The notes under the pieces are model-generated. The model was not told the DNA's origin. It searched no databases and saw nothing but the letters and a program-made list of their open reading frames with translations. DNA of 64,000 bases from Jannaschia rubra. GTDB taxonomy: Bacteria; Pseudomonadota; Alphaproteobacteria; Rhodobacterales; Rhodobacteraceae. Shown in pieces: positions 1 to 64,000 of the stretch. Position 1 is the stretch's first letter, and every line of letters starts with the position of its first letter. The DNA is taken from contig NZ_CXPG01000014.1 in the NCBI RefSeq assembly GCF_001403735.1, positions 134,001-198,000 of the forward strand, given 5' to 3'. A program made the translations under genes and the position numbers.

Positions 1-218
1 GCATCCACCGCGCGCGCCATTTCGGACCAGCGGGCGACATCGCAGGGGATGGCCAGCGCGCGGTCGCCGATGTCTCCGGCCAGGTCGGCGATGGCATCGG
101 TGCTGCGCGCCAGAAGCGCGACGCGTGCGCCTTCGGCCGCGAAGGCCCGCGCGGCGCTTTCGCCGATCCCGCGCGAGGCGCCTGTGATCAGTACGGTCTT
201 TCCATCAAGATGAGACAT
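1..218 (-). CDS. SDR-family oxidoreductase (5' part only)
   Basis: The first 72 codons of a short-chain dehydrogenase/reductase; the gene runs off the left edge. The ATG at 218 opens MSHLDGKTVLITGASRGIG, so the nucleotide-binding TGxxxGIG motif is at residues 12-19. A basic residue (R16) in the loop is often seen in NADP-preferring members. Later strand and helix residues also fit the Rossmann fold. The catalytic Ser/Tyr/Lys are outside the window, so the substrate cannot be inferred. The gene is divergent from the DUF2125 gene across 72 bases. Family assignment is firm; specificity is unknown. Confidence 0.85.
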   Translation of the reverse strand, partial: MSHLDGKTVLITGASRGIGESAARAFAAEGARVALLARSTDAIADLAGDIGDRALAIPCDVARWSEMARAVD

Positions 219-290
219 GGTCTTCCCCCCGTTGACCCCGGGGTCGGGGTCCGATTTGGTGTCGGCAACCATGTTAGAGGAACCGATCAC

Positions 291-1775
291 ATGCTGAAAC
301 CAGCCATTGCGGGTGCCTGCGCCCTGCTGCTGACCACTGCGCCCGCGGCCTGGGCGGAAATCGACGCACCGACGATCTGGTCCGACTGGCAGGAGGTGTC
401 CTCCAGCTTCGGCGCGAGCCTGTCCGCCGCCTCCGAGGATTACTCGAACGGGACGCTGACCCTGACCGACGTCTCCGTCGAGACGACGATGGGCGACGTC
501 ACGAGCACCACATCCTACGGCACGATCGCGATGGTCGAACGCGACGACGGCACGGTCAGCATCGAATTGCCCGAGGTCATCGAATCCACCGGCACGACCG
601 TCGACGAAGGGGTCGACGTCGAACAGAAGATGACGATCACCAGCGACAACCTCTCGACCATCGTGCGCGAGGAGGACGGCGTTCGCACCTACGACATATC
701 GGCCGACGCCTATACCATGACCATGACGCAGGAAGGCGTGGAGGACGCCCCTCCGACCGAGGTGACGATGCGCCTGGCCGACCTCGTGTCCGAATACAAT
801 TCCGGATTGGGCGATGACGGCCGGGGTTTCGACCAGACGGCCACCGCCACCGAATTCGAAATGGCCATCGCGGTCGAGGCCCAGGGGGAAGACCAGGAGC
901 CGGTGACGATCACCTATGTGATGAAGGACATCACCTCGGAAGCGGAGGGCAGCTATGGCGAGATGCCCGAAGGTCCGGTCGAGACGCTGTCTGACATCAA
1001 TGCCACCTATTCCGGCGTCATCCGCCACGACGGCAGCGTGCTGACCGTCGCGGGGGCGAACCCGCAGGGCGACTTCTCGGTCGACGGCACCTCCGAGAAC
1101 GGGCTGATCGAATTCTCGCTGGGCGAGGACAGCATCGCCTACACCCTCAGCTCGACGGGCGGCAACGTGGTCGCGGCCGTGCCGACCTTCCCCGTGCCGA
1201 TCAATTTCTCGATGGAGGAGCTGACGACCGCTTTCACCATTCCCTTCGGCGAGATCGGCAGCGAAAAGCCCTTCGGAATGAAGCTCGCCTACCGCGACAT
1301 CGAGATCGACGACGCGCTCTGGGCATTGTTCGACCCGACCGGGCAACTGCCGCGCGATCCGGCGACGCTGGTCGTCGACCTGACGGGTTCGGCCAATCTG
1401 ACAGCCGACATCTTCGGCGACCCGGAGGCCGTGGCCGCGATGGAGGGGCCGCCGATGGAGGTGACGGAACTCGTGATCGACGAACTCCTGCTGAAGCTCG
1501 CGGGGGCCACGCTGACGGGATCGGGCGACCTCGACTTCCCCAACCCCTCGGCTGAGGTGCCGGAGCCTGTGGGCACGGTCGACCTGGCGCTCGATGGAGG
1601 ATTCGCACTGGTCGACAAGCTCGTGGCCCTCGGGTTCATTCCGACCGAACAGGCGGCCTTCGTCAAGGGGATGGCGGGCGCCGTGGCGACGAAGACGGGC
1701 GACGACCGGCTGGAATCGACCATTGAGTTCACGCCCGGCGGCGGCATCACCGCGAACGGCACGCCCCTGCGCTAG
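291..1775 (+). CDS. DUF2125 domain-containing exported protein
   Basis: A 494-residue protein of the DUF2125 type common in Rhodobacteraceae. The ATG at 291 is preferred over an upstream frame opening at 210 because it gives a clean signal peptide (a hydrophobic stretch ending AWA, cleavage near residue 22) and has AGAGGA about ten bases before it. The mature part is acidic, rich in Thr, Glu and Asp, and predicted to be beta-rich, with no visible catalytic motif. A periplasmic or envelope location is inferred from the signal peptide; the function is unknown. It is followed by hairpins before pmbA, so it is probably its own transcription unit. Confidence 0.8.
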   Translation: MLKPAIAGACALLLTTAPAAWAEIDAPTIWSDWQEVSSSFGASLSAASEDYSNGTLTLTDVSVETTMGDVTSTTSYGTIAMVERDDGTVSIELPEVIESTGTTVDEGVDVEQKMTITSDNLSTIVREEDGVRTYDISADAYTMTMTQEGVEDAPPTEVTMRLADLVSEYNSGLGDDGRGFDQTATATEFEMAIAVEAQGEDQEPVTITYVMKDITSEAEGSYGEMPEGPVETLSDINATYSGVIRHDGSVLTVAGANPQGDFSVDGTSENGLIEFSLGEDSIAYTLSSTGGNVVAAVPTFPVPINFSMEELTTAFTIPFGEIGSEKPFGMKLAYRDIEIDDALWALFDPTGQLPRDPATLVVDLTGSANLTADIFGDPEAVAAMEGPPMEVTELVIDELLLKLAGATLTGSGDLDFPNPSAEVPEPVGTVDLALDGGFALVDKLVALGFIPTEQAAFVKGMAGAVATKTGDDRLESTIEFTPGGGITANGTPLR

Positions 1776-1788
1776 CGGCAGAACGAAG

Positions 1789-1834
1789 GCGCCCCCGACG
1801 CGGGCGCGCCCGGCCCGGCCTTGTGGGGCCGGGC
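1789..1834 (+). terminator. two consecutive GC-rich hairpins after the DUF2125 gene
   Basis: GCGCCC (1789-1794) pairs with GGGCGC (1802-1807). Right after it GCCCGGCC (1813-1820) pairs perfectly with GGCCGGGC (1827-1834) around a 6-base loop. There is no T-tract, so this is a terminator-like structure by position and stem strength only. Confidence 0.4.
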
Positions 1835-1879
1835 TCCGAGGGCTACCTGCGGGAGCGACGCCCCGAGGACGAGCACCCC

Positions 1880-3223
1880 ATGACCGATCTTTCGCATCTG
1901 ACCGAGACGCTTCTGCACGTCGCTCGCAAGGCTGGGGCCGACGCGGCGGATGCCATCGCAATCGACGGCGCCTCGGTCTCGGTCGACGTACTGAAAGGGC
2001 GGCTCGAACATGCGGAACGCTCCGAAGGGGTGGAAGTCGGCCTGCGCGTCCTGATCGGGCGGCGGCAGGCCTGCGTCTCGGCATCGGACACCGGTCGGCA
2101 GACCATGGAACAGATGGCCGAACGCGCCGTCGCCATGGCGCGCGAGGCACCCGAAGACCCGCACGCCGGACTGGCCGACCCAAGCGAACTGGCGCGCGAC
2201 TGGGACATCGACGCGCTCGACCTCGTGGACGACAGCGCCCCGCTCGACCCGGCGGCGCTTCAGGACATGGCCGCGCGGGCGGAGGCCGCGGTGTTGGCCG
2301 TGCGCGGTGTGGCGCAGGTCGGATCGGCCGGGGCGGGCTACGGCGACCGCCGGGTGCATCTGGCCGCGACGAACGGGTTTTCCGGCGGCTACCGGCGGAC
2401 GGGCACGTCGCTGTCCTGCGTGGCCATCACCGGCGAGGGCACGGGGATGGAGCGGGATTACTACGGCGACAGCCGCGTCCACCGCGCCGACCTCGACACG
2501 CCCGAGGACGTGGGCCGCATCGCCGGCGAGCGCACCGTGGCGCGGCTGGGCGCGACCAAGCCGCCGACGGGGGCCTTTCCGGTCGTCTATGACGAACGGG
2601 TGGCCGGGCAGTTGGTCGGGCACCTGCTGAGCGCCATCAACGGCAGCGCCGTCGCCCGCGGCGCGACCTTCCTGCGCGACGCGCTTGGCCAGCCCGTCCT
2701 GCCCGCGGGTCTTTCGCTCATCGAAGACCCGACGCTGCCACGCATTTCGGGCAGCCGGCCCTTCGATGGCGAGGGGCTGCCCACGGCGCCGCGCGACCTC
2801 GTGACGGACGGCGTGTTGCAGGGCTGGGTGCTGGATTTGTCGACCGCGCGCAAGCTGGGAATGGACAGCACCGCCAACGCCTCGCGCGGGACGTCCGCGC
2901 CGCCGCAGCCGTCGGCGGGCAACGTGCGTCTGACGCCGGGCGACGCCAGCCGCGAGGAGCTGCTCGCGCGGATGGGAACGGGGCTGCTCATCACCTCCAT
3001 GATCGGCTCCTCCATCAATCCGACGACGGGCGACTATTCGCGCGGAGCCTCGGGCTTCTGGGTCGAGGGCGGGCATATCGTGCGACCGGTCAACGAATGC
3101 ACCGTCGCGGGCAACCTGCGCGAGATGCTGATGACCCTGGTGCCCGCCAACGACGCGCGCCTCCACGTCGGCCGCCAGGTTCCGTCGCTGCTGGTCGAGG
3201 GGCTGACGATTGCCGGCGGATGA
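1880..3223 (+). CDS. pmbA: TldD/PmbA family protein, TldE (PmbA) type
   Basis: A 447-residue TldE/PmbA homologue. In characterised bacteria TldE pairs with the metalloprotease subunit TldD to degrade or mature unfolded peptides; TldE itself lacks the HExxxH metal site, and none is visible here. The C-terminal third carries the typical family run: the GTSAPPQPSAGN region, a NPTTGDYSRGASGFWVEGG stretch and a closing segment rich in Val and Leu. The ATG at 1880 is chosen because MTDLSHLTETLLHVARKAGA matches the usual N-terminus; an extension to 1823 looks non-native. Its 3' end overlaps the next gene by 14 bases, so the two are likely translated together. tldD itself is not in the window. Confidence 0.9.
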   Translation: MTDLSHLTETLLHVARKAGADAADAIAIDGASVSVDVLKGRLEHAERSEGVEVGLRVLIGRRQACVSASDTGRQTMEQMAERAVAMAREAPEDPHAGLADPSELARDWDIDALDLVDDSAPLDPAALQDMAARAEAAVLAVRGVAQVGSAGAGYGDRRVHLAATNGFSGGYRRTGTSLSCVAITGEGTGMERDYYGDSRVHRADLDTPEDVGRIAGERTVARLGATKPPTGAFPVVYDERVAGQLVGHLLSAINGSAVARGATFLRDALGQPVLPAGLSLIEDPTLPRISGSRPFDGEGLPTAPRDLVTDGVLQGWVLDLSTARKLGMDSTANASRGTSAPPQPSAGNVRLTPGDASREELLARMGTGLLITSMIGSSINPTTGDYSRGASGFWVEGGHIVRPVNECTVAGNLREMLMTLVPANDARLHVGRQVPSLLVEGLTIAGG

Positions 3224-3983
3224 CCTGACGCTGCTGGCTGATGCGGCACTGGCGGCGGGCGCCATCGCGCGGCGGCATTTCGGCAACGGACCGCAGACCT
3301 GGGACAAGGGCCTGGGCCAGGGCCCCGTGACCGAGGCCGACCTGGAAATCGACGCCATGCTGCGCGACACGCTGACAGGGGCGCGCCCCGACTACGGCTG
3401 GCTGTCGGAGGAGACGACCGACGGCCCCGGCCGCCTGACCCGCGACCGGGTCTTCATCATCGACCCCATCGACGGCACCCGCGCCTTCATCAACGGCGAG
3501 GCGAACTTCAGCCATTCGCTCGCCGTGGTCGAACGCGGACGCCCGGTGGCCGCCGCGGTCTACCTGCCGATGAAGGACCGCCTGTATCTTGCTGCCGCCG
3601 GACGGGGCGCCACCCGGAACGGTGCCGCCATTGCGCCTTCCGGGAAGGTGACGCTCGACGGGGCCACGGTCCTGGGGTCGAAGTCCAACTTCAACGACGT
3701 CTTCTGGCACGGCGGCCGCCCTCCGGTCAGGCCGCAGTTCCGGTCCTCGCTGGCTTACCGCCTCGCGCTGGCGGCGGAGGGGCGTTTCGACGCCATGATC
3801 ACGCTGCGCGACGCGTGGGAGTGGGACATCGCCGCCGGTGCCCTGCTGGTGGCCGAGGCCGGGGGCACCATCGTCGACCGGCGCGGCGGGCCGCTGCGGT
3901 TCAACAACGCGCGGCCCCTGCTGGACGGGGTCGTCGCCGGCACGCCGGGTGTCGCCCGCGCGATCCTGGACAGGCTTGTCTGA
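3210..3983 (+). CDS. cysQ: 3'(2'),5'-bisphosphate nucleotidase / inositol-monophosphatase family
   Basis: A 257-residue Mg-dependent phosphatase of the IMPase superfamily. Metal-binding motifs are present: SEE near residues 66-68, DPIDGT at 85-90 and a WDxAAG-type motif (WEWDIAAGALLVAEAGG) in the C-terminal third. CysQ removes the 3'-phosphate from PAP formed in sulfate assimilation; a sugar- or inositol-phosphatase role cannot be excluded from sequence alone. The start is a TTG at 3210, inside the end of pmbA. The nearby ATG at 3220 is out of frame, so TTG is the only sensible start. The pmbA-cysQ-DUF4170-waaA-lpxK order is conserved in this family of bacteria. Confidence 0.85.
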   Translation: MPADDLTLLADAALAAGAIARRHFGNGPQTWDKGLGQGPVTEADLEIDAMLRDTLTGARPDYGWLSEETTDGPGRLTRDRVFIIDPIDGTRAFINGEANFSHSLAVVERGRPVAAAVYLPMKDRLYLAAAGRGATRNGAAIAPSGKVTLDGATVLGSKSNFNDVFWHGGRPPVRPQFRSSLAYRLALAAEGRFDAMITLRDAWEWDIAAGALLVAEAGGTIVDRRGGPLRFNNARPLLDGVVAGTPGVARAILDRLV

Positions 3984-4041
3984 GGTTCACGCCGGGCGCG
4001 CGACGCGGTAAGGCACCCGCGACAGTCAACAGGAGGTCCCC

Positions 4042-4284
4042 ATGGTCCAACGCCTTCACCTCGTCTTCGGGGGCGAGCTGGTCAATCCCGGCTCGACCCA
4101 GTTCGCGGACGTCGACGCCATCGACATCATCGGCATGTATCCTGATTACGCCAGCGCCTACGACGCCTGGAAGGGGGCGGCGCAGCGCACCGTGGACGAC
4201 GCCCACATGCGGTATTTCATTGCCCATATCCACCGCCTGCGCGACGAGGAATCCGCCGCCTCGCCCACCGAGGAGCTGGGCTGA
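4042..4284 (+). CDS. DUF4170 domain-containing small protein
   Basis: An 80-residue soluble protein of the DUF4170 family, recognised from the N-terminal QRLHLVFGGEL run and the YPDYASAYDAWKGAAQRTVDDA segment. A near-perfect Shine-Dalgarno AGGAGGT ends about five bases before the ATG. No catalytic motif is visible and the function is unknown. Its fixed place just ahead of waaA and lpxK suggests an accessory role in Kdo-lipid A synthesis, but that is inference from gene order only. It ends five bases before waaA. Confidence 0.85.
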   Translation: MVQRLHLVFGGELVNPGSTQFADVDAIDIIGMYPDYASAYDAWKGAAQRTVDDAHMRYFIAHIHRLRDEESAASPTEELG

Positions 4285-4289
4285 CGGCC

Positions 4290-5567
4290 ATGGCCCGCCC
4301 CCCCCTTCTGGGAGGATATTTCCTGCTGACGGGACGCGAATCCTTCGGTGAACGGATGCTGCGGCGCAGGCTCGCGCGCGGCAAGGAAGACCCCGCGCGC
4401 TTGGACGAGCGGCGCGGCATCGCCTCGGTCGCGCGGTCCGACGGGCCGCTGCTGTGGCTGCACGGCGCGAGCGTGGGCGAATCCGTATCGCTCCTCGAGA
4501 TGATCCGCAGGATCGGCGAGGAACGCCCCGACCTGTCATTCCTGCTGACGACAGGCACCGTGACCTCGGCGCAGGTGCTGGCCGACCGGTTGCCGGCGCG
4601 CTGTGTGCACCAGTTCGTGCCCCTTGATATCCGGCCCTGGATGCAGCGGTTCCTCGACCATTGGCAACCCGATCTGGTGGTGCTGGCCGAGGGGGAGATC
4701 TGGCCCGTCCTTCTGGACGAGACGGCGCAGCGCGGCATCAGGGTGGCGATGATCAACGCGCGCATGACCGGCCGCGCGCATCGACGCTGGCGGCTCGCGC
4801 GACGCACGGCCGCAGCCCTGCTGGCCGGGATCGCCCGCGTGCAGGCGCAGGACAAGGTGACGGGCAATCGCCTGATCTCGCTCGGCCTGCCGCCCGAGCG
4901 CCTCGAAGTGACGGGAACGCTCAAGGAAGGCTCCGCCGCCCTGCCCCACGACGAGAACGAGCGTCTGCGACTGGCCGGTGCCTTGGGGGGGCGGCCCTGC
5001 TGGCTCGCCGCCTCCACGCACGATGGCGAGGAGGTGATGGCAGCCGAGGCCCATTCGCAGGCGATGCGGTCGTGGCACAAGCTGCTACTGATCATCGCGC
5101 CCCGCCACCCCGAACGCGGCCCCGCCATCGCCGCCGACCTGCGCGCCCGCGGCGACCGGGTGGCGCTGCGGTCGGCGGGCGAGGAGATCACCCCCGAGAC
5201 ACGCATCTACGTGGCCGATACCATGGGCGAGATGGGCCTCTGGTATCGTCTCTGCTCGGTCAGCTTCGTCGGCGGCTCCCTCGTGCCCATCGGCGGCCAC
5301 AACCCGTTCGAACCCGCGGCTCTGGGCAGCGCCATCCTGCACGGCCCCCATGTCGACAATTTCGCCGATATCTATTCGCGCCTGTCGTCCAACCAGGCCG
5401 CGCTCACGATCAAGGAAGCGACGTTCGGATCCTCGGTGGCAAGCGTTCTCGAACCTGACGAGGCGGCGCGCATGGCCCATGCCGCCTGGACGGTCTGTTC
5501 CGAAGGGGCGGACGTGACGGAGCAGGCGATGGACCTGCTGATGGCGATGCTCGACAGGGTCGACTGA
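4290..5567 (+). CDS. waaA: 3-deoxy-D-manno-octulosonic acid (Kdo) transferase
   Basis: A 425-residue GT30 glycosyltransferase that moves Kdo from CMP-Kdo to lipid IVA at the inner membrane. Visible landmarks are the N-terminal acceptor-side motif GASVGE at residues 59-64 (the Glu is the family's catalytic base), the FLLTTGTVTSA and LVVLAEGEIWP segments, GTLKEG, and the C-terminal donor-side motif GGSLVPIGGHNPFEPA. Length is normal. The N-terminus has only a short hydrophobic stretch in place of a clear membrane anchor. The stop codon overlaps the lpxK start by one base (TGATG), so the two are translationally coupled. CMP-Kdo would come from the kds genes at 10706-13268. Confidence 0.95.
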   Translation: MARPPLLGGYFLLTGRESFGERMLRRRLARGKEDPARLDERRGIASVARSDGPLLWLHGASVGESVSLLEMIRRIGEERPDLSFLLTTGTVTSAQVLADRLPARCVHQFVPLDIRPWMQRFLDHWQPDLVVLAEGEIWPVLLDETAQRGIRVAMINARMTGRAHRRWRLARRTAAALLAGIARVQAQDKVTGNRLISLGLPPERLEVTGTLKEGSAALPHDENERLRLAGALGGRPCWLAASTHDGEEVMAAEAHSQAMRSWHKLLLIIAPRHPERGPAIAADLRARGDRVALRSAGEEITPETRIYVADTMGEMGLWYRLCSVSFVGGSLVPIGGHNPFEPAALGSAILHGPHVDNFADIYSRLSSNQAALTIKEATFGSSVASVLEPDEAARMAHAAWTVCSEGADVTEQAMDLLMAMLDRVD

Positions 5568-6523
5568 TGCGCGCGCCCGCCTTCTGGTCGCGCCCGCCGG
5601 GCCTTCTGTCGGTGCTGCTGTCCCCCTTGGGCGCGATCTATGCGGCCGCCACGGCGCGGCGCGTCGCGCGGGTCGGGGTGCGGGTCGGCGTGCCGGTGAT
5701 CTGCGTGGGCAACCTGACTGCCGGGGGCACGGGCAAGACGCCCACCGTCATCGCGCTGGCCGAGCGTCTGTCGGCCCGCGGGGTCGCCGCGCATGTGGTC
5801 ACGCGCGGCCACGGCGGGAGGCTGGAGGGGCCGGCGCGGGTCGATCCGGCGATCCAGGAGGCGGGCGATGTGGGGGATGAGCCGCTGCTGCTGGCGGCCT
5901 TCACGCCCACCTGGGTCGCCCGCGATCGGGCTGCGGGGGCACGGGCGGCGGTCGCGGCGGGAGCGCGAGCGGTCCTTCTGGACGACGGATTCCAAAACCC
6001 CGCGCTGGTCAAGGACCTGTCCATCGTGGTGGTGGACGCGGGCGCGGGGTTCGGCAACGGGCGCGTCCTGCCCGCCGGGCCGTTGCGCGAACCCGTGGCC
6101 GCGGGTCTTGCGCGCGCCGACATGACCCTGACCATCGGCGACGGGCGCGTCGATCTGCCGGAGTCGCCCACGCGCCTGCACGGGCGGCTGGAGCCGCTGG
6201 CGACGGGGATGGACTGGCAGGGCCTGCCGGTCTTCGCCTTCGCGGGCATCGGGCGGCCGGGCAAGTTCTTCGACACCCTACGCGATCTGGGCGCCGACAT
6301 CCGGGGAACCGAGGCGCTGGCAGACCATCAGCCGCTGACGCCCGCCTTGCTGCGGCGCCTGGGCGACAGGGCCGCGCGACTGTCGGCGCAGCCTGTCACG
6401 ACCGAGAAGGACGCCGTGCGCCTGCCCCCGGCGCTGCGCGGTCGGGTGATGACGGTGCCCGTCCGCCTGCGGCTGGACGATTGGGCCCCGCTCGACGCGG
6501 CGCTCGACCGGCTCGGGCTCTGA
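5567..6523 (+). CDS. lpxK: tetraacyldisaccharide 4'-kinase
   Basis: A 318-residue lipid A 4'-kinase, which phosphorylates the disaccharide precursor to lipid IVA at the cytoplasmic face of the inner membrane. The P-loop GNLTAGGTGKTP lies at residues 48-59, preceded by a hydrophobic N-terminal helix that acts as a membrane anchor in this family. A DDGFQ motif follows near residue 140. The gene overlaps waaA by one base and ends the forward block; a hairpin separates it from the converging dsbA-like gene. Length and motifs are normal. Confidence 0.95.
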   Translation: MRAPAFWSRPPGLLSVLLSPLGAIYAAATARRVARVGVRVGVPVICVGNLTAGGTGKTPTVIALAERLSARGVAAHVVTRGHGGRLEGPARVDPAIQEAGDVGDEPLLLAAFTPTWVARDRAAGARAAVAAGARAVLLDDGFQNPALVKDLSIVVVDAGAGFGNGRVLPAGPLREPVAAGLARADMTLTIGDGRVDLPESPTRLHGRLEPLATGMDWQGLPVFAFAGIGRPGKFFDTLRDLGADIRGTEALADHQPLTPALLRRLGDRAARLSAQPVTTEKDAVRLPPALRGRVMTVPVRLRLDDWAPLDAALDRLGL

Positions 6524-6528
6524 CACGA

Positions 6529-6562
6529 GAAAGGCCGCCCGCGAGTAGCGGACGACCCTTTC
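6529..6562. terminator. hairpin between converging lpxK and dsbA-like genes
   Basis: GAAAGG (from 6529) pairs with CCCTTTC (ending 6562), continued by an imperfect GC-rich inner stem around GAGTA. It sits in the 55-base gap between two converging stop codons, so it could serve both strands. This is by sequence complementarity only. Confidence 0.55.
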
Positions 6563-6578
6563 GCGAATGCCGAACGTC

Positions 6579-7235
6579 TCAGCTCGCCTCGTCGACCAAT
6601 GCACCGATCTGGGCGAGGCTCAGCGAGCCGGTGTGCAACTGGCCGTCGATCAGGAAGGAGGGCGTGGCCCGGATGTTGTCGCGCGCGGCATTGGCTTCGT
6701 ACCAGGCGACCAGATCGGACGCCATGTCGGCATCGGCGAGGCAGGTGTCGAGCTGTTCCTGCGACAGTCCGGCCTGCGCGCCGATGCGCTTCAGGCTGTC
6801 GGCCACGACCGCCGGGTCGCCCTGTCGTGCCCAGTCGCCCAGCGTCGAGAACAGCACGTCGGCCACGCCCATGTAGCGGTCCGGCCCCGCGCAGCGCGCG
6901 ACCATGGACGCCCAGAGGCCGTAGCGGTCGAAATAGACCTCGCGGAAGGTGAACTGCACCTTGCCCGTGTCGATATAGTCGCGCTTGAACGGCTTGAACG
7001 TCTCGGCGTGGAAGCTGGCGCAATGGGGGCAGGTGAAGCTCGCGTATTCCACGACCTTCACCGGCGCATCGTCGGACCCCAGCACGATGTCCTGGATCGC
7101 CTCGCCGGAGCCCTGCGCGTTCGCCGCGCCCAGACGCGCCAGTCCGGGGGCGTTATCGCGGCCGGACAGGCCATAGCCACCCGCCGCGACCAACCCGAGG
7201 GCGGTCAATGTCAGGGCCTTGCGTCGTGTGATCAT
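6579..7235 (-). CDS. DsbA-family thiol:disulfide oxidoreductase
   Basis: A 218-residue periplasmic thioredoxin-fold protein. The active-site CPHC is at residues 69-72, and the cis-Pro loop appears as RATPSFLIDGQ near the C-terminus. The N-terminus MITRRKALTLTALGLVAAGG is an export signal; the Arg pair before the hydrophobic core could mean Tat export, but the motif is weak and Sec is also possible. The sequence is closer to the BdbD/DsbA-like 'thioredoxin_4' group than to classical E. coli DsbA. It follows the dciA-like gene by 24 bases on the same strand. Role: oxidation or isomerisation of exported proteins. Confidence 0.88.
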   Translation of the reverse strand: MITRRKALTLTALGLVAAGGYGLSGRDNAPGLARLGAANAQGSGEAIQDIVLGSDDAPVKVVEYASFTCPHCASFHAETFKPFKRDYIDTGKVQFTFREVYFDRYGLWASMVARCAGPDRYMGVADVLFSTLGDWARQGDPAVVADSLKRIGAQAGLSQEQLDTCLADADMASDLVAWYEANAARDNIRATPSFLIDGQLHTGSLSLAQIGALVDEAS

Positions 7236-7259
7236 CGGAATCTCCTGTCGGGCGCCGGG

Positions 7260-7754
7260 TCAGGCGCGTTGCTTCGATATGATGTTGGCGGCCAGCCGTT
7301 CAAGCGACTGGCGCAGCCCTTCGTCGCCCACGTCCTGCGTCGTGGCGCGGGCGCGGGCCTGCACTTCGGGCGAGGGCTCCGGGCGGGTGGTCGGCCGGGC
7401 CTCGAACGCGACCTGACCTTCGGCAAAGCCGGTGGGCGCCGTCTGGGTGATGTCGATGCGGCTGATCGCGCGATAGCCGTAGCAGGCGTTCACCTGCTCG
7501 ATGATCCGAGGCAGGCGCATCTGCAGGATCGGCGCATGCGCCCCGGTGGTCAGCAGCGTCAGCACCGCGCCGAAGCCGCCGCGCGGAAAGCCCACGCGGA
7601 CAGGGCGGCAGATGGCGGCGACGTCGGCGCCCGCGATCTCGGCCCAATGCGTCAGCAGCCTTGTCTCGGCAAAGCCGCGCTTTTCGCCCAGGCGTCGGAT
7701 GTCCCTTTCCACGAGGGTCGACACGCGGCGCGCGGCTTTGCGAAAACGGGTCAT
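7260..7754 (-). CDS. DUF721 protein, DciA-like helicase-loading factor
   Basis: A 164-residue DUF721 protein. The N-terminal half (about residues 18-100) holds the domain, with the pattern THWAEIAGADVAAICRP followed by a conserved LTLLTTGAHAPILQM strand. DciA is the ancestral factor that helps load the replicative helicase DnaB in bacteria without DnaC, and alphaproteobacteria use this type. The C-terminal half is probably flexible. The gene is divergent from mutY and upstream of the dsbA-like gene, an arrangement also seen in relatives. The DciA role is inferred from family and lineage. Confidence 0.75.
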   Translation of the reverse strand: MTRFRKAARRVSTLVERDIRRLGEKRGFAETRLLTHWAEIAGADVAAICRPVRVGFPRGGFGAVLTLLTTGAHAPILQMRLPRIIEQVNACYGYRAISRIDITQTAPTGFAEGQVAFEARPTTRPEPSPEVQARARATTQDVGDEGLRQSLERLAANIISKQRA

Positions 7755-7829
7755 GGCGGGCGGGGTTCCTTCGCTTGCCCGCGCATCCTACATCACGGGG
7801 GGCGACAGGGAACAGGGGCGACCTCAAGG

Positions 7830-8858
7830 ATGCGTGATCCACGGACCGAGCGGCTGGCCGCATGGTACGGCGCCAATGCCCGCGACCTGCCGTGGCGGGT
7901 GCCGCCGGGCGATCCGACGCCGCCCGACCCCTATCGCGTCTGGCTGTCCGAGGTGATGCTGCAACAGACGACGGTGGCGGCCGTGCGGGACTATTTCGCG
8001 CGGTTCACGACGCTCTGGCCCACCGTGCACGATCTCGCGGCGGCCGAGGATGCGGCGGTGATGGCCGCATGGGCGGGTCTCGGATACTATGCCCGCGCCC
8101 GGAACCTGCTCAAATGCGCGCGGGCCGTGGTGTCGGACCACGGCGGGCGCTTTCCCGACACCGAGGCGGCGCTCCTGACCCTGCCCGGCATCGGCCCCTA
8201 TACCGCCGCCGCCATCGCCGCCATTGCCTTCGGGCGGCCCGCCGTGGTCGTCGACGGCAACGTGGAGCGGGTGATGGCCCGGCTGGGCGCAATCCAGACG
8301 CCGCTGCCGGCCGCGAAGCCCGAAATCCGCGCGCTGGCCGCCTGCCTGACGCCCGAGGTGCTGCCCGGCGATCACGCGCAGGCGGTGATGGACCTTGGCG
8401 CGACCCTTTGCACCCCGCGCAAGCCGACCTGCATGCTCTGCCCGCTGGCGGACGGTTGCGAGGGCCGCAGGCTGGGCGTCGCCGAAAGCCTGCCGCGCAA
8501 GGCGCCCAAGGTGCCGAAGCCCGAACGCTCGGGGTTCGTCTATCTTGCGCGGCTGGGCGATCTCTGGCTGGTCGAGACGCGGCCCGCCAAGGGTCTTTTG
8601 GGCGGGATGCTGGCCTTTCCGACGTCCGACTGGGGTGCCCACCCCGCCTCCGACCCGCCCTTCGACGCCCCGTGGCGCGAGGTCGGGCAGGTTCGCCACA
8701 CCTTCACCCACTTCCACCTGACCCTGACGGTCATGACGGCGGAGACCCGCGCAAACCCCGACCGGGGCAACTTCGCCCCCCTCGACCCCGATGCCCTGCC
8801 CACCCTGTTCGGCAAGGCCCACGCCCTCGTGACGCAGGGTTCTGCCGCCACCGCTTGA
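7830..8858 (+). CDS. mutY: A/G-specific adenine glycosylase
   Basis: A 342-residue MutY that removes adenine mispaired with 8-oxoguanine. The catalytic Glu is E41 in SEVMLQQT, and the HhH motif LPGIGPYTAAAI (residues 118-129) is followed by the catalytic Asp D142 in VVDGNVERV. The [4Fe-4S] ligands follow the expected C-x6-C-x2-C-x5-C spacing in CTPRKPTCMLCPLADGC. The C-terminal third is the Nudix-like 8-oxoG recognition domain. The ATG at 7830 was chosen because MRDPRTERLAAWYGANARDL is the family N-terminus; a much longer open frame upstream overlaps the opposite-strand genes and is not coding. The mutT gene at 60597 belongs to the same oxidised-guanine defence. Confidence 0.95.
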   Translation: MRDPRTERLAAWYGANARDLPWRVPPGDPTPPDPYRVWLSEVMLQQTTVAAVRDYFARFTTLWPTVHDLAAAEDAAVMAAWAGLGYYARARNLLKCARAVVSDHGGRFPDTEAALLTLPGIGPYTAAAIAAIAFGRPAVVVDGNVERVMARLGAIQTPLPAAKPEIRALAACLTPEVLPGDHAQAVMDLGATLCTPRKPTCMLCPLADGCEGRRLGVAESLPRKAPKVPKPERSGFVYLARLGDLWLVETRPAKGLLGGMLAFPTSDWGAHPASDPPFDAPWREVGQVRHTFTHFHLTLTVMTAETRANPDRGNFAPLDPDALPTLFGKAHALVTQGSAATA

Positions 8859-8884
8859 GCGGACGGCCCACGGTGCGGTAACAT
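8855..8884 (+). promoter_or_regulatory. candidate promoter for alkB
   Basis: TTGAGC (8855-8860) and TAACAT (8879-8884) are separated by 18 bases, and the predicted start near 8891 leaves a short leader to the ATG at 8910. The -35 overlaps the mutY stop codon. Found by eye. Confidence 0.45.
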
Positions 8885-8909
8885 CCGGTGCAATCCGGGA
8901 AAGATCGCC

Positions 8910-10055
8910 ATGACCATCACGACCATCCCCGACGATCAGGTCCGCAGGCCGCTGGCCGCCCTGCCGTTCTGGATATCGTTGACGATGATCCCCGTCGTCT
9001 GGACCGGCGCCCTGCTGGGCGGTCTCTGGGTCATCGCGACGCCGGTCTACGCCTGGGTGATCTACGGCCTTCTCGACCTGCTCGCCGGGCAGGACGAGCG
9101 GAACGCCGACCCTCTGATGGATCGCTCCGGGCTGGGCTGGTACCGCGCCATCACGCTGGTCTGGGCGCCGGTGCAGTTCGTGACGCTCTTCGCGTTGATC
9201 TGGTACGTCACCCGCGCCGACCATCTGTCCCCTTTGGAGATGTGGGGGCTGTTCTTCGGCATGGGCGTCGTGTCGGGCACCATCGGCATCAACTATTCCC
9301 ACGAGTTGATGCATCAGCGACAGCGGATCGACCGCTGGATGTCGGACATCCTGCTCGCCATGGTCCTCTATTCCCATTTCCGCTCGGAACACCTGCTGGT
9401 GCATCACCGCTATGTCGCGACGCCCCGCGATCCGGCGACGGCCCGTTATAACGAGGGCTTCCACCGTTTCTTTCCACGCGTGCTGCGGCAATCGCCTGTC
9501 TCGGCCTGGCGGGCCGAGGCCGCGATGCTGGCGCGCAGGGGTCTGCCGCCCGCGCATCGGTCCAACCCGTTCTGGCGCTATGGCCTGCTGCAACTGGTCA
9601 TGCTGGGACTGGCCCTTGCGATTGGCGGCTGGATCGGGCTCGTCCTGTTCCTCGTTCAGGCCTTCACGGCGATCTGGCAACTGGAGCTGGTGAACTACGT
9701 CGAACACTACGGGCTGACGCGGCGGTATCTGGGCGATGGCAAGTATGAGCCCGTGCGTCCGCATCATTCGTGGAACAGCGCGCACAGGATGTCGAACTGG
9801 CTGCTCATCAACCTGCAGCGCCATTCGGACCACCACTACAAGCCCGACCGGCCGTTCCCCCTGCTCCAGACCTATTCGGATGCCGAGGCGCCGCAGCTTC
9901 CCACGGGGTATTCCGCGATGACGGCCGCGGCGATGATCCCGCCCCTCTGGCGCCGGATGATGAACCCCAAGGTGCGGGCGTGGCGCCGGCAGCATTATCC
10001 CGACATCACCGACTGGTCGGCCTACAAGACGGCATCGAATCCCGCGCCGCGCTAG
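8910..10055 (+). CDS. alkB: alkane 1-monooxygenase
   Basis: A 381-residue integral-membrane non-haem di-iron hydroxylase that adds oxygen to the terminal carbon of medium-chain n-alkanes. The His boxes are present: HELMH at 131-135, EHLLVHH at 160-166 (followed by RYVATPRDPATAR), the NYVEHYGL signature and the C-terminal LQRHSDHH. The second box has Val where many AlkBs have Gly. Several hydrophobic membrane segments precede the first box. No rubredoxin, rubredoxin reductase or alkane regulator lies nearby, so its electron donor must be encoded elsewhere. The 3' end overlaps the converging dedA gene by four bases. Confidence 0.95.
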   Translation: MTITTIPDDQVRRPLAALPFWISLTMIPVVWTGALLGGLWVIATPVYAWVIYGLLDLLAGQDERNADPLMDRSGLGWYRAITLVWAPVQFVTLFALIWYVTRADHLSPLEMWGLFFGMGVVSGTIGINYSHELMHQRQRIDRWMSDILLAMVLYSHFRSEHLLVHHRYVATPRDPATARYNEGFHRFFPRVLRQSPVSAWRAEAAMLARRGLPPAHRSNPFWRYGLLQLVMLGLALAIGGWIGLVLFLVQAFTAIWQLELVNYVEHYGLTRRYLGDGKYEPVRPHHSWNSAHRMSNWLLINLQRHSDHHYKPDRPFPLLQTYSDAEAPQLPTGYSAMTAAAMIPPLWRRMMNPKVRAWRRQHYPDITDWSAYKTASNPAPR

Positions 10056-10663
10056 GTCCGGGACGTCTTGCGGCCCTTGCCTCGGATCAGACGCCAGAGA
10101 TAGGTGCCCACCAGCGCCCCGATGACCACCCATGTCACGGGGTCGAGCCAGCCCGACACCTTGTCATATTGCGATTGCAGGACATAGCCCAGCCAGGCCA
10201 GCGCCGCCGTCCAGAGCGCGCTGCCCGCCGTGCTGTATGCGAGGAAGGGCAGCATGGGCATCCGCGCCACCCCCGCGGGGACCGAGATGAAGGTCCGCAC
10301 GCCGGGAATCATCCGCCCGAAGAACACCGCCGCACCGCCGTGCCGCTGGAACCAGCCGGTCGCGCGGTCGATGTCGCTGCCGTCGATGGTCAGCCAGCGG
10401 CCGTGCCGGTCGGCGAAGCGGTGCAGCCGGTCCGACCCGACCTTGAGCCCGATCCAGTACCACAAAAGCGCGCCGGCCACCGACCCCGCCGTGCCCGCCA
10501 CGATCGCAACCCACAGGACCATGTCGCCCCGCGCCGCCGAGAACCCGGCAAGCGGCATCACCAGTTCCGAGGGGATGGGCGGAAAGACGTTTTCGAAGAA
10601 CATCAGGAACGTGACGGCGAACCAGCCGCCCGTGCCCATGGCGTCCACGATGAAATCGAACAT
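10052..10663 (-). CDS. DedA-family membrane protein
   Basis: A 203-residue DedA/SNARE-associated family protein with hydrophobic segments near the N-terminus, around residues 50-75, and two or three in the C-terminal half. The family signature is visible: FENVFPPIPSELVMPLAGF near residues 23-41 and the later GRMIPGVRTFISVPAG, including the conserved Arg/Pro. DedA proteins are linked to membrane homeostasis, and some act as undecaprenyl-phosphate or phospholipid flippases. That would fit its place at the end of the glycan operon, but the substrate cannot be read from sequence. It lies 42 bases after kdsA. Confidence 0.88.
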   Translation of the reverse strand: MFDFIVDAMGTGGWFAVTFLMFFENVFPPIPSELVMPLAGFSAARGDMVLWVAIVAGTAGSVAGALLWYWIGLKVGSDRLHRFADRHGRWLTIDGSDIDRATGWFQRHGGAAVFFGRMIPGVRTFISVPAGVARMPMLPFLAYSTAGSALWTAALAWLGYVLQSQYDKVSGWLDPVTWVVIGALVGTYLWRLIRGKGRKTSRT

Positions 10664-10705
10664 GCCGTCCCCCTTCGCTTCCCACGCAACGCGGCGGGGC
10701 GGGGA

Positions 10706-11542
10706 TCAGTTTCTCTTGCGCAGGTCGTCGAAGGCCCGAAGGTCGCCGATCAGCGCCTCCATCCGGTCCACGGGGATCATGTTCGGCCCGTCCGAGGGGG
10801 CGTTGTCGGGGTCCTCATGCGTCTCGATGAACAGGGCCGACACACCCACGGCGCAGGCCGCGCGCGCCAGAACGGGCGCGAATTCGCGTTGCCCGCCCGA
10901 CGTGGTGCCCTGCCCCCCGGGTTGCTGCACCGAATGGGTGGCGTCGAAGACCGTGGGATAGCCGGTGCGTTCCATGATCGGCAGGCCGCGGAAATCGCTG
11001 ACCAGGGTGTTGTAGCCGAAGCTCGTCCCCCGGTCGCAGAGAAGGATGTTCCCGTTTCCGGTGCTCGCCACCTTGGCGGCCACGTTCTCCATGTCCCAGG
11101 GGGCGAGGAACTGGCCCTTCTTGATGTTGATGGCCCGACCCGTCCGCCCCGCCGCCAGCAGAAGGTCGGTCTGGCGCGACAGGAAGGCGGGGATCTGCAG
11201 CACGTCGCAGACCTCGGCCGCGGGGGCGCAATGGTCGGGCAGATGCACGTCGGTCAGGACGGGACAGCCGAACTCGGTACGAACGGCGTCGAGAATGCGC
11301 AGGCCCTCCTCCATCCCGAGCCCCCGCTGGGTGCCGATGGAGGAGCGGTTGGCCTTGTCGTAGCTCGCCTTGAAGATGAAGCGCGTCCCGGTGGGGGCGC
11401 AGGCCGCCGCGATCCGCTCGGCCATCATCCGGGCGTGGTCCAGCGACTCGAGCTGGCACGGCCCGGTGATGAGCGCGAAAGGGTTCATCCCGCCCACCGG
11501 GATATCGCCGATGGTGACGGTACGGGTCTCGATGGGGTCCAT
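10706..11542 (-). CDS. kdsA: 3-deoxy-8-phosphooctulonate (Kdo-8-P) synthase
   Basis: A 278-residue Kdo-8-phosphate synthase, condensing phosphoenolpyruvate with arabinose-5-phosphate. Recognisable segments are the N-terminal [25 protein letters not shown], a [10 protein letters not shown] stretch, the [23 protein letters not shown] region and the C-terminal [16 protein letters not shown]. The Cys found in metal-dependent forms may be the one in GPCQLES, but this was not aligned. It starts two bases after the kdsB stop, the last of the three kds genes in order of transcription (kdsD-kdsB-kdsA). Confidence 0.95.
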
Positions 11543-11544
11543 GG

Positions 11545-12327
11545 TCAGCCCTCCCGGAGCACGGCTTCGATGCGGGGCACATCCGCCGGATTGTTGAGTT
11601 CCCAGAACACCCGGCCCCGCGCCTCGACCTCGACGCAGGCGACGCGGGCGCCGTTTTCAAGAAAGCGCAGCTGTTCCAGCCCCTCGCGCCGTTCCAGCTC
11701 GCCCTCGGGCCAGCGGGCATAGGCGCGCAGCGCGTCGGGGCGATAGGCGTAGACGCCGACATGGTGGAACACCGGGACCGGGTCCGGCACCTTGGCCGGA
11801 TCGATCCAGGGGATGACTTCCTTTGAGAAATAGAGGCCGTGCAGGTTCCGGTCGAAGACGGCGGTGGTGCCGCCGACGCGGCCCGCCTTCCGATCCTCGA
11901 TGAACATGTCGTAGGTGCGCCGGTCGCAGCGCAGCACGGGCGTCGCCACGGCGGCGTCCGGGTCGCGGGCCATGCGGTCTATCAGCGCCTCGACGAACCA
12001 GGGCGGCGTCAGGGGCGCGTCGCCCTGAAGGTTCACGATCAGGTCGGCCTCCACCTGCGCCAGCGCCTCGGCGCAGCGTTCGGTGCCGTTCGCCGCCTCG
12101 GGCGAGGTCATCAGGACCGATGCACCGAAACCCTCCGCCGCGTCGCGAATGCGCGCATCGTCGGTCGCGACATGGATGGCGTCGATGCCCCGCACCTGCT
12201 GCGCCGCCTCCCAGGTCATGCGGATCAACGATTTCACGCTTCCGTCCTTCTGGCGCAATTCGGCCAGCGGCTTGCCCGGATAGCGGGTGGAGGCGTGGCG
12301 GGCGGGGATCAGAAGGATTGTTTTCAT
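11545..12327 (-). CDS. kdsB: 3-deoxy-manno-octulosonate cytidylyltransferase (CMP-Kdo synthetase)
   Basis: A 260-residue CMP-Kdo synthetase that activates Kdo with CTP. The N-terminal nucleotide-binding motif [18 protein letters not shown] begins at about residue 7, and the family's [18 protein letters not shown] and [14 protein letters not shown] segments follow. The start codon overlaps the kdsD stop (ATGA), so the two are translationally coupled. Its product feeds WaaA at 4290. Confidence 0.95.
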
Positions 12328-13268
12328 GCGACACCTGCCCGCAGAAGGTCGTGGATGTGCAGGATGCCGACGGGCGCGCGCCCCTCGCAGACCACCAGCA
12401 CGTTGATCTTGCGCTCGTTCATCACGGCAAGCGCGCTGGCGGCCAGCATGTCGGGTGCCGCCGTGACCGGATCGCGCGTCGCCACGTCGCGCGCATGCCG
12501 GTCCAGCAGGCCCACCATGTTGCGCCGCAGGTCGCCGTCGGTGATGACGCCAAGCAGGTCGCCGCCGTCGACAACCGCGGCGATCCCGAAACCGCCCGAC
12601 GTCATGGTCAGCAGCGCCTCGGACATGGGCGTGTCCGCGGCGACCAGCGGCAGCCCGTCGCGGTGCATGATCTGCGACACCCGGGCCATCTGCGCGCCCA
12701 GCTTGCCGCCGGGATGGAAGACGCTGAAATCCTCGGCCCGGAAATTTCGCCGCCGCAGGAGCGCCACGGCCAGCGCGTCGCCCATTCCCAGCGTGAGGGT
12801 GGTGGAGGTCGTGGGCACCATGCCGATGCCACAGGCCTCCGGCAGATGCGGCAGGGTCAGGCGGTGATCCGCCGTCTGCATCAGAGTCGAGCCTTCGCGC
12901 GACGACAGCCCGACCAGCGGTACGCCGAAGCGGCGGGTGTGGGCGACGATGTCGCGCAACTCCGTCGTCTCGCCCGAGTTCGAGATGGCCAACACCACGT
13001 CGCCGTCGCCGATCATCCCCAGGTCGCCGTGGCTCGCCTCCGCCGGGTGGACGAACAGCGCGCGCGTGCCGGTCGAGGCCAGCGTCGCGGCGATCTTGCG
13101 CGCGATGTGCCCCGATTTGCCGATTCCGGTGACGATGACGCGGCCGGTGGCGGCGGCGATAAGATCGACCACCGCGTCGAAATCCGCGGGCATTGCGTCC
13201 GCCAGCGTCCGCAGCGCCGCGGCTTCGGTGCGAAGGACCTCGCGGCCGGTATCGAGTGCGTCGCTCAT
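12324..13268 (-). CDS. kdsD: arabinose-5-phosphate isomerase (KpsF/GutQ family)
   Basis: A 314-residue sugar-phosphate isomerase converting ribulose-5-phosphate to arabinose-5-phosphate, the first committed step to Kdo. The N-terminal SIS domain shows TGIGKSGHIARKIAATLASTG and the HPAEASHGDLGMI motif. Two CBS domains follow from about residue 195. The ATG at 13268 (MSDALDTG) is preferred; an upstream in-frame TTG at 13304 would add an unlikely Pro-rich tail. A 4-base overlap joins it to kdsB. kdsC, the Kdo-8-P phosphatase, is not adjacent and not in the window. Confidence 0.92.
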   Translation of the reverse strand: MSDALDTGREVLRTEAAALRTLADAMPADFDAVVDLIAAATGRVIVTGIGKSGHIARKIAATLASTGTRALFVHPAEASHGDLGMIGDGDVVLAISNSGETTELRDIVAHTRRFGVPLVGLSSREGSTLMQTADHRLTLPHLPEACGIGMVPTTSTTLTLGMGDALAVALLRRRNFRAEDFSVFHPGGKLGAQMARVSQIMHRDGLPLVAADTPMSEALLTMTSGGFGIAAVVDGGDLLGVITDGDLRRNMVGLLDRHARDVATRDPVTAAPDMLAASALAVMNERKINVLVVCEGRAPVGILHIHDLLRAGVA

Positions 13269-13304
13269 GGCCCCGCAGATAGGCGGTGGCGCGATGACGC
13301 GCAA

Positions 13305-14546
13305 CTAGAGGGTGATCGCGCGGTCGGGTGGCACCAGCGCATTGATCCGCGCCACCTGGCGCGGCAAGCAGCGGGTCAGGAAGTCGTATTCCGCCACCAC
13401 ATGCGTCCGGGCCGCCGGTCCCAGATGCGCGTGGCGCGGGGGGTCGGCCAGCACCTCGATCACCTGTGCCGCCAGCGCGGCGGGGTCGAGGAAATCGACC
13501 AGCAGGCCGGTTTCGCCATGCGTCACCACCTCGCGCACGGGGGGCACGTCGCTGGCCACGATCGTCGCCTCCATCGCCATGGCTTCGAGCAGCGACCAGG
13601 ACAGCACGAAGGGCATGGTCAGGTAGATGTGACAGCGGCTGATCTGCACGACGCGGCGGAAATCGGCATAGGGCACCTGTCCGAGGAAATGGACCCGGTC
13701 CCAGTCGACCAGATGGCCGACCTCCCGCTCCAGTTCCGCGCGGAAGCCGCCTTCGGCCTGGCTGGCGCGGCCATAGCTGGTGCCGGAGCCGCCGACGATC
13801 AGGACGCGCGCCCGGGGCCGCGCCCGCTGGATCGCCGGCAGGGCGCGCATCAGGATGTGGAATCCGCGCGTGCGTTCCATGTTGCGGGCAACGTATGTGA
13901 AGATCTCGCCCCCGCGGTCGATGCGCCCCACCCGGCCGAGGTTCAGCGTGACGTCGGGGTCGGGGCCCAGCCGGTCGGTGCGGATGCCGTCGTGACAGAC
14001 GTCGATCCGGTCACGGAAGGAGGCGGGGAAGGTGTCGCGCTGCCACCGCGTGGGGGAAATGCCCCGGTCGACCGCCTCGATGGCGCTGTTCGGCACGGCG
14101 TTGCGCGCGGCCAGAAGGAAGGGCGTCGCCTCCGACGGCGGGTCCTCCGGGTCGAAGCCCACGGGGCCGCCCTCGGCCCGGTAGTAGTATTCGAAGAACC
14201 CGAGCACCGGCACCTGGGGCAGCACCTGCTTCATGAACAGAAGCTCGCCCCAGCCTGTGTGACCCAGGATGATGTCGGGCACGAAGCCCTCGTCGCGCAG
14301 CGCCGCCGCCGCTCGCGCCGCGCCGTAGCCGTTGCCTGCCGCCTCCTCCCAGGGGCGCGACAGGCCATAGGCGTCGGCGGCAGGCTGCCGGTGGGGGCGA
14401 TAGACGACCTTGCGGACGCCTGGCAGGTCGGGAAAGTCCCGACGCTGCGTCAGGAAGACAAGCTCGTGCGTCCCCTGCGAAGCCAGCCAGTCCAGCAGTT
14501 CGCGATACTGGCCGGGCATGTTCTGGTGGACGAGGAGGATCTTCAC
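13305..14546 (-). CDS. GT4-family glycosyltransferase
   Basis: A 413-residue GT-B glycosyltransferase. The N-terminal domain starts MKILLVHQNMPGQYRELLDWL, and the C-terminal donor domain includes the EIFTYVARNMERTRGFHILM start and the nucleotide-sugar region around FVLSWSLLEAMAMEATIVASDVPPVREVV, with the E-x7-E pattern of GT4. It lacks a signal peptide and should act on the cytoplasmic side. The neighbouring genes (ugd, UDP-glucuronate epimerase-like) suggest a surface polysaccharide; sugar and acceptor are unknown. It begins 15 bases after ugd and is likely co-transcribed with it. Confidence 0.85.
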   Translation of the reverse strand: MKILLVHQNMPGQYRELLDWLASQGTHELVFLTQRRDFPDLPGVRKVVYRPHRQPAADAYGLSRPWEEAAGNGYGAARAAAALRDEGFVPDIILGHTGWGELLFMKQVLPQVPVLGFFEYYYRAEGGPVGFDPEDPPSEATPFLLAARNAVPNSAIEAVDRGISPTRWQRDTFPASFRDRIDVCHDGIRTDRLGPDPDVTLNLGRVGRIDRGGEIFTYVARNMERTRGFHILMRALPAIQRARPRARVLIVGGSGTSYGRASQAEGGFRAELEREVGHLVDWDRVHFLGQVPYADFRRVVQISRCHIYLTMPFVLSWSLLEAMAMEATIVASDVPPVREVVTHGETGLLVDFLDPAALAAQVIEVLADPPRHAHLGPAARTHVVAEYDFLTRCLPRQVARINALVPPDRAITL

Positions 14547-14561
14547 CGACGGTCCCGTGCG

Positions 14562-15866
14562 TCAGCGGCCCACCGCGTCATATCCGGTGAAGCCCGCCGC
14601 CTCGGCATCGGCGCGCGAATAGATGTTGCGCAGGTCGGCCATCCGGGGCGTCGCCATCACCTCGGACAGGCGCTTGAGGTCGAGGGCGCGGAACTCGTTC
14701 CACTCCGTCAAAAGGACGATCAGGTCGGCATCCCGCGCGGCCTCGTAGGGGTCGTCGAGCCATTCGACGCCTGGCAGCAGCGCCTCCCCCTCCCGCAGGC
14801 CCTCCGGGTCGACGACCCGGACCCGCGCGCCGCCGCCCACCATCGCGGGCACGATCGTCAACGACGGCGCTTCGCGCATGTCGTCGGTGTTGGGCTTGAA
14901 GGTCACGCCCAGCACGACCACCGTCTTGCGGTTGAAACTGCCATCGCAAAGATCGCGCAGCTTCTCGACCATCCGGCCCTTGATCGATTCATTGACCTGC
15001 ATGACCGTCTCGGTGATCCGCATGGGCGTGGCGTGATCCTGTCCGATCCGCGCGAGCGCGGCGGTGTCCTTGGGAAAGCACGACCCCCCATAGCCGGGCC
15101 CCGCATGCAGGAACTTGTTGCCGATGCGGCCGTCCAGCCCCATCCCCCGCGCCACCGTCTTGACGTCGGCGCCGACCCGTTCGCAGAGGGCCGCGACCTC
15201 GTTGATGAAGGTGATCTTGGTCGCCAGAAAGGCGTTCGCCGCGTATTTGATCATCTCGGCCGACTCCAGGTCGGTCGTCATGATCGGAAAGTCCCGCAGA
15301 TAGAGCGGGCGGTAGATGTCGGACATGACCTGCGCCGCGCGGTCCGACTCGACTCCCACGACGACGCGGTCGGGGCGCATGAAATCGTCGATGGCCGCGC
15401 CTTCGCGCAGGAACTCGGGGTTCGAGGCCACGTCGAACTCGGCGTCGGGGGCCGCGGCGCGGACGGCCTCGGCCACCTTGCGGTTGGTACCCACGGGGAC
15501 GGTCGATTTCGTCACGATCACCGCATATCCGGTCAGGGCCTGGGCGATCTCGGTCGCGGCATCCATCACATAGGTCAGGTCCGCGTGGCCGTCGCCCCGC
15601 CGCGTCGGCGTGCCCACGGCGATGAAGACGGCCTCCGCGCCCGCGACGGCCTTCTTCAGGTCCGTCGTGAAGGACAGCCGTCCCCCGGCCACGTTGCGGT
15701 TCATGAGGTCGTCGAGACCCGGCTCGAAGATGGGAACCTCGCCTGCGTCGAGACGGGCGATCTTGGCGGGATCGCGGTCCACGCAGATCACATCGTGGCC
15801 GAAGTCCGAGAAGCAGACCCCCGATACGAGGCCCACATAGCCGGTGCCGATCATCGCGATACGCAT
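14562..15866 (-). CDS. ugd: UDP-glucose 6-dehydrogenase
   Basis: A 434-residue NAD-dependent enzyme oxidising UDP-glucose to UDP-glucuronate. The Rossmann motif GTGYVG is at residues 7-12. The catalytic Cys lies in GPGYGGSCFPKDTAAL near residue 260, and the linker and C-terminal UDP-binding domains are complete (VLGVTFKPNTDDMREAPS). The ATG at 15866 is chosen because MRIAMIGTGYVGLV is the standard start; the frame extends upstream to 15977, but that part is Arg/Pro-rich and crosses a hairpin. The product would supply the UDP-glucuronate epimerase-like gene at 16672. Confidence 0.95.
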   Translation of the reverse strand: MRIAMIGTGYVGLVSGVCFSDFGHDVICVDRDPAKIARLDAGEVPIFEPGLDDLMNRNVAGGRLSFTTDLKKAVAGAEAVFIAVGTPTRRGDGHADLTYVMDAATEIAQALTGYAVIVTKSTVPVGTNRKVAEAVRAAAPDAEFDVASNPEFLREGAAIDDFMRPDRVVVGVESDRAAQVMSDIYRPLYLRDFPIMTTDLESAEMIKYAANAFLATKITFINEVAALCERVGADVKTVARGMGLDGRIGNKFLHAGPGYGGSCFPKDTAALARIGQDHATPMRITETVMQVNESIKGRMVEKLRDLCDGSFNRKTVVVLGVTFKPNTDDMREAPSLTIVPAMVGGGARVRVVDPEGLREGEALLPGVEWLDDPYEAARDADLIVLLTEWNEFRALDLKRLSEVMATPRMADLRNIYSRADAEAAGFTGYDAVGR

Positions 15867-15902
15867 TGCAGACCTCTCAATCCTGTCGATCGGCGGGCTT
15901 TT

Positions 15903-15931
15903 CGCCCCTGCGCCGGCCCGGCGCAAGGGCG
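15903..15931 (-). terminator. strong hairpin between FAH-family gene and ugd
   Basis: CGCCCCTGCGCC (15903-15914) pairs with GGCGCAAGGGCG (15920-15931) with one internal mismatch and a 5-base loop. It lies in the 79-base gap after the FAH gene stop and before the ugd ATG. No T-run follows on either strand, so it may be a Rho-assisted or attenuating structure rather than a classical terminator. Confidence 0.45.
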
Positions 15932-15945
15932 GGTTGCGCGATAGA

Positions 15946-16650
15946 TCAGCCCTGTGCCTCGGGCGCGCCGATGACAAGCCTCACGTCCGTCAGCCCCTCG
16001 ATCCTGCCGGTCAGGACATCGCCCGGTATCACCGGGCCCACGCCCGCTGGCGTCCCCGTCAGGATCAGGTCGCCGGGGGCCAGGTGATAGAAGCGCGACA
16101 GGTCCGCCACGATGGCCGGGACGTCGTGGATCATGTCCGACAACCGGGCGTCCTGCCGGACCGCGCCGTTCACGGACAGATGGATGCGGCGGTCGCCCGG
16201 CAGGCCGAAGTCGGCCGCCCGCGTCAGGGGGGCGAGGATGGCCGATCCTTCGACGTCCTTGCCCAGATCCCAGGGGCGACGCTTGTCCTTGGCCCGCGCC
16301 TGCAGGTCGCGCCGCGTCATGTCGAGACCGCATCCATAGCCGAAGATCACCCGCTCCGCCTGCGCGGGCCCGATGCGGAAGGCCGGCGCGCCGATGGCCA
16401 CGGCCAGTTCCATCTCGTGATGATAGTCGTCCGTCTGGGGCGGATAGGGCACCGTCGAGCCCGAGGGGGCCAAAGCGAAGGGCGACTTGGTGAAGTAGAA
16501 CGGCGCCTCGCGGTCCACCTCGTTGCCCATCTCGGCGGCGTGGGCGGCATAGTTCCGGCCCACGCAGAAGATGCGGACGACGGGGAACACGTCGCCGCTG
16601 CCGGTCACGGCCAAGCGCGGCAGGGCGGGCGGGTCGAAAAGGTCGGGCAT
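15946..16650 (-). CDS. fumarylacetoacetate hydrolase (FAH) family protein
   Basis: A 234-residue FAH-fold protein. The metal site is recognisable: MELAVAIG in the middle (E in the HxxxEMELAVAIG pattern) and the C-terminal GDLILTGTPAGVGPVIPGD. The N-terminus has the VRIFCVGRNYAAHAAEMGN stretch typical of acylpyruvase / 2-hydroxyhepta-diene-dioate isomerase members. Family members hydrolyse or decarboxylate beta-diketo acids; the substrate here cannot be told. It sits 21 bases after the epimerase-like gene inside a glycan cluster, which looks like a hitch-hiker rather than a pathway partner. Confidence 0.85.
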   Translation of the reverse strand: MPDLFDPPALPRLAVTGSGDVFPVVRIFCVGRNYAAHAAEMGNEVDREAPFYFTKSPFALAPSGSTVPYPPQTDDYHHEMELAVAIGAPAFRIGPAQAERVIFGYGCGLDMTRRDLQARAKDKRRPWDLGKDVEGSAILAPLTRAADFGLPGDRRIHLSVNGAVRQDARLSDMIHDVPAIVADLSRFYHLAPGDLILTGTPAGVGPVIPGDVLTGRIEGLTDVRLVIGAPEAQG

Positions 16651-16671
16651 GGCGGTCCTTGGATGCGGCGA

Positions 16672-17670
16672 TCAGATGCAATTGTCGGCGCGGTACCAGT
16701 CGACGAAGGCGCGCACGCCCTCCTCGATCGGGGTGCGGGGAAGCGGCCGCCCCAGCAGTTCGGCCAGCAGCGTCGTGTCGGCCCAGGTCGCGGGGACGTC
16801 GCCGGGCTGCATCTCCATCAGGTTGCGGCGGGCCGTGCGGCCGGTCGCGGCTTCGATTGCGGCGATGAAGCGGTCGAGTTCTACCGTCTCGCCGTTGCCG
16901 ATGTTGACGATCCGATGGGGCGCTACCGGCGAAAGGCTGTCGCGGTCCGACACCGGCGCATCGCCAGGCGGAACGGCGATCAGATCGACGATCCCGCGCA
17001 CCAGATCGCCCACATAGGTGAAGTCGCGGCGCATCCTGCCGTGGTTGTAGACGTCGATGGGCTCATCGCGCAGGATCGCGCGCGTGAAGCGGAACAGGGC
17101 CATGTCGGGCCGCCCCCAGGGACCGTAGACGGTGAAGAACCGGAACATGGTGATCGGCAGGCCGTAGAGATGCGCATAACTGTGCGCCATCGCCTCGTTC
17201 GCCTTCTTGGTGGCGGCATAGAAAGACATCTGCGCGTCCGTCTTCATCGTCTCGCGGTAGGGCATGTCGGTGCCCGCGCCATAGACCGACGACGTGGAGG
17301 CCAACAGCATGTGCGCGGGCGGATGGGCGCGCCCTGCCTCCAGCAGTTCGTGGGTGCCGACGAGGTTGGCATGAACGTAGTCGCGCGGCGCGTCGATGGA
17401 ATGGCGCACCCCGGCTTGCGCGGCGAGGTGGATGACGGCCTCGGGTCGATGTTCGCCAATGAGCTCGGTCAGAAGGCCCGGTGTCGCGATATCGTCGATC
17501 ACCGGAGTGAAACCGCGCCCGAGCCGCTCGTGCCGGCGGCGTTTCAGCTCGGGATCGTAGTAATTTGACAGGTTGTCGATGCCGACGACGTTCCACCCCT
17601 CCGCGAGAAGCAGGTCGCAGAGGTGATAGCCGATGAAACCGGCCGATCCGGTGACGAGTGCAGTGCCCAT
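16672..17670 (-). CDS. NAD-dependent epimerase, UDP-glucuronate 4-epimerase-like
   Basis: A 332-residue extended SDR. The GxxGxxG motif is at residues 8-14 (GSAGFIG). The catalytic triad appears as SSVYG and YAATKKA, and the family-typical YGPWGRPDMALFRFT is present. That last segment and the IDNLSNYYDPELKRRR N-terminal run match UDP-glucuronate 4-epimerases (product UDP-galacturonate). The ATG at 17670 is preferred over an in-frame TTG at 17688. With ugd next door the likely route is UDP-Glc to UDP-GlcA to UDP-GalA for a surface glycan. Confidence 0.9.
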   Translation of the reverse strand: MGTALVTGSAGFIGYHLCDLLLAEGWNVVGIDNLSNYYDPELKRRRHERLGRGFTPVIDDIATPGLLTELIGEHRPEAVIHLAAQAGVRHSIDAPRDYVHANLVGTHELLEAGRAHPPAHMLLASTSSVYGAGTDMPYRETMKTDAQMSFYAATKKANEAMAHSYAHLYGLPITMFRFFTVYGPWGRPDMALFRFTRAILRDEPIDVYNHGRMRRDFTYVGDLVRGIVDLIAVPPGDAPVSDRDSLSPVAPHRIVNIGNGETVELDRFIAAIEAATGRTARRNLMEMQPGDVPATWADTTLLAELLGRPLPRTPIEEGVRAFVDWYRADNCI

Positions 17671-17724
17671 GCGACCGTGGTGTCGCAAGGGGAACGGCCT
17701 GTCAAATGCGGACTTCGGTCGGTC

Positions 17725-19656
17725 TCAGCCTTCCGCGGCGGGTGCCATCGTCGGCACACCTGTGGACGTCGCCGGCACCTGCGCGTCGCCCATCACCTTG
17801 CGCGAGATTGCATCGACCGCGATGGAGGCATCGCCAGCCGCCATCCCGCGTCGCAGGGCGTGGAGGATCTCGGCCACCTCGAACTCGGAGAGCCCCGCTT
17901 CCCGGAGCCGGAAGATCTTGCGATGCGCGGTGGGTTTCTCGGAGCCGTCGAAGAACAGCTCCTCGTGGAGCTTCTCGCCGTCGCGCAGGCCGATGAACTC
18001 GATCCCGATATCACCCTGGGGGTTCGCTTCGGATTGAAGGGAATAGCCCGCCGCCTCGATGGCCTGAACCGCCAGATCCTGGATGCGGACAGGGTCGCCC
18101 ATGTCGAGGACGAAGACCTCCCCCCCCTCGGCCATCGACCCGGCCCGCAGGACGAGCCGCGCCGCCTCGGCGATGGTCATGAAGTACCGCGTCACATGGG
18201 GATGCGTCACGGTGACGGGCCCGCCGCGACGGATCTGATCGTTGAAGATCGGCACGACCGATCCGGAGGAGCCGAGGACATTGCCGAACCGCACCATCGA
18301 CAGGACTGGTCCGCCCTGTGGCACGCGACTGGCGATATCCTGTACCACGAGTTCCGCCATCCGCTTCGACGCCCCCATGATCCCGCGCGGGCGGACGGCC
18401 TTGTCGGAGGACACGAGGATGAAGCGGTCCACCCCCGCCTCGACCGCCGCCTTGGCCAGCGTCTGGGTGCCGAGGACGTTGTTCGCAAGACCCGCCAGCG
18501 GATTGAGCTGCACCAGCGTGACGTGCTTGTAGGCCGCGGCGTGAACGACGACCTGCACCCGCGCATCGGCCATCACCTGCCGGACCTGACGCGGATCGGT
18601 GACCGACCCGAGGATGGGCACCAGTTCCACGCCGTTCTCGGTCGCCTGCGCCAGCAGATCCCGGTGCACGGTGAACAGGGCGACCTCGCTCAGCTCGAAC
18701 AGCACAAGCCGGCGGGGACGGCATTCCAGCAGCTGCCGGCACAATTCGGACCCGATGGACCCCCCCGCGCCCGAAACCATGACCGACTTGTCGCGGTAGG
18801 AGTCGGAGCCTTCGGACAGGGGCGTCTTCACCTCGTCCCGGCCGAGGAACATCTTCGGGCGCAACGTCTCGAGCCGGTCGATGAGCGCCTCGGTCCCGAT
18901 GAGTTGCGAGAAGGACGGCAGCGACTGTACCTCCAGCCCCAACCGGCGCAGCCTGCGGACGATCTGCGCCTGCCTGGGCGGGCTGAGCGAGGGTGCGGCC
19001 AGAAGGACGCGGTCGATGCGCCTGCGGGCGGCGATCTCGGCTATCCGGGCAGGGGAATGAACCGGCAGTCCCGCAATGGTCAGTCCCTGCAGCGCCGGGT
19101 TGTCGTCCACGAAGGCCACGGGCTCGATCTCACCGTGGCTGCGGAAGGCGTGGGCCAGCTGCATCCCCGTGGTGCCGGCGCCGTAGATCAGCACGCGCGT
19201 CATCGGCGCCCGGCGGCGATAGGCAGCCGTCACCACCCGAAGAAGGATGACGCGCGACACGGTAATCGCCAGAAACAGCGTCGTCGCGAAACCAGCCGGC
19301 ACGGCGACCGGAAGCGCCAGCCCGAAGACCCATGACAGGACCGACGCCCCGGCCGCGAGCAGCATCGCGAAGGAGGCGGTCCGCAGGATGGCATGGCCAT
19401 CGAATTCCGCAAGCCGCAGCGCGGGAACGCCCAGAACCATCAGCAGCCCGGCGGCGACCGTGACGACATAAGGTACGGAGACGGCCAGCAGGGCCGGGAC
19501 GGGCGGCGACCCCGCGGGCAAGGGGCCGGTCGCCAAGGCAAGGGCCAAGGTCGAGACCACGAAGCAGAGGTCGAGCGCGAGGAAGACGCCGTACTTCTGC
19601 CGTCTTGTCAGGGACATCAAGAAGACGTCCCCGAAATACCCCCGCTTCGATTTCAT
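17725..19656 (-). CDS. membrane nucleotide-sugar dehydratase, FlaA1/CapD/WbpM type
   Basis: A 643-residue polysaccharide biosynthesis protein. The first 130 or so residues hold about four hydrophobic membrane segments. A first Rossmann-like domain (IYGAGTTGMQLA) and the catalytic SDR domain follow, with SGAGGSIGSELCRQL, SSDKAVRP and MGASKRMAE. Met replaces Tyr in the YxxxK motif, as in the WbpM/FlaA1 group. These enzymes make 4-keto-6-deoxy sugars from UDP-GlcNAc-type substrates for capsule or O-antigen. The start at 19656 (MKSKRGYFGD) is the most plausible; MSLTRRQKYG about 15 codons later is an alternative. A perfect CtrA-type box lies 98 bases upstream. Confidence 0.9.
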   Translation of the reverse strand: MKSKRGYFGDVFLMSLTRRQKYGVFLALDLCFVVSTLALALATGPLPAGSPPVPALLAVSVPYVVTVAAGLLMVLGVPALRLAEFDGHAILRTASFAMLLAAGASVLSWVFGLALPVAVPAGFATTLFLAITVSRVILLRVVTAAYRRRAPMTRVLIYGAGTTGMQLAHAFRSHGEIEPVAFVDDNPALQGLTIAGLPVHSPARIAEIAARRRIDRVLLAAPSLSPPRQAQIVRRLRRLGLEVQSLPSFSQLIGTEALIDRLETLRPKMFLGRDEVKTPLSEGSDSYRDKSVMVSGAGGSIGSELCRQLLECRPRRLVLFELSEVALFTVHRDLLAQATENGVELVPILGSVTDPRQVRQVMADARVQVVVHAAAYKHVTLVQLNPLAGLANNVLGTQTLAKAAVEAGVDRFILVSSDKAVRPRGIMGASKRMAELVVQDIASRVPQGGPVLSMVRFGNVLGSSGSVVPIFNDQIRRGGPVTVTHPHVTRYFMTIAEAARLVLRAGSMAEGGEVFVLDMGDPVRIQDLAVQAIEAAGYSLQSEANPQGDIGIEFIGLRDGEKLHEELFFDGSEKPTAHRKIFRLREAGLSEFEVAEILHALRRGMAAGDASIAVDAISRKVMGDAQVPATSTGVPTMAPAAEG

Positions 19657-19754
19657 TTTCGTCCGTTCCCCGACATCTTGTCCGTTCGCCAGGGCAAAAC
19701 CGGGCCCAATGCCCGACGTCCCGATCCGTGATTCGGACCATCGGGGCGATATCC

Positions 19755-19769
19755 TTAAGAACTGGTTAA
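19755..19769 (-). promoter_or_regulatory. CtrA box (TTAA-N7-TTAA) upstream of the capD-like gene
   Basis: TTAA at 19755-19758 and TTAA at 19766-19769 with exactly seven bases between them match the CtrA consensus. The flanks extend it to CCTTAA...TTAAGG, a perfect inverted repeat. It lies in the non-coding gap between rfbD and the capD-like gene, 98 bases before that gene's ATG. TTAA is rare in this GC-rich sequence. Confidence 0.7.
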
Positions 19770-19837
19770 GGTCTCGGACGGACGGACGATTTTCCCGCTG
19801 CGTCTCCCGGCATGCATGGCCGCGGGGACCACGGACC

Positions 19838-19852
19838 ACCCGGCCGCCGGGT
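19838..19852 (-). terminator. hairpin just after the rfbD stop
   Basis: ACCCGG (19838-19843) pairs with CCGGGT (19847-19852) around a 3-base loop, two bases beyond the rfbD stop codon on the minus strand. There is no T-run. It probably separates the rfb genes from the capD-like unit. Confidence 0.4.
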
Positions 19853-19854
19853 CA

Positions 19855-20694
19855 CTACAGGCGTGCCGCCAGAATCCGGCCCGTGCCTTCGCGCCAGTCG
19901 GGTCTCTCGATGCCGAACGCCGCCCGTAGCGCGGAGCAGTCCATCCGCGAATTGGCCGGCCGCGCCGCGGGCGCGGGCCAGGCGGAGGCGGGGATGCCCT
20001 CGACCGTACAGCACATTCCCGCGGCCTCGAAGATGCCGCGCGCGAAATCGGCCCAGCTGACGTCCGGCGTGCCTGCGAAATGGTGGATGCCCGACGGCGC
20101 GCCGTCCCGCAGCGCGTCCTGAACCTTCAGGCAGGCGGCGGCGATGGCGTCAGCGGGGGTCGGTCCGCCGATCTGATCCGCGACCACGGTCAACCGCTCG
20201 CGCTCCGCACCGAGACGCAGCATCGTGAGCAGGAAGTTCCGGCCGTGACCGGAGAAGACCCAGCTCGTCCGCAGGATGACATGGGCACACCCCTCAGCGA
20301 CAACGGCTTTTTCCCCCGCCAGCTTGGACCGTCCATAGGCGCCCAGCGGCGCGGTCGCGTCGTCGGGCGACCAGGGTGCGTCGCCGGACCCGTCGAAGAC
20401 GTAGTCAGTGGAGATGTGGACCAGCGGGATGCCCAGATCGGCGCAGGCGCGCGCCATCTCACCCGGGGCGGCACCATTGATGCGGGTGGCGGCCTCCTCC
20501 TCGGCCTCCGCCGCGTCCACGTCGGTCCAGGCAGCGGCGTTGATGACGGCGGCGGGCCGGATCGCACGGATCGCGGCGTCGCAGGCCCCGGGCACCGACA
20601 GGTCGGCTTCGGTGCGGCCCAGACAGCGGACATCGTCCGACGCCGCGGCCAGTTCGCGGGCGACCTGCCCCGTCCGCCCGAAAACAAGGATCAT
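19855..20694 (-). CDS. rfbD: dTDP-4-dehydrorhamnose reductase
   Basis: A 279-residue SDR that reduces dTDP-4-keto-L-rhamnose to dTDP-L-rhamnose with NAD(P)H. Motifs seen are the N-terminal [13 protein letters not shown] (GxxGxxG variant), [14 protein letters not shown] and the YGRSKLAGE YxxxK site. The ATG at 20694 overlaps the rfbB stop (ATGA). The order of transcription is rfbC-rfbB-rfbD; the usual first gene rfbA is not here. A hairpin follows the stop. Confidence 0.93.
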
Positions 20695-21731
20695 GCCGTG
20701 ACCCCCAGCCGGGCGCCGACGCCGTCGCGGTCCAGAAGCGGGCGCCACCAGTTCTCGTTGTCGAGATACCAGCGCACCGTCCGCTCCAGCCCTTGCTCCA
20801 GCGTGACCGAGGGGCGCCAGCCCAGTTCGGCGCGGATGCGCGAGGGGTCGATGGCATAGCGGGCATCATGGCCCGGACGGTCGGTCACGAATTCAATCAG
20901 CCGGTCATGGGGCGCACCTTCGGGATGCATCCGGTCCAGCAGGCCGCAGATCGTTCGGATGAGGTCGATGTTGCGCGCCTCGTTCTCGCCGCCGATGTTG
21001 TAGCTTCGGCCGAGTTCGCCGTTTTGCAGGACGCAGAGCAGGGCATCGGCATGATCCTCCACGAACAGCCAGTCGCGCACGTTCTCGCCCGCGCCGTAGA
21101 CCGGGATCGGCTTGCCGTGGAGCGCATTCAGGATGACAACTGGCACCAGCTTTTCGGGGAAATGGAACGGTCCGTAGTTGTTCGAGCAGTTCGACAGGAC
21201 CACCGGCAGGCCGTAGGTCTCGCCCCAGGCGCGGACCAGATGGTCGCTGGCGGCCTTGCTGGCGGAATAGGGGCTGCGCGGATCGTAGGGCGTGTCTTCG
21301 GTGAACATGCCCGTGGGGCCGAGCGAGCCGAACACCTCGTCGGTCGAGACGTGGTGGAAGCGGAAGCCGTCGGGCTTGCCGGCCTTCGTCCAATACGCGC
21401 GGGCCGCCTCCAGCAGAGTGTAGGTTCCGGTCACGTTGGTCTGGATGAAGGCGCCGGGACCGTCGATCGAGCGGTCCACGTGGCTTTCGGCGGCAAGGTG
21501 CATCACCGCGTCCGGGGCATGGTCGGCGAAGACGGCATCCATCGCGGCGCGGTCGGTGATGTCGGCCTGCACGAAGGCATAGCCGGGCGCATCCGCGACC
21601 GAGGCCACGTTGTCGAGGTTCGCCGCATAGGTCAGCGCGTCGAGGTTCACCACCTCGAACCCGTCGCGCACCGCCTGCCGAACCACCGCCGAACCGATGA
21701 AGCCCGCACCCCCCGTCACCAGGATCTTCAT
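20691..21731 (-). CDS. rfbB: dTDP-glucose 4,6-dehydratase
   Basis: A 346-residue dehydratase turning dTDP-glucose into dTDP-4-keto-6-deoxyglucose. Motifs are GGAGFIGS at residues 7-14, the [15 protein letters not shown] stretch, STDEVFG and the catalytic YSASKAASD. The start [13 protein letters not shown] at 21731 overlaps the rfbC stop by four bases, and the stop overlaps rfbD by four, so all three are translationally coupled. The longer open frame to 22202 only shadows rfbC. Confidence 0.95.
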
Positions 21732-22288
21732 GCCGTCGTCTCCATCTCGAAGGGGCTGTCGAAGTGGTCGAGCGTCGGTGCCTCCGCGTCCTTGGCCGAC
21801 AGGATCGGCGCGCCGTCGAACCGCCAGTCGATCCCGCAGCCGTCCCATCGCAGCGCGCCCTCGGTCTCGGGCGCGTAGAAATCGGTGCATTTGTAGACGA
21901 TCTCGGTGCCCGGTTCGCGCGTCAGGAAGCCGTGGGCGAACCCCGCCGGAACCCAGAGCATCCGGCCGTTGTCGGCGCTCAGCTCCGCGCCGAACCAGCG
22001 GCCATATGTGGTCGACCCCCGGCGGATGTCGACGGCCACGTCGAACAGCGCACCGCGCCCGCATCGCACCAGCTTGCCCTGCGCGTGCGGCGGCGCCTGG
22101 AAATGCAAGCCCCGGATCGTGCCGGGCTTTTCCGAAAGGGAATGGTTGTCCTGCACGAAGGTCGCGTCGATGCCGATCTCTGCGAAGGTCCGCGCGTTCC
22201 ACGTCTCGGCAAAGAAGCCGCGCTGGTCGCCAAAACGGCGCGGCGTCAACAGCTTGAGCCCCGAAAGTCCAGTATCCTCGATGTGCAT
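21728..22288 (-). CDS. rfbC: dTDP-4-dehydrorhamnose 3,5-epimerase
   Basis: A 186-residue cupin-fold epimerase, second step after RfbB in dTDP-rhamnose synthesis. The signature [19 protein letters not shown] is present, with the catalytic His in the HSxS...RGLH region, and the substrate-binding [18 protein letters not shown] lies in the C-terminal half. The ATG at 22288 ([10 protein letters not shown]) has a GGGGAACG stretch before it. It is the first of the three coupled rfb genes and follows pip by 46 bases. Confidence 0.95.
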
Positions 22289-22334
22289 GCGCGTTCCCCG
22301 GCCGGTGTCCGCGCTCTCCCTATCGGGGGTGGGG

Positions 22335-23324
22335 TCAGAAGCGCAACCGGTCGGCGTGCGTGGCCCCGACGGCATCGGTCGCGGCGATCAGCCGTTCGGC
22401 GATCCCCGCCTCCGACAGGGCGTGACCGGCGAAGGGCGCGACGTCCAGCGTGGCAGTGGGCCAACCCTCCACCAGCAGATGCGCGGAGCGGGGCGGGCAG
22501 ATCATGTCGTAGCGGCCCTGCACGACGTGGCCGGGCACATCCGCGATGCGCTGCAGGTTGTCGCGGATCCAGCCGTCGTGTTCGAGAAAGCCGCTGTTGA
22601 CGAAATAGTGGTTCTCCAGCCGCGCGAAGGCGCGCGCGTATTCGGCGGCAGGCTCCCCCGACCGGCCCTGCGATCCGACCGAGGCCAGCGCGTTTTCCCA
22701 GGCCGCCCAGGCGCGGGCGAAGCGGATCTGCTGGTGCGGGGGCGAATCGAACAGGCGGCGGTGGTAGGCCGCGATCGGGTCGCCCCGCTCCTCCGCCGGC
22801 AGCAGGTCGAGAAAACGCTCCCACTGCTCGGGCCAGAAGACACCCGCGCCGCCGCCGTAGAACCAGTCGAGTTCCCGGCGCTCCATCAGGAAGACGCCGC
22901 GCAGGAACAGATGCGCCGCCCGGTCCGGGTGCGTGATGGCATAGACCAGCGCCAGCGTCGCGCCCCAGCTCCCGCCGAAGACGGCCCAGCGGTCGATGCC
23001 CAGAAGGGTGCGGATACGCTCGATATCGTCCACCAGATGCCAGGTCGTGTTGTCGGCCACGCTGGCATGGGGCCGCGACCGTCCGCAGCCGCGCTGGTCG
23101 AACAGGACGACGCGCCAGATGGCGGGGTCGAAGAACCGGCGCATCATCGGGCTGCATCCGCCCCCGGGACCGCCGTGCAGAACGACGACCGGAAGGCCGT
23201 CGGGGTTGCCGCATTGCTCGACATAAAGGTGATGGCCCTGCCCCACGTCGACCGTGCGCTGGTCGAAGGGGTCCAGGGGGGGATAGAGCGCGCGGGCGGG
23301 CGTTTGATGCGGGTGTCGATCCAT
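22335..23324 (-). CDS. pip: proline iminopeptidase
   Basis: A 329-residue alpha/beta hydrolase that releases N-terminal proline from peptides in the cytoplasm. The oxyanion motif HGGPGGG is at residues 50-56 and the nucleophile is S119 in GGSWGA. The acid and base fall in QGRYDMICP and the C-terminal [27 protein letters not shown] is the usual N-terminus, fixing the start at 23324. There is no Shine-Dalgarno sequence before it, and a TATATA element ends eight bases upstream, so the mRNA may be leaderless. It is divergent from ubiG. Confidence 0.95.
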
Positions 23325-23332
23325 TTCGAACC

Positions 23333-23338
23333 TATATA
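23333..23338 (-). promoter_or_regulatory. candidate -10 element for pip
   Basis: TATATA at 23333-23338, with eight bases to the pip ATG at 23324, places the predicted transcription start at or next to the A of the ATG. No good -35 is visible at 17 bases. The hexamer is palindromic and could also serve ubiG on the other strand. Confidence 0.4.
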
Positions 23339-23400
23339 GTCTGGCAAGGCGCGGTCGCCATCGGTTTCCGCGCCGCCCCGAACCACAGCCGGAGAGAGCC

Positions 23401-24147
23401 ATGACGACGACCATCGACGACGCCGAAATCGCGAAATTCCAGGCGATGGCCGCCGAGTGGTGGGACCCGGAGGGCAAGTTCAAGCCGCTGCACATGCTCA
23501 ACCCCTGCCGGCTCGACTACATCACGACGCAGATCGCGGGGGAGTTCGACCGCGACCTGCGCACCGACCGGCCGTTCGCGGGCCTCCGCATCCTCGACAT
23601 CGGCTGCGGCGGGGGGTTGCTGTCGGAGCCGATGGCGCGGCTCGGGGCCGAGGTGGTGGGCGTCGATGCGGCCGAGCGCAACATCCCCGTTGCGCAAGCC
23701 CATGCCATGCAATCGGGGCTGGAGATCGACTATCGCCACACCAGCGCCGAGGCCCTGATCGAGACGGGCGAGCCGCCTTTCGATGTCGTGCTCAACATGG
23801 AAGTGGTGGAGCATGTGTCCGACCCGCTGGCCTATCTGACGGCTTGCCAGCGGCTTCTGCGGCCCGGTGGGCTGATGATCTGCTCGACGCTGAACCGGAA
23901 CCCGAAAAGCTATGTCATGGCGATCATCGGGGCCGAACACGTCATGCGCTGGCTGCCCAAGGGCACGCACGACTGGTCGAAGTTCATCACCCCGGACGAG
24001 CTTTTCACCCTGTTGGGCAAGGCGGGGCTGGACCCGGTGGACCGGATGGGCTTCGTCTTCAACCCCATCGCCTGGACGTGGCGCCTGTCGGAGCGCGACC
24101 TGTCGGTCAACTATGTCACCGCCAGCGTGAAACCTCAGACGCCGTAG
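23401..24147 (+). CDS. ubiG: 3-demethylubiquinol 3-O-methyltransferase / 2-polyprenyl-6-hydroxyphenol methylase
   Basis: A 248-residue class I SAM methyltransferase carrying out both O-methylations of ubiquinone synthesis. The N-terminal [22 protein letters not shown] is diagnostic of UbiG. SAM motif I, LDIGCGGG, is at residues 65-72, and the post-motif [12 protein letters not shown] follows. The C-terminus contains the membrane-contacting insert seen in UbiG ([14 protein letters not shown]). A GGAGAGAG Shine-Dalgarno sequence precedes the ATG. The 3' end overlaps the converging tetR gene by 13 bases. Confidence 0.95.
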
Positions 24148-24749
24148 CGCGCCATGAAGGTCTCGACCGCGCCGTCGATGACGCGGCGGCGCTCGGCCTC
24201 GGTCGCGGATTTGCGGATGCCGAACACGAGCTCGGGAAACAGGCTCGCCTTGCAGAGCTCGGCGAACTGATCGGCAGCCAGCTCGAAATCTTCTATGGCC
24301 AGCGTGCCCTGCGTCACGGCGTCGCGCAGGTATGCGACCATCCGCGCCCGCAGAAGGCCCGGCCCGGTGTCGTAGAACTGTCGTCCGAGGTCGGGGAATC
24401 GGTCCGCCTCGGCCACGAACATCCGGAAGATCGACTGCCCGAAATCCGACAGGAAGAAGGCGAGCATCCGCTCGGCCGCGGCGCGCAGGACTTCGGCCGG
24501 GGCGCTGTGGCCGGCGGTGATGGCCTCCGCCTCGTCCATCTGCAGGCAGCATTCGGACCGCGCCACTTCGATGAACAGTACGCGCTTGTCGGGGAAATAG
24601 CTGTAGAGCGTGGCCTTTGATACGCCCGCCGCGCGGGCGATCGCATCGACGCTGGCCCCGTCGAACCCCTCGGCCATGAAGACATGCCGGGCGCCTTCGA
24701 GCACCTGGTCGAACTTCCGGCCCTTCTTGATCGGCGTGGCGTCAGTCAT
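24135..24749 (-). CDS. TetR/AcrR-family transcriptional regulator
   Basis: A 204-residue TetR-type repressor. The N-terminal helix-turn-helix reads [27 protein letters not shown] (about residues 28-54), a textbook TetR_N domain. The C-terminal ligand domain (about 80-204) resembles the AefR-like group ([20 protein letters not shown]). The ATG at 24749 follows a GGGGGG stretch and a plausible promoter. The target is unknown; the divergent mbfA gene and its own promoter are the obvious candidates, and a perfect inverted repeat lies between them. The 3' end overlaps ubiG. Confidence 0.9.
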
Positions 24750-24770
24750 GGTCCGGTCCCCCCGTTCCGA

Positions 24771-24798
24771 GATATAGAGATGGGGAAAATCGGCACAA
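24771..24798 (-). promoter_or_regulatory. candidate promoter for the tetR gene
   Basis: On the minus strand TTGTGC (24798-24793) and TATATC (24776-24771) are 16 bases apart. Predicted start is near 24764, about 15 bases before the ATG, with a G-rich Shine-Dalgarno between. Confidence 0.5.
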
Positions 24799-24817
24799 GC
24801 ATGGGCTGCGCAGGGAA

Positions 24818-24852
24818 CCGCGGGCGGAAAACTCGCCGAAAACCGCCCGCGG
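24818..24852. repeat. perfect 10-bp inverted repeat in the tetR-mbfA gap
   Basis: CCGCGGGCGG (24818-24827) and its exact reverse complement CCGCCCGCGG (24843-24852) flank 15 bases that begin and end with AAAA. It lies 20 bases beyond the tetR -35 element and about 150 bases before mbfA. It could be an operator, a cruciform or an RNA hairpin; no T-tract supports termination. The rest of the 249-base gap (24750-24998) holds only the two candidate promoters. Confidence 0.6.
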
Positions 24853-24963
24853 GACCGCGCCGCCCGCGAGGGGACGACCGCCGCGGCCATGACCTGACCC
24901 TGCGCCCTTTGCGCCAGACGCGCAATTCGCGGAAGATCGCCGTCGGCGCCCGGTCGCCCGGGC

Positions 24964-24991
24964 TTGCGCGCAATCCTGCCAAGGGTATCGT
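24964..24991 (+). promoter_or_regulatory. candidate promoter for mbfA
   Basis: TTGCGC (24964-24969) and TATCGT (24986-24991) with 16 bases between. Only seven bases separate the -10 from the ATG at 24999, so transcription would begin at the start codon. No Irr/ICE-type palindrome was seen. Confidence 0.4.
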
Positions 24992-24998
24992 CGCTGCC

Positions 24999-25973
24999 AT
25001 GATACCCGGCTTCTCCACCCGCCGCCGTTTCCGCGACCTCTCCGAACAGGAGGTTCTCGCCCTGGCCATTTCGTCGGAGGAGGACGACGCCCGTATCTAT
25101 CGCCTCTATGCCCAGCGTCTACGGGAGGATTTTCCCGAGACGGCCGCCCTGTTCGAGGAGATGGGTGCCGAGGAGGACGAGCATCGCCGGCGCCTGATCG
25201 ACCTGCACGCCGCGCGCTTCGGCGACGTGATCCCCCTGATCCGGCGCGAACACGTCGCGGGCTTTCCCGCGCGGCGCCCCGTCTGGCTGGTCGAGAACCT
25301 GGGGCTGGAGCGCATTCGCGCCGAGGTGGCCGGCATGGAGCAGGATGCGCAGCGGTTCTATGAAAGTGCCGCCGCCCGCGCGTCCGACCCGGCCATCCGC
25401 AAGCTTCTGGGCGATCTTGCCGCCGCCGAGGCCGCGCACGAAGCCCTGGCTCAGCGGACGAGCGAGGCCATCCCCGAAAGCAGTCGACAGGTCGAGGAGG
25501 ACCGCGCCAAGCGTCAGTTCCTCCTTACCTGGGTGCAGCCCGGGCTTGCGGGACTGATGGACGGATCGGTATCGACGCTGGCGCCCATCTTCGCCACGGC
25601 CTTCGCCACGCAGCACACCTGGACGACGTTCCTCGTGGGCCTCGCGGCCTCCGTCGGGGCGGGCATCTCCATGGGCTTCACCGAGGCCGCGAGCGACGAC
25701 GGGGAGCTGTCGGGCCGCGGCAGCCCGGTCAAGCGCGGCCTGTCGTCGGGCGTGATGACCACGGTCGGCGGCCTGGGGCACGCCCTCCCCTATCTCATCC
25801 CGCACTTCTGGACGGCGACGACGATCGCGCTGATCGTCGTGGTGGTCGAACTCTGGGCCATCGCCTGGATCCAGAACCGCTTCATGGGCACGGCCTTCTG
25901 GCGGGCGTCGCTGCAGGTGGTGGCGGGCGGCGCGCTGGTGCTGGCGGCGGGCATCCTGATCGGATCGGGATGA
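24999..25973 (+). CDS. mbfA: membrane-bound ferritin, rubrerythrin-VIT1 fusion
   Basis: A 324-residue fusion. Residues about 14-150 form a ferritin/rubrerythrin-like four-helix domain with repeated Glu and ExxH-type iron ligands (SSEEDDARIYR, EEMGAEEDEHRRR, GMEQDAQRFYE, AEAAHEAL). Residues about 165-324 are a VIT1/CCC1-type membrane domain with about five helices (GLMDGSVSTLAP, SMGFTEAASDDGE). In Agrobacterium and Bradyrhizobium MbfA exports iron and protects against iron and peroxide stress. The ATG at 24999 gives MIPGFSTRRRFRDLSEQE, the family start; an upstream extension in frame is non-coding. No Irr box is visible. Confidence 0.92.
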   Translation: MIPGFSTRRRFRDLSEQEVLALAISSEEDDARIYRLYAQRLREDFPETAALFEEMGAEEDEHRRRLIDLHAARFGDVIPLIRREHVAGFPARRPVWLVENLGLERIRAEVAGMEQDAQRFYESAAARASDPAIRKLLGDLAAAEAAHEALAQRTSEAIPESSRQVEEDRAKRQFLLTWVQPGLAGLMDGSVSTLAPIFATAFATQHTWTTFLVGLAASVGAGISMGFTEAASDDGELSGRGSPVKRGLSSGVMTTVGGLGHALPYLIPHFWTATTIALIVVVVELWAIAWIQNRFMGTAFWRASLQVVAGGALVLAAGILIGSG

Positions 25974-26014
25974 CCGCGCCCCTCCGTTCGCGATGCACAG
26001 GGTAGCGCGTCGCC

Positions 26015-26950
26015 ATGCTGGCCATCTTTCTGAAGACGCTGCCCTTCTTCGCCCTGATCGCGCTCGGCTACGGTGCGGGGCGGACGCGGTTCTTCACGCC
26101 AGAGGCGACGGCCTATCTCACGAAGTTCGTCTTCTGGTTCGCCCTCTCGGCGATGCTGTTCAACTTCGCCGCGAACCTCTCGCTGGCGCAGGTCTTCGAC
26201 CCCCGCTTCATCGCCGCCTACCTTCTGGGCACGGGCGCCGTCTATCTGATCGCCACCGGCGCCGGCCTCGCGCGCGGCCTGTCGGTCGCGGAATGCGCGG
26301 TCGAGGCGCAGGTCGCCGTCATCGGCAACGTGGGATTCCTCGGCATCCCCATGTTCGTCCTGCTGCTCGGGCCCGCATCCGCCGGGCCGATGCTGATGGT
26401 TCTGGCCACGGACCTCATCGTCTTCTCGTCGCTCATCGTCATCCTCATCACCGGGTCGCGCGACGGGCGGGTGACGTGGCGGACGCTCAGAACCGTGGGC
26501 CTGGGGCTTCTGGGCAACCCCATGATCGTGTCTATCGTGCTGGGCATCGCCTGGTCCTCCACCGGCCGCGACCTCTGGCCGCCGGTGGCGGAGTTCATGG
26601 CGATCCTCGGCGCCGCCGCCACCCCCGGCGCGCTGTTCGCCATCGGTGCGTCGCTGGCAGGCAAATCCGCGGAACGCCTGTCGGTCGCGGGCTGGCTGAG
26701 CTTTTGCAAGCTGGTGTTGCACCCGGCCGCGGTGGCGCTGACCGCCCTCGTCATCCTGCCCGTGGCCGACCCCTTCGCGGCAACGGTGATGATTTCGGCG
26801 GCGGCGTTGCCGGTCGCGGGGAATGTGTACATGCTGGCGCAACATTACGGGGTGGCGCCGCAGCGGGTCTCGGCCGCCATCCTCGTCTCGACCGCCGTGT
26901 CGATCGTCACCGTGTCGGTCGTCATCGGCCTGCTTGCTGGGGGAACCTGA
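26015..26950 (+). CDS. AEC-family (auxin efflux carrier-like) transporter
   Basis: A 311-residue inner-membrane protein with about ten hydrophobic helices in two groups of five, as in AEC carriers. Family-typical segments are the N-terminal FALIALGYGAGRTRFFTPEATAYLTKFVFWF and GNVGFLGIPMFVLLLGP, and the C-terminal PVAGNVYMLAQHYG. Substrates of bacterial AEC proteins are mostly small carboxylates (such as malate or malonate) and cannot be predicted here. It ends exactly one base before the fghA ATG, so the two are probably co-transcribed. Confidence 0.9.
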   Translation: MLAIFLKTLPFFALIALGYGAGRTRFFTPEATAYLTKFVFWFALSAMLFNFAANLSLAQVFDPRFIAAYLLGTGAVYLIATGAGLARGLSVAECAVEAQVAVIGNVGFLGIPMFVLLLGPASAGPMLMVLATDLIVFSSLIVILITGSRDGRVTWRTLRTVGLGLLGNPMIVSIVLGIAWSSTGRDLWPPVAEFMAILGAAATPGALFAIGASLAGKSAERLSVAGWLSFCKLVLHPAAVALTALVILPVADPFAATVMISAAALPVAGNVYMLAQHYGVAPQRVSAAILVSTAVSIVTVSVVIGLLAGGT

Positions 26951-27757
26951 ATGAAGACCGTATCCGAGAACCGCTGCTTCGGCGGCACGCAGGGCGTCTA
27001 TGTCCACTCGTCCGAGGCGACGGGGACCGACATGACCTTCGCCCTTTTCCACCCCGGCATTCCGGGCGCGCCGGTCCTGTGGTACCTGTCGGGCCTGACG
27101 TGCACGCATGAGAACGCCATGACCAAGGCGGGGCTGCAGGCCTGGGCGGCCGAAGCCGGCGTGGCCGTGGTCTTCCCCGACACCAGCCCCCGCGGCGAGG
27201 ACGTGCCCGATGGCGACGACTTCGACATGGGCCAGGGCGCGGGCTTCTACGTGGATGCCATCCAGGGCGAATGGGCAAAGCACTTCCACATGGAGACCTA
27301 TGTCCTGTCGGACCTCCCCGAGACGCTTTTCGCCGCCTTCGATCTCGACGAGGACCGCCAGTCGATCACCGGGCACAGCATGGGCGGGCACGGCGCGCTG
27401 ACGCTCGCGCTGCGGCATCCGGGCCGATTCCGGTCGGTGTCGGCCTTTGCGCCCATCTGCAACCCGTCGCAGAGCGACTGGGGCAAGACACAGCTCGCGG
27501 CCTATACCGGCGACGCGGCGGCGCATGATGCAACGGTCCTGCTGCGCGGCGGCGCCGACCTGCCGCCCTGCCTGATCGACACGGGCACCTCGGACCAGTT
27601 CTACGACAAGCTGGGCACGGATGCCTTCGCCGCCGCGCTGGCCGAAAGACGAACGCCGGCGCAGCTGCGCCTGCAGAAAGGCTACGACCACAGCTATTTC
27701 TTCGTCTCGACCTTCGCGCCCGAGCACGTGGCCTTTCACGCGGAATGGCTGATGTGA
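26951..27757 (+). CDS. fghA: S-formylglutathione hydrolase
   Basis: A 268-residue esterase-D family serine hydrolase, the last step of glutathione-dependent formaldehyde oxidation to formate. The start VSENRCFGGTQGVYVHSS is typical. The nucleophile is S143 in GHSMGGHGAL, the WYLSGLTCTHENAMTKAG region forms the oxyanion side, and the base lies in KGYDHSYFFVSTF. The partner dehydrogenase (adhC) is not in the window. The 3' end overlaps the HAD gene by 13 bases. Confidence 0.95.
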   Translation: MKTVSENRCFGGTQGVYVHSSEATGTDMTFALFHPGIPGAPVLWYLSGLTCTHENAMTKAGLQAWAAEAGVAVVFPDTSPRGEDVPDGDDFDMGQGAGFYVDAIQGEWAKHFHMETYVLSDLPETLFAAFDLDEDRQSITGHSMGGHGALTLALRHPGRFRSVSAFAPICNPSQSDWGKTQLAAYTGDAAAHDATVLLRGGADLPPCLIDTGTSDQFYDKLGTDAFAAALAERRTPAQLRLQKGYDHSYFFVSTFAPEHVAFHAEWLM

Positions 27758-28374
27758 CCGTCCGCGGCGTCATCTTCGACATCGGCAACGTCCTCATCGA
27801 ATGGCAGCCGGAGCGGTTTTACGACCGCACCGTGGGCGAGGCGCGGCGGCGCGAGATGTTCGCCGCCGTCGACCTTCACGCGATGAACGACCGCATCGAC
27901 CTGGGCCAGGGCTTCCGCGACATCGTCCACGAGACGGCCGCCGCCTTTCCCGCCTTCGCCACGGAAATCCGGATGTGGCACGACAACTGGCTCGACCTCG
28001 CCGCGCCGGTCATCGACCGATCGGTCCGGCTGATGCGTGCGCTGCGGGCGCGGGGGGTGCCCGTCCATGCGCTCACCAACTTCGGGATCGAGACGTTTGC
28101 ACTGGCGCGCGGTCATTTCGATTTCCTCGACGAGTTCGACCGGCCGTTCGTCTCGGGCCATCTGGGCGTCATCAAGCCGGACGAGGCCATCTACCGGTTG
28201 GTGGAGGAGGATCTTGGCCTGACGGGCGATGCGATCCTGTTCACCGACGACCGGGCCGCCAACGTCGACGCCGCCGGCGCGCGCGGCTGGCGCACGCATC
28301 TGTTCGACACCCCGCAGGGATGGGCCGACCGTCTGGTCGCCGAGGGCCTGCTGAGCGAAAGGGAAGCCGCATGA
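27745..28374 (+). CDS. HAD-superfamily phosphatase, YihX-like subfamily IA
   Basis: A 209-residue haloacid-dehalogenase-like hydrolase. The nucleophile Asp is D12 in FDIGNVLIEW. Motif II appears as HALTNFG, and the Lys and motif IV as LGVIKPDEAIY and ILFTDDRAANVDAA. The DxGN form of motif I is that of E. coli YihX (alpha-glucose-1-phosphatase). The substrate is not predictable. It overlaps fghA by 13 bases and its stop overlaps the next start (ATGA), indicating one operon. Confidence 0.88.
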   Translation: MADVTVRGVIFDIGNVLIEWQPERFYDRTVGEARRREMFAAVDLHAMNDRIDLGQGFRDIVHETAAAFPAFATEIRMWHDNWLDLAAPVIDRSVRLMRALRARGVPVHALTNFGIETFALARGHFDFLDEFDRPFVSGHLGVIKPDEAIYRLVEEDLGLTGDAILFTDDRAANVDAAGARGWRTHLFDTPQGWADRLVAEGLLSEREAA

Positions 28375-29285
28375 CCATCCGCACCATCGGACCGGAGGCC
28401 GAACGCCATCTCGACTGGATGGACCTGACGCGCGCCATCGCCGCCGGCCACGACCTTCCGCGCGCCGAGATCGACGACACCTTCCTCTACCGCGGGTCCG
28501 ACACGATGCTGTCGCGCGCGGCCTGGATCGACGGGCTGGGGGCGCTGGTCAAGACCGCGATGATCTTTCCGGGCAACAAGGACCACGGAAAGCCCGCCGT
28601 GGTCGGGGGCGTGTCGCTGTTCTCCGACGACGACGGCACGCTTTCCGCGATGATCGACTTCGGGCTCGTGACCAAGTGGAAGACCGCGGGCGACAGCCTT
28701 CTGGCCGCGACGCGCCTGGCTCGGCCCGACAGCCGCCGCATCCTGATCGTGGGCAGCGGCGCCGTGGCGCGGTCGCTGCACGAGGCCTATTCGGCCGCCT
28801 TTCCGGACGCGGCCTTCACCGTCTGGTCGCGCACCGAGGACACCGCCCGCGCCTTCGCCCGCGACCTCGGCATCGACCACGCGCCCGATCTGGCGACTGC
28901 GGTCGGCGCGGCCGACATCGTCACCTGCGCCACCATGACGACGGAGCCGATCCTGCGGGGCGAATGGCTGCGCCCCGGCCAGCACATCGACCTGATCGGC
29001 GCGTACCGCCCCGACATGCGGGAGGCCGACGACGATGTCCTGCGCCGCTCCACGATCTTCGTCGACGCCCGCGCCACGACGCTCGATCACATCGGGGAGC
29101 TGAAGATCCCGCTGGCGTCGGGTGCCATCGCGCGCGACGACGTGGTGGCCGACTACTACGACGGGGACGCCATGGCCCGCACCTCCGACGGGCAGATCAC
29201 GCTGTTCAAGAACGGCGGCGGCGCGCATCTCGACCTGATGACCGCGCGCTACATCCTCGACGCGGTGGATGGCGCCGTCGGCTAG
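28371..29285 (+). CDS. ornithine cyclodeaminase / mu-crystallin family protein
   Basis: A 304-residue NAD(P)-binding enzyme of the OCD/mu-crystallin family. The Rossmann segment ILIVGSGAVARSLHEAY is at about residues 123-139, and the family's CATMTTEPILRGEWLRPGQHIDLIGAYRPDMREAD stretch follows. Members act as ornithine cyclodeaminases, alanine dehydrogenases or ketimine (pyrroline-carboxylate) reductases. Sequence alone does not separate these, and the neighbours give no clear pathway. The ATG overlaps the HAD stop by four bases. The stop overlaps the converging radC stop. Confidence 0.88.
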   Translation: MTIRTIGPEAERHLDWMDLTRAIAAGHDLPRAEIDDTFLYRGSDTMLSRAAWIDGLGALVKTAMIFPGNKDHGKPAVVGGVSLFSDDDGTLSAMIDFGLVTKWKTAGDSLLAATRLARPDSRRILIVGSGAVARSLHEAYSAAFPDAAFTVWSRTEDTARAFARDLGIDHAPDLATAVGAADIVTCATMTTEPILRGEWLRPGQHIDLIGAYRPDMREADDDVLRRSTIFVDARATTLDHIGELKIPLASGAIARDDVVADYYDGDAMARTSDGQITLFKNGGGAHLDLMTARYILDAVDGAVG

Positions 29286-30058
29286 AGCAGGCCTTCGGAC
29301 CGGAACGACACTTCCGCCGCCTTGCCGATGATGAGGTGGTCGTGAAGCACGATGCCCAGGATCTGCGCCGCATCGCGGATGGCATGGGTCATCGTCACAT
29401 CCGCCTCCGACGGGGTGGGGTCGCCGGAAGGATGGTTGTGCACCAGGATCAGCGCCGAGGCGTTCAGCGCCAGCGCGCGTTTCACCACTTCGCGCGGATA
29501 GACGGGGACGTGATCAACCGTCCCCTCGGCCAGTTCCTCGTCGGCGATCAACACGTTCTTGCGGTCGAGATAGAGCACCCGGAACCGCTCCACGCCCTGA
29601 TGGGCCATGGCCGTCCGCAGATACTCCAGAAGCTGTGACCAGGACGACAGGACCGGCCGCTTGATGACGCGGGCGCGCGCCATGCGATGGCCCAGCGCCT
29701 CCATGATCTTGAGCTGCTCGACCACGGCCTGCCCCGCCCCCGGCACCTCGGCCAGGCGGTCGGGCGGGGCAGCCATGACGCTGTTGAGATCGCCGAAGGT
29801 CCGCAGCAGCCGCTTCGCCAGGGGCTTCACGTCCCCGCGCGGAAGCGCCCGGAACAGCAGAAGTTCCAGCAGTTCGTAGTCCGGCATCGCCTCGGCCCCG
29901 CCCTGCATGAACCGCGCCCGCAGGCGGGAGCGGTGGTTCAGGCGGGGATCGGGTTCGTCGACCGCAGTGACGAAAGAAGGAACGGCGACGGCGGCAGCAA
30001 ACAGGTCTGCCATCGGCGCTTCGTGAAAGGCATGGGAATCGGACGGGGCATTGCTCAT
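29282..30058 (-). CDS. radC: RadC-family JAB-domain protein
   Basis: A 258-residue RadC. Residues about 45-125 form the N-terminal UPF0758 region with a helix-hairpin-helix-like stretch. The JAB/MPN+ metalloisopeptidase-like domain follows, with E190, the HNHP motif (H207, H209) and D220 in SGDPTPSEAD giving the full metal-binding set. The historic DNA-repair role of RadC is disputed; in several bacteria it is co-regulated with competence genes. The ATG at 30058 is weakly supported; M16 (30013) is an alternative. A perfect CtrA box lies 23 bases upstream of 30058. Confidence 0.92.
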   Translation of the reverse strand: MSNAPSDSHAFHEAPMADLFAAAVAVPSFVTAVDEPDPRLNHRSRLRARFMQGGAEAMPDYELLELLLFRALPRGDVKPLAKRLLRTFGDLNSVMAAPPDRLAEVPGAGQAVVEQLKIMEALGHRMARARVIKRPVLSSWSQLLEYLRTAMAHQGVERFRVLYLDRKNVLIADEELAEGTVDHVPVYPREVVKRALALNASALILVHNHPSGDPTPSEADVTMTHAIRDAAQILGIVLHDHLIIGKAAEVSFRSEGLL

Positions 30059-30081
30059 GCCCCCATCTCGCCCGACCGGCG

Positions 30082-30096
30082 TTAATCGGGGGTTAA
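30082..30096 (-). promoter_or_regulatory. CtrA box (TTAA-N7-TTAA) upstream of radC
   Basis: TTAA at 30082-30085 and TTAA at 30093-30096 with seven bases between match the CtrA consensus exactly. The box fills the 34-base gap between map and radC and overlaps the map stop codon. It ends 23 bases before the radC ATG on the minus strand. Confidence 0.75.
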
Positions 30097-30905
30097 GCGG
30101 CCCACGTCGGATGGAACCGCCCGGCGGGCGACAGGGTGAAGATCTCGGCGCCCGTCGCCGTCACGCCGATGGAATGCTCGAACTGTGCCGACAGCGACTT
30201 GTCGCGGGTGACGGCCGTCCAGTCGTCGGCCAGCACCTTGGTCTCGGGCCGCCCGAGGTTGATCATCGGCTCGATGGTGAAGAACATCCCCTCCTCCAGC
30301 ACCGGTCCGGCGCCCGCGCGACCGTAGTGCAGCACGTTGGGCGGCGCATGGAACACCCGGCCCAGCCCGTGCCCGCAGAAGTCGCGCACCACCGACATGC
30401 GGTGCCCCTCGGCATAGGCCTGGATGGCGTGGCCGATGTCGCCGAAGGTGTTGCCGGGCTTCACGGCCTCGATCCCCTTCATAAGCGCGTCATGCGTCAC
30501 CTGGATCAGCCGCTCCGCCTTGCGGGAACGGGTGCCGGCGACGAACATCCGCGAGGTGTCGCCGAACCAGCCGTCGACGATCACGGTCACGTCGATGTTC
30601 AGGATGTCCCCGTCCTTGAGGACCTTGTCGCCGGGGATGCCATGGCAGACCACATGGTTCACGCTGATGCAGGACGCATGCTGATACCCCTTGTAGCCGA
30701 TGGTGGCCGAGGTCGCCCCCGCCTCCCCTACCCAGTCGGTGATGAGCCGGTCGAGCTCCCCCGTCGTGGCCCCGGGCACGATACGGTCGGCGATGCGGTC
30801 GAGGATCTCGGCCGCCAGCCGCCCGGCCGCATGCATGCCCGCGAAATCCGCGTCCTCGTGAATGCGAATGCCGTCCCGCGTCAACCTGCCGCGATGTTCG
30901 TCCAT
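30093..30905 (-). CDS. map: type I methionine aminopeptidase
   Basis: A 270-residue enzyme removing the initiator methionine from nascent proteins. The five metal ligands are recognisable: two Asp in NIDVTVIVDGWFGDTSRMF, the His in GHGLGRVFHAPP, Glu in FTIEPMI and Glu in SAQFEHSIGV. The ATG at 30905 starts MDEHRGRLTRDGIRIHEDAD. It lies downstream of sfsA on the same strand with a 47-base gap. Its stop codon overlaps the CtrA box of radC. Confidence 0.96.
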   Translation of the reverse strand: MDEHRGRLTRDGIRIHEDADFAGMHAAGRLAAEILDRIADRIVPGATTGELDRLITDWVGEAGATSATIGYKGYQHASCISVNHVVCHGIPGDKVLKDGDILNIDVTVIVDGWFGDTSRMFVAGTRSRKAERLIQVTHDALMKGIEAVKPGNTFGDIGHAIQAYAEGHRMSVVRDFCGHGLGRVFHAPPNVLHYGRAGAGPVLEEGMFFTIEPMINLGRPETKVLADDWTAVTRDKSLSAQFEHSIGVTATGAEIFTLSPAGRFHPTWAA

Positions 30906-30952
30906 GACCTGTCTCCGTCTCCTGGGGGCGCACATAATCCGCCCGCGCGCAA

Positions 30953-31654
30953 TTATCCACCGTCGAACGGCAGGGGGGCAGATGCGCGCACGCCCTGCGT
31001 GTCGATTTCGGTCGAGAGGCAGATCACTTCCACCCCCGCGGCGCGGGCGGCGTCGAAGGCGCGGGCATAGGCCGGGTCGATGTCCGCGGCCACCGCAACC
31101 CGTGCGCAGTCGGTCCGCTGCACGACGAAGATCAGGACAGCGCGATGCCCCTTCCCGACCATCCGGGCCAGTTCCTCCATGTGCCGTGCGCCGCGCCGGG
31201 TCACGCAATCGGGGAACTCGGCGAGGTCGCCCTGCCGCCGCAGATGGCAGTTCTTGACCTCCACATAGGTATCGCGGCCCTCGCCCGTCAGCAGGAAATC
31301 GACGCGGCTGGCTTCGCCATACGGCACCTCGGCGCGCACGTCATGGCCGGTCAGCCCGTCGATCCGCCCCTCGCGCAGCGCCTCGACCACGACGCGGTTC
31401 GGAACGCCCGTGTCGATCCCGGCCATGTGTCCGGCGCCCAGATCGACCAGACGCCAGCCGTAATCCAGCTTGCGTCGCGGGTCGTCGTTCGGCTCCAGCC
31501 AGATGCGCGCGCCGGGGCCGGCAAGGCCCGTCATCGCGCCGGGGTTCGGGCAATGCGCCGTCACCTCCGTCCCGTCGTCCAGTCGCGCCTCCGCGAGGAA
31601 ACGCTTGTAGCGGCGGAGCAGGGTCGCGGGGACGAGCGGTGTGGCGAAGCGCAT
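30953..31654 (-). CDS. sfsA: SfsA family protein (sugar fermentation stimulation homologue, putative nuclease)
   Basis: A 233-residue SfsA. The N-terminal OB-like region contains FLAEARLDDGTEVTAHCPNPGAMTGL. The C-terminal nuclease-like domain has the restriction-endonuclease-type core VDFLLTGEGRDTYVEVKNCHLRR, in which the D...ExK residues are visible. E. coli SfsA binds DNA; nuclease activity has been reported for homologues. It is divergent from cinA across only 38 bases, which must hold both promoters, and upstream of map. Confidence 0.93.
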   Translation of the reverse strand: MRFATPLVPATLLRRYKRFLAEARLDDGTEVTAHCPNPGAMTGLAGPGARIWLEPNDDPRRKLDYGWRLVDLGAGHMAGIDTGVPNRVVVEALREGRIDGLTGHDVRAEVPYGEASRVDFLLTGEGRDTYVEVKNCHLRRQGDLAEFPDCVTRRGARHMEELARMVGKGHRAVLIFVVQRTDCARVAVAADIDPAYARAFDAARAAGVEVICLSTEIDTQGVRASAPLPFDGG

Positions 31655-31692
31655 GGACCCGCCCTATACCCACCCCAGCCAAGGAGACCAAG

Positions 31693-32412
31693 ATGCCGAA
31701 CCCCACCGCCGCCATGCTCGTCATCGGGGACGAGATCCTGTCGGGCCGCACCCGCGACGCGAACATGCACCATCTGGCGGGAGAGCTGACCAGGGCGGGG
31801 ATCGCCCTGTCCGAGGTCCGCATCGTCAGCGACGATCACGACGCCATCGTCGCCGCCCTGAACGCGCTGCGCGGCGCATGGGACACGGTCTTCACCTCGG
31901 GCGGCATCGGACCCACCCACGACGACATCACCGCCGACGCGGTGGGCGCTGCTTTCGGCGTTCGGGTCGAGGTGCGCGACGATGCCCGCGCCCTGCTGGC
32001 CGCGCACTACGGACGCTCGGGGCAGGAGCTGAACGCCGCCCGCCTGCGGATGGCGCGCATCCCCGAGGGGGCCACGCTGATCGACAACCCGGTCTCGGTC
32101 GCGCCGGGGTTCACGCTGGGCAACGTGCACGTCATGGCGGGCGTGCCGGCCGTGTTCCAGGCAATGGTGGCGACCGTCCTGCCGACGCTGACCGGGGGCG
32201 ATCCGGTCCTGTCCACCTCGACCCGCATCGACCGGGGGGAAGGCGACGTGGCGGGGCCGCTGGGCGACCTGGCGCGCGACTATGCCGACCTGTCGATCGG
32301 CAGCTATCCGTTCCAGAAGGACGGCGTCTTCGGCACCAATGTGGTCATCCGGGGGCAAGACCGCGCCCGCGTCGACGAGGCCACCGCGCAGCTTGCGAAA
32401 TTGCTGCCGTGA
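31693..32412 (+). CDS. molybdopterin-binding / CinA N-terminal domain protein
   Basis: A 239-residue protein consisting only of the MoCF-biosynthesis (MoaB/MogA-like) domain found at the N-terminus of CinA. The binding loop SGGIGPTHDDITADAV is clear at about residues 71-86, and the start AMLVIGDEILSGRTRDANMH is typical. The C-terminal CinA deamidase domain is absent. The role is uncertain; related proteins act as ADP-ribose pyrophosphatase-like COG1058 domains. AAGGAGA precedes the ATG. It heads a four-gene chain with 4-base overlaps (to 34575). Confidence 0.88.
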   Translation: MPNPTAAMLVIGDEILSGRTRDANMHHLAGELTRAGIALSEVRIVSDDHDAIVAALNALRGAWDTVFTSGGIGPTHDDITADAVGAAFGVRVEVRDDARALLAAHYGRSGQELNAARLRMARIPEGATLIDNPVSVAPGFTLGNVHVMAGVPAVFQAMVATVLPTLTGGDPVLSTSTRIDRGEGDVAGPLGDLARDYADLSIGSYPFQKDGVFGTNVVIRGQDRARVDEATAQLAKLLP

Positions 32413-33113
32413 CCGATTGGCTCGGGGTCATCGACGCCTGCTGGCCCGCCGAACGCACGGTCACGGCCGGGCCCTGGCGGCTGCGCGTGACGCCGGGCGG
32501 CGGCGGGCGCGTCAACGCCATCTCGGGCGACGGGGACGACATCGACCTCGCCGAACGCACGGCGCGCGATCTGGGGCAGCGGCCAAGCTTCATCGTTCTG
32601 CCGGGGCAGGACAGGCTCGACGCGGCGCTTGCCGAACGGGGCTACGGTATCACGGATGCGGTCGATATCCTGACGATTCCGGTGACGACGCTGGCCGTGG
32701 GGGTCATGCCCTATGCCACCGCCTTCACCATCTGGCCGCCCCTGCAGATCATGCGCGACATCTGGGCCGAGGGCGGGCACGTCGGCTCGGTGCGCCAGGC
32801 GGTCATGATGCGGGCGGCGCGGCCTGCCGGCATCCTCGCGCGGGTGGACGATCGCGCCGCGGGGGCCGCCTTCGTCGCGGCGCATGGCCACGTGGCGCTC
32901 CTGTCGGCGGTCGAGGTTCTGGCGCGGCACCGACGCAAAGGCCTCGCGGGCACCATCCTCACGGCCGCGGCCCATTGGGCGCGGGCGCAGGGCTGCACCG
33001 AGGTCGCGCTGGTCGTCGAACGCGGCAACGTGCCGGCCCGCACCGCCTATGCTTCCCACGGGATGAAATGTGTCGCAGGCTATCACTATCGCCGCCCCCC
33101 GGAGGAGCCATGA
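32409..33113 (+). CDS. GNAT-family N-acetyltransferase
   Basis: A 234-residue acetyltransferase. The C-terminal half carries GNAT motif A: SAVEVLARHRRKGLAGTIL, with the acetyl-CoA pyrophosphate loop RRKGLA, followed by the ALVVERGNVPARTAYASHGM motif B. The N-terminal half is divergent and may bind the substrate. The GTG start at 32409 overlaps the cinA-like stop (GTGA). The acceptor is unknown; small-molecule or peptide acetylation is possible. Confidence 0.85.
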   Translation: MTDWLGVIDACWPAERTVTAGPWRLRVTPGGGGRVNAISGDGDDIDLAERTARDLGQRPSFIVLPGQDRLDAALAERGYGITDAVDILTIPVTTLAVGVMPYATAFTIWPPLQIMRDIWAEGGHVGSVRQAVMMRAARPAGILARVDDRAAGAAFVAAHGHVALLSAVEVLARHRRKGLAGTILTAAAHWARAQGCTEVALVVERGNVPARTAYASHGMKCVAGYHYRRPPEEP

Positions 33114-33685
33114 CCGACCCCACCGCCCTGAACCTGCCGCAAGCCGACCCGCTGCCTGCCGAGACGCAGCGGTATTTCGACATCTGCACGGAAAAGCTGG
33201 GCTTCGTGCCCAACGTCCTGCGAGCCTATGCCTTCGACGTGGCCAAGCTCGACGCCTTCACGGGCATGTACAACGACCTGATGCTGGCGCCCTCGGGCCT
33301 TTCCAAGCTGGAGCGCGAGATGGTCGCCGTGACAGTCAGCGCCGAGAACCGCTGCTTCTACTGCCTCGTGGCGCATGGGGCGGCGGTGCGGCAGCTGTCG
33401 GGCGATCCGGCCCTGGGCGAGATGATCGCGATGAACTACCGCGTGGCGCCGATCACGCCGCGCCAGCGCGCGATGCTGGATTTCGCCGTGCTGATGACGC
33501 GCGCCTCGGCCACCGTGTCCGAAGCGGACCGGCAGGGCCTGCGCGACCACGGCCTGTCCGAACGCGATATCTTCGACCTGGTCGCGGTGGCGGGGTTCTT
33601 CAACATGTCGAACCGCGTCGCCTCCGCCATCGCCATGCAACCGAACCCCGAGTACCACGCCCAGGCGCGCGGCCCACAGGGGTGA
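33110..33685 (+). CDS. peroxidase-related enzyme, carboxymuconolactone decarboxylase/AhpD-like
   Basis: A 191-residue all-alpha CMD-family protein. The redox site CFYC (C82, C85) is followed by H89 in CLVAHGAAV, the CxxC-xxxH pattern of AhpD-like proteins. The ENRCFYC context and the later TPRQRAMLDFAVLMT segment match the 'peroxidase-related enzyme' (PNPOx-linked) group. It may act with a peroxiredoxin in peroxide removal; the partner is not here. ATGA overlap with the GNAT gene and GTGA overlap with the OmpA gene indicate one operon. Confidence 0.88.
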   Translation: MTDPTALNLPQADPLPAETQRYFDICTEKLGFVPNVLRAYAFDVAKLDAFTGMYNDLMLAPSGLSKLEREMVAVTVSAENRCFYCLVAHGAAVRQLSGDPALGEMIAMNYRVAPITPRQRAMLDFAVLMTRASATVSEADRQGLRDHGLSERDIFDLVAVAGFFNMSNRVASAIAMQPNPEYHAQARGPQG

Positions 33686-34575
33686 TCCGCGCGGTCCTGA
33701 TGGGGCTTGCACTGACAGGTGCGGCCCAGGCGGACGGGCTGGTGCCGCCAGAGCGGGCGACCGTCACCCTGTCGGACACGCGGTCGCTGGGCAGCCACCG
33801 CATCGCGACCGGTCCCTTCGACGGCACGCTCCCCTCCGTCACGGCCGAAGGGACGGTGACGCGGCGCATCTGGCGGCAACCCCTGGCCGAGACGACGCTG
33901 AAGGCGCTCGCACCCCTGCGCGCCCAGCTCAAGCGGGATGGCTGGACGGAGGTCTTCGAGTGCGTCACCCGCGTCTGCGGCGGCTTCGACTTCCGGTTCG
34001 AGATCGACGTCGCCCCAGCGCCCGAGATGTTCGTCGACCTGGCCGACTTCCGCTATCTGGCCGCGCGCAAGGGCGACGCCTGGACAACCGTCCTCGTCAG
34101 CCGGTCGGGCGAGCTGGGTTACGTCCAGACCACGCGCGTCGACCCCGGCTCGGCAGTCGTGCCGGAGATGGCGGTCGCGACGCCTGGTCCGGCGCCTTCC
34201 GACGTAGCAGCCGCGCTCGCGGTGCGGGGCCGCGCGATCCTGCCCGATCTCGACTTTCCCACCGGCACGACGTCGCTGCCGCGGAACGACTATCCCTCGC
34301 TCGCCGAACTGGCCTCCTATCTCGAAGCGAACCCCGACGTCCGCGTGGCCCTCGTGGGCCATACCGACGCGACCGGCAGCGCGGCGGGCAACCTCGCCGT
34401 GTCGAAACAGCGCGCGGAAAGCGTCCGCGCCCTTCTGACCGGCCGCCACGGCATCGCGCCGGGCCGGGTGGAGGCTTCGGGCGTGGGCTACCTCGCGCCA
34501 ATCGCGCGCAACGACACCGAGACCGGACGACAGGCGAACCGGCGGGTCGAGGTGGTGATCATCTCGACCGAGTGA
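33682..34575 (+). CDS. OmpA-family outer-membrane/peptidoglycan-associated protein
   Basis: A 297-residue exported protein. A short Sec signal ends near residue 18 (LTGAAQA). Residues about 20-180 are a family-specific beta-rich domain with one Cys pair (VFECVTRVCGGFDF). The C-terminal OmpA/MotB domain (about 195-297) shows the peptidoglycan-binding signature LVGHTDATGSAAGNLAVSKQ and the closing NRRVEVVI. It should anchor the envelope to peptidoglycan. The GTG start overlaps the CMD gene stop. It ends seven bases from the converging LysR gene. Confidence 0.9.
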   Translation: MIRAVLMGLALTGAAQADGLVPPERATVTLSDTRSLGSHRIATGPFDGTLPSVTAEGTVTRRIWRQPLAETTLKALAPLRAQLKRDGWTEVFECVTRVCGGFDFRFEIDVAPAPEMFVDLADFRYLAARKGDAWTTVLVSRSGELGYVQTTRVDPGSAVVPEMAVATPGPAPSDVAAALAVRGRAILPDLDFPTGTTSLPRNDYPSLAELASYLEANPDVRVALVGHTDATGSAAGNLAVSKQRAESVRALLTGRHGIAPGRVEASGVGYLAPIARNDTETGRQANRRVEVVIISTE

Positions 34576-34582
34576 CGGCCGC

Positions 34583-35488
34583 CTACCAGCCGCCGGGGCC
34601 CTTCTCGCGGAAGCTGTCGACGAGGAAGTCGATGAAGGCGCGCACCTTGGGCTGCGTGTAGCGGCCCGGCGGATAGACGGCGTAGATACCCTGCGTCTCC
34701 GGGGCGAGGCCTTCGATCGCGGGGATGAGGCGGCCGTCCTTCATCGCGTCGGCATAGAGGAAATCGGGCAGGAAGGCGATGCCCAGCCCGTTGATCGCCG
34801 CGTTGAGCAGCGACTGCCCGTCGTTCACCGTCAGCCAGCCCGCCGAACGCACCTGCCGCTTCTCGCCCGAGGGCGCCGTCAGTTTCCAGACCGATCCGTT
34901 GGCCTGGTTGGAGTAGTGCAGCAGCTTGTGTTCGTTGAGGTCGTCGATCCGCTGGGGGCGGCCGTATTCCTCCAGGTAGGCAGGTGAGGCGATCATCTGC
35001 TTGTGCGTCTCGGCCAGCTTGCGGGCGCGCAGGCTGCTGTCCTCAAGATCGCCGATGCGGACGGCCAGATCGAACCCTTCGGAAATGAGTTCGACGTAGC
35101 GGTTGTTGAGCACCATGTTGACCGTGATGTCGGGGTATTCGTGCAGGAACCCGCCCAGGATCGGCGACAGGTGGTTCACCCCGAAGTCCGTGGCCACCGA
35201 GACGCGCAGCATCCCCGACGGCGCCGATTGCATCGAGGTGACGAGCGCATCCGCCTCGCCCGCGTCGTTGAGGACGCGACGTGCCCGGTCGTAATAGGCC
35301 AGCCCGATCTCCGTGGGCGACACCCGACGTGTCGTGCGGTTGAGAAGCCGCGCGCCGAGGCGGGTCTCGAGCGCGGACACATGCTTGGAGACGGCAGACT
35401 TGGAAATCCCCAGCTTCTTCGCGGCATCCGTGAAGCCGCCCTGGTCCACGACCGTGGCGAAGGCTTCCATTTCTGACAGTCGATCCAT
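34583..35488 (-). CDS. LysR-family transcriptional regulator
   Basis: A 301-residue LTTR. The N-terminal winged helix (residues about 3-62) includes MEAFATVVDQGGFTDAAKKLGISKSAVSKHVSALE. The effector domain follows from about residue 90, with PBP2-like segments (LRVSVATDFGVNHLSPILGGFL). It resembles the CrgA-like group. The ATG at 35488 is preceded by GGAGGG at a rather long spacing. The 167-base upstream gap carries two GGGATTTAA repeats. The target is unknown, since no divergent gene is present. Confidence 0.9.
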   Translation of the reverse strand: MDRLSEMEAFATVVDQGGFTDAAKKLGISKSAVSKHVSALETRLGARLLNRTTRRVSPTEIGLAYYDRARRVLNDAGEADALVTSMQSAPSGMLRVSVATDFGVNHLSPILGGFLHEYPDITVNMVLNNRYVELISEGFDLAVRIGDLEDSSLRARKLAETHKQMIASPAYLEEYGRPQRIDDLNEHKLLHYSNQANGSVWKLTAPSGEKRQVRSAGWLTVNDGQSLLNAAINGLGIAFLPDFLYADAMKDGRLIPAIEGLAPETQGIYAVYPPGRYTQPKVRAFIDFLVDSFREKGPGGW

Positions 35489-35655
35489 GGCGGCAGACCC
35501 TCCGGAGGGATTTAAGGTGGCCTCGATCAATGCTGTCGGATTGCGGCATCTCCGTGCCTTGGTTGGGTCAATGACGGGATGGTTTCGGGATTTAACCGGG
35601 GCAGGAAACACCGGAATTCCCTATCCGCAGGCGGATCGCCGCGGTCATGGGCCCG

Positions 35656-36012
35656 TCAGTCGCCGTTCACATGGCGCCGGAACGCGGTCTTCAGAATGCC
35701 CACTTCGGCGCGCAAGGCGTCCAGTTCGGCGCGCATGTCCTCCGGCGCGCCGAGGCCCGTAACGATGGTGACGCTGTCCAGCATATCGCCCTCGGGGGTG
35801 CGGATCGCCACGGTCCACGTCCCGTCCGTCAGCGGCGCAGGACCCATCTCGCCCTCGACCTGCCAGCCGCCCTCGGCGGCGGAGGCCGTCAGGTTGCCCA
35901 GCACCTCGTCACCCATCGCCATCTCGAGCGCAGGCGGCTCTCCCTCGCCCGTCAGAAGACCACGATAGACCCCGGATGCGACGGTGATGCGGTTCAAGGT
36001 CCAGGCGGTCAT
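35656..36012 (-). CDS. conserved small protein of unknown function downstream of a DUF6478 gene
   Basis: A 118-residue soluble protein I do not recognise. Residues about 1-90 look beta-rich (ITVASGVYRGLLTGEG, GTWTVAIRTPEGDMLDSVTIV). The last 30 residues (APEDMRAELDALRAEVGILK) look like an amphipathic or coiled-coil helix, suggesting oligomerisation. There is no signal peptide or membrane segment. It starts 11 bases after the DUF6478 gene and is probably the last gene of an ilvD operon. Function unknown. Confidence 0.75.
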   Translation of the reverse strand: MTAWTLNRITVASGVYRGLLTGEGEPPALEMAMGDEVLGNLTASAAEGGWQVEGEMGPAPLTDGTWTVAIRTPEGDMLDSVTIVTGLGAPEDMRAELDALRAEVGILKTAFRRHVNGD

Positions 36013-36023
36013 GGCGGTCCTTT

Positions 36024-36797
36024 CTAGATGTCGGCGCGCGGACGGCGGGTCAGCGTCAGATCGTCGATCGTGACCTGCGTCATCTCGGGCCGCTCGATGA
36101 TCAAGTCGATCCAGGCCGACTCGAGCTTTGCGGGCTTCAGGTCGTGGAACCCCAGGTCGAACTCCGCGCGCAGCGGATCGCCGGGCCGGTCGCCCGGCTG
36201 CAACTGGCTGATGAGTTGTTCGGTGTTCGGCCCCTGCCGGATGTTGAGGCGCACGAACGCCTCGGTGGGACGCTCCGTCCGCAGGCGGGCCGAGACGATG
36301 ACGATATGCGAACGCCGAAGGCCCTGCGCCGCCTCCTGCGGCAGGTCGATGGCCAGCGACAGGAACGAGCCGTGGAACCCCAGGACGTCCATCGACAAGG
36401 CGAAGGGCGCCCTTGCCCCGGCGGACGTCCTGCGATGCTGGTGCAGGGTGATCTCGGCCATCGGACAGTCGTGGAACAGCGTCACGCCCTGGGCCAGCCG
36501 TGTGCCGTCGAGTGCGCCCGCGACCGATACGGGCGACAGCGCGGCGGCCCAGGGATCCGGCCGCCAGGCCCAGTCGCATTGCGGCGGGCATTCCATGCCA
36601 TCGCCCGCCCCCAGCAGGCGGCGGTCGGCCGCCCGCGTGACATAGCCGGCGGAAACGGCCAGGGCTCGCGCCGCAGGGGCCAGCCGCGCGAGGTCGGCGA
36701 GCGGTATCGCGCCCCCGTCGCGCGCCGCCCGGCGCCACCGCCGAAGCGAGCGGCGGGACCGCAGGCCGTCGATGAGTCCGGGGGGATCCTCGGCCAT
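36024..36797 (-). CDS. DUF6478 family protein
   Basis: A 257-residue protein matching what I recall as DUF6478, a Rhodobacteraceae-restricted family. The N-terminus is very Arg-rich (LRSRRSLRRWRRAARDGG). The middle and C-terminal parts carry alternating hydrophobic beta-like strands (LSMDVLGFHGSFLSLAIDLP, AWIDLIIERPEMTQVTIDDL), perhaps a jelly-roll fold. There is no signal peptide or catalytic motif. It begins eight bases after ilvD. Function unknown; the family name is from memory and was not checked. Confidence 0.75.
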   Translation of the reverse strand: MAEDPPGLIDGLRSRRSLRRWRRAARDGGAIPLADLARLAPAARALAVSAGYVTRAADRRLLGAGDGMECPPQCDWAWRPDPWAAALSPVSVAGALDGTRLAQGVTLFHDCPMAEITLHQHRRTSAGARAPFALSMDVLGFHGSFLSLAIDLPQEAAQGLRRSHIVIVSARLRTERPTEAFVRLNIRQGPNTEQLISQLQPGDRPGDPLRAEFDLGFHDLKPAKLESAWIDLIIERPEMTQVTIDDLTLTRRPRADI

Positions 36798-36805
36798 GCT
36801 CCGCC

Positions 36806-38539
36806 TCAGAGGTCCATGTAGACGTGGGATTCGCCCTGGCCGCCCGGATGGGTGCAGGCGCCCTTCTGGGCCGAGCCGACGAGTTGCGCGTATTTCCACA
36901 GCGCGCCCGATGAATACATCGTCTTGCGCGGTCCGGACCAGTCCTCGCGCCGCGCCTCCAGTTCCGCGTCCGACAGATCGACCGAGATCGTCCCCTCGAC
37001 CGCATTCAGCGTGATGACGTCGCCGTCCCGCACCAGCGCGATGGGGCCGCCATGCGCCGCTTCCGGGCCGACGTGGCCCACGCAGAAGCCCCGCGTCGCG
37101 CCCGAGAAACGCCCGTCGGTGATGAGCGCGACCTTCTTGCCCATGCCCTGCCCCGACAGCGCCGCCGTGGTGGCCAGCATCTCGCGCATGCCCGGGCCGC
37201 CGGCAGGGCCCTCGTTCCGGATGACGATGACCTCGCCCTCCTCGTACTTGCGCGCCTTGACGGCCTCGAAGGCGTCCTCCTCGCATTCGAAGACACGGGC
37301 GGGGCCGGTAAAGACCTGATGCCGCGCCTCCATTCCCGCGACCTTCACGATGGCCCCCTCGGGCGCCAGGTTGCCGATCAGGCCGACGACGCCGCCGGTC
37401 GCGGTGATCGGGGTCGAGACCGGGTGGATCACCTTGCCGTCCGCTTCCAGCGTCACGCGGTCCAACTCCTCGCCCATGGAATGGCCGGTGGCGGTCATGC
37501 AGTCCTCGTGGATCAGGCCTGCCTTGCGGAGTTCCTTCATCACCACGGGCACGCCCCCCGCCTCGTAGAGATCCTTGGCGACATAGGCGCCGCCGGGCTT
37601 CAGATCGACGAAATAGGGCGTGTCGCGGAAGATGTCGCAGACGTCCTGCAGCGTGAACTCGATCCCCGCCTCATGGGCGATGGCCGGCAGGTGCAGGCCC
37701 GCGTTGGTGGACCCGCCGGTGCAGGCGACGACGCGCGCCGCGTTCTCCAGCGACTTGCGTGTGACGATGTCGCGGGCGCGGATGTCGCGCTCGATCAGGC
37801 GCATCACCGCCTCGCCCGAGGCGATGCAGTACTGGTCGCGCGACTCGTAAGGCGCCGGCGCGCCGGACGAATTGGGCAGCGCGAGGCCGATGGCCTCGGA
37901 CACGCAGGCCATGGTGTTGGCGGTGAACTGGCCGCCGCAGGCGCCCGCGCTCGGGCAGGCGACGCGCTCCAGGATTTCCAATTCGGCATCCGACATGTTG
38001 CCGGCCTGATGCTGGCCCACCGCTTCGAACACGTCCTGGACGGTCACGTCCTTGCCGTTGAGGCGCCCCGGCAGGATCGACCCGCCGTAGATGAAGACCG
38101 AGGGCGTGTTCAGCCGCACCATCGCCATCATCATCCCCGGCAGCGACTTGTCGCAACCCGCAAGGCCCACGATGGCGTCGTAGCAATGCCCCCGCATCGT
38201 CAGCTCGACCGTGTCGGCGATGGCATCGCGCGACGCCAGCGACGACCGCATTCCCTCGTGCCCCATGGCGATGCCGTCGGTCACGGTGATCGTCGTGAAC
38301 TCCCGCGGCGTCCCGTTCGCCTGCTTGACGCCCAGCTTGACGGCCTGTGCCTGCCGGTTGAGGGCGATGTTGCAGGGCGCGGCCTCGTTCCAGCAGGTCG
38401 CGACGCCGACGAAGGGCTGGTGGATGTCCTCGTCGCCCAGCCCCATCGCGTAGAGGTACGACCGATGCGGCGCACGCGACGGACCTTCGGTCACGTGACG
38501 GCTCGGCAGCTTAGACTTGTCGGTGGGGGCCTTCAGCAT
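36806..38539 (-). CDS. ilvD: dihydroxy-acid dehydratase
   Basis: A 577-residue Fe-S dehydratase of branched-chain amino-acid synthesis, converting 2,3-dihydroxy-isovalerate (or -3-methylvalerate) to the 2-keto acid. Cluster cysteines are visible at C49 ([11 protein letters not shown]), C129 ([11 protein letters not shown]) and C201 ([11 protein letters not shown]). The C-terminal catalytic region has [22 protein letters not shown] with the conserved Ser/Arg. The ATG at 38539 is preceded by AGGAAGG and a good promoter. The three genes ilvD, DUF6478 and the 118-residue protein form a tight unit. Confidence 0.96.
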
Positions 38540-38572
38540 GGCGGCGGTTCCTTCCTGTCCCTTTGGCCAACG

Positions 38573-38601
38573 GGGATAGACGCCGCGTCCCCACTGGACA
38601 A
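38573..38601 (-). promoter_or_regulatory. candidate ilvD promoter
   Basis: On the minus strand TTGTCC (38601-38596) and TATCCC (38578-38573) are separated by 17 bases. Predicted start is near 38566, about 27 bases before the ATG, with AGGAAGG between. Confidence 0.55.
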
Positions 38602-38627
38602 GGAGCCTTGTCGGCACGCGCGCGCGA

Positions 38628-38656
38628 TTGCCGGCCGGACATCGGGCGTCTAGGAT
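38628..38656 (+). promoter_or_regulatory. candidate promoter for the CPBP protease gene
   Basis: TTGCCG (38628-38633) and TAGGAT (38651-38656) are exactly 17 bases apart. The predicted start near 38663 excludes upstream in-frame ATGs and favours the ATG at 38682, which has GAGG at 38672-38675. Confidence 0.55.
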
Positions 38657-38681
38657 CGCGCAAAAGCGGATGAGGCAGCGC

Positions 38682-39581
38682 ATGTGGACCGTCGAATTCG
38701 AGCGTTTCGTCGCTCCTGCCCGGTTCCGACCGCAGATCTGGCGCCTGTTCCTGGGCATCGTGCTGACCGTGGCGATCTATGCGGTCGGGATCATGGCGCT
38801 GCTGCTGGCGGTCTGGTCGCTGGCGGGGACGGCCGGCCTGATGGGGTGGATGCAGAACATCGCGGCGGCGGACACGCCCACCTCGGTCCTGCTGATGCTG
38901 GCGACCTTCGGCGGGATGTTCGCGGGGCCGCTGGTCGTGGCGCGCCTGCTGCACCGGCGCCCGGCGGCCTCGGTCCTGGGGAATGGCGTGCTGCGCGGGT
39001 TCGTCATGGCCGCCGCGATCACGGTCGCGGTCTTCGCCGCAGCCCTCCTCCTGATGCCGCCGGGGTTCCCGCTGGTGCCCAACACGCCGCTGCCGATGTT
39101 TCTCAGCTTCCTGCCGCTGGCGCTTCTCGGACTCCTCGTCCAGACCGGCGCCGAGGAGGTGCTGTTCCGCGGCTACCTCCAAGGCCAGCTCGCCGCACGC
39201 TTCCGCAGCCCCCTCGTCTGGATGCTGGTCCCCGCGCTGATCTTCGGCAGCCTGCACTACGATCCCGTCACCGCGGGGTCGAATGCCATCTGGCTGGTCG
39301 CGGTGGCGACGCTGTTCGGGCTGCTCGCCGCCGACCTCACGCGGGTGACGGGCAACATCGGCGCCGCCTGGGGACTGCACTTCGTCAACAATGCGACGGC
39401 CATCCTGATCGTGGCGCTGGACGGGTCGCTGTCGGGCCTCGCGCTCTACGTCACGCCCTTCGATGCGGCCGACGTGGGCACGCTGCGCCCGCTGATCGTG
39501 CAGGACGCGTTGACCACGGTGATCGTCTGGGCCTGCATCCGCCTCTGGCTGGCCCGGCGGGCTACGCGGGCCGCGGCCTGA
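38682..39581 (+). CDS. CPBP-family intramembrane glutamic endopeptidase
   Basis: A 299-residue polytopic membrane protein with about seven hydrophobic segments. The Abi/CPBP motifs are present: [12 protein letters not shown] (EExxxR), FGSLHY (FxxxH) and HFVNN (HxxxN) in the C-terminal half. In eukaryotes this fold is the Rce1 prenyl-protein protease; bacterial members are often linked to bacteriocin immunity or surface-protein processing. The role here is unknown. The ATG at 38682 is chosen over 38670 because of the GAGG spacing and the mapped promoter. Confidence 0.88.
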
Positions 39582-39598
39582 CCCGCGTGGGCACGGAA

Positions 39599-39627
39599 TT
39601 GCATCCGGCGGCGCCAGTGGCTATCCC
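39599..39627 (+). promoter_or_regulatory. candidate promoter for the accD-folC unit
   Basis: TTGCAT (39599-39604) and TATCCC (39622-39627) with 17 bases between. Predicted start is about 18 bases before the accD ATG, with GGGGTAAG as ribosome-binding site. Confidence 0.5.
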
Positions 39628-39651
39628 CTCAGCCAAACGCGGGGTAAGCAC

Positions 39652-40590
39652 ATGAACTGGATCTCGAACTACGTCCGGCCCAAGATCAACTCGCTGTTCT
39701 CGCGGCGCGAGGTGCCCGAGAACCTGTGGACCAAGTGCGACGAATGCGGGACGATGCTGTTCCACCGTGAACTGCGCGACAACCTGAACGTCTGCACCAA
39801 TTGCGGGCACCACATGTACATCGCCCCCCGGGCGCGGTTCGATGCCCTGTTCGACGGCGGCATCTTCACCGAAGTGACGGTCCCGAAACCCATCGAGGAT
39901 CCGCTCAGGTTCCGCGACCAGAAGCGCTATCCCGACCGCCTGAAGGCCGCGCAGAAGTCGAGCGGCGAGGCCGAGGCCATGCTGGTGGCCGAGGGCGAGA
40001 TCCACCGCACCCCCGTCGTCGCCGCCGCGCAGGATTTCGGCTTCATGGCCGGGTCCATGGGCATGGCCGTTGGCAACGCGATCATCGCCGCCGCCGAACG
40101 CGCCGTGGCGCTGCACCGGCCGCTGATCCTGTTCTCGGCCGCGGGCGGCGCGCGGATGCAGGAGGGGATACTGTCGCTGATGCAGATGCCGCGCACGACA
40201 GTGGCGGTCGAGATGCTCAAGGAGGCGGGGCTGCCCTATGTCGTCGTGTTGACCCATCCGACCACGGGTGGCGTCACGGCGAGCTATGCGATGCTGGGCG
40301 ACGTGCAGATCGCCGAGCCGGGTGCGCTGATCTGCTTCGCCGGGCCGCGCGTGATCGAGCAGACCATCCGCGAAACGCTGCCCGAGGGGTTCCAGCGGGC
40401 GGAATACCTTCTCGACCACGGGATGCTCGACCGGGTGACGCCGCGCGGCGAACTGCGCGACGAACTGGCCACCATCCTGCGGATGCTGACGGGCCAGGGA
40501 CCGATCGTGCACGGCGAACTGCCCGCCCCCGTCGTGGCCGAGGTCGCGATCGCTCCCGCCCCCGAGGCGCAGCCGGAAGATGCGAAGTGA
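39652..40590 (+). CDS. accD: acetyl-CoA carboxylase carboxyltransferase subunit beta
   Basis: A 312-residue subunit of the carboxyltransferase that makes malonyl-CoA for fatty-acid synthesis. The N-terminal zinc ribbon is intact (C29-x2-C32 and C48-x2-C51). The crotonase-fold CT domain contains [31 protein letters not shown] and the [17 protein letters not shown] signature. A short acidic/Pro tail ends the protein. The stop overlaps the folC GTG start by four bases. The accA partner is not in the window. Confidence 0.96.
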
Positions 40591-41852
40591 CCGAGGGGTC
40601 GGACGTCGTCCTGCAAAGGCTGATGTCGCTGCATCCCAAGGTGATCGACCTGGTGCTCGACCGGGTTCACCGCCTGCTGGGGGCGCTGGATCACCCCGAA
40701 CGGGCCATCCCGCCCGTGGTCCACATCGCAGGCACCAACGGCAAGGGATCGACGCTCGCCATGATCCGCGCCGGGCTGGAGGGGGCGGGCGATACCGTCC
40801 ATGCCTATACCTCGCCGCATCTGGCCCGCTTCCACGAACGCATCCGCGTGGCGGGCGACCTGATCGCGGAGGACGAGCTGTCGGCCCTGCTGACGGAATG
40901 CGAGCAGGCGAACGGCGACGCACCCGTCACCTATTTCGAGATCACGACCTGCGCCGCCTTCCTGGCCTTCGCGCGCACCCCCGCCGACTGGACCCTGCTG
41001 GAGGTCGGGCTGGGCGGACGGCTCGATGCGACCAACGTCGTCGATCCGGCGCTCTGCGTGATCACGCCCGTGTCCATAGATCACGAGGGGTTCCTGGGCG
41101 ACACGCTGGCCGCCATCGCGGGCGAGAAGGCTGGCATCCTGAAACGCGGGGTGCCCTGCGTCGTGGGCCCGCAAGACGACGCGGCGCTCGAGGTCATCGA
41201 ACGGCAGGCCGCGCGGCTGGGCGCACCGCTCCACGTCCACGGCCAGCACTGGCATGTGGCCGAGGAAGCCGGCCGCCTGATCTTCCAGGACGAGACCGGG
41301 CTGATGGACCTGCCCCTGCCGCGGCTGATCGGCCGGCACCAGGCGCACAATGCCGGCGCCGCCATAGCCGCGCTGCGCCTTCTGGACCGTGCCGCCGGGG
41401 CCGAGGCCGCGATGACGCGTGCCGAATGGCCCGCCCGCCTGCAACGGCTTCGATCGGGGCCGCTGGTCGATGCGGCGGGCGGCGCCGAACTCTGGCTCGA
41501 CGGCGGGCACAATCCTGCCGCCGGGGCCGCGCTGGCCGAGGCGCTGACCCGCCTGCCGCCCGCTCCGCTGCACCTGATCTGCGGAATGCTCAACACCAAG
41601 GACGCCACCGGCTACATGGCGCCGCTCGCGCCGCTGGCAGACGACCTGCACGCCGTCTCGATCCCCGGCGAGACGAACACGCTGACGGCCGCCGAGACCG
41701 TCGCCGCCGCGACGCGCGCGGGTCTGTCCGCATCGGAGGCCGGTTCCGTCGCGCAGGCCATCGCCACCGTCACCGCCCGGGCACCCGACGCCCGCATCCT
41801 GATCTGCGGGTCGCTCTATCTTGCCGGCCATGTCCTGAGGGAAAACGCATGA
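40587..41852 (+). CDS. folC: bifunctional folylpolyglutamate synthase / dihydrofolate synthase
   Basis: A 421-residue Mur-ligase-like enzyme adding glutamate to dihydropteroate and to folates. The P-loop GTNGKGS is at residues 49-55, followed by [14 protein letters not shown], the [12 protein letters not shown] motif and the C-terminal [12 protein letters not shown]. The GTG at 40587 overlaps the accD stop; this accD-folC order is widely conserved. Its stop overlaps the next ATG by four bases, extending the operon to two unknown genes. Confidence 0.95.
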
Positions 41853-42367
41853 TCCGCCTCGCGCTCCTCGTTGCCGCCCTGGCCACCCCGGCGCAGGCGG
41901 CGACCCACGCCTTCTGCTGGACCGGCGCGAACGGCTACCGGATCGAAGGGCACATCGGCTACCCGGACGACATCCGCGGCATCGTGACCGAAGACAGCGT
42001 CACCTCCTTCGGCATCACCGGCTGGCACGACGACCGGCGGCTGGGGCAATGGTCGCTCAAGGACCGGAAGCCCGACACCTCGTTCACCCTCCGCTTCGAC
42101 ACGCGCACGCTGTCGTTTCCCATGGGCGGCTACCGCGAGAACGGCACCTATCAGGAATGGAACGCCAACGGATTCGCCGACGACTGCGGCGATCCGGGCT
42201 TCGGCTTCAACGGCGGCAACCGGGCGCAGGACGTCTGCGTCGACGGCGTCTTCATCGAAGAATCGGGCATCACCCCCGACACCCCGCTCGCCGTCTCGCC
42301 CGATGCGGCGAACCCCTGCGGGCCGCTCATCATGTCGTCGCTGGCCCTGCCCCGGCGTCGCCTGTGA
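41849..42367 (+). CDS. secreted protein of unknown function
   Basis: A 172-residue exported protein. The N-terminal [17 protein letters not shown] is a clean signal peptide with cleavage near residue 17. The mature part has five Cys (in FCWTG, DDCGD, QDVCVDG and NPCGP among others) in a beta-rich domain, which fits disulfide-bonded periplasmic or outer-envelope protein. I do not recognise the family. It is tied to folC (ATGA) and to the DUF7002 gene (GTGA) by 4-base overlaps. A link to folate or lipid synthesis is not implied. Confidence 0.78.
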   Translation: MIRLALLVAALATPAQAATHAFCWTGANGYRIEGHIGYPDDIRGIVTEDSVTSFGITGWHDDRRLGQWSLKDRKPDTSFTLRFDTRTLSFPMGGYRENGTYQEWNANGFADDCGDPGFGFNGGNRAQDVCVDGVFIEESGITPDTPLAVSPDAANPCGPLIMSSLALPRRRL

Positions 42368-42993
42368 CACCCGAAGCCTTCGCCGCCCGGCATCCCCGCC
42401 TCTACCGTCTGTCGTCCGCAGGCAGCCTCGACGGCATCCGGCGGCATGGGCTCCTGACCGCGCGCAGCCTTGCCCGGCTGGCGGGGCAGGAATTGCCCGA
42501 TACCCGCCGTCCCCGCGCGATTGACCTGACCCTGGCAGACGGCACGTCGGTACGGATCACCGACAATGCGCCCCTGTCCGAGAAGCGGCTGGCCGGCGTG
42601 CTGGACGACGCGCTGACGCCGGCGGACTGGCTTGGCATGCTGAACGTGCGTGTGTTCTTCTGGCCCACGAAGCGGCATGGCGCGGGCAACCTGAAGGCCC
42701 GCAGGCGACACGGCTACGCCAGCGAATGGCACGTCTTCGACACCCTCCGCCTGCTTGCGCCGGTGTGGGACCGGGCCGAGATCGCGCCGTTCAATTCGGG
42801 CGCGACCGTCCATGTGCCGCCCCGCCGGGGGCTGGGCACCTTCGCGCCGCTCGACGGGCTGGACTTTGAGGACTGGCGTGGAAGGCGTCGGCAGGCGGGC
42901 GCGGTGAAGAGGCTCGACTCCGTTGCCGAAGTCACCGTCCGGGGCGACCTTTCCCATGCCGCCGCAGCGCTGGTCGAGGTCTCGCCCACCTGA
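42364..42993 (+). CDS. DUF7002 family protein
   Basis: A 209-residue protein I match from memory to DUF7002. The N-terminal pattern HPRLYRLSSAGSLDGIRRHGLLTARSLARLAG resembles the His...GL start of ADP-ribosyl-transfer-like folds (RNA 2'-phosphotransferase, DarT/DUF4433), but the later catalytic residues were not confirmed. The middle contains VRVFFWPTKRHGAGNLKARRRHG. There is no signal peptide. It is the last gene of the accD-folC unit; the accessory stretch starts right after it. Function unknown. Confidence 0.7.
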   Translation: MTPEAFAARHPRLYRLSSAGSLDGIRRHGLLTARSLARLAGQELPDTRRPRAIDLTLADGTSVRITDNAPLSEKRLAGVLDDALTPADWLGMLNVRVFFWPTKRHGAGNLKARRRHGYASEWHVFDTLRLLAPVWDRAEIAPFNSGATVHVPPRRGLGTFAPLDGLDFEDWRGRRRQAGAVKRLDSVAEVTVRGDLSHAAAALVEVSPT

Positions 42994-43246
42994 GGCCAAC
43001 ATCCATGAAGTGGAGTCCGAGACCGGCTGACCTGCAGTCCTCGGATGACCGTCACGCGCGCCACCCGGACGCCGGCATCCTTTCGACCGCCGAAGCGGCC
43101 GCTATAGGGGGCTGCCTGCTGTATGCTGCGCGGGACGTAGGGGACAGCCGGCGGCGGCGGCGATAAGGGAGGCAGACCGCAGGGTCCGCGTTACGGACAT
43201 TCCGCGGAAGTCGAGTTCGATCTGTGGGTCTACCTGTTACCACTGG
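42994..43246. other. non-coding start of the accessory stretch
   Basis: These 253 bases follow the DUF7002 stop. I see no convincing gene, tRNA, inverted repeat or terminator. Short open frames on both strands lack ribosome-binding sites and family resemblance. It may hold the decayed 5' part of the Imm11-like gene or an old junction. Confidence 0.5.
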
Positions 43247-43762
43247 ATGGAGGACGACAGGACGGGTGAGAAGACCTTCAGCAAGCGAACCCAAGCCTCC
43301 GAAACCGGCGAAGAAACCTCATCCGACCGCTACCCGTCGGAGATGTGGATCAGGCCGGCGAGCAAGGAGCATGAGAAACGTAAGCACATCTTCTCGGCAG
43401 CGGGGCCGTTCGCCGTTTCCGCCACTTTCGCCGAAATCCGCCGGCGCCACGACATGGGGCGGAACAGGCTCTATCCGGTCAAGCTGTTCACGGAGGAACG
43501 CAGGACGCCTTACGAAAGCGAGTATTTCTTCCCGAACCTCGGCGAGCAGAAAAGCGGCTTCGCCCCGGAACGGTCGAAGAACTTTGAAGACGACCTGACG
43601 AACGACAAAGCGATGCTGCAAGATCCCGAGCACGGAAACATCGGCGTCACGGCGAACGTGCTTTCCGGCGTGGATTTATGGATGGACCCGACGTTCTTCA
43701 CCGCGACGTTTTCCGTGGGCGCCTCGGCGGAAGCACTGAACCGCGCGAAAGACGTTCCATAG
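43247..43762 (+). pseudogene. truncated Imm11-like immunity protein (DUF1629), orphan
   Basis: A 171-codon frame whose central part matches my memory of Imm11/DUF1629 immunity proteins of polymorphic toxin systems: a FSAAGPFAVSATFAEIRRRH stretch, an RLYPVKLFTEERRTP strand, FFPNLGEQKSGFAPERSKNF and SGVDLWMDPTFFTATF near the end. Family members are usually longer and continue with another strand after the AL(x)AK stretch; here a stop follows KDVP directly. The first 30 residues look non-native, and M33 (43343) is an alternative start. Codons such as AAA, GAA and AAC are commoner than in neighbouring genes. No toxin is adjacent. It may still be expressed, so pseudogene status is an inference. 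Confidence 0.55.
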
Positions 43763-43804
43763 CCGGGGCACGAAGGAGGGCGTGTCGCTTGCCCGCTGTG
43801 AGAT

Positions 43805-44031
43805 TGTCGGAGGGCGCGCCTGATGGCTGGCGTCCTCAACTCCTTAGGACATCCGAAACGCCGTCTGTAGAACGGGCATCGACCCTGACGCCACGGGCAA
43901 CAAGGTCGGGCTTGCCAATAACGCCGAGACCTCGTCCAACGCGCCGTCTGCCGCATCAAGGACTTTCCAGCGCATCGCCACCCGCTGCGACAACCCAGCC
44001 GCAACCTGCGCCGCCGCCATTCGCCGAGAGG
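43805..44031 (+). pseudogene. decayed C-terminal part of an IS5-family transposase
   Basis: Reading across two frames gives the IS5-group C-terminal pattern. RDLVQRAVCRIKDF is encoded at 43925-43966, then a one-base shift, then QRIATRCDNPAATCAAAIRR from 43968. This matches the R-x-LVER-x-F-x-RIK-x-FRRIATRYD-x-x-A block. Upstream GIDPDATGNK (from about 43876) resembles the preceding loop. Stop codons interrupt every frame, and neither terminal repeat is visible. The relic ends at the zapE stop codon. The match is from memory, not alignment. Confidence 0.55.
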
Positions 44032-45093
44032 CTATGGGCCCTGGCCCGCCGACGCGTCCTTGCCCCAATCCTCGGCCTGCATCTCGCGCAGGCGGCTCGC
44101 GGTCCGCTCGAACTCGAAGACGTCGGTGCCCGACAGGTCCTCCGGCTCGGCCTCGGCCGACACGATCAGCTTGACCCCCGCCTCGTAGAGCGCGTCGATC
44201 AGCGTGACGAAGCGGCGCGTCTCGTTGTGGTGGGCGCGGTCCAGCCGTGGAACGTCAGTCAGGATCAGCACCCGCACCGCCCGCGCCAGTGCCAGATAAT
44301 CGCCCGCCCCGAGCGGCCGGCCGCATAGGTCGGCGAAGGACGCCCGCGCAACCCCCGATGCGAAATCCTCCAGCCGCAGGTCGCGGCCCTTGACCCGGAG
44401 CGTCAGCCCCTCCGACCGGCCGCCCGACAGGCGGGCCCAGACGTCATCCAATGCGCCGCCGCCCACGAAGTATCGCGTCTCCCCTGTCAGGCGGTCCTGC
44501 CGCCAGTCGCGCGGCGAGGCCAGTTCGTGCACAATCATCCGCTCCTTCACCATCTCGATGAAGGGCAGGAACAGCGCCCTGTTCAGCCCGTCCTTGTAGA
44601 GGTCGTCGGGCCGCCGGTTCGACGTCGTGACCACATGCACGCCCCCCGCGAACAGCTTGTCGAACAGGCGGGCCACGACCATGGCGTCGGTGATGTCGGT
44701 GATCTGCATCTCGTCGAAGCAAAGCACGCGGGTATCGGCGATCACCGCCTCGGCCACGGGGCCCACCACGTCGGTCTGCCCGGCCGCGCGGGCGCGGTGC
44801 ATCCCGTCGTGGATCTCCTGCATGAATGCGTGGAAGTGGACGCGGCGCGACGGCACCGGCGCGGCTTCGTGGAACAGGTCCATCAACATCGACTTGCCGC
44901 GCCCGACGCCCCCCCACAGATAACACCCCATCGACCCCTCGGGGGCTTTGCGCCGCCCGAACAGGCCGCGCCGGTCCGGCTCCGCCAGCTTGGCGCGGAT
45001 CGTCTCGAGCGGCGCCAGCGCGGCCTCCTGCGCGGGGTCGGGGGTGATGCGCCCCTTGGCCACGCGGGCCGCGTAGAGTTCCTGCAATGTCAT
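44032..45093 (-). CDS. zapE: cell division protein ZapE (AFG1-like ATPase)
   Basis: A 353-residue AAA-type ATPase. Walker A is GGVGRGKS at residues 61-68, Walker B is in VLCFDEMQITDITDAM, and sensor-type NRRPDDLYKDGLNR follows. In E. coli ZapE acts at the Z-ring under envelope stress; mitochondrial AFG1 relatives assist membrane-protein turnover. On the minus strand a TTGAAC/TAGGTG pair (18-base spacing) ends five bases before the ATG at 45093, so translation may be leaderless. The IS5 relic abuts its stop codon, but the C-terminus looks complete. Confidence 0.93.
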   Translation of the reverse strand: MTLQELYAARVAKGRITPDPAQEAALAPLETIRAKLAEPDRRGLFGRRKAPEGSMGCYLWGGVGRGKSMLMDLFHEAAPVPSRRVHFHAFMQEIHDGMHRARAAGQTDVVGPVAEAVIADTRVLCFDEMQITDITDAMVVARLFDKLFAGGVHVVTTSNRRPDDLYKDGLNRALFLPFIEMVKERMIVHELASPRDWRQDRLTGETRYFVGGGALDDVWARLSGGRSEGLTLRVKGRDLRLEDFASGVARASFADLCGRPLGAGDYLALARAVRVLILTDVPRLDRAHHNETRRFVTLIDALYEAGVKLIVSAEAEPEDLSGTDVFEFERTASRLREMQAEDWGKDASAGQGP

Positions 45094-45233
45094 TCCCGCA
45101 CCTAGCCCCGCTGCCGCGTGCAGTTCAACGCCCCCGGCCCCGTCGCGGCGCCTTTGTGCCCCCGCGTCACATGAAGGATTGTTTTTGCGACCGATGCCGT
45201 CATCCTGTCGCCATTCACGACGGGAGAGAGATC

Positions 45234-46970
45234 ATGCGTATTGCCCTGACCCTATCGCTGTTGCTGGCCCTGCCGGCCCAGGCCCAGATCGCCACCGACG
45301 CCGTCACGCCCGAAGGCGCGACCGGCACGGCGACCGAGGCCCGCGCCCCGGTGGAGGCGGAGAACTGGATGATCACCGCCGCCAATCCGCTGGCCGTCGA
45401 GGCCGGTGCCCGCGTCCTGCGCGAGGGGGGCACGGCGGCCGACGCCATGGTCGCGGTGCAGACCGTGCTGGGGCTGGTCGAGCCGCAGTCCTCGGGTCTG
45501 GGCGGCGGCGCCTTCCTCGTCTGGTACGACGCCGCCACGGGTGAGCTCACGACGCTCGACGGGCGGGAGACCGCGCCGATGGCCGCGACGCCCAAGCTGT
45601 TCCTCAAGGACGACGGCACGCCGATGGAGTTCTTCGACGCGGTCGTCGGCGGCCTGTCGGTCGGCACCCCCGGTACGCCGATGCTGCTGGAGGAGGCGCA
45701 CCGCCGCTGGGGCCGCACCGCCTGGTCCACGCTCTTCGACGACGCCATAGGCCTCGCCGAAGACGGGTTCGCGGTTTCGCCACGCCTCGCCGCGCTGGTG
45801 GCCGAGGATGCGGACAAGCTGTCGGTCTCCGATGCCACGGCCGCCTATTTCCTGCCGGACGGACAGGCCATCGCCGAAGGCTCGACCCTCAAGAACGCCG
45901 CCTATGCCGAGACGCTCCGCAAGCTGGCGCGCGACGGCACCGATGCCTTCTATTCCGGCGAGGTGGCCGAGGGGATCGTGGCGACGGTGCGGGGCGCGGC
46001 GCAGCCGGGTGTCCTGACGCTCGACGACCTGACCGCCTATGACGTGGTGGAGCGCGAGGCCGTCTGCGCGCCCTATCGCGAGGCCGAGGTCTGCGGCATG
46101 GGCCCGCCCTCGTCCGGCGCGCTGACCGTGGGGCAGATCCTGGGGCTGATCGAGCCCTACGACATCGGCGCCATGGGTCCCGACAGCGCGGAGGCCTGGC
46201 GGATCATCGGCGACGCCTCCCGCCTCGCCTTTGCGGACCGGGGCCGCTACATGGCCGACAGCGACTATGTTCCGGTGCCTGTCAGCGGGCTTCTGGACCC
46301 CGCCTATCTGGCGGAACGGGCGGATCTTCTGTCGGGCGACGACAGCCTGCCCGAGGTCAGCGCCGGAACGCCGCCCTGGGATCACGCGATGCTCCTGAGC
46401 GACGACCGGAGCATCGAACTGCCGTCGACCTCGCACATCTCCATCGTGGATGCGGACGGCAATGCCCTGTCGATGACGACGACCATCGAGAACGGCTTCG
46501 GATCGCGGTTGCTGGCGCCGGGCGGGTTCCTCCTCAACAACGAACTGACGGACTTCAGCTTCGAGACGCATGAGGACGGGCGGCCCGTCGCCAACCGGGT
46601 CGAGCCGGGCAAGCGGCCCCGGTCTTCCATGGCGCCGACCATCGTGATGCGCGACGACAAGCCCGTCCTCGTGGTGGGCAGCCCCGGCGGCAGCAGGATC
46701 ATCGGTTATGTCGCCAAGACCATCATCGCCCACATGGACTGGGACATGGACGTGCAGGCCGCCATCGCGCTGCCCAACATGGTCAACCGCTTCGGTACCT
46801 TCGATCTGGAGGAAGGGACATCCGCCGCGGACATGGCCGGAGCCTTGCAGCAGCTTGGGTTCGAGACCGAGGTGCGCGACCTGACCTCCGGCCTCCATGT
46901 CATAGCCCTGGGCGAGACGCTCACCGGCGGCGCCGACCCGCGGCGCGAGGGTGTGGCCATCGGCGAGTAA
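45234..46970 (+). CDS. ggt: gamma-glutamyltransferase
   Basis: A 578-residue Ntn-hydrolase precursor, exported to the periplasm, that cleaves gamma-glutamyl bonds of glutathione and is autoprocessed into two subunits. The signal peptide MRIALTLSLLLALPAQAQ ends near residue 17. The autocleavage/nucleophile Thr is T399 in LPSTSHISIVDADGNALS, and the small subunit carries GGFLLNNELTDFS, RPRSSMAPTIV and SPGGSRI. The ATG at 45234 has a GGGAGAGAG ribosome-binding site; a longer frame upstream has a Cys/Arg-rich start that is not native. Confidence 0.95.
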   Translation: MRIALTLSLLLALPAQAQIATDAVTPEGATGTATEARAPVEAENWMITAANPLAVEAGARVLREGGTAADAMVAVQTVLGLVEPQSSGLGGGAFLVWYDAATGELTTLDGRETAPMAATPKLFLKDDGTPMEFFDAVVGGLSVGTPGTPMLLEEAHRRWGRTAWSTLFDDAIGLAEDGFAVSPRLAALVAEDADKLSVSDATAAYFLPDGQAIAEGSTLKNAAYAETLRKLARDGTDAFYSGEVAEGIVATVRGAAQPGVLTLDDLTAYDVVEREAVCAPYREAEVCGMGPPSSGALTVGQILGLIEPYDIGAMGPDSAEAWRIIGDASRLAFADRGRYMADSDYVPVPVSGLLDPAYLAERADLLSGDDSLPEVSAGTPPWDHAMLLSDDRSIELPSTSHISIVDADGNALSMTTTIENGFGSRLLAPGGFLLNNELTDFSFETHEDGRPVANRVEPGKRPRSSMAPTIVMRDDKPVLVVGSPGGSRIIGYVAKTIIAHMDWDMDVQAAIALPNMVNRFGTFDLEEGTSAADMAGALQQLGFETEVRDLTSGLHVIALGETLTGGADPRREGVAIGE

Positions 46971-46982
46971 TCCGCCCGTCGT

Positions 46983-47465
46983 TCAACCTTCGGGCGGGGT
47001 GCAATCCCCGCCCGACAGGCAGGCTTCGGCGGCGGCGATGGTCTCGGGTCGCGCGGCCAGGGCGAAGGCGGGGCACGGGCCTTCCACGAGCACGTTCTCC
47101 TCGCCCCGGCGCTCGATGAACGCGAGAACCCGGTCGAGCGGGACGCCCCCGCACCACGCCCCCGCGCATTCCACCTGCACCGTCAGCGGAAACGCCGCGT
47201 CCTCGGTGAAGCCGTCCGCCGCCGCCAGCTTGCCGTCGAAGCGCGCCTTGACGGAATAGCCCTGCCGCGCGTTCGGGTCGCTGCCGGTGGAGGGAACCTT
47301 CTCCCCCGGCAGAAGCCGGATGCGGCCGACCGCCAGCACGTATTGCGCGTCCGATTCGCTCGCCGTGGCAAAGCTTCGCTGGACGCTGGGCCGAAGACAC
47401 GACAGGGCGTTCGCCTGCCCGGCCATGGCGGTGGAGATGAGGGCAGCGAGGATCAGGCGGCGCAT
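46983..47465 (-). CDS. secreted protein of unknown function
   Basis: A 160-residue exported protein. MRRLILAALISTAMAGQANA is a signal peptide cut near residue 20. The mature part has six Cys (in LSCLRPS, VECAGAWCGG, EGPCPAF and the C-terminal EACLSGGDC), suggesting disulfides in the periplasm, and a GEKVPSTGSDPN...YSVKARFDGKL beta-rich region. I do not recognise the family. It lies 28 bases after rppH and converges on ggt with a 12-base gap. Confidence 0.75.
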   Translation of the reverse strand: MRRLILAALISTAMAGQANALSCLRPSVQRSFATASESDAQYVLAVGRIRLLPGEKVPSTGSDPNARQGYSVKARFDGKLAAADGFTEDAAFPLTVQVECAGAWCGGVPLDRVLAFIERRGEENVLVEGPCPAFALAARPETIAAAEACLSGGDCTPPEG

Positions 47466-47493
47466 GGATGTCTCCGGTGAAAGGGCGCAGGGC

Positions 47494-47991
47494 TCACAGC
47501 AGGTCGAACCCCCGCAGGACGGCGGCATAGATGTCGCGCTTGAAGGGCACGATGGCGGCCAGCACCTCGGGGCCGGAAAGCCAGGCCCAGCGTGAGAACT
47601 CGCGGACATGGGCGTCGAGGTCCACGGCATCGTCCGGCCCGTCGTAGACCATGTGAAACCAGTGCTGCTCCTGCCCGCGGTAGCGCCCCTTCCAGAGTTT
47701 GCCCGCCAGGTCGGCAGGCAGGTCATAGCGCAGCGGCTCGGGCAGCGCGGCGCGCAGGGTGACGGATCCGGGCGACAGGCCCGTCTCCTCGGTCAGTTCG
47801 CGCAGGGCGGCGTCGCGGGGCGTCTCCCCCGCGTCGATCCCGCCCTGCGGCATCTGCCAGGCACCGGGCCGGTCCAGCCGCTCGCCCACCCAGACCAGCC
47901 CCGAAGGGTTGGTCAGGCAGACACCCGCGCAGGGGCGCCAGGGCAGGCTGGCGATCTCCGGGGTCATGGGCGCCGTCTTGGTTTCGGTCAC
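47494..47991 (-). CDS. rppH: RNA pyrophosphohydrolase
   Basis: A 165-residue Nudix hydrolase that removes pyrophosphate from mRNA 5' ends and so starts decay. The Nudix box GGIDAGETPRDAALRELTEE begins near residue 50. WQMPQGGI before it and the YRGQEQHWF motif later are specific to RppH. ATGA overlap with ctpA links them. Some members act on dinucleoside polyphosphates, which remains possible. Confidence 0.93.
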   Translation of the reverse strand: MTETKTAPMTPEIASLPWRPCAGVCLTNPSGLVWVGERLDRPGAWQMPQGGIDAGETPRDAALRELTEETGLSPGSVTLRAALPEPLRYDLPADLAGKLWKGRYRGQEQHWFHMVYDGPDDAVDLDAHVREFSRWAWLSGPEVLAAIVPFKRDIYAAVLRGFDLL

Positions 47992-49322
47992 TTCGGCTCG
48001 ATGGCCGTCAGGCCTTTCAGGATGTCGATGGCATAGGCCATCTGGTAGTCCTCCTCGCGCAGCTTTGCGGCATCCTCCGCGTCCGCCTGCTCCTTGCGGA
48101 TCTGCTCCTGCTCGTCGGGCGACAGGCTGTCGTTGGTCAGCGCGCCGCGCAGGCTCGACTCGGTGCGGGTCGGGCGGGCGGTCTCTTCCGCCGTCTCCTC
48201 GGCGTCCGGCAACTCACGCGGCGGTTGGACCACGACGATGTCGGGGCTGATCCCGAGGTTCTGGATCGACCGGCCCGAGGGTGTGTAGTAGCGCGCCGTC
48301 GTCAGGCGGATCGCGCCGTCGCCCTGCACCGGCATGATGGTCTGCACGCTGCCCTTGCCAAAGGACTTGGTGCCCACGACCACCGCACGGCGATGATCCT
48401 GAAGCGCGCCGGCCACGATCTCGGAGGCCGAGGCCGACCCGCCGTTGATGAGCACCACCATGGGAAGGCCGTCGATGATGTCGCCGTCTTCCGCGTTGAA
48501 GCGGTCACCGTCCTCGGCGTTGCGCGACCGGGTCGAGACGATCTCTCCCTGTTCGAGGAAATCGTCCGCCAGATCCACGCCCGCCGTTAGCAGGCCGCCG
48601 GGGTTGTTGCGCAGGTCCAGCACGACGCCGTTCACGTTCTCCAACCCGCCCATCTCGGCCACGACCTCCTCGAAGCCCTCATGGACGTTGGGGACGGTCT
48701 GGTCGTTGAAGGTCGACACGCGGATGACCACGCTGTTGCCCTCGCGGCGGACACGTGCGGCGGTCAGCTTGATCGTGTCGCGGGTGATGGTGATGTCGAG
48801 CGGCTCCTCCAGCCCCTCGCGCAGGATGGTGACGACGATGTCCGACCCCACGGGGCCGCGCATCAGTTCGACCGCTTCCTCCAGCGTGAAGCCCAGGATG
48901 CTCTCGCCGTCGACGGCGGTGATGTAGTCGCCCGCCTCGACCCCGGCTTCGAAGGCGGGGGTGCCGTCCATAGGGGTGATGACCTTGACGTAGCCATCCT
49001 CCTGCGTGACCTCTATGCCGAGGCCGCCGAATTCGCCGCGGGTGTCGACCTGCATGTCCTCGAAATCGCGCGGCGGCAGGTAGGAGCTGTGCGGGTCGAG
49101 CGAGGTGAGCATCCCGTTGATCGCGGCCTCGATCAGGTCGCCCTCGTCGACTTCCTCGACGTACTGGTTGCGGATCCGCTCGAAGACGATCCCGAACAGG
49201 TCGAGCTGTTCGTAGACGGAGGCCTTCCCGGCCTCCTGCGCGAGAAGCGGACCCGCCAGCTGGGTCGTGGCGAGAATCCCCGCCAGGATGCCGCCCCCGG
49301 CGGCCATCGCAAGCTTGTTCAT
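47988..49322 (-). CDS. ctpA: S41-family C-terminal processing peptidase
   Basis: A 444-residue periplasmic protease. An N-terminal signal or anchor (residues 1-28) is followed by a PDZ domain at about 85-165 (EFGGLGIEVTQEDGYVKVI) and the S41 core. The catalytic Ser is in NGGSASASEIVAGAL and the Lys in TKSFGKGSVQT. The C-terminal 80 residues are Glu/Arg-rich and probably helical. In related bacteria CtpA trims envelope proteins, often with an EnvC-type partner; envC lies nine bases upstream here. Confidence 0.94.
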   Translation of the reverse strand: MNKLAMAAGGGILAGILATTQLAGPLLAQEAGKASVYEQLDLFGIVFERIRNQYVEEVDEGDLIEAAINGMLTSLDPHSSYLPPRDFEDMQVDTRGEFGGLGIEVTQEDGYVKVITPMDGTPAFEAGVEAGDYITAVDGESILGFTLEEAVELMRGPVGSDIVVTILREGLEEPLDITITRDTIKLTAARVRREGNSVVIRVSTFNDQTVPNVHEGFEEVVAEMGGLENVNGVVLDLRNNPGGLLTAGVDLADDFLEQGEIVSTRSRNAEDGDRFNAEDGDIIDGLPMVVLINGGSASASEIVAGALQDHRRAVVVGTKSFGKGSVQTIMPVQGDGAIRLTTARYYTPSGRSIQNLGISPDIVVVQPPRELPDAEETAEETARPTRTESSLRGALTNDSLSPDEQEQIRKEQADAEDAAKLREEDYQMAYAIDILKGLTAIEPK

Positions 49323-49331
49323 GTCGTTTCC

Positions 49332-50429
49332 CTATTCGATGGCGAACCAGGTCGCCGGGTCCACGGGCCTGCCGCCCTGTCTCAGTTCGATATAAAGCGT
49401 CTCGGAACGCGATGCGCCACCGCCGCCGACCGTCCCGAGCAGAAAATCCACCGCATCGGGCGCCGCACCGCCCATCAGCCCCAGCGGCGCACCGGGTGCC
49501 AGGATCTCCGCCTGACGTGCGTAGACCTCGTCGAGCCCTGCGAACACCAGCAAAGTGGCCGGTTCGGGCTCGAGGATGATCACATTGCCGTAATCGAGGA
49601 GCGGGCCGGCATATCGCACCGTGCCCGCCGCGGGGGCCGTGACGATCGCGGCGGGCGGCACGGCCAACACGAGACCCGGCCGCGCGATCCCCGCCGCGTC
49701 CGCCTCATCGAACCCGTGCAGAAGCGTCCCGGCCGCCGGTGCGGGCAGCGGCAGGGTCAGTTCGGTCTCCTCCGTCCCCGGCAGGGTGCCGAGACCGTCG
49801 GCGAAGGCCTCCAGCGTGTCCACCCGGCCCAGGAGCGCGGCGATGCGCGCGCCGTCGTCGGTCATGCGCGCGGGCAGGTCGGTGCGCTCCGCGATGGCCT
49901 CGGACAGGGCGACGCGGGCCTCCTGCACTCCGGCCAGGCCTTCCTCCAGGCTATCGGCAGCCGATTCCTGCAACAGCCGCAGGTCGCGAAGGTCGGCCAA
50001 TGCCACCCGCAATTCGTCGGCCCGTGCGTCGAGCGCGGGGGTCACCTCGGCCAGCATCATCGACGCGCGCGCGGTGCCGAGCGGCCCCGACGGATGCAGC
50101 AGCAGAAGCGGCCCCGGCGCGCGTTCCATCGCCTGCAACGCGGCGATGAGCCGGGCGACCTCCGCCTCGCGCGCGCTGAGAACCGCCGTCAGCGAGCTTT
50201 CGCGCCGCGCCACCTGTCGCAACCCGTCGCGCAGCGCCGACAGCCCGTCCTCATAGGCGCGGATCACGGCCGTCAAGGCGGCCACGCGGTCCGACGCGCC
50301 GCCCGCCTCGTCCAGTTGTCGCGCGGCGGTGGCGAGCTTCCCCGCCGCCAGCCGCGCCCCCTCGGAGGCGGTCTGCGCGGCGGCGGGCAGCGACAGGCAC
50401 ACGAGGATCGGAATGGCCCGCAGGATCAT
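49332..50429 (-). CDS. envC: murein hydrolase activator EnvC-type, degenerate LytM domain
   Basis: A 365-residue periplasmic protein. A signal peptide (MILRAIPILVCLSLPAAAQ) is followed by a long coiled-coil region (about 25-230) rich in Ala/Leu/Glu/Arg and a C-terminal LytM/M23-like domain (about 250-365). The metal ligands of active M23 enzymes are missing: the usual HxH strand reads LYIELRQ here. That fits an activator of amidases rather than a hydrolase. ATGA overlap joins it to gpmI and a 9-base gap to ctpA, a conserved alphaproteobacterial order. Confidence 0.9.
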   Translation of the reverse strand: MILRAIPILVCLSLPAAAQTASEGARLAAGKLATAARQLDEAGGASDRVAALTAVIRAYEDGLSALRDGLRQVARRESSLTAVLSAREAEVARLIAALQAMERAPGPLLLLHPSGPLGTARASMMLAEVTPALDARADELRVALADLRDLRLLQESAADSLEEGLAGVQEARVALSEAIAERTDLPARMTDDGARIAALLGRVDTLEAFADGLGTLPGTEETELTLPLPAPAAGTLLHGFDEADAAGIARPGLVLAVPPAAIVTAPAAGTVRYAGPLLDYGNVIILEPEPATLLVFAGLDEVYARQAEILAPGAPLGLMGGAAPDAVDFLLGTVGGGGASRSETLYIELRQGGRPVDPATWFAIE

Positions 50430-51937
50430 GCGATCAGGCTCTCGCCCGTCATCTCGATGGGCTTCTCCACCCCCATCAGCTCCAGCAGCGTAGGCGCCAG
50501 ATCGCCCAGCGTCCCGTCGTTCAGCCGCGTCCCCTCGGGCGCGCCGTAGAGGATCACGGGCACGGGGTTGGTCGTATGCGCGGTGTGCGGCTTGCCGGTC
50601 TCCGCATCCACCATCGTCTCGCAGTTGCCGTGGTCGGCGCAGACGATCATCGCGCCATCGGTCCCTTCCAAAGCTGTAAGCACGCGACCCAGGCCTGTGT
50701 CGACCGCCTCGCAGGCGCGGGCAGCGGCCTGCAGATCGCCGGTGTGGCCCACCATGTCGGGGTTGGCATAGTTCACCACGATCAGGTCGTAGCCCTTCTC
50801 GATCGCGGCGACGAAATGGTCCGTCACCTCGACCGACGACATCTCGGGTTGCAGGTCATAGGTGGCGACATCGGGGGACTTCGGCATGTGCCGGTCCTCG
50901 CCCTCCTCCGGCTCCTCGACGCCGCCGTTCAGGAAGAAGGTGACGTGGGGGTATTTCTCGGTTTCGGCGCAATGGAACTGCGTCAGACCCTTCAGCGCCA
51001 CCCAATGCCCCAAGGTGTTAGGGACGGTCTGCTTGGGAAAGACCGTGGACATGTAGGCATCGTGCGCCTCGGAATAATCGACCATGCCCAGCATGTGCAA
51101 CGCGGGCCGGCCCCGCGTCTCGAAATCGTCGAAATCGGGGTCGGCCAGGGCCGCCAGGATCTCGCGCGCGCGGTCGGCGCGGAAGTTCAGGCAGAACAGG
51201 CCGTCGCCATCGCGCATCCCCTCGTAGTCGCCGATGACCGTGGCGTGGATGAACTCGTCGCTCTCGCCGCGCGCCCGCGCCTCCGCCAGCGCGGCGTGTA
51301 CATCGGGCACATGCTCGCCCTCGCCCCACGTCATCGCAGCCCAGGCGCGCTGCACGCGGTCCCAGCGGTTGTCGCGGTCCATCGCGTAGTAGCGCCCGGT
51401 CAGCGTGGCGACCGTGGCGCCTTCGGGCAGGCCGTCGAGCAGCCGGTTCAAGAAGCCTTCCGCGGAATTGGGCGGCACGTCGCGGCCGTCGGTGATCGCA
51501 TGGACGACGACCGGCACGCCGGCCTCCGTCAGCACGCGGGCAGCGGCGAGCAGGTGATCGATGTGGCCGTGCACGCCGCCGTCCGAGATCACCCCCATCA
51601 GGTGCGCCCGGCCGCCACCGTCCCGCAGCGCGCGGATCCAGTCCGTCAGCGCGCGTTCCTTGGCGAAGGTGCCTTCCTCGATGGACCTGTTGATGAGGCC
51701 GAGGTCCATCCACACCGTGCGCCCTGCGCCGATGTTCATGTGCCCCACCTCGGAATTGCCCATCTGCCCTTCCGGCAGGCCCACCGCGGGGCCGAAGGTC
51801 GTCAGCGTGGCATGGGGGCAGGTCGCCATCAGGCGGTCGAAGTTCGGCGTGTCGGCCACGTCGGGCGCGGATTGCTCGGGCCGGTCCGAGACGCCCCAAC
51901 CGTCCAGGATGCACAGCACAACGGGTTTCTTCTTCAT
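50426..51937 (-). CDS. gpmI: 2,3-bisphosphoglycerate-independent phosphoglycerate mutase
   Basis: A 503-residue Mn-dependent glycolytic/gluconeogenic enzyme interconverting 3- and 2-phosphoglycerate. The phospho-acceptor Ser is S62 in GQMGNSEVGHMNIGAGR. The metal-binding LDGWGVSDR at the N-terminus and the C-terminal NYANPDMVGHTGDL and CADHGNCE are present. The ATG at 51937 starts MKKKPVVLCILDGWG. It lies 31 bases after rlmH. Confidence 0.96.
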   Translation of the reverse strand: MKKKPVVLCILDGWGVSDRPEQSAPDVADTPNFDRLMATCPHATLTTFGPAVGLPEGQMGNSEVGHMNIGAGRTVWMDLGLINRSIEEGTFAKERALTDWIRALRDGGGRAHLMGVISDGGVHGHIDHLLAAARVLTEAGVPVVVHAITDGRDVPPNSAEGFLNRLLDGLPEGATVATLTGRYYAMDRDNRWDRVQRAWAAMTWGEGEHVPDVHAALAEARARGESDEFIHATVIGDYEGMRDGDGLFCLNFRADRAREILAALADPDFDDFETRGRPALHMLGMVDYSEAHDAYMSTVFPKQTVPNTLGHWVALKGLTQFHCAETEKYPHVTFFLNGGVEEPEEGEDRHMPKSPDVATYDLQPEMSSVEVTDHFVAAIEKGYDLIVVNYANPDMVGHTGDLQAAARACEAVDTGLGRVLTALEGTDGAMIVCADHGNCETMVDAETGKPHTAHTTNPVPVILYGAPEGTRLNDGTLGDLAPTLLELMGVEKPIEMTGESLIA

Positions 51938-51968
51938 GGTCTTCCCTTCGCCTCGGTTCCTGCGGGCT

Positions 51969-52430
51969 TCAGACCCGATGATAGGGGCTGCCCGCAAGGA
52001 TGGAAGCCGCGCGGTAGAGCTGTTCGGCCAGCATGACGCGCACCAGCATATGCGGCCAGACCATCGCGCCGAAGCCGATGGCAAGGTCGGCCCGCGCGCG
52101 CAGGCCCGCGTCCAGCCCGTCCGCGCCGCCGATCACGAAGGCCACGTCGCACGCGCCGTCGCGCCAGTCGCCGATGCGGGCCGCGAAATCGGGCGATGTC
52201 ATCTGTTTTCCGCGTTCGTCGCAGAGAACCATTGCCGCGCCGGGGGCCAGGGCACGGTCGATGACCGCAGCCTCGGGACCCATCCCGCCCTTCGCCTCGA
52301 CCTCCACTATCGACACGGGCGGCAGGCCGACGCCCCGCCCGACCTTGGCGAACCGGTCGAGATAATCGTCGACGAGAGCGCGTTCCGGCCCCTTGCGGAG
52401 ACGGCCCACGGCGATGAGCTGCAACTTCAC
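51969..52430 (-). CDS. rlmH: 23S rRNA (pseudouridine1915-N3)-methyltransferase
   Basis: A 153-residue SPOUT methyltransferase acting on the 70S ribosome. The N-terminus KLQLIAVGRLRKGPE, the middle AFVIGGADGLDAGLRARAD (SAM-binding knot) and the C-terminal AEQLYRAASILAGSPYHRV are diagnostic. Translation begins at GTG (52430), one base after the rsfS stop (TGAGGTG); longer frames upstream shadow rsfS. rsfS and rlmH are both ribosome-linked and are probably coupled. Confidence 0.93.
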   Translation of the reverse strand: MKLQLIAVGRLRKGPERALVDDYLDRFAKVGRGVGLPPVSIVEVEAKGGMGPEAAVIDRALAPGAAMVLCDERGKQMTSPDFAARIGDWRDGACDVAFVIGGADGLDAGLRARADLAIGFGAMVWPHMLVRVMLAEQLYRAASILAGSPYHRV

Positions 52431-52431
52431 C

Positions 52432-52842
52432 TCAGATGGGACGGGCGGCTTGCGCGGCCGACGGGTCCTGCCACATCTTCTCGAGCTGATAGAACTCCCG
52501 CACCTCGGGGCGGAAGATGTGAACGATGACGTCGCCCGCGTCGAGCAGCACCCAGTCGCCCTGGGTCTTGCCCTCGGTCCGGGCGGTGCGGCCCAGCGTG
52601 TCCTTGAGTCTTTCGGACAGCTTCTCGGCGATCGACGTGACCTGCCGGGTCGACCGGCCCGAGCAGACCACCATGTGATCGGCCACGGACGACTTGCCGC
52701 GCAGGTCGATCTGCACAATGTCCTCGGCCTTGTCTTCATCGAGCGAGTTCAGGATGAGCGCGAGCGTGGCGTCGCTGGCCCTCTGGTCCCCCGGCGCGCG
52801 CGGAGCGTCGGCCGCATGGGAAGGTGTGGTATCGGCAGTCAG
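52432..52842 (-). CDS. rsfS: ribosome silencing factor RsfS, probable CTG start
   Basis: A 136-residue RsfS/Iojap protein that binds ribosomal protein L14 and blocks subunit joining in starvation. The core is clear: SLDEDKAEDIVQIDLRGKSS, DHMVVCSGRSTRQV, GDWVLLDAGDVIVHIF and REFYQLEKMW. There is no suitable ATG. CTG at 52842 has GGAGGA seven bases before it and gives the expected short N-terminus. In-frame GTG at 52881 lies about five bases after the predicted transcription start, and the next ATGs lie within or above the promoter. The CTG call is well supported but unusual. Confidence 0.85.
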   Translation of the reverse strand: MTADTTPSHAADAPRAPGDQRASDATLALILNSLDEDKAEDIVQIDLRGKSSVADHMVVCSGRSTRQVTSIAEKLSERLKDTLGRTARTEGKTQGDWVLLDAGDVIVHIFRPEVREFYQLEKMWQDPSAAQAARPI

Positions 52843-52892
52843 TGCCCGATCCTCCGGGATGTGGGGTCGCGCGCGGAGCACGACACCTGAAA

Positions 52893-52921
52893 AGTCTAGC
52901 ACCGGGGACCATCCCCGGCAA
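52893..52921 (-). promoter_or_regulatory. promoter for rsfS
   Basis: On the minus strand TTGCCG (52921-52916) and TAGACT (52898-52893) are exactly 17 bases apart. The predicted start near 52886 rules out the in-frame ATG at 52926 and leaves a leader of about 44 bases to the CTG at 52842. Confidence 0.6.
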
Positions 52922-52972
52922 CGCATCAGGGGCCATGTGGGCATCCCGCTGCCCATCGTCAATGCGCCCCCG

Positions 52973-54307
52973 TCAGTCGCCCGGCGTCTGCGGACCGGCC
53001 GCATCAGCCAGCACACGCACCTCGCGCTGTGGGAAGGGAATGGAGATGCCCGCCTCCCTGAATGCGTCCCAGAGGGCCAGGTAGACGTTGCCGCGAATGT
53101 TCGTGAGGCCCTGCGTCGGATCCGCGATCCAGAACCGCAGGATGTAATCCACAGACGAGTCGCCGAAACCGACGATGTGACAGACGGGCGGCGTCGATTT
53201 CAGCACGCGCGGCGTGTCGACCGCTGCTTCTATGGCGACCTTGCGGACCAGATGCGGGTCGTCGCCGTAGGCCGTGCCGAAGAAGATGTCGAGGCGCACG
53301 AAGCTGTTCGAATGGGACCAGTTCACCACCTGCCCGGTGATGAGATCCTCGTTCGGGATCAGATATTCCTTGCCGTCGCGCGTGGTGATCGACACGTAGC
53401 GGGCTGTCAGCGAGTTGATCCATCCGAAGGTGTCGCCGATCGTTATGACGTCGCCGGGCTTGATCGACTTGTCGAGCAGGATGATGAACCCCGAAACAAG
53501 GTTCGACACCACCTTTTGCAGGCCGAAGCCGAGGCCCACGCCGATCGCGCCCGACAGGACCGCAAGCCCCGTGAGGTCGAACCCCACCGCCTTGAGCCCC
53601 AGGAAGAACGCGCCGACGTAGAGAACGATCTGGACCAGCTTGACGACGAGGACCCGCATCGAAGGGCTGATGTCCTCGTTCTTCGAGATACGGCTGGCCG
53701 TGGTGCGCGCCAGAACGCGGGCGCCCGCGAACAGGACGCCGATGGCCACCAACGCCGTGACGATGCCAAGGGCCGAGACGCGAAAGGTCCCGAACTCGAT
53801 GGCCAGGTCGTTCAGAAGCTGCCGTGTCTCGTCGAGGACGCCGAGGTAGAACAGCGTGACATAGATCCACAGTCCCCAGGTCACGATCTTGCGCAAGAAC
53901 GGGTTGCGCACCAGGCGCGCGACGAAGCTGACCACCATCCAGGCCGTGCCCATGGTCGCGGCAAGGCCTATAAGATAGCTGCGCGAGGGCCATGTCACCT
54001 CGCGCATCACGAGGAACACGGCCCAGCCCAGCAGGGCGAAGATCACCAGTCCCAGCCGGTTGCGCACGATCACAAGCCAGCGAAGCTGCCATTTCGGACG
54101 GCCGGTCTGGTTCCGCATCCAGCGCGTCATCGCGTCGCCCGCCAAGCGCCGTAGCACCCAGGCGAGCAGCACCAGGCCGAGGATGATGAAGCACTGCCAC
54201 AGCTTCCACCCCGGCTGCAGCATGTCGGCCACCATCCCCGACGCCTGCGCCCAGAGGCTCAGGAGTTCGTCGCGCAGGGGGATCGTTTCGAGGATGTCGT
54301 CTTCCAT
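52973..54307 (-). CDS. MscS-family mechanosensitive channel
   Basis: A 444-residue membrane protein. About five hydrophobic helices fill residues 28-240. The MscS core follows (AVLSGAIGVGLGFGLQKVVSNLVSGFIILLD), then the beta-domain (IKPGDVITIGDTFGWINSLTARYVSITTRDGKEYLIPNEDLI) and the C-terminal alpha/beta domain. It is longer than E. coli MscS and closer to YbdG/YnaI-type channels with extra N-terminal helices. It should release solutes on hypo-osmotic shock. It lies between the sulfotransferase-like gene and rsfS on the same strand. Confidence 0.93.
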   Translation of the reverse strand: MEDDILETIPLRDELLSLWAQASGMVADMLQPGWKLWQCFIILGLVLLAWVLRRLAGDAMTRWMRNQTGRPKWQLRWLVIVRNRLGLVIFALLGWAVFLVMREVTWPSRSYLIGLAATMGTAWMVVSFVARLVRNPFLRKIVTWGLWIYVTLFYLGVLDETRQLLNDLAIEFGTFRVSALGIVTALVAIGVLFAGARVLARTTASRISKNEDISPSMRVLVVKLVQIVLYVGAFFLGLKAVGFDLTGLAVLSGAIGVGLGFGLQKVVSNLVSGFIILLDKSIKPGDVITIGDTFGWINSLTARYVSITTRDGKEYLIPNEDLITGQVVNWSHSNSFVRLDIFFGTAYGDDPHLVRKVAIEAAVDTPRVLKSTPPVCHIVGFGDSSVDYILRFWIADPTQGLTNIRGNVYLALWDAFREAGISIPFPQREVRVLADAAGPQTPGD

Positions 54308-54341
54308 GCGCCACTTTCGCGCGCGCAGCGGGCCTTGGCAA

Positions 54342-55513
54342 TTACCCCGACAAGGGACCTGAGTTCTGCGGTTCGCCCAGTCGCGACGCCAGGATCGCGC
54401 GCAGGCGGCGTTTCACGACGGGCGCGCCCGGCCTGATCTCCAGCGCCTTGCGAAGAAGGAAGGCCTGCTCCCCCCGGCTTACCCGCGCGCCCGTCTCGTG
54501 CTTGTCCGCCAGCGTCCAGAAGGTGTCGAACTCCTCCTGCTTCGCCGATGGCGTGGCCATGCGCCGCATCTCCCGTGCGATGGCGGTGGCGATGACCGAC
54601 AGCTGCTCGGCATCCAGCGTCGCGGGCATGGATCGCGGGTCCGCCGGTTCGGGAGCGATCAGCCTCAGCCTCTCGTCCGCGGGCAGGCGGGCGTTGATGC
54701 GGGCCAACGGGCCGGCCCATGCCGCGGACAGTTCGGCCACGACCTCGGGCGACAGCGACACCCTGTCGGCCGGGACGCGTGGCAGACCGTCGACCAGGGC
54801 ATCGGCCACACCGCGGGCAAGCGACCCCGCCCCGCTTTGCACGAGGGCGCGGAGGAACGATCGCTCCCCTGCGGCGAGCGACCGGTTGACCGGCCGGTCC
54901 CCGACCGTGGAACCCATGAGGAACCTGTCGGGGTCGGCGAGGGGAAGCGTGCCGAGGAACGTCGCGAGCAGGTCGGGGCTGCGCGAATAGTTCCGCAGCA
55001 CGACCGGCACACCAAAGTGGTCGAGCCCGTCGAGAAGATCCGCCGCCTGTTCCAGAACCCGGCTTTTCCCCGCGTGGGACTCCGGCGTCGCAGGCAGGCG
55101 TCCCCGTTTCAGCGCCTGGTCATAGCTCGACAGCACATGGTCGAACGGGTCGCGCAGGAACATCACCACCGTCAGAGCATGGGCACGGGCAAGGTCGGCG
55201 AAGGGCGCAGGATCCGACCCGACCTTGTGGAAGACGGTCTCGTTCGAGAACAGGACGACGTTCTGACGGCTTTCCGCCATGCGCCGGTGGATGGCCTGCA
55301 CCCAGTCCGCCCCCATCGCCAGGTTTCCTAACATGGTGTCGCCGCGGGTGGCCCGCTCCTCCGCTTCCGACGACAACGGCGGATAGTCGATCCCCGCCGC
55401 CGCAAGCCGGTCGCGGTTGGCGGACAGGAAGCTCTGGATGGCCGAACTGCCCGTCTTGCCATGACCGATATGGAGGATCAGGCGCCGGCGGTCGCCCGCG
55501 CCGGCGGGCGTCA

Positions 55514-55514
<1 letters not shown>
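54342..55514 (-). CDS. sulfotransferase-like P-loop protein
   Basis: A 390-residue protein with the sulfotransferase fold signature. LILHIGHGKTGSSAIQSFLS (about residues 12-31) matches the 5'-phosphosulfate loop with its Lys, and VVMFLRDPFDHVLSSYDQAL (about 115-134) the 3'-phosphate site with the RD...S pattern. The C-terminal 150 residues are helical and unassigned. The donor would be PAPS; cysQ at 3210 would recycle the PAP. The ATG at 55514 overlaps the secA stop (ATGA). The acceptor is unknown, possibly a surface glycan. Confidence 0.8.
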
Positions 55515-58216
<2,702 letters not shown>

Positions 58217-58311
58217 GTCCGTCCCTCGGCTCGCACCCTTGCCGACCATCGAAAGGCCCCATATCACAAGGGGGAAATCACGGGCGGGCGCGGTGAAAAA
58301 TATCCTCGCCG

Positions 58312-58340
58312 CACTTAAGACCCGCCCCGACGGGTGTCAA
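58312..58340 (-). promoter_or_regulatory. promoter for secA
   Basis: On the minus strand TTGACA (58340-58335) and TAAGTG (58317-58312) are separated by exactly 17 bases. The -35 matches consensus perfectly. Predicted start is near 58305, giving a leader of about 89 bases. Confidence 0.65.
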
Positions 58341-58396
58341 CGAACGCACCCCGGGACGCCTGACAACATCGGTCCCTGCGACCGGAAAGGACCAAG

Positions 58397-59254
58397 ATGA
58401 CACGACTTCTGACCGGGGCCGCGCTGGCCCTCGCCCTCTCGGCCCCCGCTTTCGCGCAGGACGCCGCTGACGGGGCCGCCAAGCCCGATGCCTCGACCGT
58501 GCTGGCCACCGTCAACGGAACCGACATCACGCTAGGCAACCTCATCGCGCTGCGCGGGCGGCTTCCCGCGCAATACCTCGAACTGCCGGACGACCTTCTG
58601 TACCAGGGAATGCTCGACCAGATCATCCAGCAGCAGGTCCTGTCCGACACCGCGCGCGAGGATCTGTCTCGCGCCGACGAGATCGGCCTCGAGAACGAGA
58701 CGCGCGCCTTCCTCGCCGGACGTGTGCTGGAGCGTCTGACGGCCGAGCCCGTGGACGATGCCGCGGTGCAGGCCGCCTATGACGAGATCTACGGCAACGC
58801 CGAACCCGCCACCGAATACAACGCCAGCCACATCCTGGTCGAGACCGAGGAAGCCGCGCAGGAGATCGCCGGGAAGATCGCGGAGGGCGCAGATTTCGCC
58901 GAGCTCGCGCAGGAGGAGTCGACCGGCCCCACCGGCCCGAACGGCGGCCAGCTCGGCTGGTTCGGCCCCGGCATGATGGTCCCCGAGTTCGAGGAGGCCG
59001 TGAAGGGCATGGAGGCAGGCGAGGTCAGCGATCCGGTGCAGACCCAGTTCGGCTGGCACGTCATCCGCCTCAACGAGGTGCGGGAGCAGGAAGTCCCCGC
59101 CCTCGACGACGTGCGCCCGGAGCTGGAGGACGTGGCCCGCAACGCGCTGGTCGAAGCCGAGGTGGAGCGCCTGACCGAGGCCGCCCAGGTTGAGCGGACC
59201 GAGGTCGAGATCGACCCCGCCCGCATCCGCGACACCGACCTTCTGGAGAACTGA
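58397..59254 (+). CDS. periplasmic parvulin-type peptidyl-prolyl isomerase
   Basis: A 285-residue exported PPIase (PpiC/SurA/PrsA-like). The signal MTRLLTGAALALALSAPAFA ends near residue 20. Residues about 130-230 are the parvulin domain: ASHILVETEEAAQEIAGKI, GGQLGWFGPGMMVPEFEEAV and QTQFGWHVIRLNEVR. It should help fold exported proteins, which fits its place beside secA. GGAAAGGA precedes the ATG. It is followed after three bases by argJ. Confidence 0.93.
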   Translation: MTRLLTGAALALALSAPAFAQDAADGAAKPDASTVLATVNGTDITLGNLIALRGRLPAQYLELPDDLLYQGMLDQIIQQQVLSDTAREDLSRADEIGLENETRAFLAGRVLERLTAEPVDDAAVQAAYDEIYGNAEPATEYNASHILVETEEAAQEIAGKIAEGADFAELAQEESTGPTGPNGGQLGWFGPGMMVPEFEEAVKGMEAGEVSDPVQTQFGWHVIRLNEVREQEVPALDDVRPELEDVARNALVEAEVERLTEAAQVERTEVEIDPARIRDTDLLEN

Positions 59255-59257
59255 GCG

Positions 59258-60592
59258 ATGGGGAAGTCCGGCAAGAAGGACAAGGTGAAGGGCCCGAAGA
59301 AGAAGCACCTGAGGGCCCGCATCGCCGAGCTGGAGGCTGAGCTTGCGGCGCCGAAAGGCCCGCTGGTGTCGCCCCTGGCCCCCGCCTTCCCGGACCTTCC
59401 CGCCATCGACGGCGTCCGCTTCGCCACGGCCGAGGCGGGCGTCAAATACGCCGGTCGCACCGACGTCATGCTGGCCGAGATCGCGCAGGGCAGCGCCATC
59501 GCCGGGGTCTTCACCACCTCGGCCACGCGGTCGGGGGCCGTCCTCGACTGTCAGGAAAAGCTGAAGAAGAGGGGCGCCTCGGGCGGTTGGGCCATCCTCG
59601 TGAACTCCGGCAATTCCAACGCCTTCACCGGGGCGGCGGGGGCCGAGTCCGTCACCGCCATCTGCACCGGTGTCAGCCATGCGCTCGGTATCCCGGCCAG
59701 CCGCGTCCTCACCTCCTCCACCGGGGTGATCGGCCAGCCGTTGCCCCATGACCGCATTGTCGCGGCGCTTGACGGGCTGGCCTCGCGGCTGGCGCCCGAG
59801 GGCATCGCCGACGCCGCCCGGGCCATCATGACGACCGACACCTTCCCGAAGGGATCGACGCGCACGGTGGATGTCGACGGCACCACCGTCACCATCGCGG
59901 GCATCGCCAAGGGGTCGGGCATGATCGCGCCCGACATGGCGACGATGCTGGCCTATGTCTTCACCGACGCGAAGGTCGCCGACCGGGCGCTGCAGACCAT
60001 GCTGCCGGACCTGACGAAACGCACGTTCAACGCGGTGACGGTGGACAGCGACACCTCGACCTCCGACACGCTGGTCGTCGCGGCGACGGGTCGCGCCGGG
60101 AACGAGGAGATCGCCTCGGCCCGAACCCGGGGCGGCCGCGCCTTCCGCGACGCCCTGCACGAGGTGCTGCAGGATCTGGCGCTGCAACTGGTGATGGACG
60201 GCGAGGGCGCGACGAAGCTGGTCGAGGTCTGCGTGACGGGGGCCGCAAACGCGCTCGACGCCCGCCGCGTCGCGTCCGCCATCGCCAACAGCCCGCTGGT
60301 CAAGACCGCCATCGCGGGCGAAGACCCGAACTGGGGCCGAGTCGTCATGGCGGTGGGAAAGTCCGGCGCGCGGGCCGACCGCGACCGCCTGACGATCCGC
60401 TTCGGCGACATCCTCGTGGCAGAAAAGGGCCAGGTCTCTCCGGACTACACCGAGGAGTCCGGCGCGGCCTACATGAAGCGCGACCGGATCACCCTGTCGG
60501 TCGATCTGGGGCTGGGCGAGGCCTCCGATACCATGTGGACCTGCGATCTGACCTGCCGCTACATCGAGATCAACGCCGATTACCGGTCCTGA
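59258..60592 (+). CDS. argJ: bifunctional ornithine acetyltransferase / N-acetylglutamate synthase
   Basis: A 444-residue self-cleaving enzyme of the cyclic arginine pathway. The autoproteolysis site is A228-T229 in [20 protein letters not shown], leaving T229 as nucleophile. The C-terminal [20 protein letters not shown] is typical. The canonical fold begins near residue 38 ([21 protein letters not shown]). The first 30 or so residues ([20 protein letters not shown], then ELEAELA) are an extra Lys-rich helical extension. The ATG is close behind the parvulin gene, so the two are likely co-transcribed. Confidence 0.95.
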
Positions 60593-60596
60593 CGCG

Positions 60597-60995
60597 ATGA
60601 AGACGGTTCTGGTGTCGGCGGTCGCGCTGATCGACGCGGACGGTCGCGTCCTTCTGACGCAACGCCCCGAGGGGAAGTCGATGGCCGGCCTGTGGGAGTT
60701 TCCGGGCGGTAAGGTCGAACCCGGCGAGACGCCCGAAGCCGCCCTGATCCGCGAGTTGCAGGAGGAGCTGGGCATCGACACCTGGGCGTCCTGCCTCGCC
60801 CCGCTGACCTTCGCGTCGCACGCCTATGACGACTTCCATCTGCTCATGCCGCTGTTCGCCTGCCGTCGCTGGCAGGGACAACCGCGCGCGTGCGAGGGGC
60901 AAGCCCTGAAATGGGTTCGAGCGGGCGACCTGCGCGATTACCCCATGCCCCCTGCCGACATCCCGCTCATCCCTGTCCTGCGCGACTGGTTGTGA
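60597..60995 (+). CDS. mutT: 8-oxo-dGTP diphosphatase (MutT)
   Basis: A 132-residue Nudix hydrolase that clears 8-oxo-dGTP. The Nudix box [20 protein letters not shown] starts near residue 39, and the N-terminal [33 protein letters not shown] and the C-terminal [20 protein letters not shown] are typical. It begins four bases after the argJ stop. Together with mutY at 7830 it covers the oxidised-guanine pathway. Confidence 0.93.
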
Positions 60996-61044
60996 CTTTC
61001 GAGGCAGCGTTTACGATTTAGAAACGAATCGGCTCATAAAGTTC

Positions 61045-61072
61045 TTTGTCCCCGCGGACCGCCGCCTAATGT
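61045..61072 (+). promoter_or_regulatory. candidate promoter before the 42-residue small ORF
   Basis: TTTGTC (61045-61050) and TAATGT (61067-61072) are 16 bases apart, just after an unusually A/T-rich stretch (about 61009-61046). Predicted start is near 61079. The A/T-rich part could hold a second promoter. Confidence 0.4.
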
Positions 61073-61104
61073 GGAACCACGGGCAGAACAGGGAAGGAAA
61101 CAAG

Positions 61105-61233
61105 ATGCGGAAAACCATCGTCATAGGGGCGCATCTGTCGGTTCAGGGCACACTCGTGAAAATGCTGACCGACGGACTTGCACAGGTCCGCGCCGGTGGC
61201 AGGGTGTTTACCGGTCGGCTGATCGGCGGCTGA
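61105..61233 (+). CDS. small ORF, 42 residues, unknown function
   Basis: A 42-codon ORF starting MRKTIVIGAHLSVQGTLVKM. A GGGAAGGAA ribosome-binding site ends about five bases before the ATG, and a candidate promoter lies upstream. The protein is basic and could form a small beta-barrel-like fold (strands KTIVIGAHLSVQGTLVK and GRVFTGRLIGG); I vaguely recall similar short proteins in other Rhodobacteraceae but cannot name a family. It converges on hemH with a 10-base gap. Confidence 0.55.
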   Translation: MRKTIVIGAHLSVQGTLVKMLTDGLAQVRAGGRVFTGRLIGG

Positions 61234-61243
61234 CCCGACCGGC

Positions 61244-62296
61244 TTAGATCCAGCCGGCCAGGTTGTCCGTCAGCACGTCGGACAGCGCGTCGAGATGCGC
61301 CTCGTCGTCGTTCAGGCAGGGGATGTAGGCAAAGCTCTCTCCGCCGGCATGCTCGAAACTCTCGCGGATTTCTTCATTGATCTCCTCGAGCGTTTCGATG
61401 CAATCCGCGGAAAAGGCGGGCGCGATCACCGCGATGCGCTTCTTGCCCGCCTGCGCCAGCCGTGCGACCTCCTCGACCGTATAGGGCTTGAGCCATTCCT
61501 CCGGTCCGAAGCGCGACTGGAAGGTCGTGACGATCCGGTCCTCCGACCAGCCCAGCCGCTCGCGCAGCAGGCGCGTCGTCTTCTGGCACTGGCAGTGATA
61601 TGGATCGCCTTCGAGCAGGTAGCGCCTGGGCACCCCGTGGTACGAACAGACCAGGATGTCCGGCTCGACCTCCGCCGCCGACCACGCCCGCTCGACCGAT
61701 GCCGCGAGCGCGTCGATATACCGGCTGTCCTCGAAATAGGCGGGCACGGTGCGCGACGCGGGCTGCCACTTGAGCTTCATCAACCCGCGGAAGAACTGGT
61801 CGTTGGCGGTCGCAGTCGTGGCGCCCGCGTATTGCGGATAGAGCGGGAAGAACACGATCCGGTCGCAGCCCGCCTCCTGCATCGCCCGCACCCGGTCGAT
61901 GGTCGCGGGCTTGCCGTAGCGCATGGCATAATCGACCATGACCCGATCCCCGAACCGCTCCTTCATGCGCGCCGCGATCCCGGCCGTCTGCGCCTTGGTG
62001 ATCGTCGCAAGGGGGCTTTCGCCCGCCTCGTGGTTCCAGATCGACTTGTAGTTGGCCCCCGACCGGAACGGCCGCGACGTCAGGATGACGCCTTGAAGCA
62101 GCGGCTGCCAGAGGAAGGGCGAATAGTCGATCACGCGCCGGTCCGACAGGAACTCGTTCAGGTATCGCCGCATCGGCCAATAGCCATATCCATCGGGCGT
62201 GCCCAGGTTCGCCAGAAGGATGCCGACCTTGCCCATCCGCACCTTCGGATGATCGGCCGGAGCGTGGGGCAGCGGCGTATGGCCCATGTCTTTCAT
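61244..62296 (-). CDS. hemH: ferrochelatase
   Basis: A 350-residue enzyme inserting Fe2+ into protoporphyrin IX. Landmarks are VGILLANLGTPDGYGYW at about residues 24-40, the porphyrin-binding PLYPQYAGATTA, the metal-site His in LVCSYHGVPRRYLLEGDPY, and the C-terminal FGPEEWLKPYTVEEVARLA. The GDPYHCQCQKT segment holds two Cys. The start overlaps the methyltransferase stop by four bases (ATGA). Acts at the inner-membrane surface. Confidence 0.95.
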   Translation of the reverse strand: MKDMGHTPLPHAPADHPKVRMGKVGILLANLGTPDGYGYWPMRRYLNEFLSDRRVIDYSPFLWQPLLQGVILTSRPFRSGANYKSIWNHEAGESPLATITKAQTAGIAARMKERFGDRVMVDYAMRYGKPATIDRVRAMQEAGCDRIVFFPLYPQYAGATTATANDQFFRGLMKLKWQPASRTVPAYFEDSRYIDALAASVERAWSAAEVEPDILVCSYHGVPRRYLLEGDPYHCQCQKTTRLLRERLGWSEDRIVTTFQSRFGPEEWLKPYTVEEVARLAQAGKKRIAVIAPAFSADCIETLEEINEEIRESFEHAGGESFAYIPCLNDDEAHLDALSDVLTDNLAGWI

Positions 62297-63120
62297 TCGT
62301 TTTCCTCGTTCATTCCGCCCGGTCCTTCCGGCACGCCCAGCGCATCGGCGAGGCGGACCTGCGCCGACCCGGGCCGCAGCGGTTTCGGTTGGGTCTCTGA
62401 CGGGGCCCAGCCGGTCAGGAAGACCGTCTGGAACGTCGCGCGAATGCCGTCCCCGTCGGGGAAGGCATCGGCGTAGATACGGGCCGCGCGTGCGAACAGA
62501 TCGCGGGGCGGCGTGCGACGGTGTCGCGCGGCGAGCGCGTTCGTCTCGCCCATGGCCCGAAGGTCACGCACCAGATGCCGCAGATCGCGGTAACGCACGT
62601 CCAGGGTCGTCACATCCGCCACCGGCAACGCCAGCCCCGCCCGCCCGAGCAATCCACCCAGGTCGCGGATCTCACCCATGGGTGCCACGCGAGGCGACAG
62701 GCCGCCCGTGACCTCGGCTTCGGCCTGGCCAAGCGCCGCACGCAATTCCGTCAGCGTCTCGCCCCCCGGGGTGGCGACCAGCAGCAGCCCGTCCTCCACC
62801 AGCGCGCGGCGGCACTGGATCAACTGGCCCACGGGGTCGTCGGCCCAGTGCAGGCACATCGCATGGACGATCAGGTCGTGCGCGCCGGGCGACAGGTCCA
62901 GCACCTCCCCTTCGGGGACCAGCGTCGCCCCCGGCAAGGCGTCCTGCCACAGGTCCGGGTGCGCTGACACGACGGCGGGCCGCGTAAACCTTCTGTTAAC
63001 GTCTTTGAGCCTTTCCTGCACTTCGTCGATGGCGGCTTCCTGCAGGAACCAGGCGCTGCCGTCGGCGCGGGCGCGGTGAAGGCCGAGGGCCGTGCGATCT
63101 GTCAGGGGCGGCTGGGACAT
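62293..63120 (-). CDS. NDUFAF5/BioC-like methyltransferase-fold protein
   Basis: A 275-residue protein of the class I methyltransferase fold, closest in memory to the NDUFAF5 complex-I assembly factor. Features are the N-terminal RTALGLHRARA, AHDLIVHAMCLHWADDPVGQL, TLTELRAALGQAEAEVTGGLSPRV, the LRAMGETNALAARHR signature and FQTVFLTGWAP. The glycine-rich SAM motif I is missing: the expected place reads FTRPAVVSAHPDLWQDALPG. It may bind SAM differently or be inactive. It is coupled to hemH. TTGCAA/TAAGTC (63155-63150, 63133-63128) would give a leaderless start. Confidence 0.85.
   Translation of the reverse strand: MSQPPLTDRTALGLHRARADGSAWFLQEAAIDEVQERLKDVNRRFTRPAVVSAHPDLWQDALPGATLVPEGEVLDLSPGAHDLIVHAMCLHWADDPVGQLIQCRRALVEDGLLLVATPGGETLTELRAALGQAEAEVTGGLSPRVAPMGEIRDLGGLLGRAGLALPVADVTTLDVRYRDLRHLVRDLRAMGETNALAARHRRTPPRDLFARAARIYADAFPDGDGIRATFQTVFLTGWAPSETQPKPLRPGSAQVRLADALGVPEGPGGMNEENE
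62985..62999 (+). promoter_or_regulatory. CtrA-like box inside the methyltransferase gene, upstream of comF
   Basis: TAAA (62985-62988), seven bases, TTAA (62996-62999), one mismatch from the CtrA consensus. It lies 138 bases before the comF ATG, within the divergent methyltransferase coding sequence. There it is encoded by GTT AAC AGA AGG TTT ACG, whose AGA, AGG, GTT and TTT codons are unusual for this GC-rich genome. Confidence 0.5.
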
Positions 63121-63127
63121 GCCGGGG

Positions 63128-63155
63128 GACTTAGGCCATGCAGACCACCTTGCAA
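63128..63155 (-). promoter_or_regulatory. candidate promoter for the methyltransferase-hemH pair
   Basis: On the minus strand TTGCAA (63155-63150) and TAAGTC (63133-63128) are 16 bases apart, and seven bases lie between the -10 and the ATG at 63120. The -35 falls in the first codons of comF. Confidence 0.4.
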
Positions 63156-63878
63156 AGGGCCGCGGGCGCGCTGCGGCAGGCGCTCTATCCCGCGACCTGC
63201 ATGATGTGCGACGCCCGCGTGCAGGAGGATGCCGACGGCGGCGGCCTCTGCCCGGCCTGCTGGGCCGACACGCCGTTCCTGTCGGGGGCCTGCTGCGACC
63301 TCTGCGGCACGCCGCTGCCCGGGCAGGACGACGGACCGATCCACTGCGACGACTGCATGACGCTGGCGCGGCCTTGGGACGAGGGACGCGCGGCGCTGGC
63401 CTATGCGGGCACGGCCCGGCGGCTGGTGCTGGCGCTCAAGCACGGCGACCGGACGGAACTGGCGCGCGGGGCGGGGGGCTGGATGCACCGGCGTGCGCGC
63501 GGCCTTCTGACGGCCGAGACGGTCTTCGTCCCCGTGCCCGTCCACCGCTGGCGGCTGCTGCGGCGGCGCTACAACCAGGCGGCGCTGCTGGCCGCCGACG
63601 TCGCGCGGCGGGCGGGCGGGACCTTCGCCCCCACGACGCTTGTCCGCCATCGCCGGACGCCCAGTCAGGACCACCGCTCGGTCGCCGACCGTTTCGCCAA
63701 CGTGGCCGGCGCCATCCGCCCCGGCCCGCGCGCCGATGTCGCGGGGCGCCATGTGGCGCTGGTGGACGACGTGATGACCTCGGGCGCCACGCTTGCCGCC
63801 TGTGCCGACGTCCTGCGGCAGGCCGGGGCCGCGCGGATCACCGTGCTGATCGTTGCGCGCGTTGCGAAGGACCGCTGA
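63138..63878 (+). CDS. comF: ComF family protein
   Basis: A 246-residue ComF. The N-terminal double zinc ribbon has C21/C24, C38/C41, C52 or C53/C56 and C70/C73. The C-terminal phosphoribosyltransferase-like domain includes LRRRYNQAALLAADVARRAGG and the PRPP-loop VALVDDVMTSGATLAACADV. ComF is needed for DNA uptake in naturally competent bacteria and, in Rhodobacter capsulatus, for receiving gene transfer agent DNA. The CtrA-like box upstream fits that regulon. It is divergent from the methyltransferase gene across 17 bases. Confidence 0.92.
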   Translation: MQTTLQRAAGALRQALYPATCMMCDARVQEDADGGGLCPACWADTPFLSGACCDLCGTPLPGQDDGPIHCDDCMTLARPWDEGRAALAYAGTARRLVLALKHGDRTELARGAGGWMHRRARGLLTAETVFVPVPVHRWRLLRRRYNQAALLAADVARRAGGTFAPTTLVRHRRTPSQDHRSVADRFANVAGAIRPGPRADVAGRHVALVDDVMTSGATLAACADVLRQAGAARITVLIVARVAKDR

Positions 63879-63921
63879 CGGCCTATAAGGCGGCATCAGC
63901 CGTGCAAGGGAGGGCCGCGCC

Positions 63922-64000
63922 ATGCAACCCGTCGAGATCTATACCCAACCCCGATGCGGCTTCTGCACGGCGGCTTTGAGACTGCTGGCATCGAAGGGCG
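63922..64000 (+). CDS. grxC: glutaredoxin (5' part only)
   Basis: The first 26 residues of a class 1 glutaredoxin; the gene runs off the right edge. MQPVEIYTQPRCGFCTAALR shows the redox site CGFC at residues 12-15, with Gly where CPYC is more common; CGFC is usual in this bacterial family. GGGAGGG precedes the ATG. The comF-grxC order is common in relatives. The GSH-binding TVP and GG motifs are outside the window. Confidence 0.85.
   Translation, partial: MQPVEIYTQPRCGFCTAALRLLASKG

Follow-up and report, generated by a model that had tools for sequence, protein, structure and literature searches.

The window analyzed here, a stretch of 64,000 nucleotides from the genome of Jannaschia rubra, carries an rsfS gene on its minus strand. 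The rsfS product scored over the curated cut-offs of TIGR00090 (122.5 bits for a cut-off of 56.9) and PF02410 (118.6 bits for a cut-off of 21.6). It is followed by rlmH, which starts 1 nt past the rsfS stop codon; the same gene order is found in E. coli. RsfS is described as an anti-association factor, and S. aureus RsfS as a protein that binds uL14 and blocks subunit joining (PMC7125091). The features of the locus are collected in Table 1.

Table 1. Features of the rsfS locus (positions in the window)
Feature	Position	Strand	Basis or remark
rsfS coding sequence read from CTG	52432..52842	-	136 aa, stop codon 52434-52432
Conserved RsfS domain (PF02410, residues 30-124)	52471..52755	-	profile match
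rlmH (GTG start), downstream neighbour, control gene	51969..52430	-	ORF reading
CTG start codon	52840..52842	-	SD-backed, in frame; relatives agree
Shine-Dalgarno GGAGGA, 7-nt spacer to CTG	52850..52855	-	sequence reading
In-frame GTG, rejected start	52879..52881	-	~5-nt leader, weak SD
Predicted 44-nt 5' leader, transcript start ~52886	52843..52886	-	from -10 position
Extended -10 TGC-TAGACT (TAGACT 52898-52893)	52893..52901	-	genus and order comparison
Inverted repeat CCGGGGATGGTCCCCGG between -35 and -10, possible operator	52902..52918	-	same-genus spacers
-35 element TTGCCG	52916..52921	-	17-nt spacer to -10; genus comparison

From the promoter region to the conserved domain there are three in-frame candidates for the rsfS start, ATG 52926, GTG 52881 and CTG 52842, and only the CTG is preceded by a strong Shine-Dalgarno (SD) sequence (SD energy -9.5, compared to -2.1 at the GTG). 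An earlier note, made from the letters of this DNA, had placed the start at this CTG, seven bases after GGAGGA; on the minus strand these coordinates hold, and 136 residues are read from the codon to the stop. ATG 52926, which the same note had set aside because of the promoter, indeed lies upstream of the -35 element. SD-like sites before CTG are not rare in the window (GGAGG is found 5-8 nt before CTG 28 times, for 13 expected), and the conclusion on the CTG therefore rests on the relatives and not on the single sequence. In a wider count over 0.49 Mb from 81 sources, the window and 80 named loci, CTG occurred 5-8 nt after GGAGG 82 times for 67 expected, recognised rsfS sites being excluded; the measure of start use is a blunt one, since even ATG at this distance reached only 74 for 48 expected in the same sources. 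A sequencing error as the origin of the CTG was ruled out by its retention in relatives.

Comparison sets comprised 163 non-identical loci from Rhodobacterales, 113 from other Alphaproteobacteria and 39 from other Proteobacteria; three loci, too close to a contig end or identical, were dropped from the class set or merged. All 20 same-genus loci have an SD sequence and an in-frame CTG. In three of them (L003, L007 and L012) the open frame contains no ATG, GTG or TTG anywhere from the in-frame stop to the conserved core, and the six named Jannaschia loci (L021-L026) resemble the other same-genus loci in upstream translation and start context. At the level of the order, the best SD-backed rsfS start was CTG in 160 of the 163 Rhodobacterales loci. 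The search for a conserved ATG elsewhere in relatives, suggested earlier as a check, thus returned the CTG, and the proposed start is well supported. GGAGG was found 8-11 nt ahead of a CTG in the RsfS frame in 153 loci (145 at 8 nt, 7 at 9 nt and 1 at 11 nt), and this motif did not occur within 150 nt in the other two frames. Because this very motif was the criterion for the set of 153 loci, our statements on the constancy of the CTG rest on the 160 of 163. The 10 loci outside this set consist of 7 with an in-frame CTG and another SD or spacing, and 3 without. Three loci, all named Octadecabacter (L037, L052 and L056), have no such CTG, an ATG start and a different N-terminus, which counts against a general CTG start. 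Another Octadecabacter locus, L045, retains the CTG.

The distance from the CTG to the core varies, with 17 different lengths from 16 to 36 codons when L012 is read from its correct CTG. With this reading no stop separates CTG and core in the RsfS frame, as compared to 145 and 127 in the other frames; the lone in-frame stop (152 of 153 loci stop-free) appears when L012 is read from a wrong upstream CTG. In 107 loci an ATG in the RsfS frame follows the CTG ahead of the core; there SD energies average -9.9 for the CTG and -3.8 for the ATG. CTG accounts for just 17-82% of the codons in eight conserved Leu columns of the core, and the near-invariance of the start site is therefore one of the codon. 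The coding signal just after the CTG is weak and counts against the proposed start: differences by codon position were distributed 52/50/74 (p = 0.049), and 35 changes were synonymous versus 89 non-synonymous. The upstream control was flat (53/62/55). Pairs of type I relatives, which share the stop/start overlap described below, gave 58/60/89 (p = 0.013), and the 7 type II pairs gave 38/32/47, which is not significant (p = 0.23).

The promoter TTGCCG-17-TAGACT of the earlier note was found again at its coordinates, with TGC preceding TAGACT, and 17 of the 20 same-genus loci agree with it, showing TTG-N17to20-[TC]G[CT]TA (N17 in 15 of these). A mechanical promoter scan of positions 52300-53300 with a threshold of 9-of-12 found no promoter; by hand count the rsfS promoter scores 8 of 12, under this threshold. 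In the Rhodobacterales set, TG.TA...Y was present 32-80 nt before the CTG in 131 of 153 loci, for 10.1 expected from single-base shuffles, and the leader predicted from these 131 loci has a median length of 48 nt. An in-frame ATG, GTG or TTG is present within the predicted leader in 54 of the 131 loci, which counts against the CTG start; in 11 of these 54 the codon lies at least 12 nt from the transcript start and has an SD energy of -4 or better. As a side observation, dyad ends of the CCGG type, as in CCGGGGATGGTCCCCGG, were seen in 13 of the 17 matched spacers (20 same-genus loci examined) and possibly form an operator.

SD-backed rsfS starts in the other Alphaproteobacteria were ATA (21), CTG (15), ATC (11) and ATT (4), i.e. 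51 of 59 calls, the canonical ones being ATG (4), GTG (3) and TTG (1), with no call in 54 of the 113 loci. With a stricter SD threshold, 20 near-cognate codons were found in frame for 4.2 expected, and 2 and 1 out of frame for 3.9 and 2.7 expected. ATA accounts for 21 of the 36 Ile codons at start sites; of the 264 core Ile codons it makes up 14 (Fisher p = 6e-14), fewer than any other Ile codon of these rsfS genes. An open frame devoid of ATG, GTG and TTG was observed in 9 of 163 Rhodobacterales, 16 of 113 other alphaproteobacterial and 0 of 39 other proteobacterial loci. Among the latter, as listed, rsfS starts mostly with ATG, often at codon -3, and sometimes with TTG or GTG; the E. coli start is TTG, both in our reading of the sequence and in the literature (PMC10917681). 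The control gene rlmH was mostly uninformative for SD-best calls, which were 'none' in 74 of 87 other alphaproteobacterial and 151 of 163 Rhodobacterales loci. By alignment, RlmH starts at ATG, GTG or TTG in 157 of the 163 Rhodobacterales loci and in 75 of the 87 from other Alphaproteobacteria. In the genome of the window, infC (L267, about position 2040, minus strand) has no ATG, GTG or TTG before its conserved region, and its likely start is an SD-backed ATC with GGAAGGA upstream.

The leader itself was examined for RNA structure. In the window its folding is unremarkable (z = -1.28). Outside the genus of the window, the sequence from promoter to SD contains an element GCCC-A-GCGCCG-GGGC-N-CGGCGC that is compatible with an H-type pseudoknot. 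Both stems pair fully in 75 of the 133 loci there and in 0 of the 20 same-genus loci (0.35 and 0.0, respectively, in shuffled leaders). In these 75 loci, for example L040, L068 and L107, the element lies in the 60 nt ahead of the rsfS CTG. Its pairs covary: in an alignment of 60 loci, picked from 115 divergent ones mostly for showing the element, 97.5% of the cells pair and 34 cells changed on both sides, compared to 6.7 in shuffles, a value reached by 0 of 500; stem 1 alone lies above nearly every shuffle. With a sequence-structure model (R1), the rsfS leader was the best match in 15 of 16 genomes, all chosen as carriers and 10 of which had supplied a model sequence, and weaker matches were found elsewhere, up to E = 8.6e-4. 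In three same-genus genomes the rsfS leader was not among the matches listed for this model. An exact-pattern search for the pseudoknot gave 10 of 41 genomes and was distrusted, all listed matches having CCCGG though the R of the pattern allows A. Rfam gave no match at E<=1 in positions 52300-53300 of the window, and none at E<=0.1 in nine relative loci.

Two other explanations bear on the CTG of the window. The gene could start at GTG 52881 with a product of 149 aa, as a gene caller limited to ATG, GTG and TTG would choose, this being the nearest canonical in-frame codon upstream. Its position, about 5 nt past the predicted transcript start, and its weak SD score of -2.1 bear out the earlier remark that it is poorly placed; other same-genus loci, as listed, have no GTG at this place, and we hold this start to be highly improbable. 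The conserved CTG could also belong to a motif of the RNA or of a leader peptide (ATG TCC TGT, or self-pairing of SD and start) and not be a start at all. The flanking bases are conserved, with GTC before the CTG and TCT after it, and RNAalifold predicts pairing between the SD and start regions. However, the same-genus loci have neither the ATG nor the preceding GTC and still have the CTG in 20 of 20 cases, no clear covariation is seen in the pairs of the proposed hairpin, and ATA, ATC and ATT at the position set by the SD in other Alphaproteobacteria fit start codons and not a motif. A mini-hairpin AGGAC-AAT-GTCCT of SD and start, with all five pairs in 35 of 73 distinct 19-mers, is not claimed here: its covariation is at shuffle level except for one pair (54, compared to a shuffle mean of 49 and a maximum of 54 of 2000). 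A motif without a start function is accordingly judged very unlikely.

A more serious competitor concerns the relatives. In 97 of the 153 Rhodobacterales loci an out-of-frame ATG is located 5 nt upstream of the rsfS CTG. The leader ORF which it opens has 17-21 codons in 95 of the 97 loci (mostly 18-19, MSCL...) and 25 and 39 in two, and in all 97 its stop overlaps an in-frame internal rsfS codon, ATG (83), GTG (12) or TTG (2). This overlap is partly forced, because a TGA in the leader frame always covers an NTG codon; the informative part is the ATG, found in 83 of 97 loci with the -5 ATG and in 6 of 56 without (Fisher p = 1e-20, the loci being not independent). Where the overlapped ATG lacks a TGA of its own, the stop lies just ahead (13 TAATG and 8 CTGATG cases). 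Most Rhodobacterales outside the genus of the window could hence make RsfS mainly by coupled re-initiation: translation would start at the -5 AUG, proceed through the short leader to the stop on the internal in-frame start and restart there, the CTG being minor or incidental. Recoding tests on 95 loci, wrongly taken as independent, gave 0 stops in the leader frame for 18.7 expected, i.e. more openness than the RsfS frame explains, and from the CTG to the internal ATG the leader frame has stops in 5 of 1496 codons compared to 69 of 1496 in the third frame, which counts against the CTG reading. On the other side, the same tests, with loci again wrongly taken as independent, gave 0 stops in the RsfS frame for 11.6 expected, more openness than the leader peptide explains; by these tests both frames appear to be kept open. 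In addition, GGAGG is merely 3 nt from the -5 ATG, and the CTG is retained without the leader in the 56 CTG-selected loci and in 7 of those left out. Re-initiation of this kind is no explanation for the window and its genus, where the -5 ATG is found in 0 of 20 loci and the -5 AUG coupling is therefore absent. As the main route in the other Rhodobacterales we regard it as unlikely, though with a real share of the probability. A second, shorter RsfS may be made from the internal start in these 97 of the 153 loci, all of which lie outside the genus of the window.

We thus return to the CTG and consider it very probable, from the comparison of sequences, that rsfS is a promoter-driven gene with an SD-backed CTG start, that this start is selected to be non-canonical, and that it serves as a brake presumably linked to IF3. 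The gene's own promoter would yield a transcript with a 5' leader of some 44 nt, on which GGAGGA would set the initiator tRNA on the CUG, probably decoded as formyl-Met, to give RsfS of 136 residues. Selection would hold the start outside ATG, GTG and TTG, at CTG in Rhodobacterales and at ATA, ATC, ATT or CTG in many other Alphaproteobacteria. That it stays poor across orders while switching between CTG, ATA, ATC and ATT points to selection for poorness itself. The strong SD presumably makes the poor codon usable at all. Poor pairing in the P site would keep RsfS low and its synthesis dependent on IF3, as with infC. As IF3 hinders the joining of subunits from one of them and RsfS from the other, a fall of IF3 relative to ribosomes might then, more speculatively, release RsfS synthesis. 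It is plausible that the CUG limits expression, as proposed before, and this would suit a silencing factor; an infC-like, IF3-sensitive brake is a likely role of the start. Codon choice alone is no proof of IF3 control. Two reports count against the use of CTG: CUG yielded about 0.86% of AUG in one measurement (PMC11497404), and an SD-backed CUG of Caulobacter dnaA gave a toeprint but no use in vivo (PMC8443254).

The closest known case is infC, likewise the gene of an anti-association factor with a strong SD and a start outside ATG, GTG and TTG, AUA in S. aureus (PMC13009471) and ATC in the genome of the window. Judged by sequence, rsfS shares the characters of this kind, a non-canonical start conserved in relatives and a strong SD at a fit spacing; it differs in that its product acts on the 50S subunit, its codon is CUG and its IF3 dependence is conjectured. 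The S. aureus genes ccpN, cvfC1 and citZ also have non-canonical starts, with reporter expression from AUA and AUU at about 10% of that from AUG in poor medium, and the infC, cvfC1 and ccpN sites are described as having an extended SD; they differ from rsfS as other genes of another phylum, measured by Ribo-Ret and reporters (PMC13009471). In E. coli the same gene, rsfS, has a weak TTG start with a purine-rich SD (PMC10917681), UUG being given as 29.8% of AUG compared to 0.86% for CUG (PMC11497404). Start-codon-limited translation as in infC is thus already known, and its wide occurrence in alphaproteobacterial rsfS would be new; our literature search, which saw its sources in part, returned no report of CUG, AUA or AUU starts for rsfS. 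Leader-peptide genes coupled by overlapping stop and start are also a known kind. The type I rsfS relatives share this overlap with them, but their leader, unlike that of the coupled genes, also overlaps an in-frame CTG-started extension; this arrangement is absent from the window.

We tentatively extend this reading, with less than even confidence, to rsfS of the Alphaproteobacteria as a second infC, kept throughout the class on starts which IF3 rejects, the fidelity of start-codon choice thereby tying the two anti-association factors to each other, to which many Rhodobacterales would add an undescribed device. The latter would combine the leader pseudoknot with one SD for two overlapping starts, an AUG that opens a short leader, to which a short RsfS would be coupled, and a CUG for a long RsfS. 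Such an elaborate rsfS leader is possible in many Rhodobacterales. CUG is reported to account for 0.024% of bacterial start codons (PMC11497404), and a proteogenomic re-annotation of Roseobacter describes new starts as checked against ATG, GTG and TTG (PMC3305630); rsfS N-termini may therefore well be mis-annotated across a bacterial class. A deliberate translational brake in rsfS would escape standard annotation, and the control by IF3 of genes beyond its own is a directly testable question.
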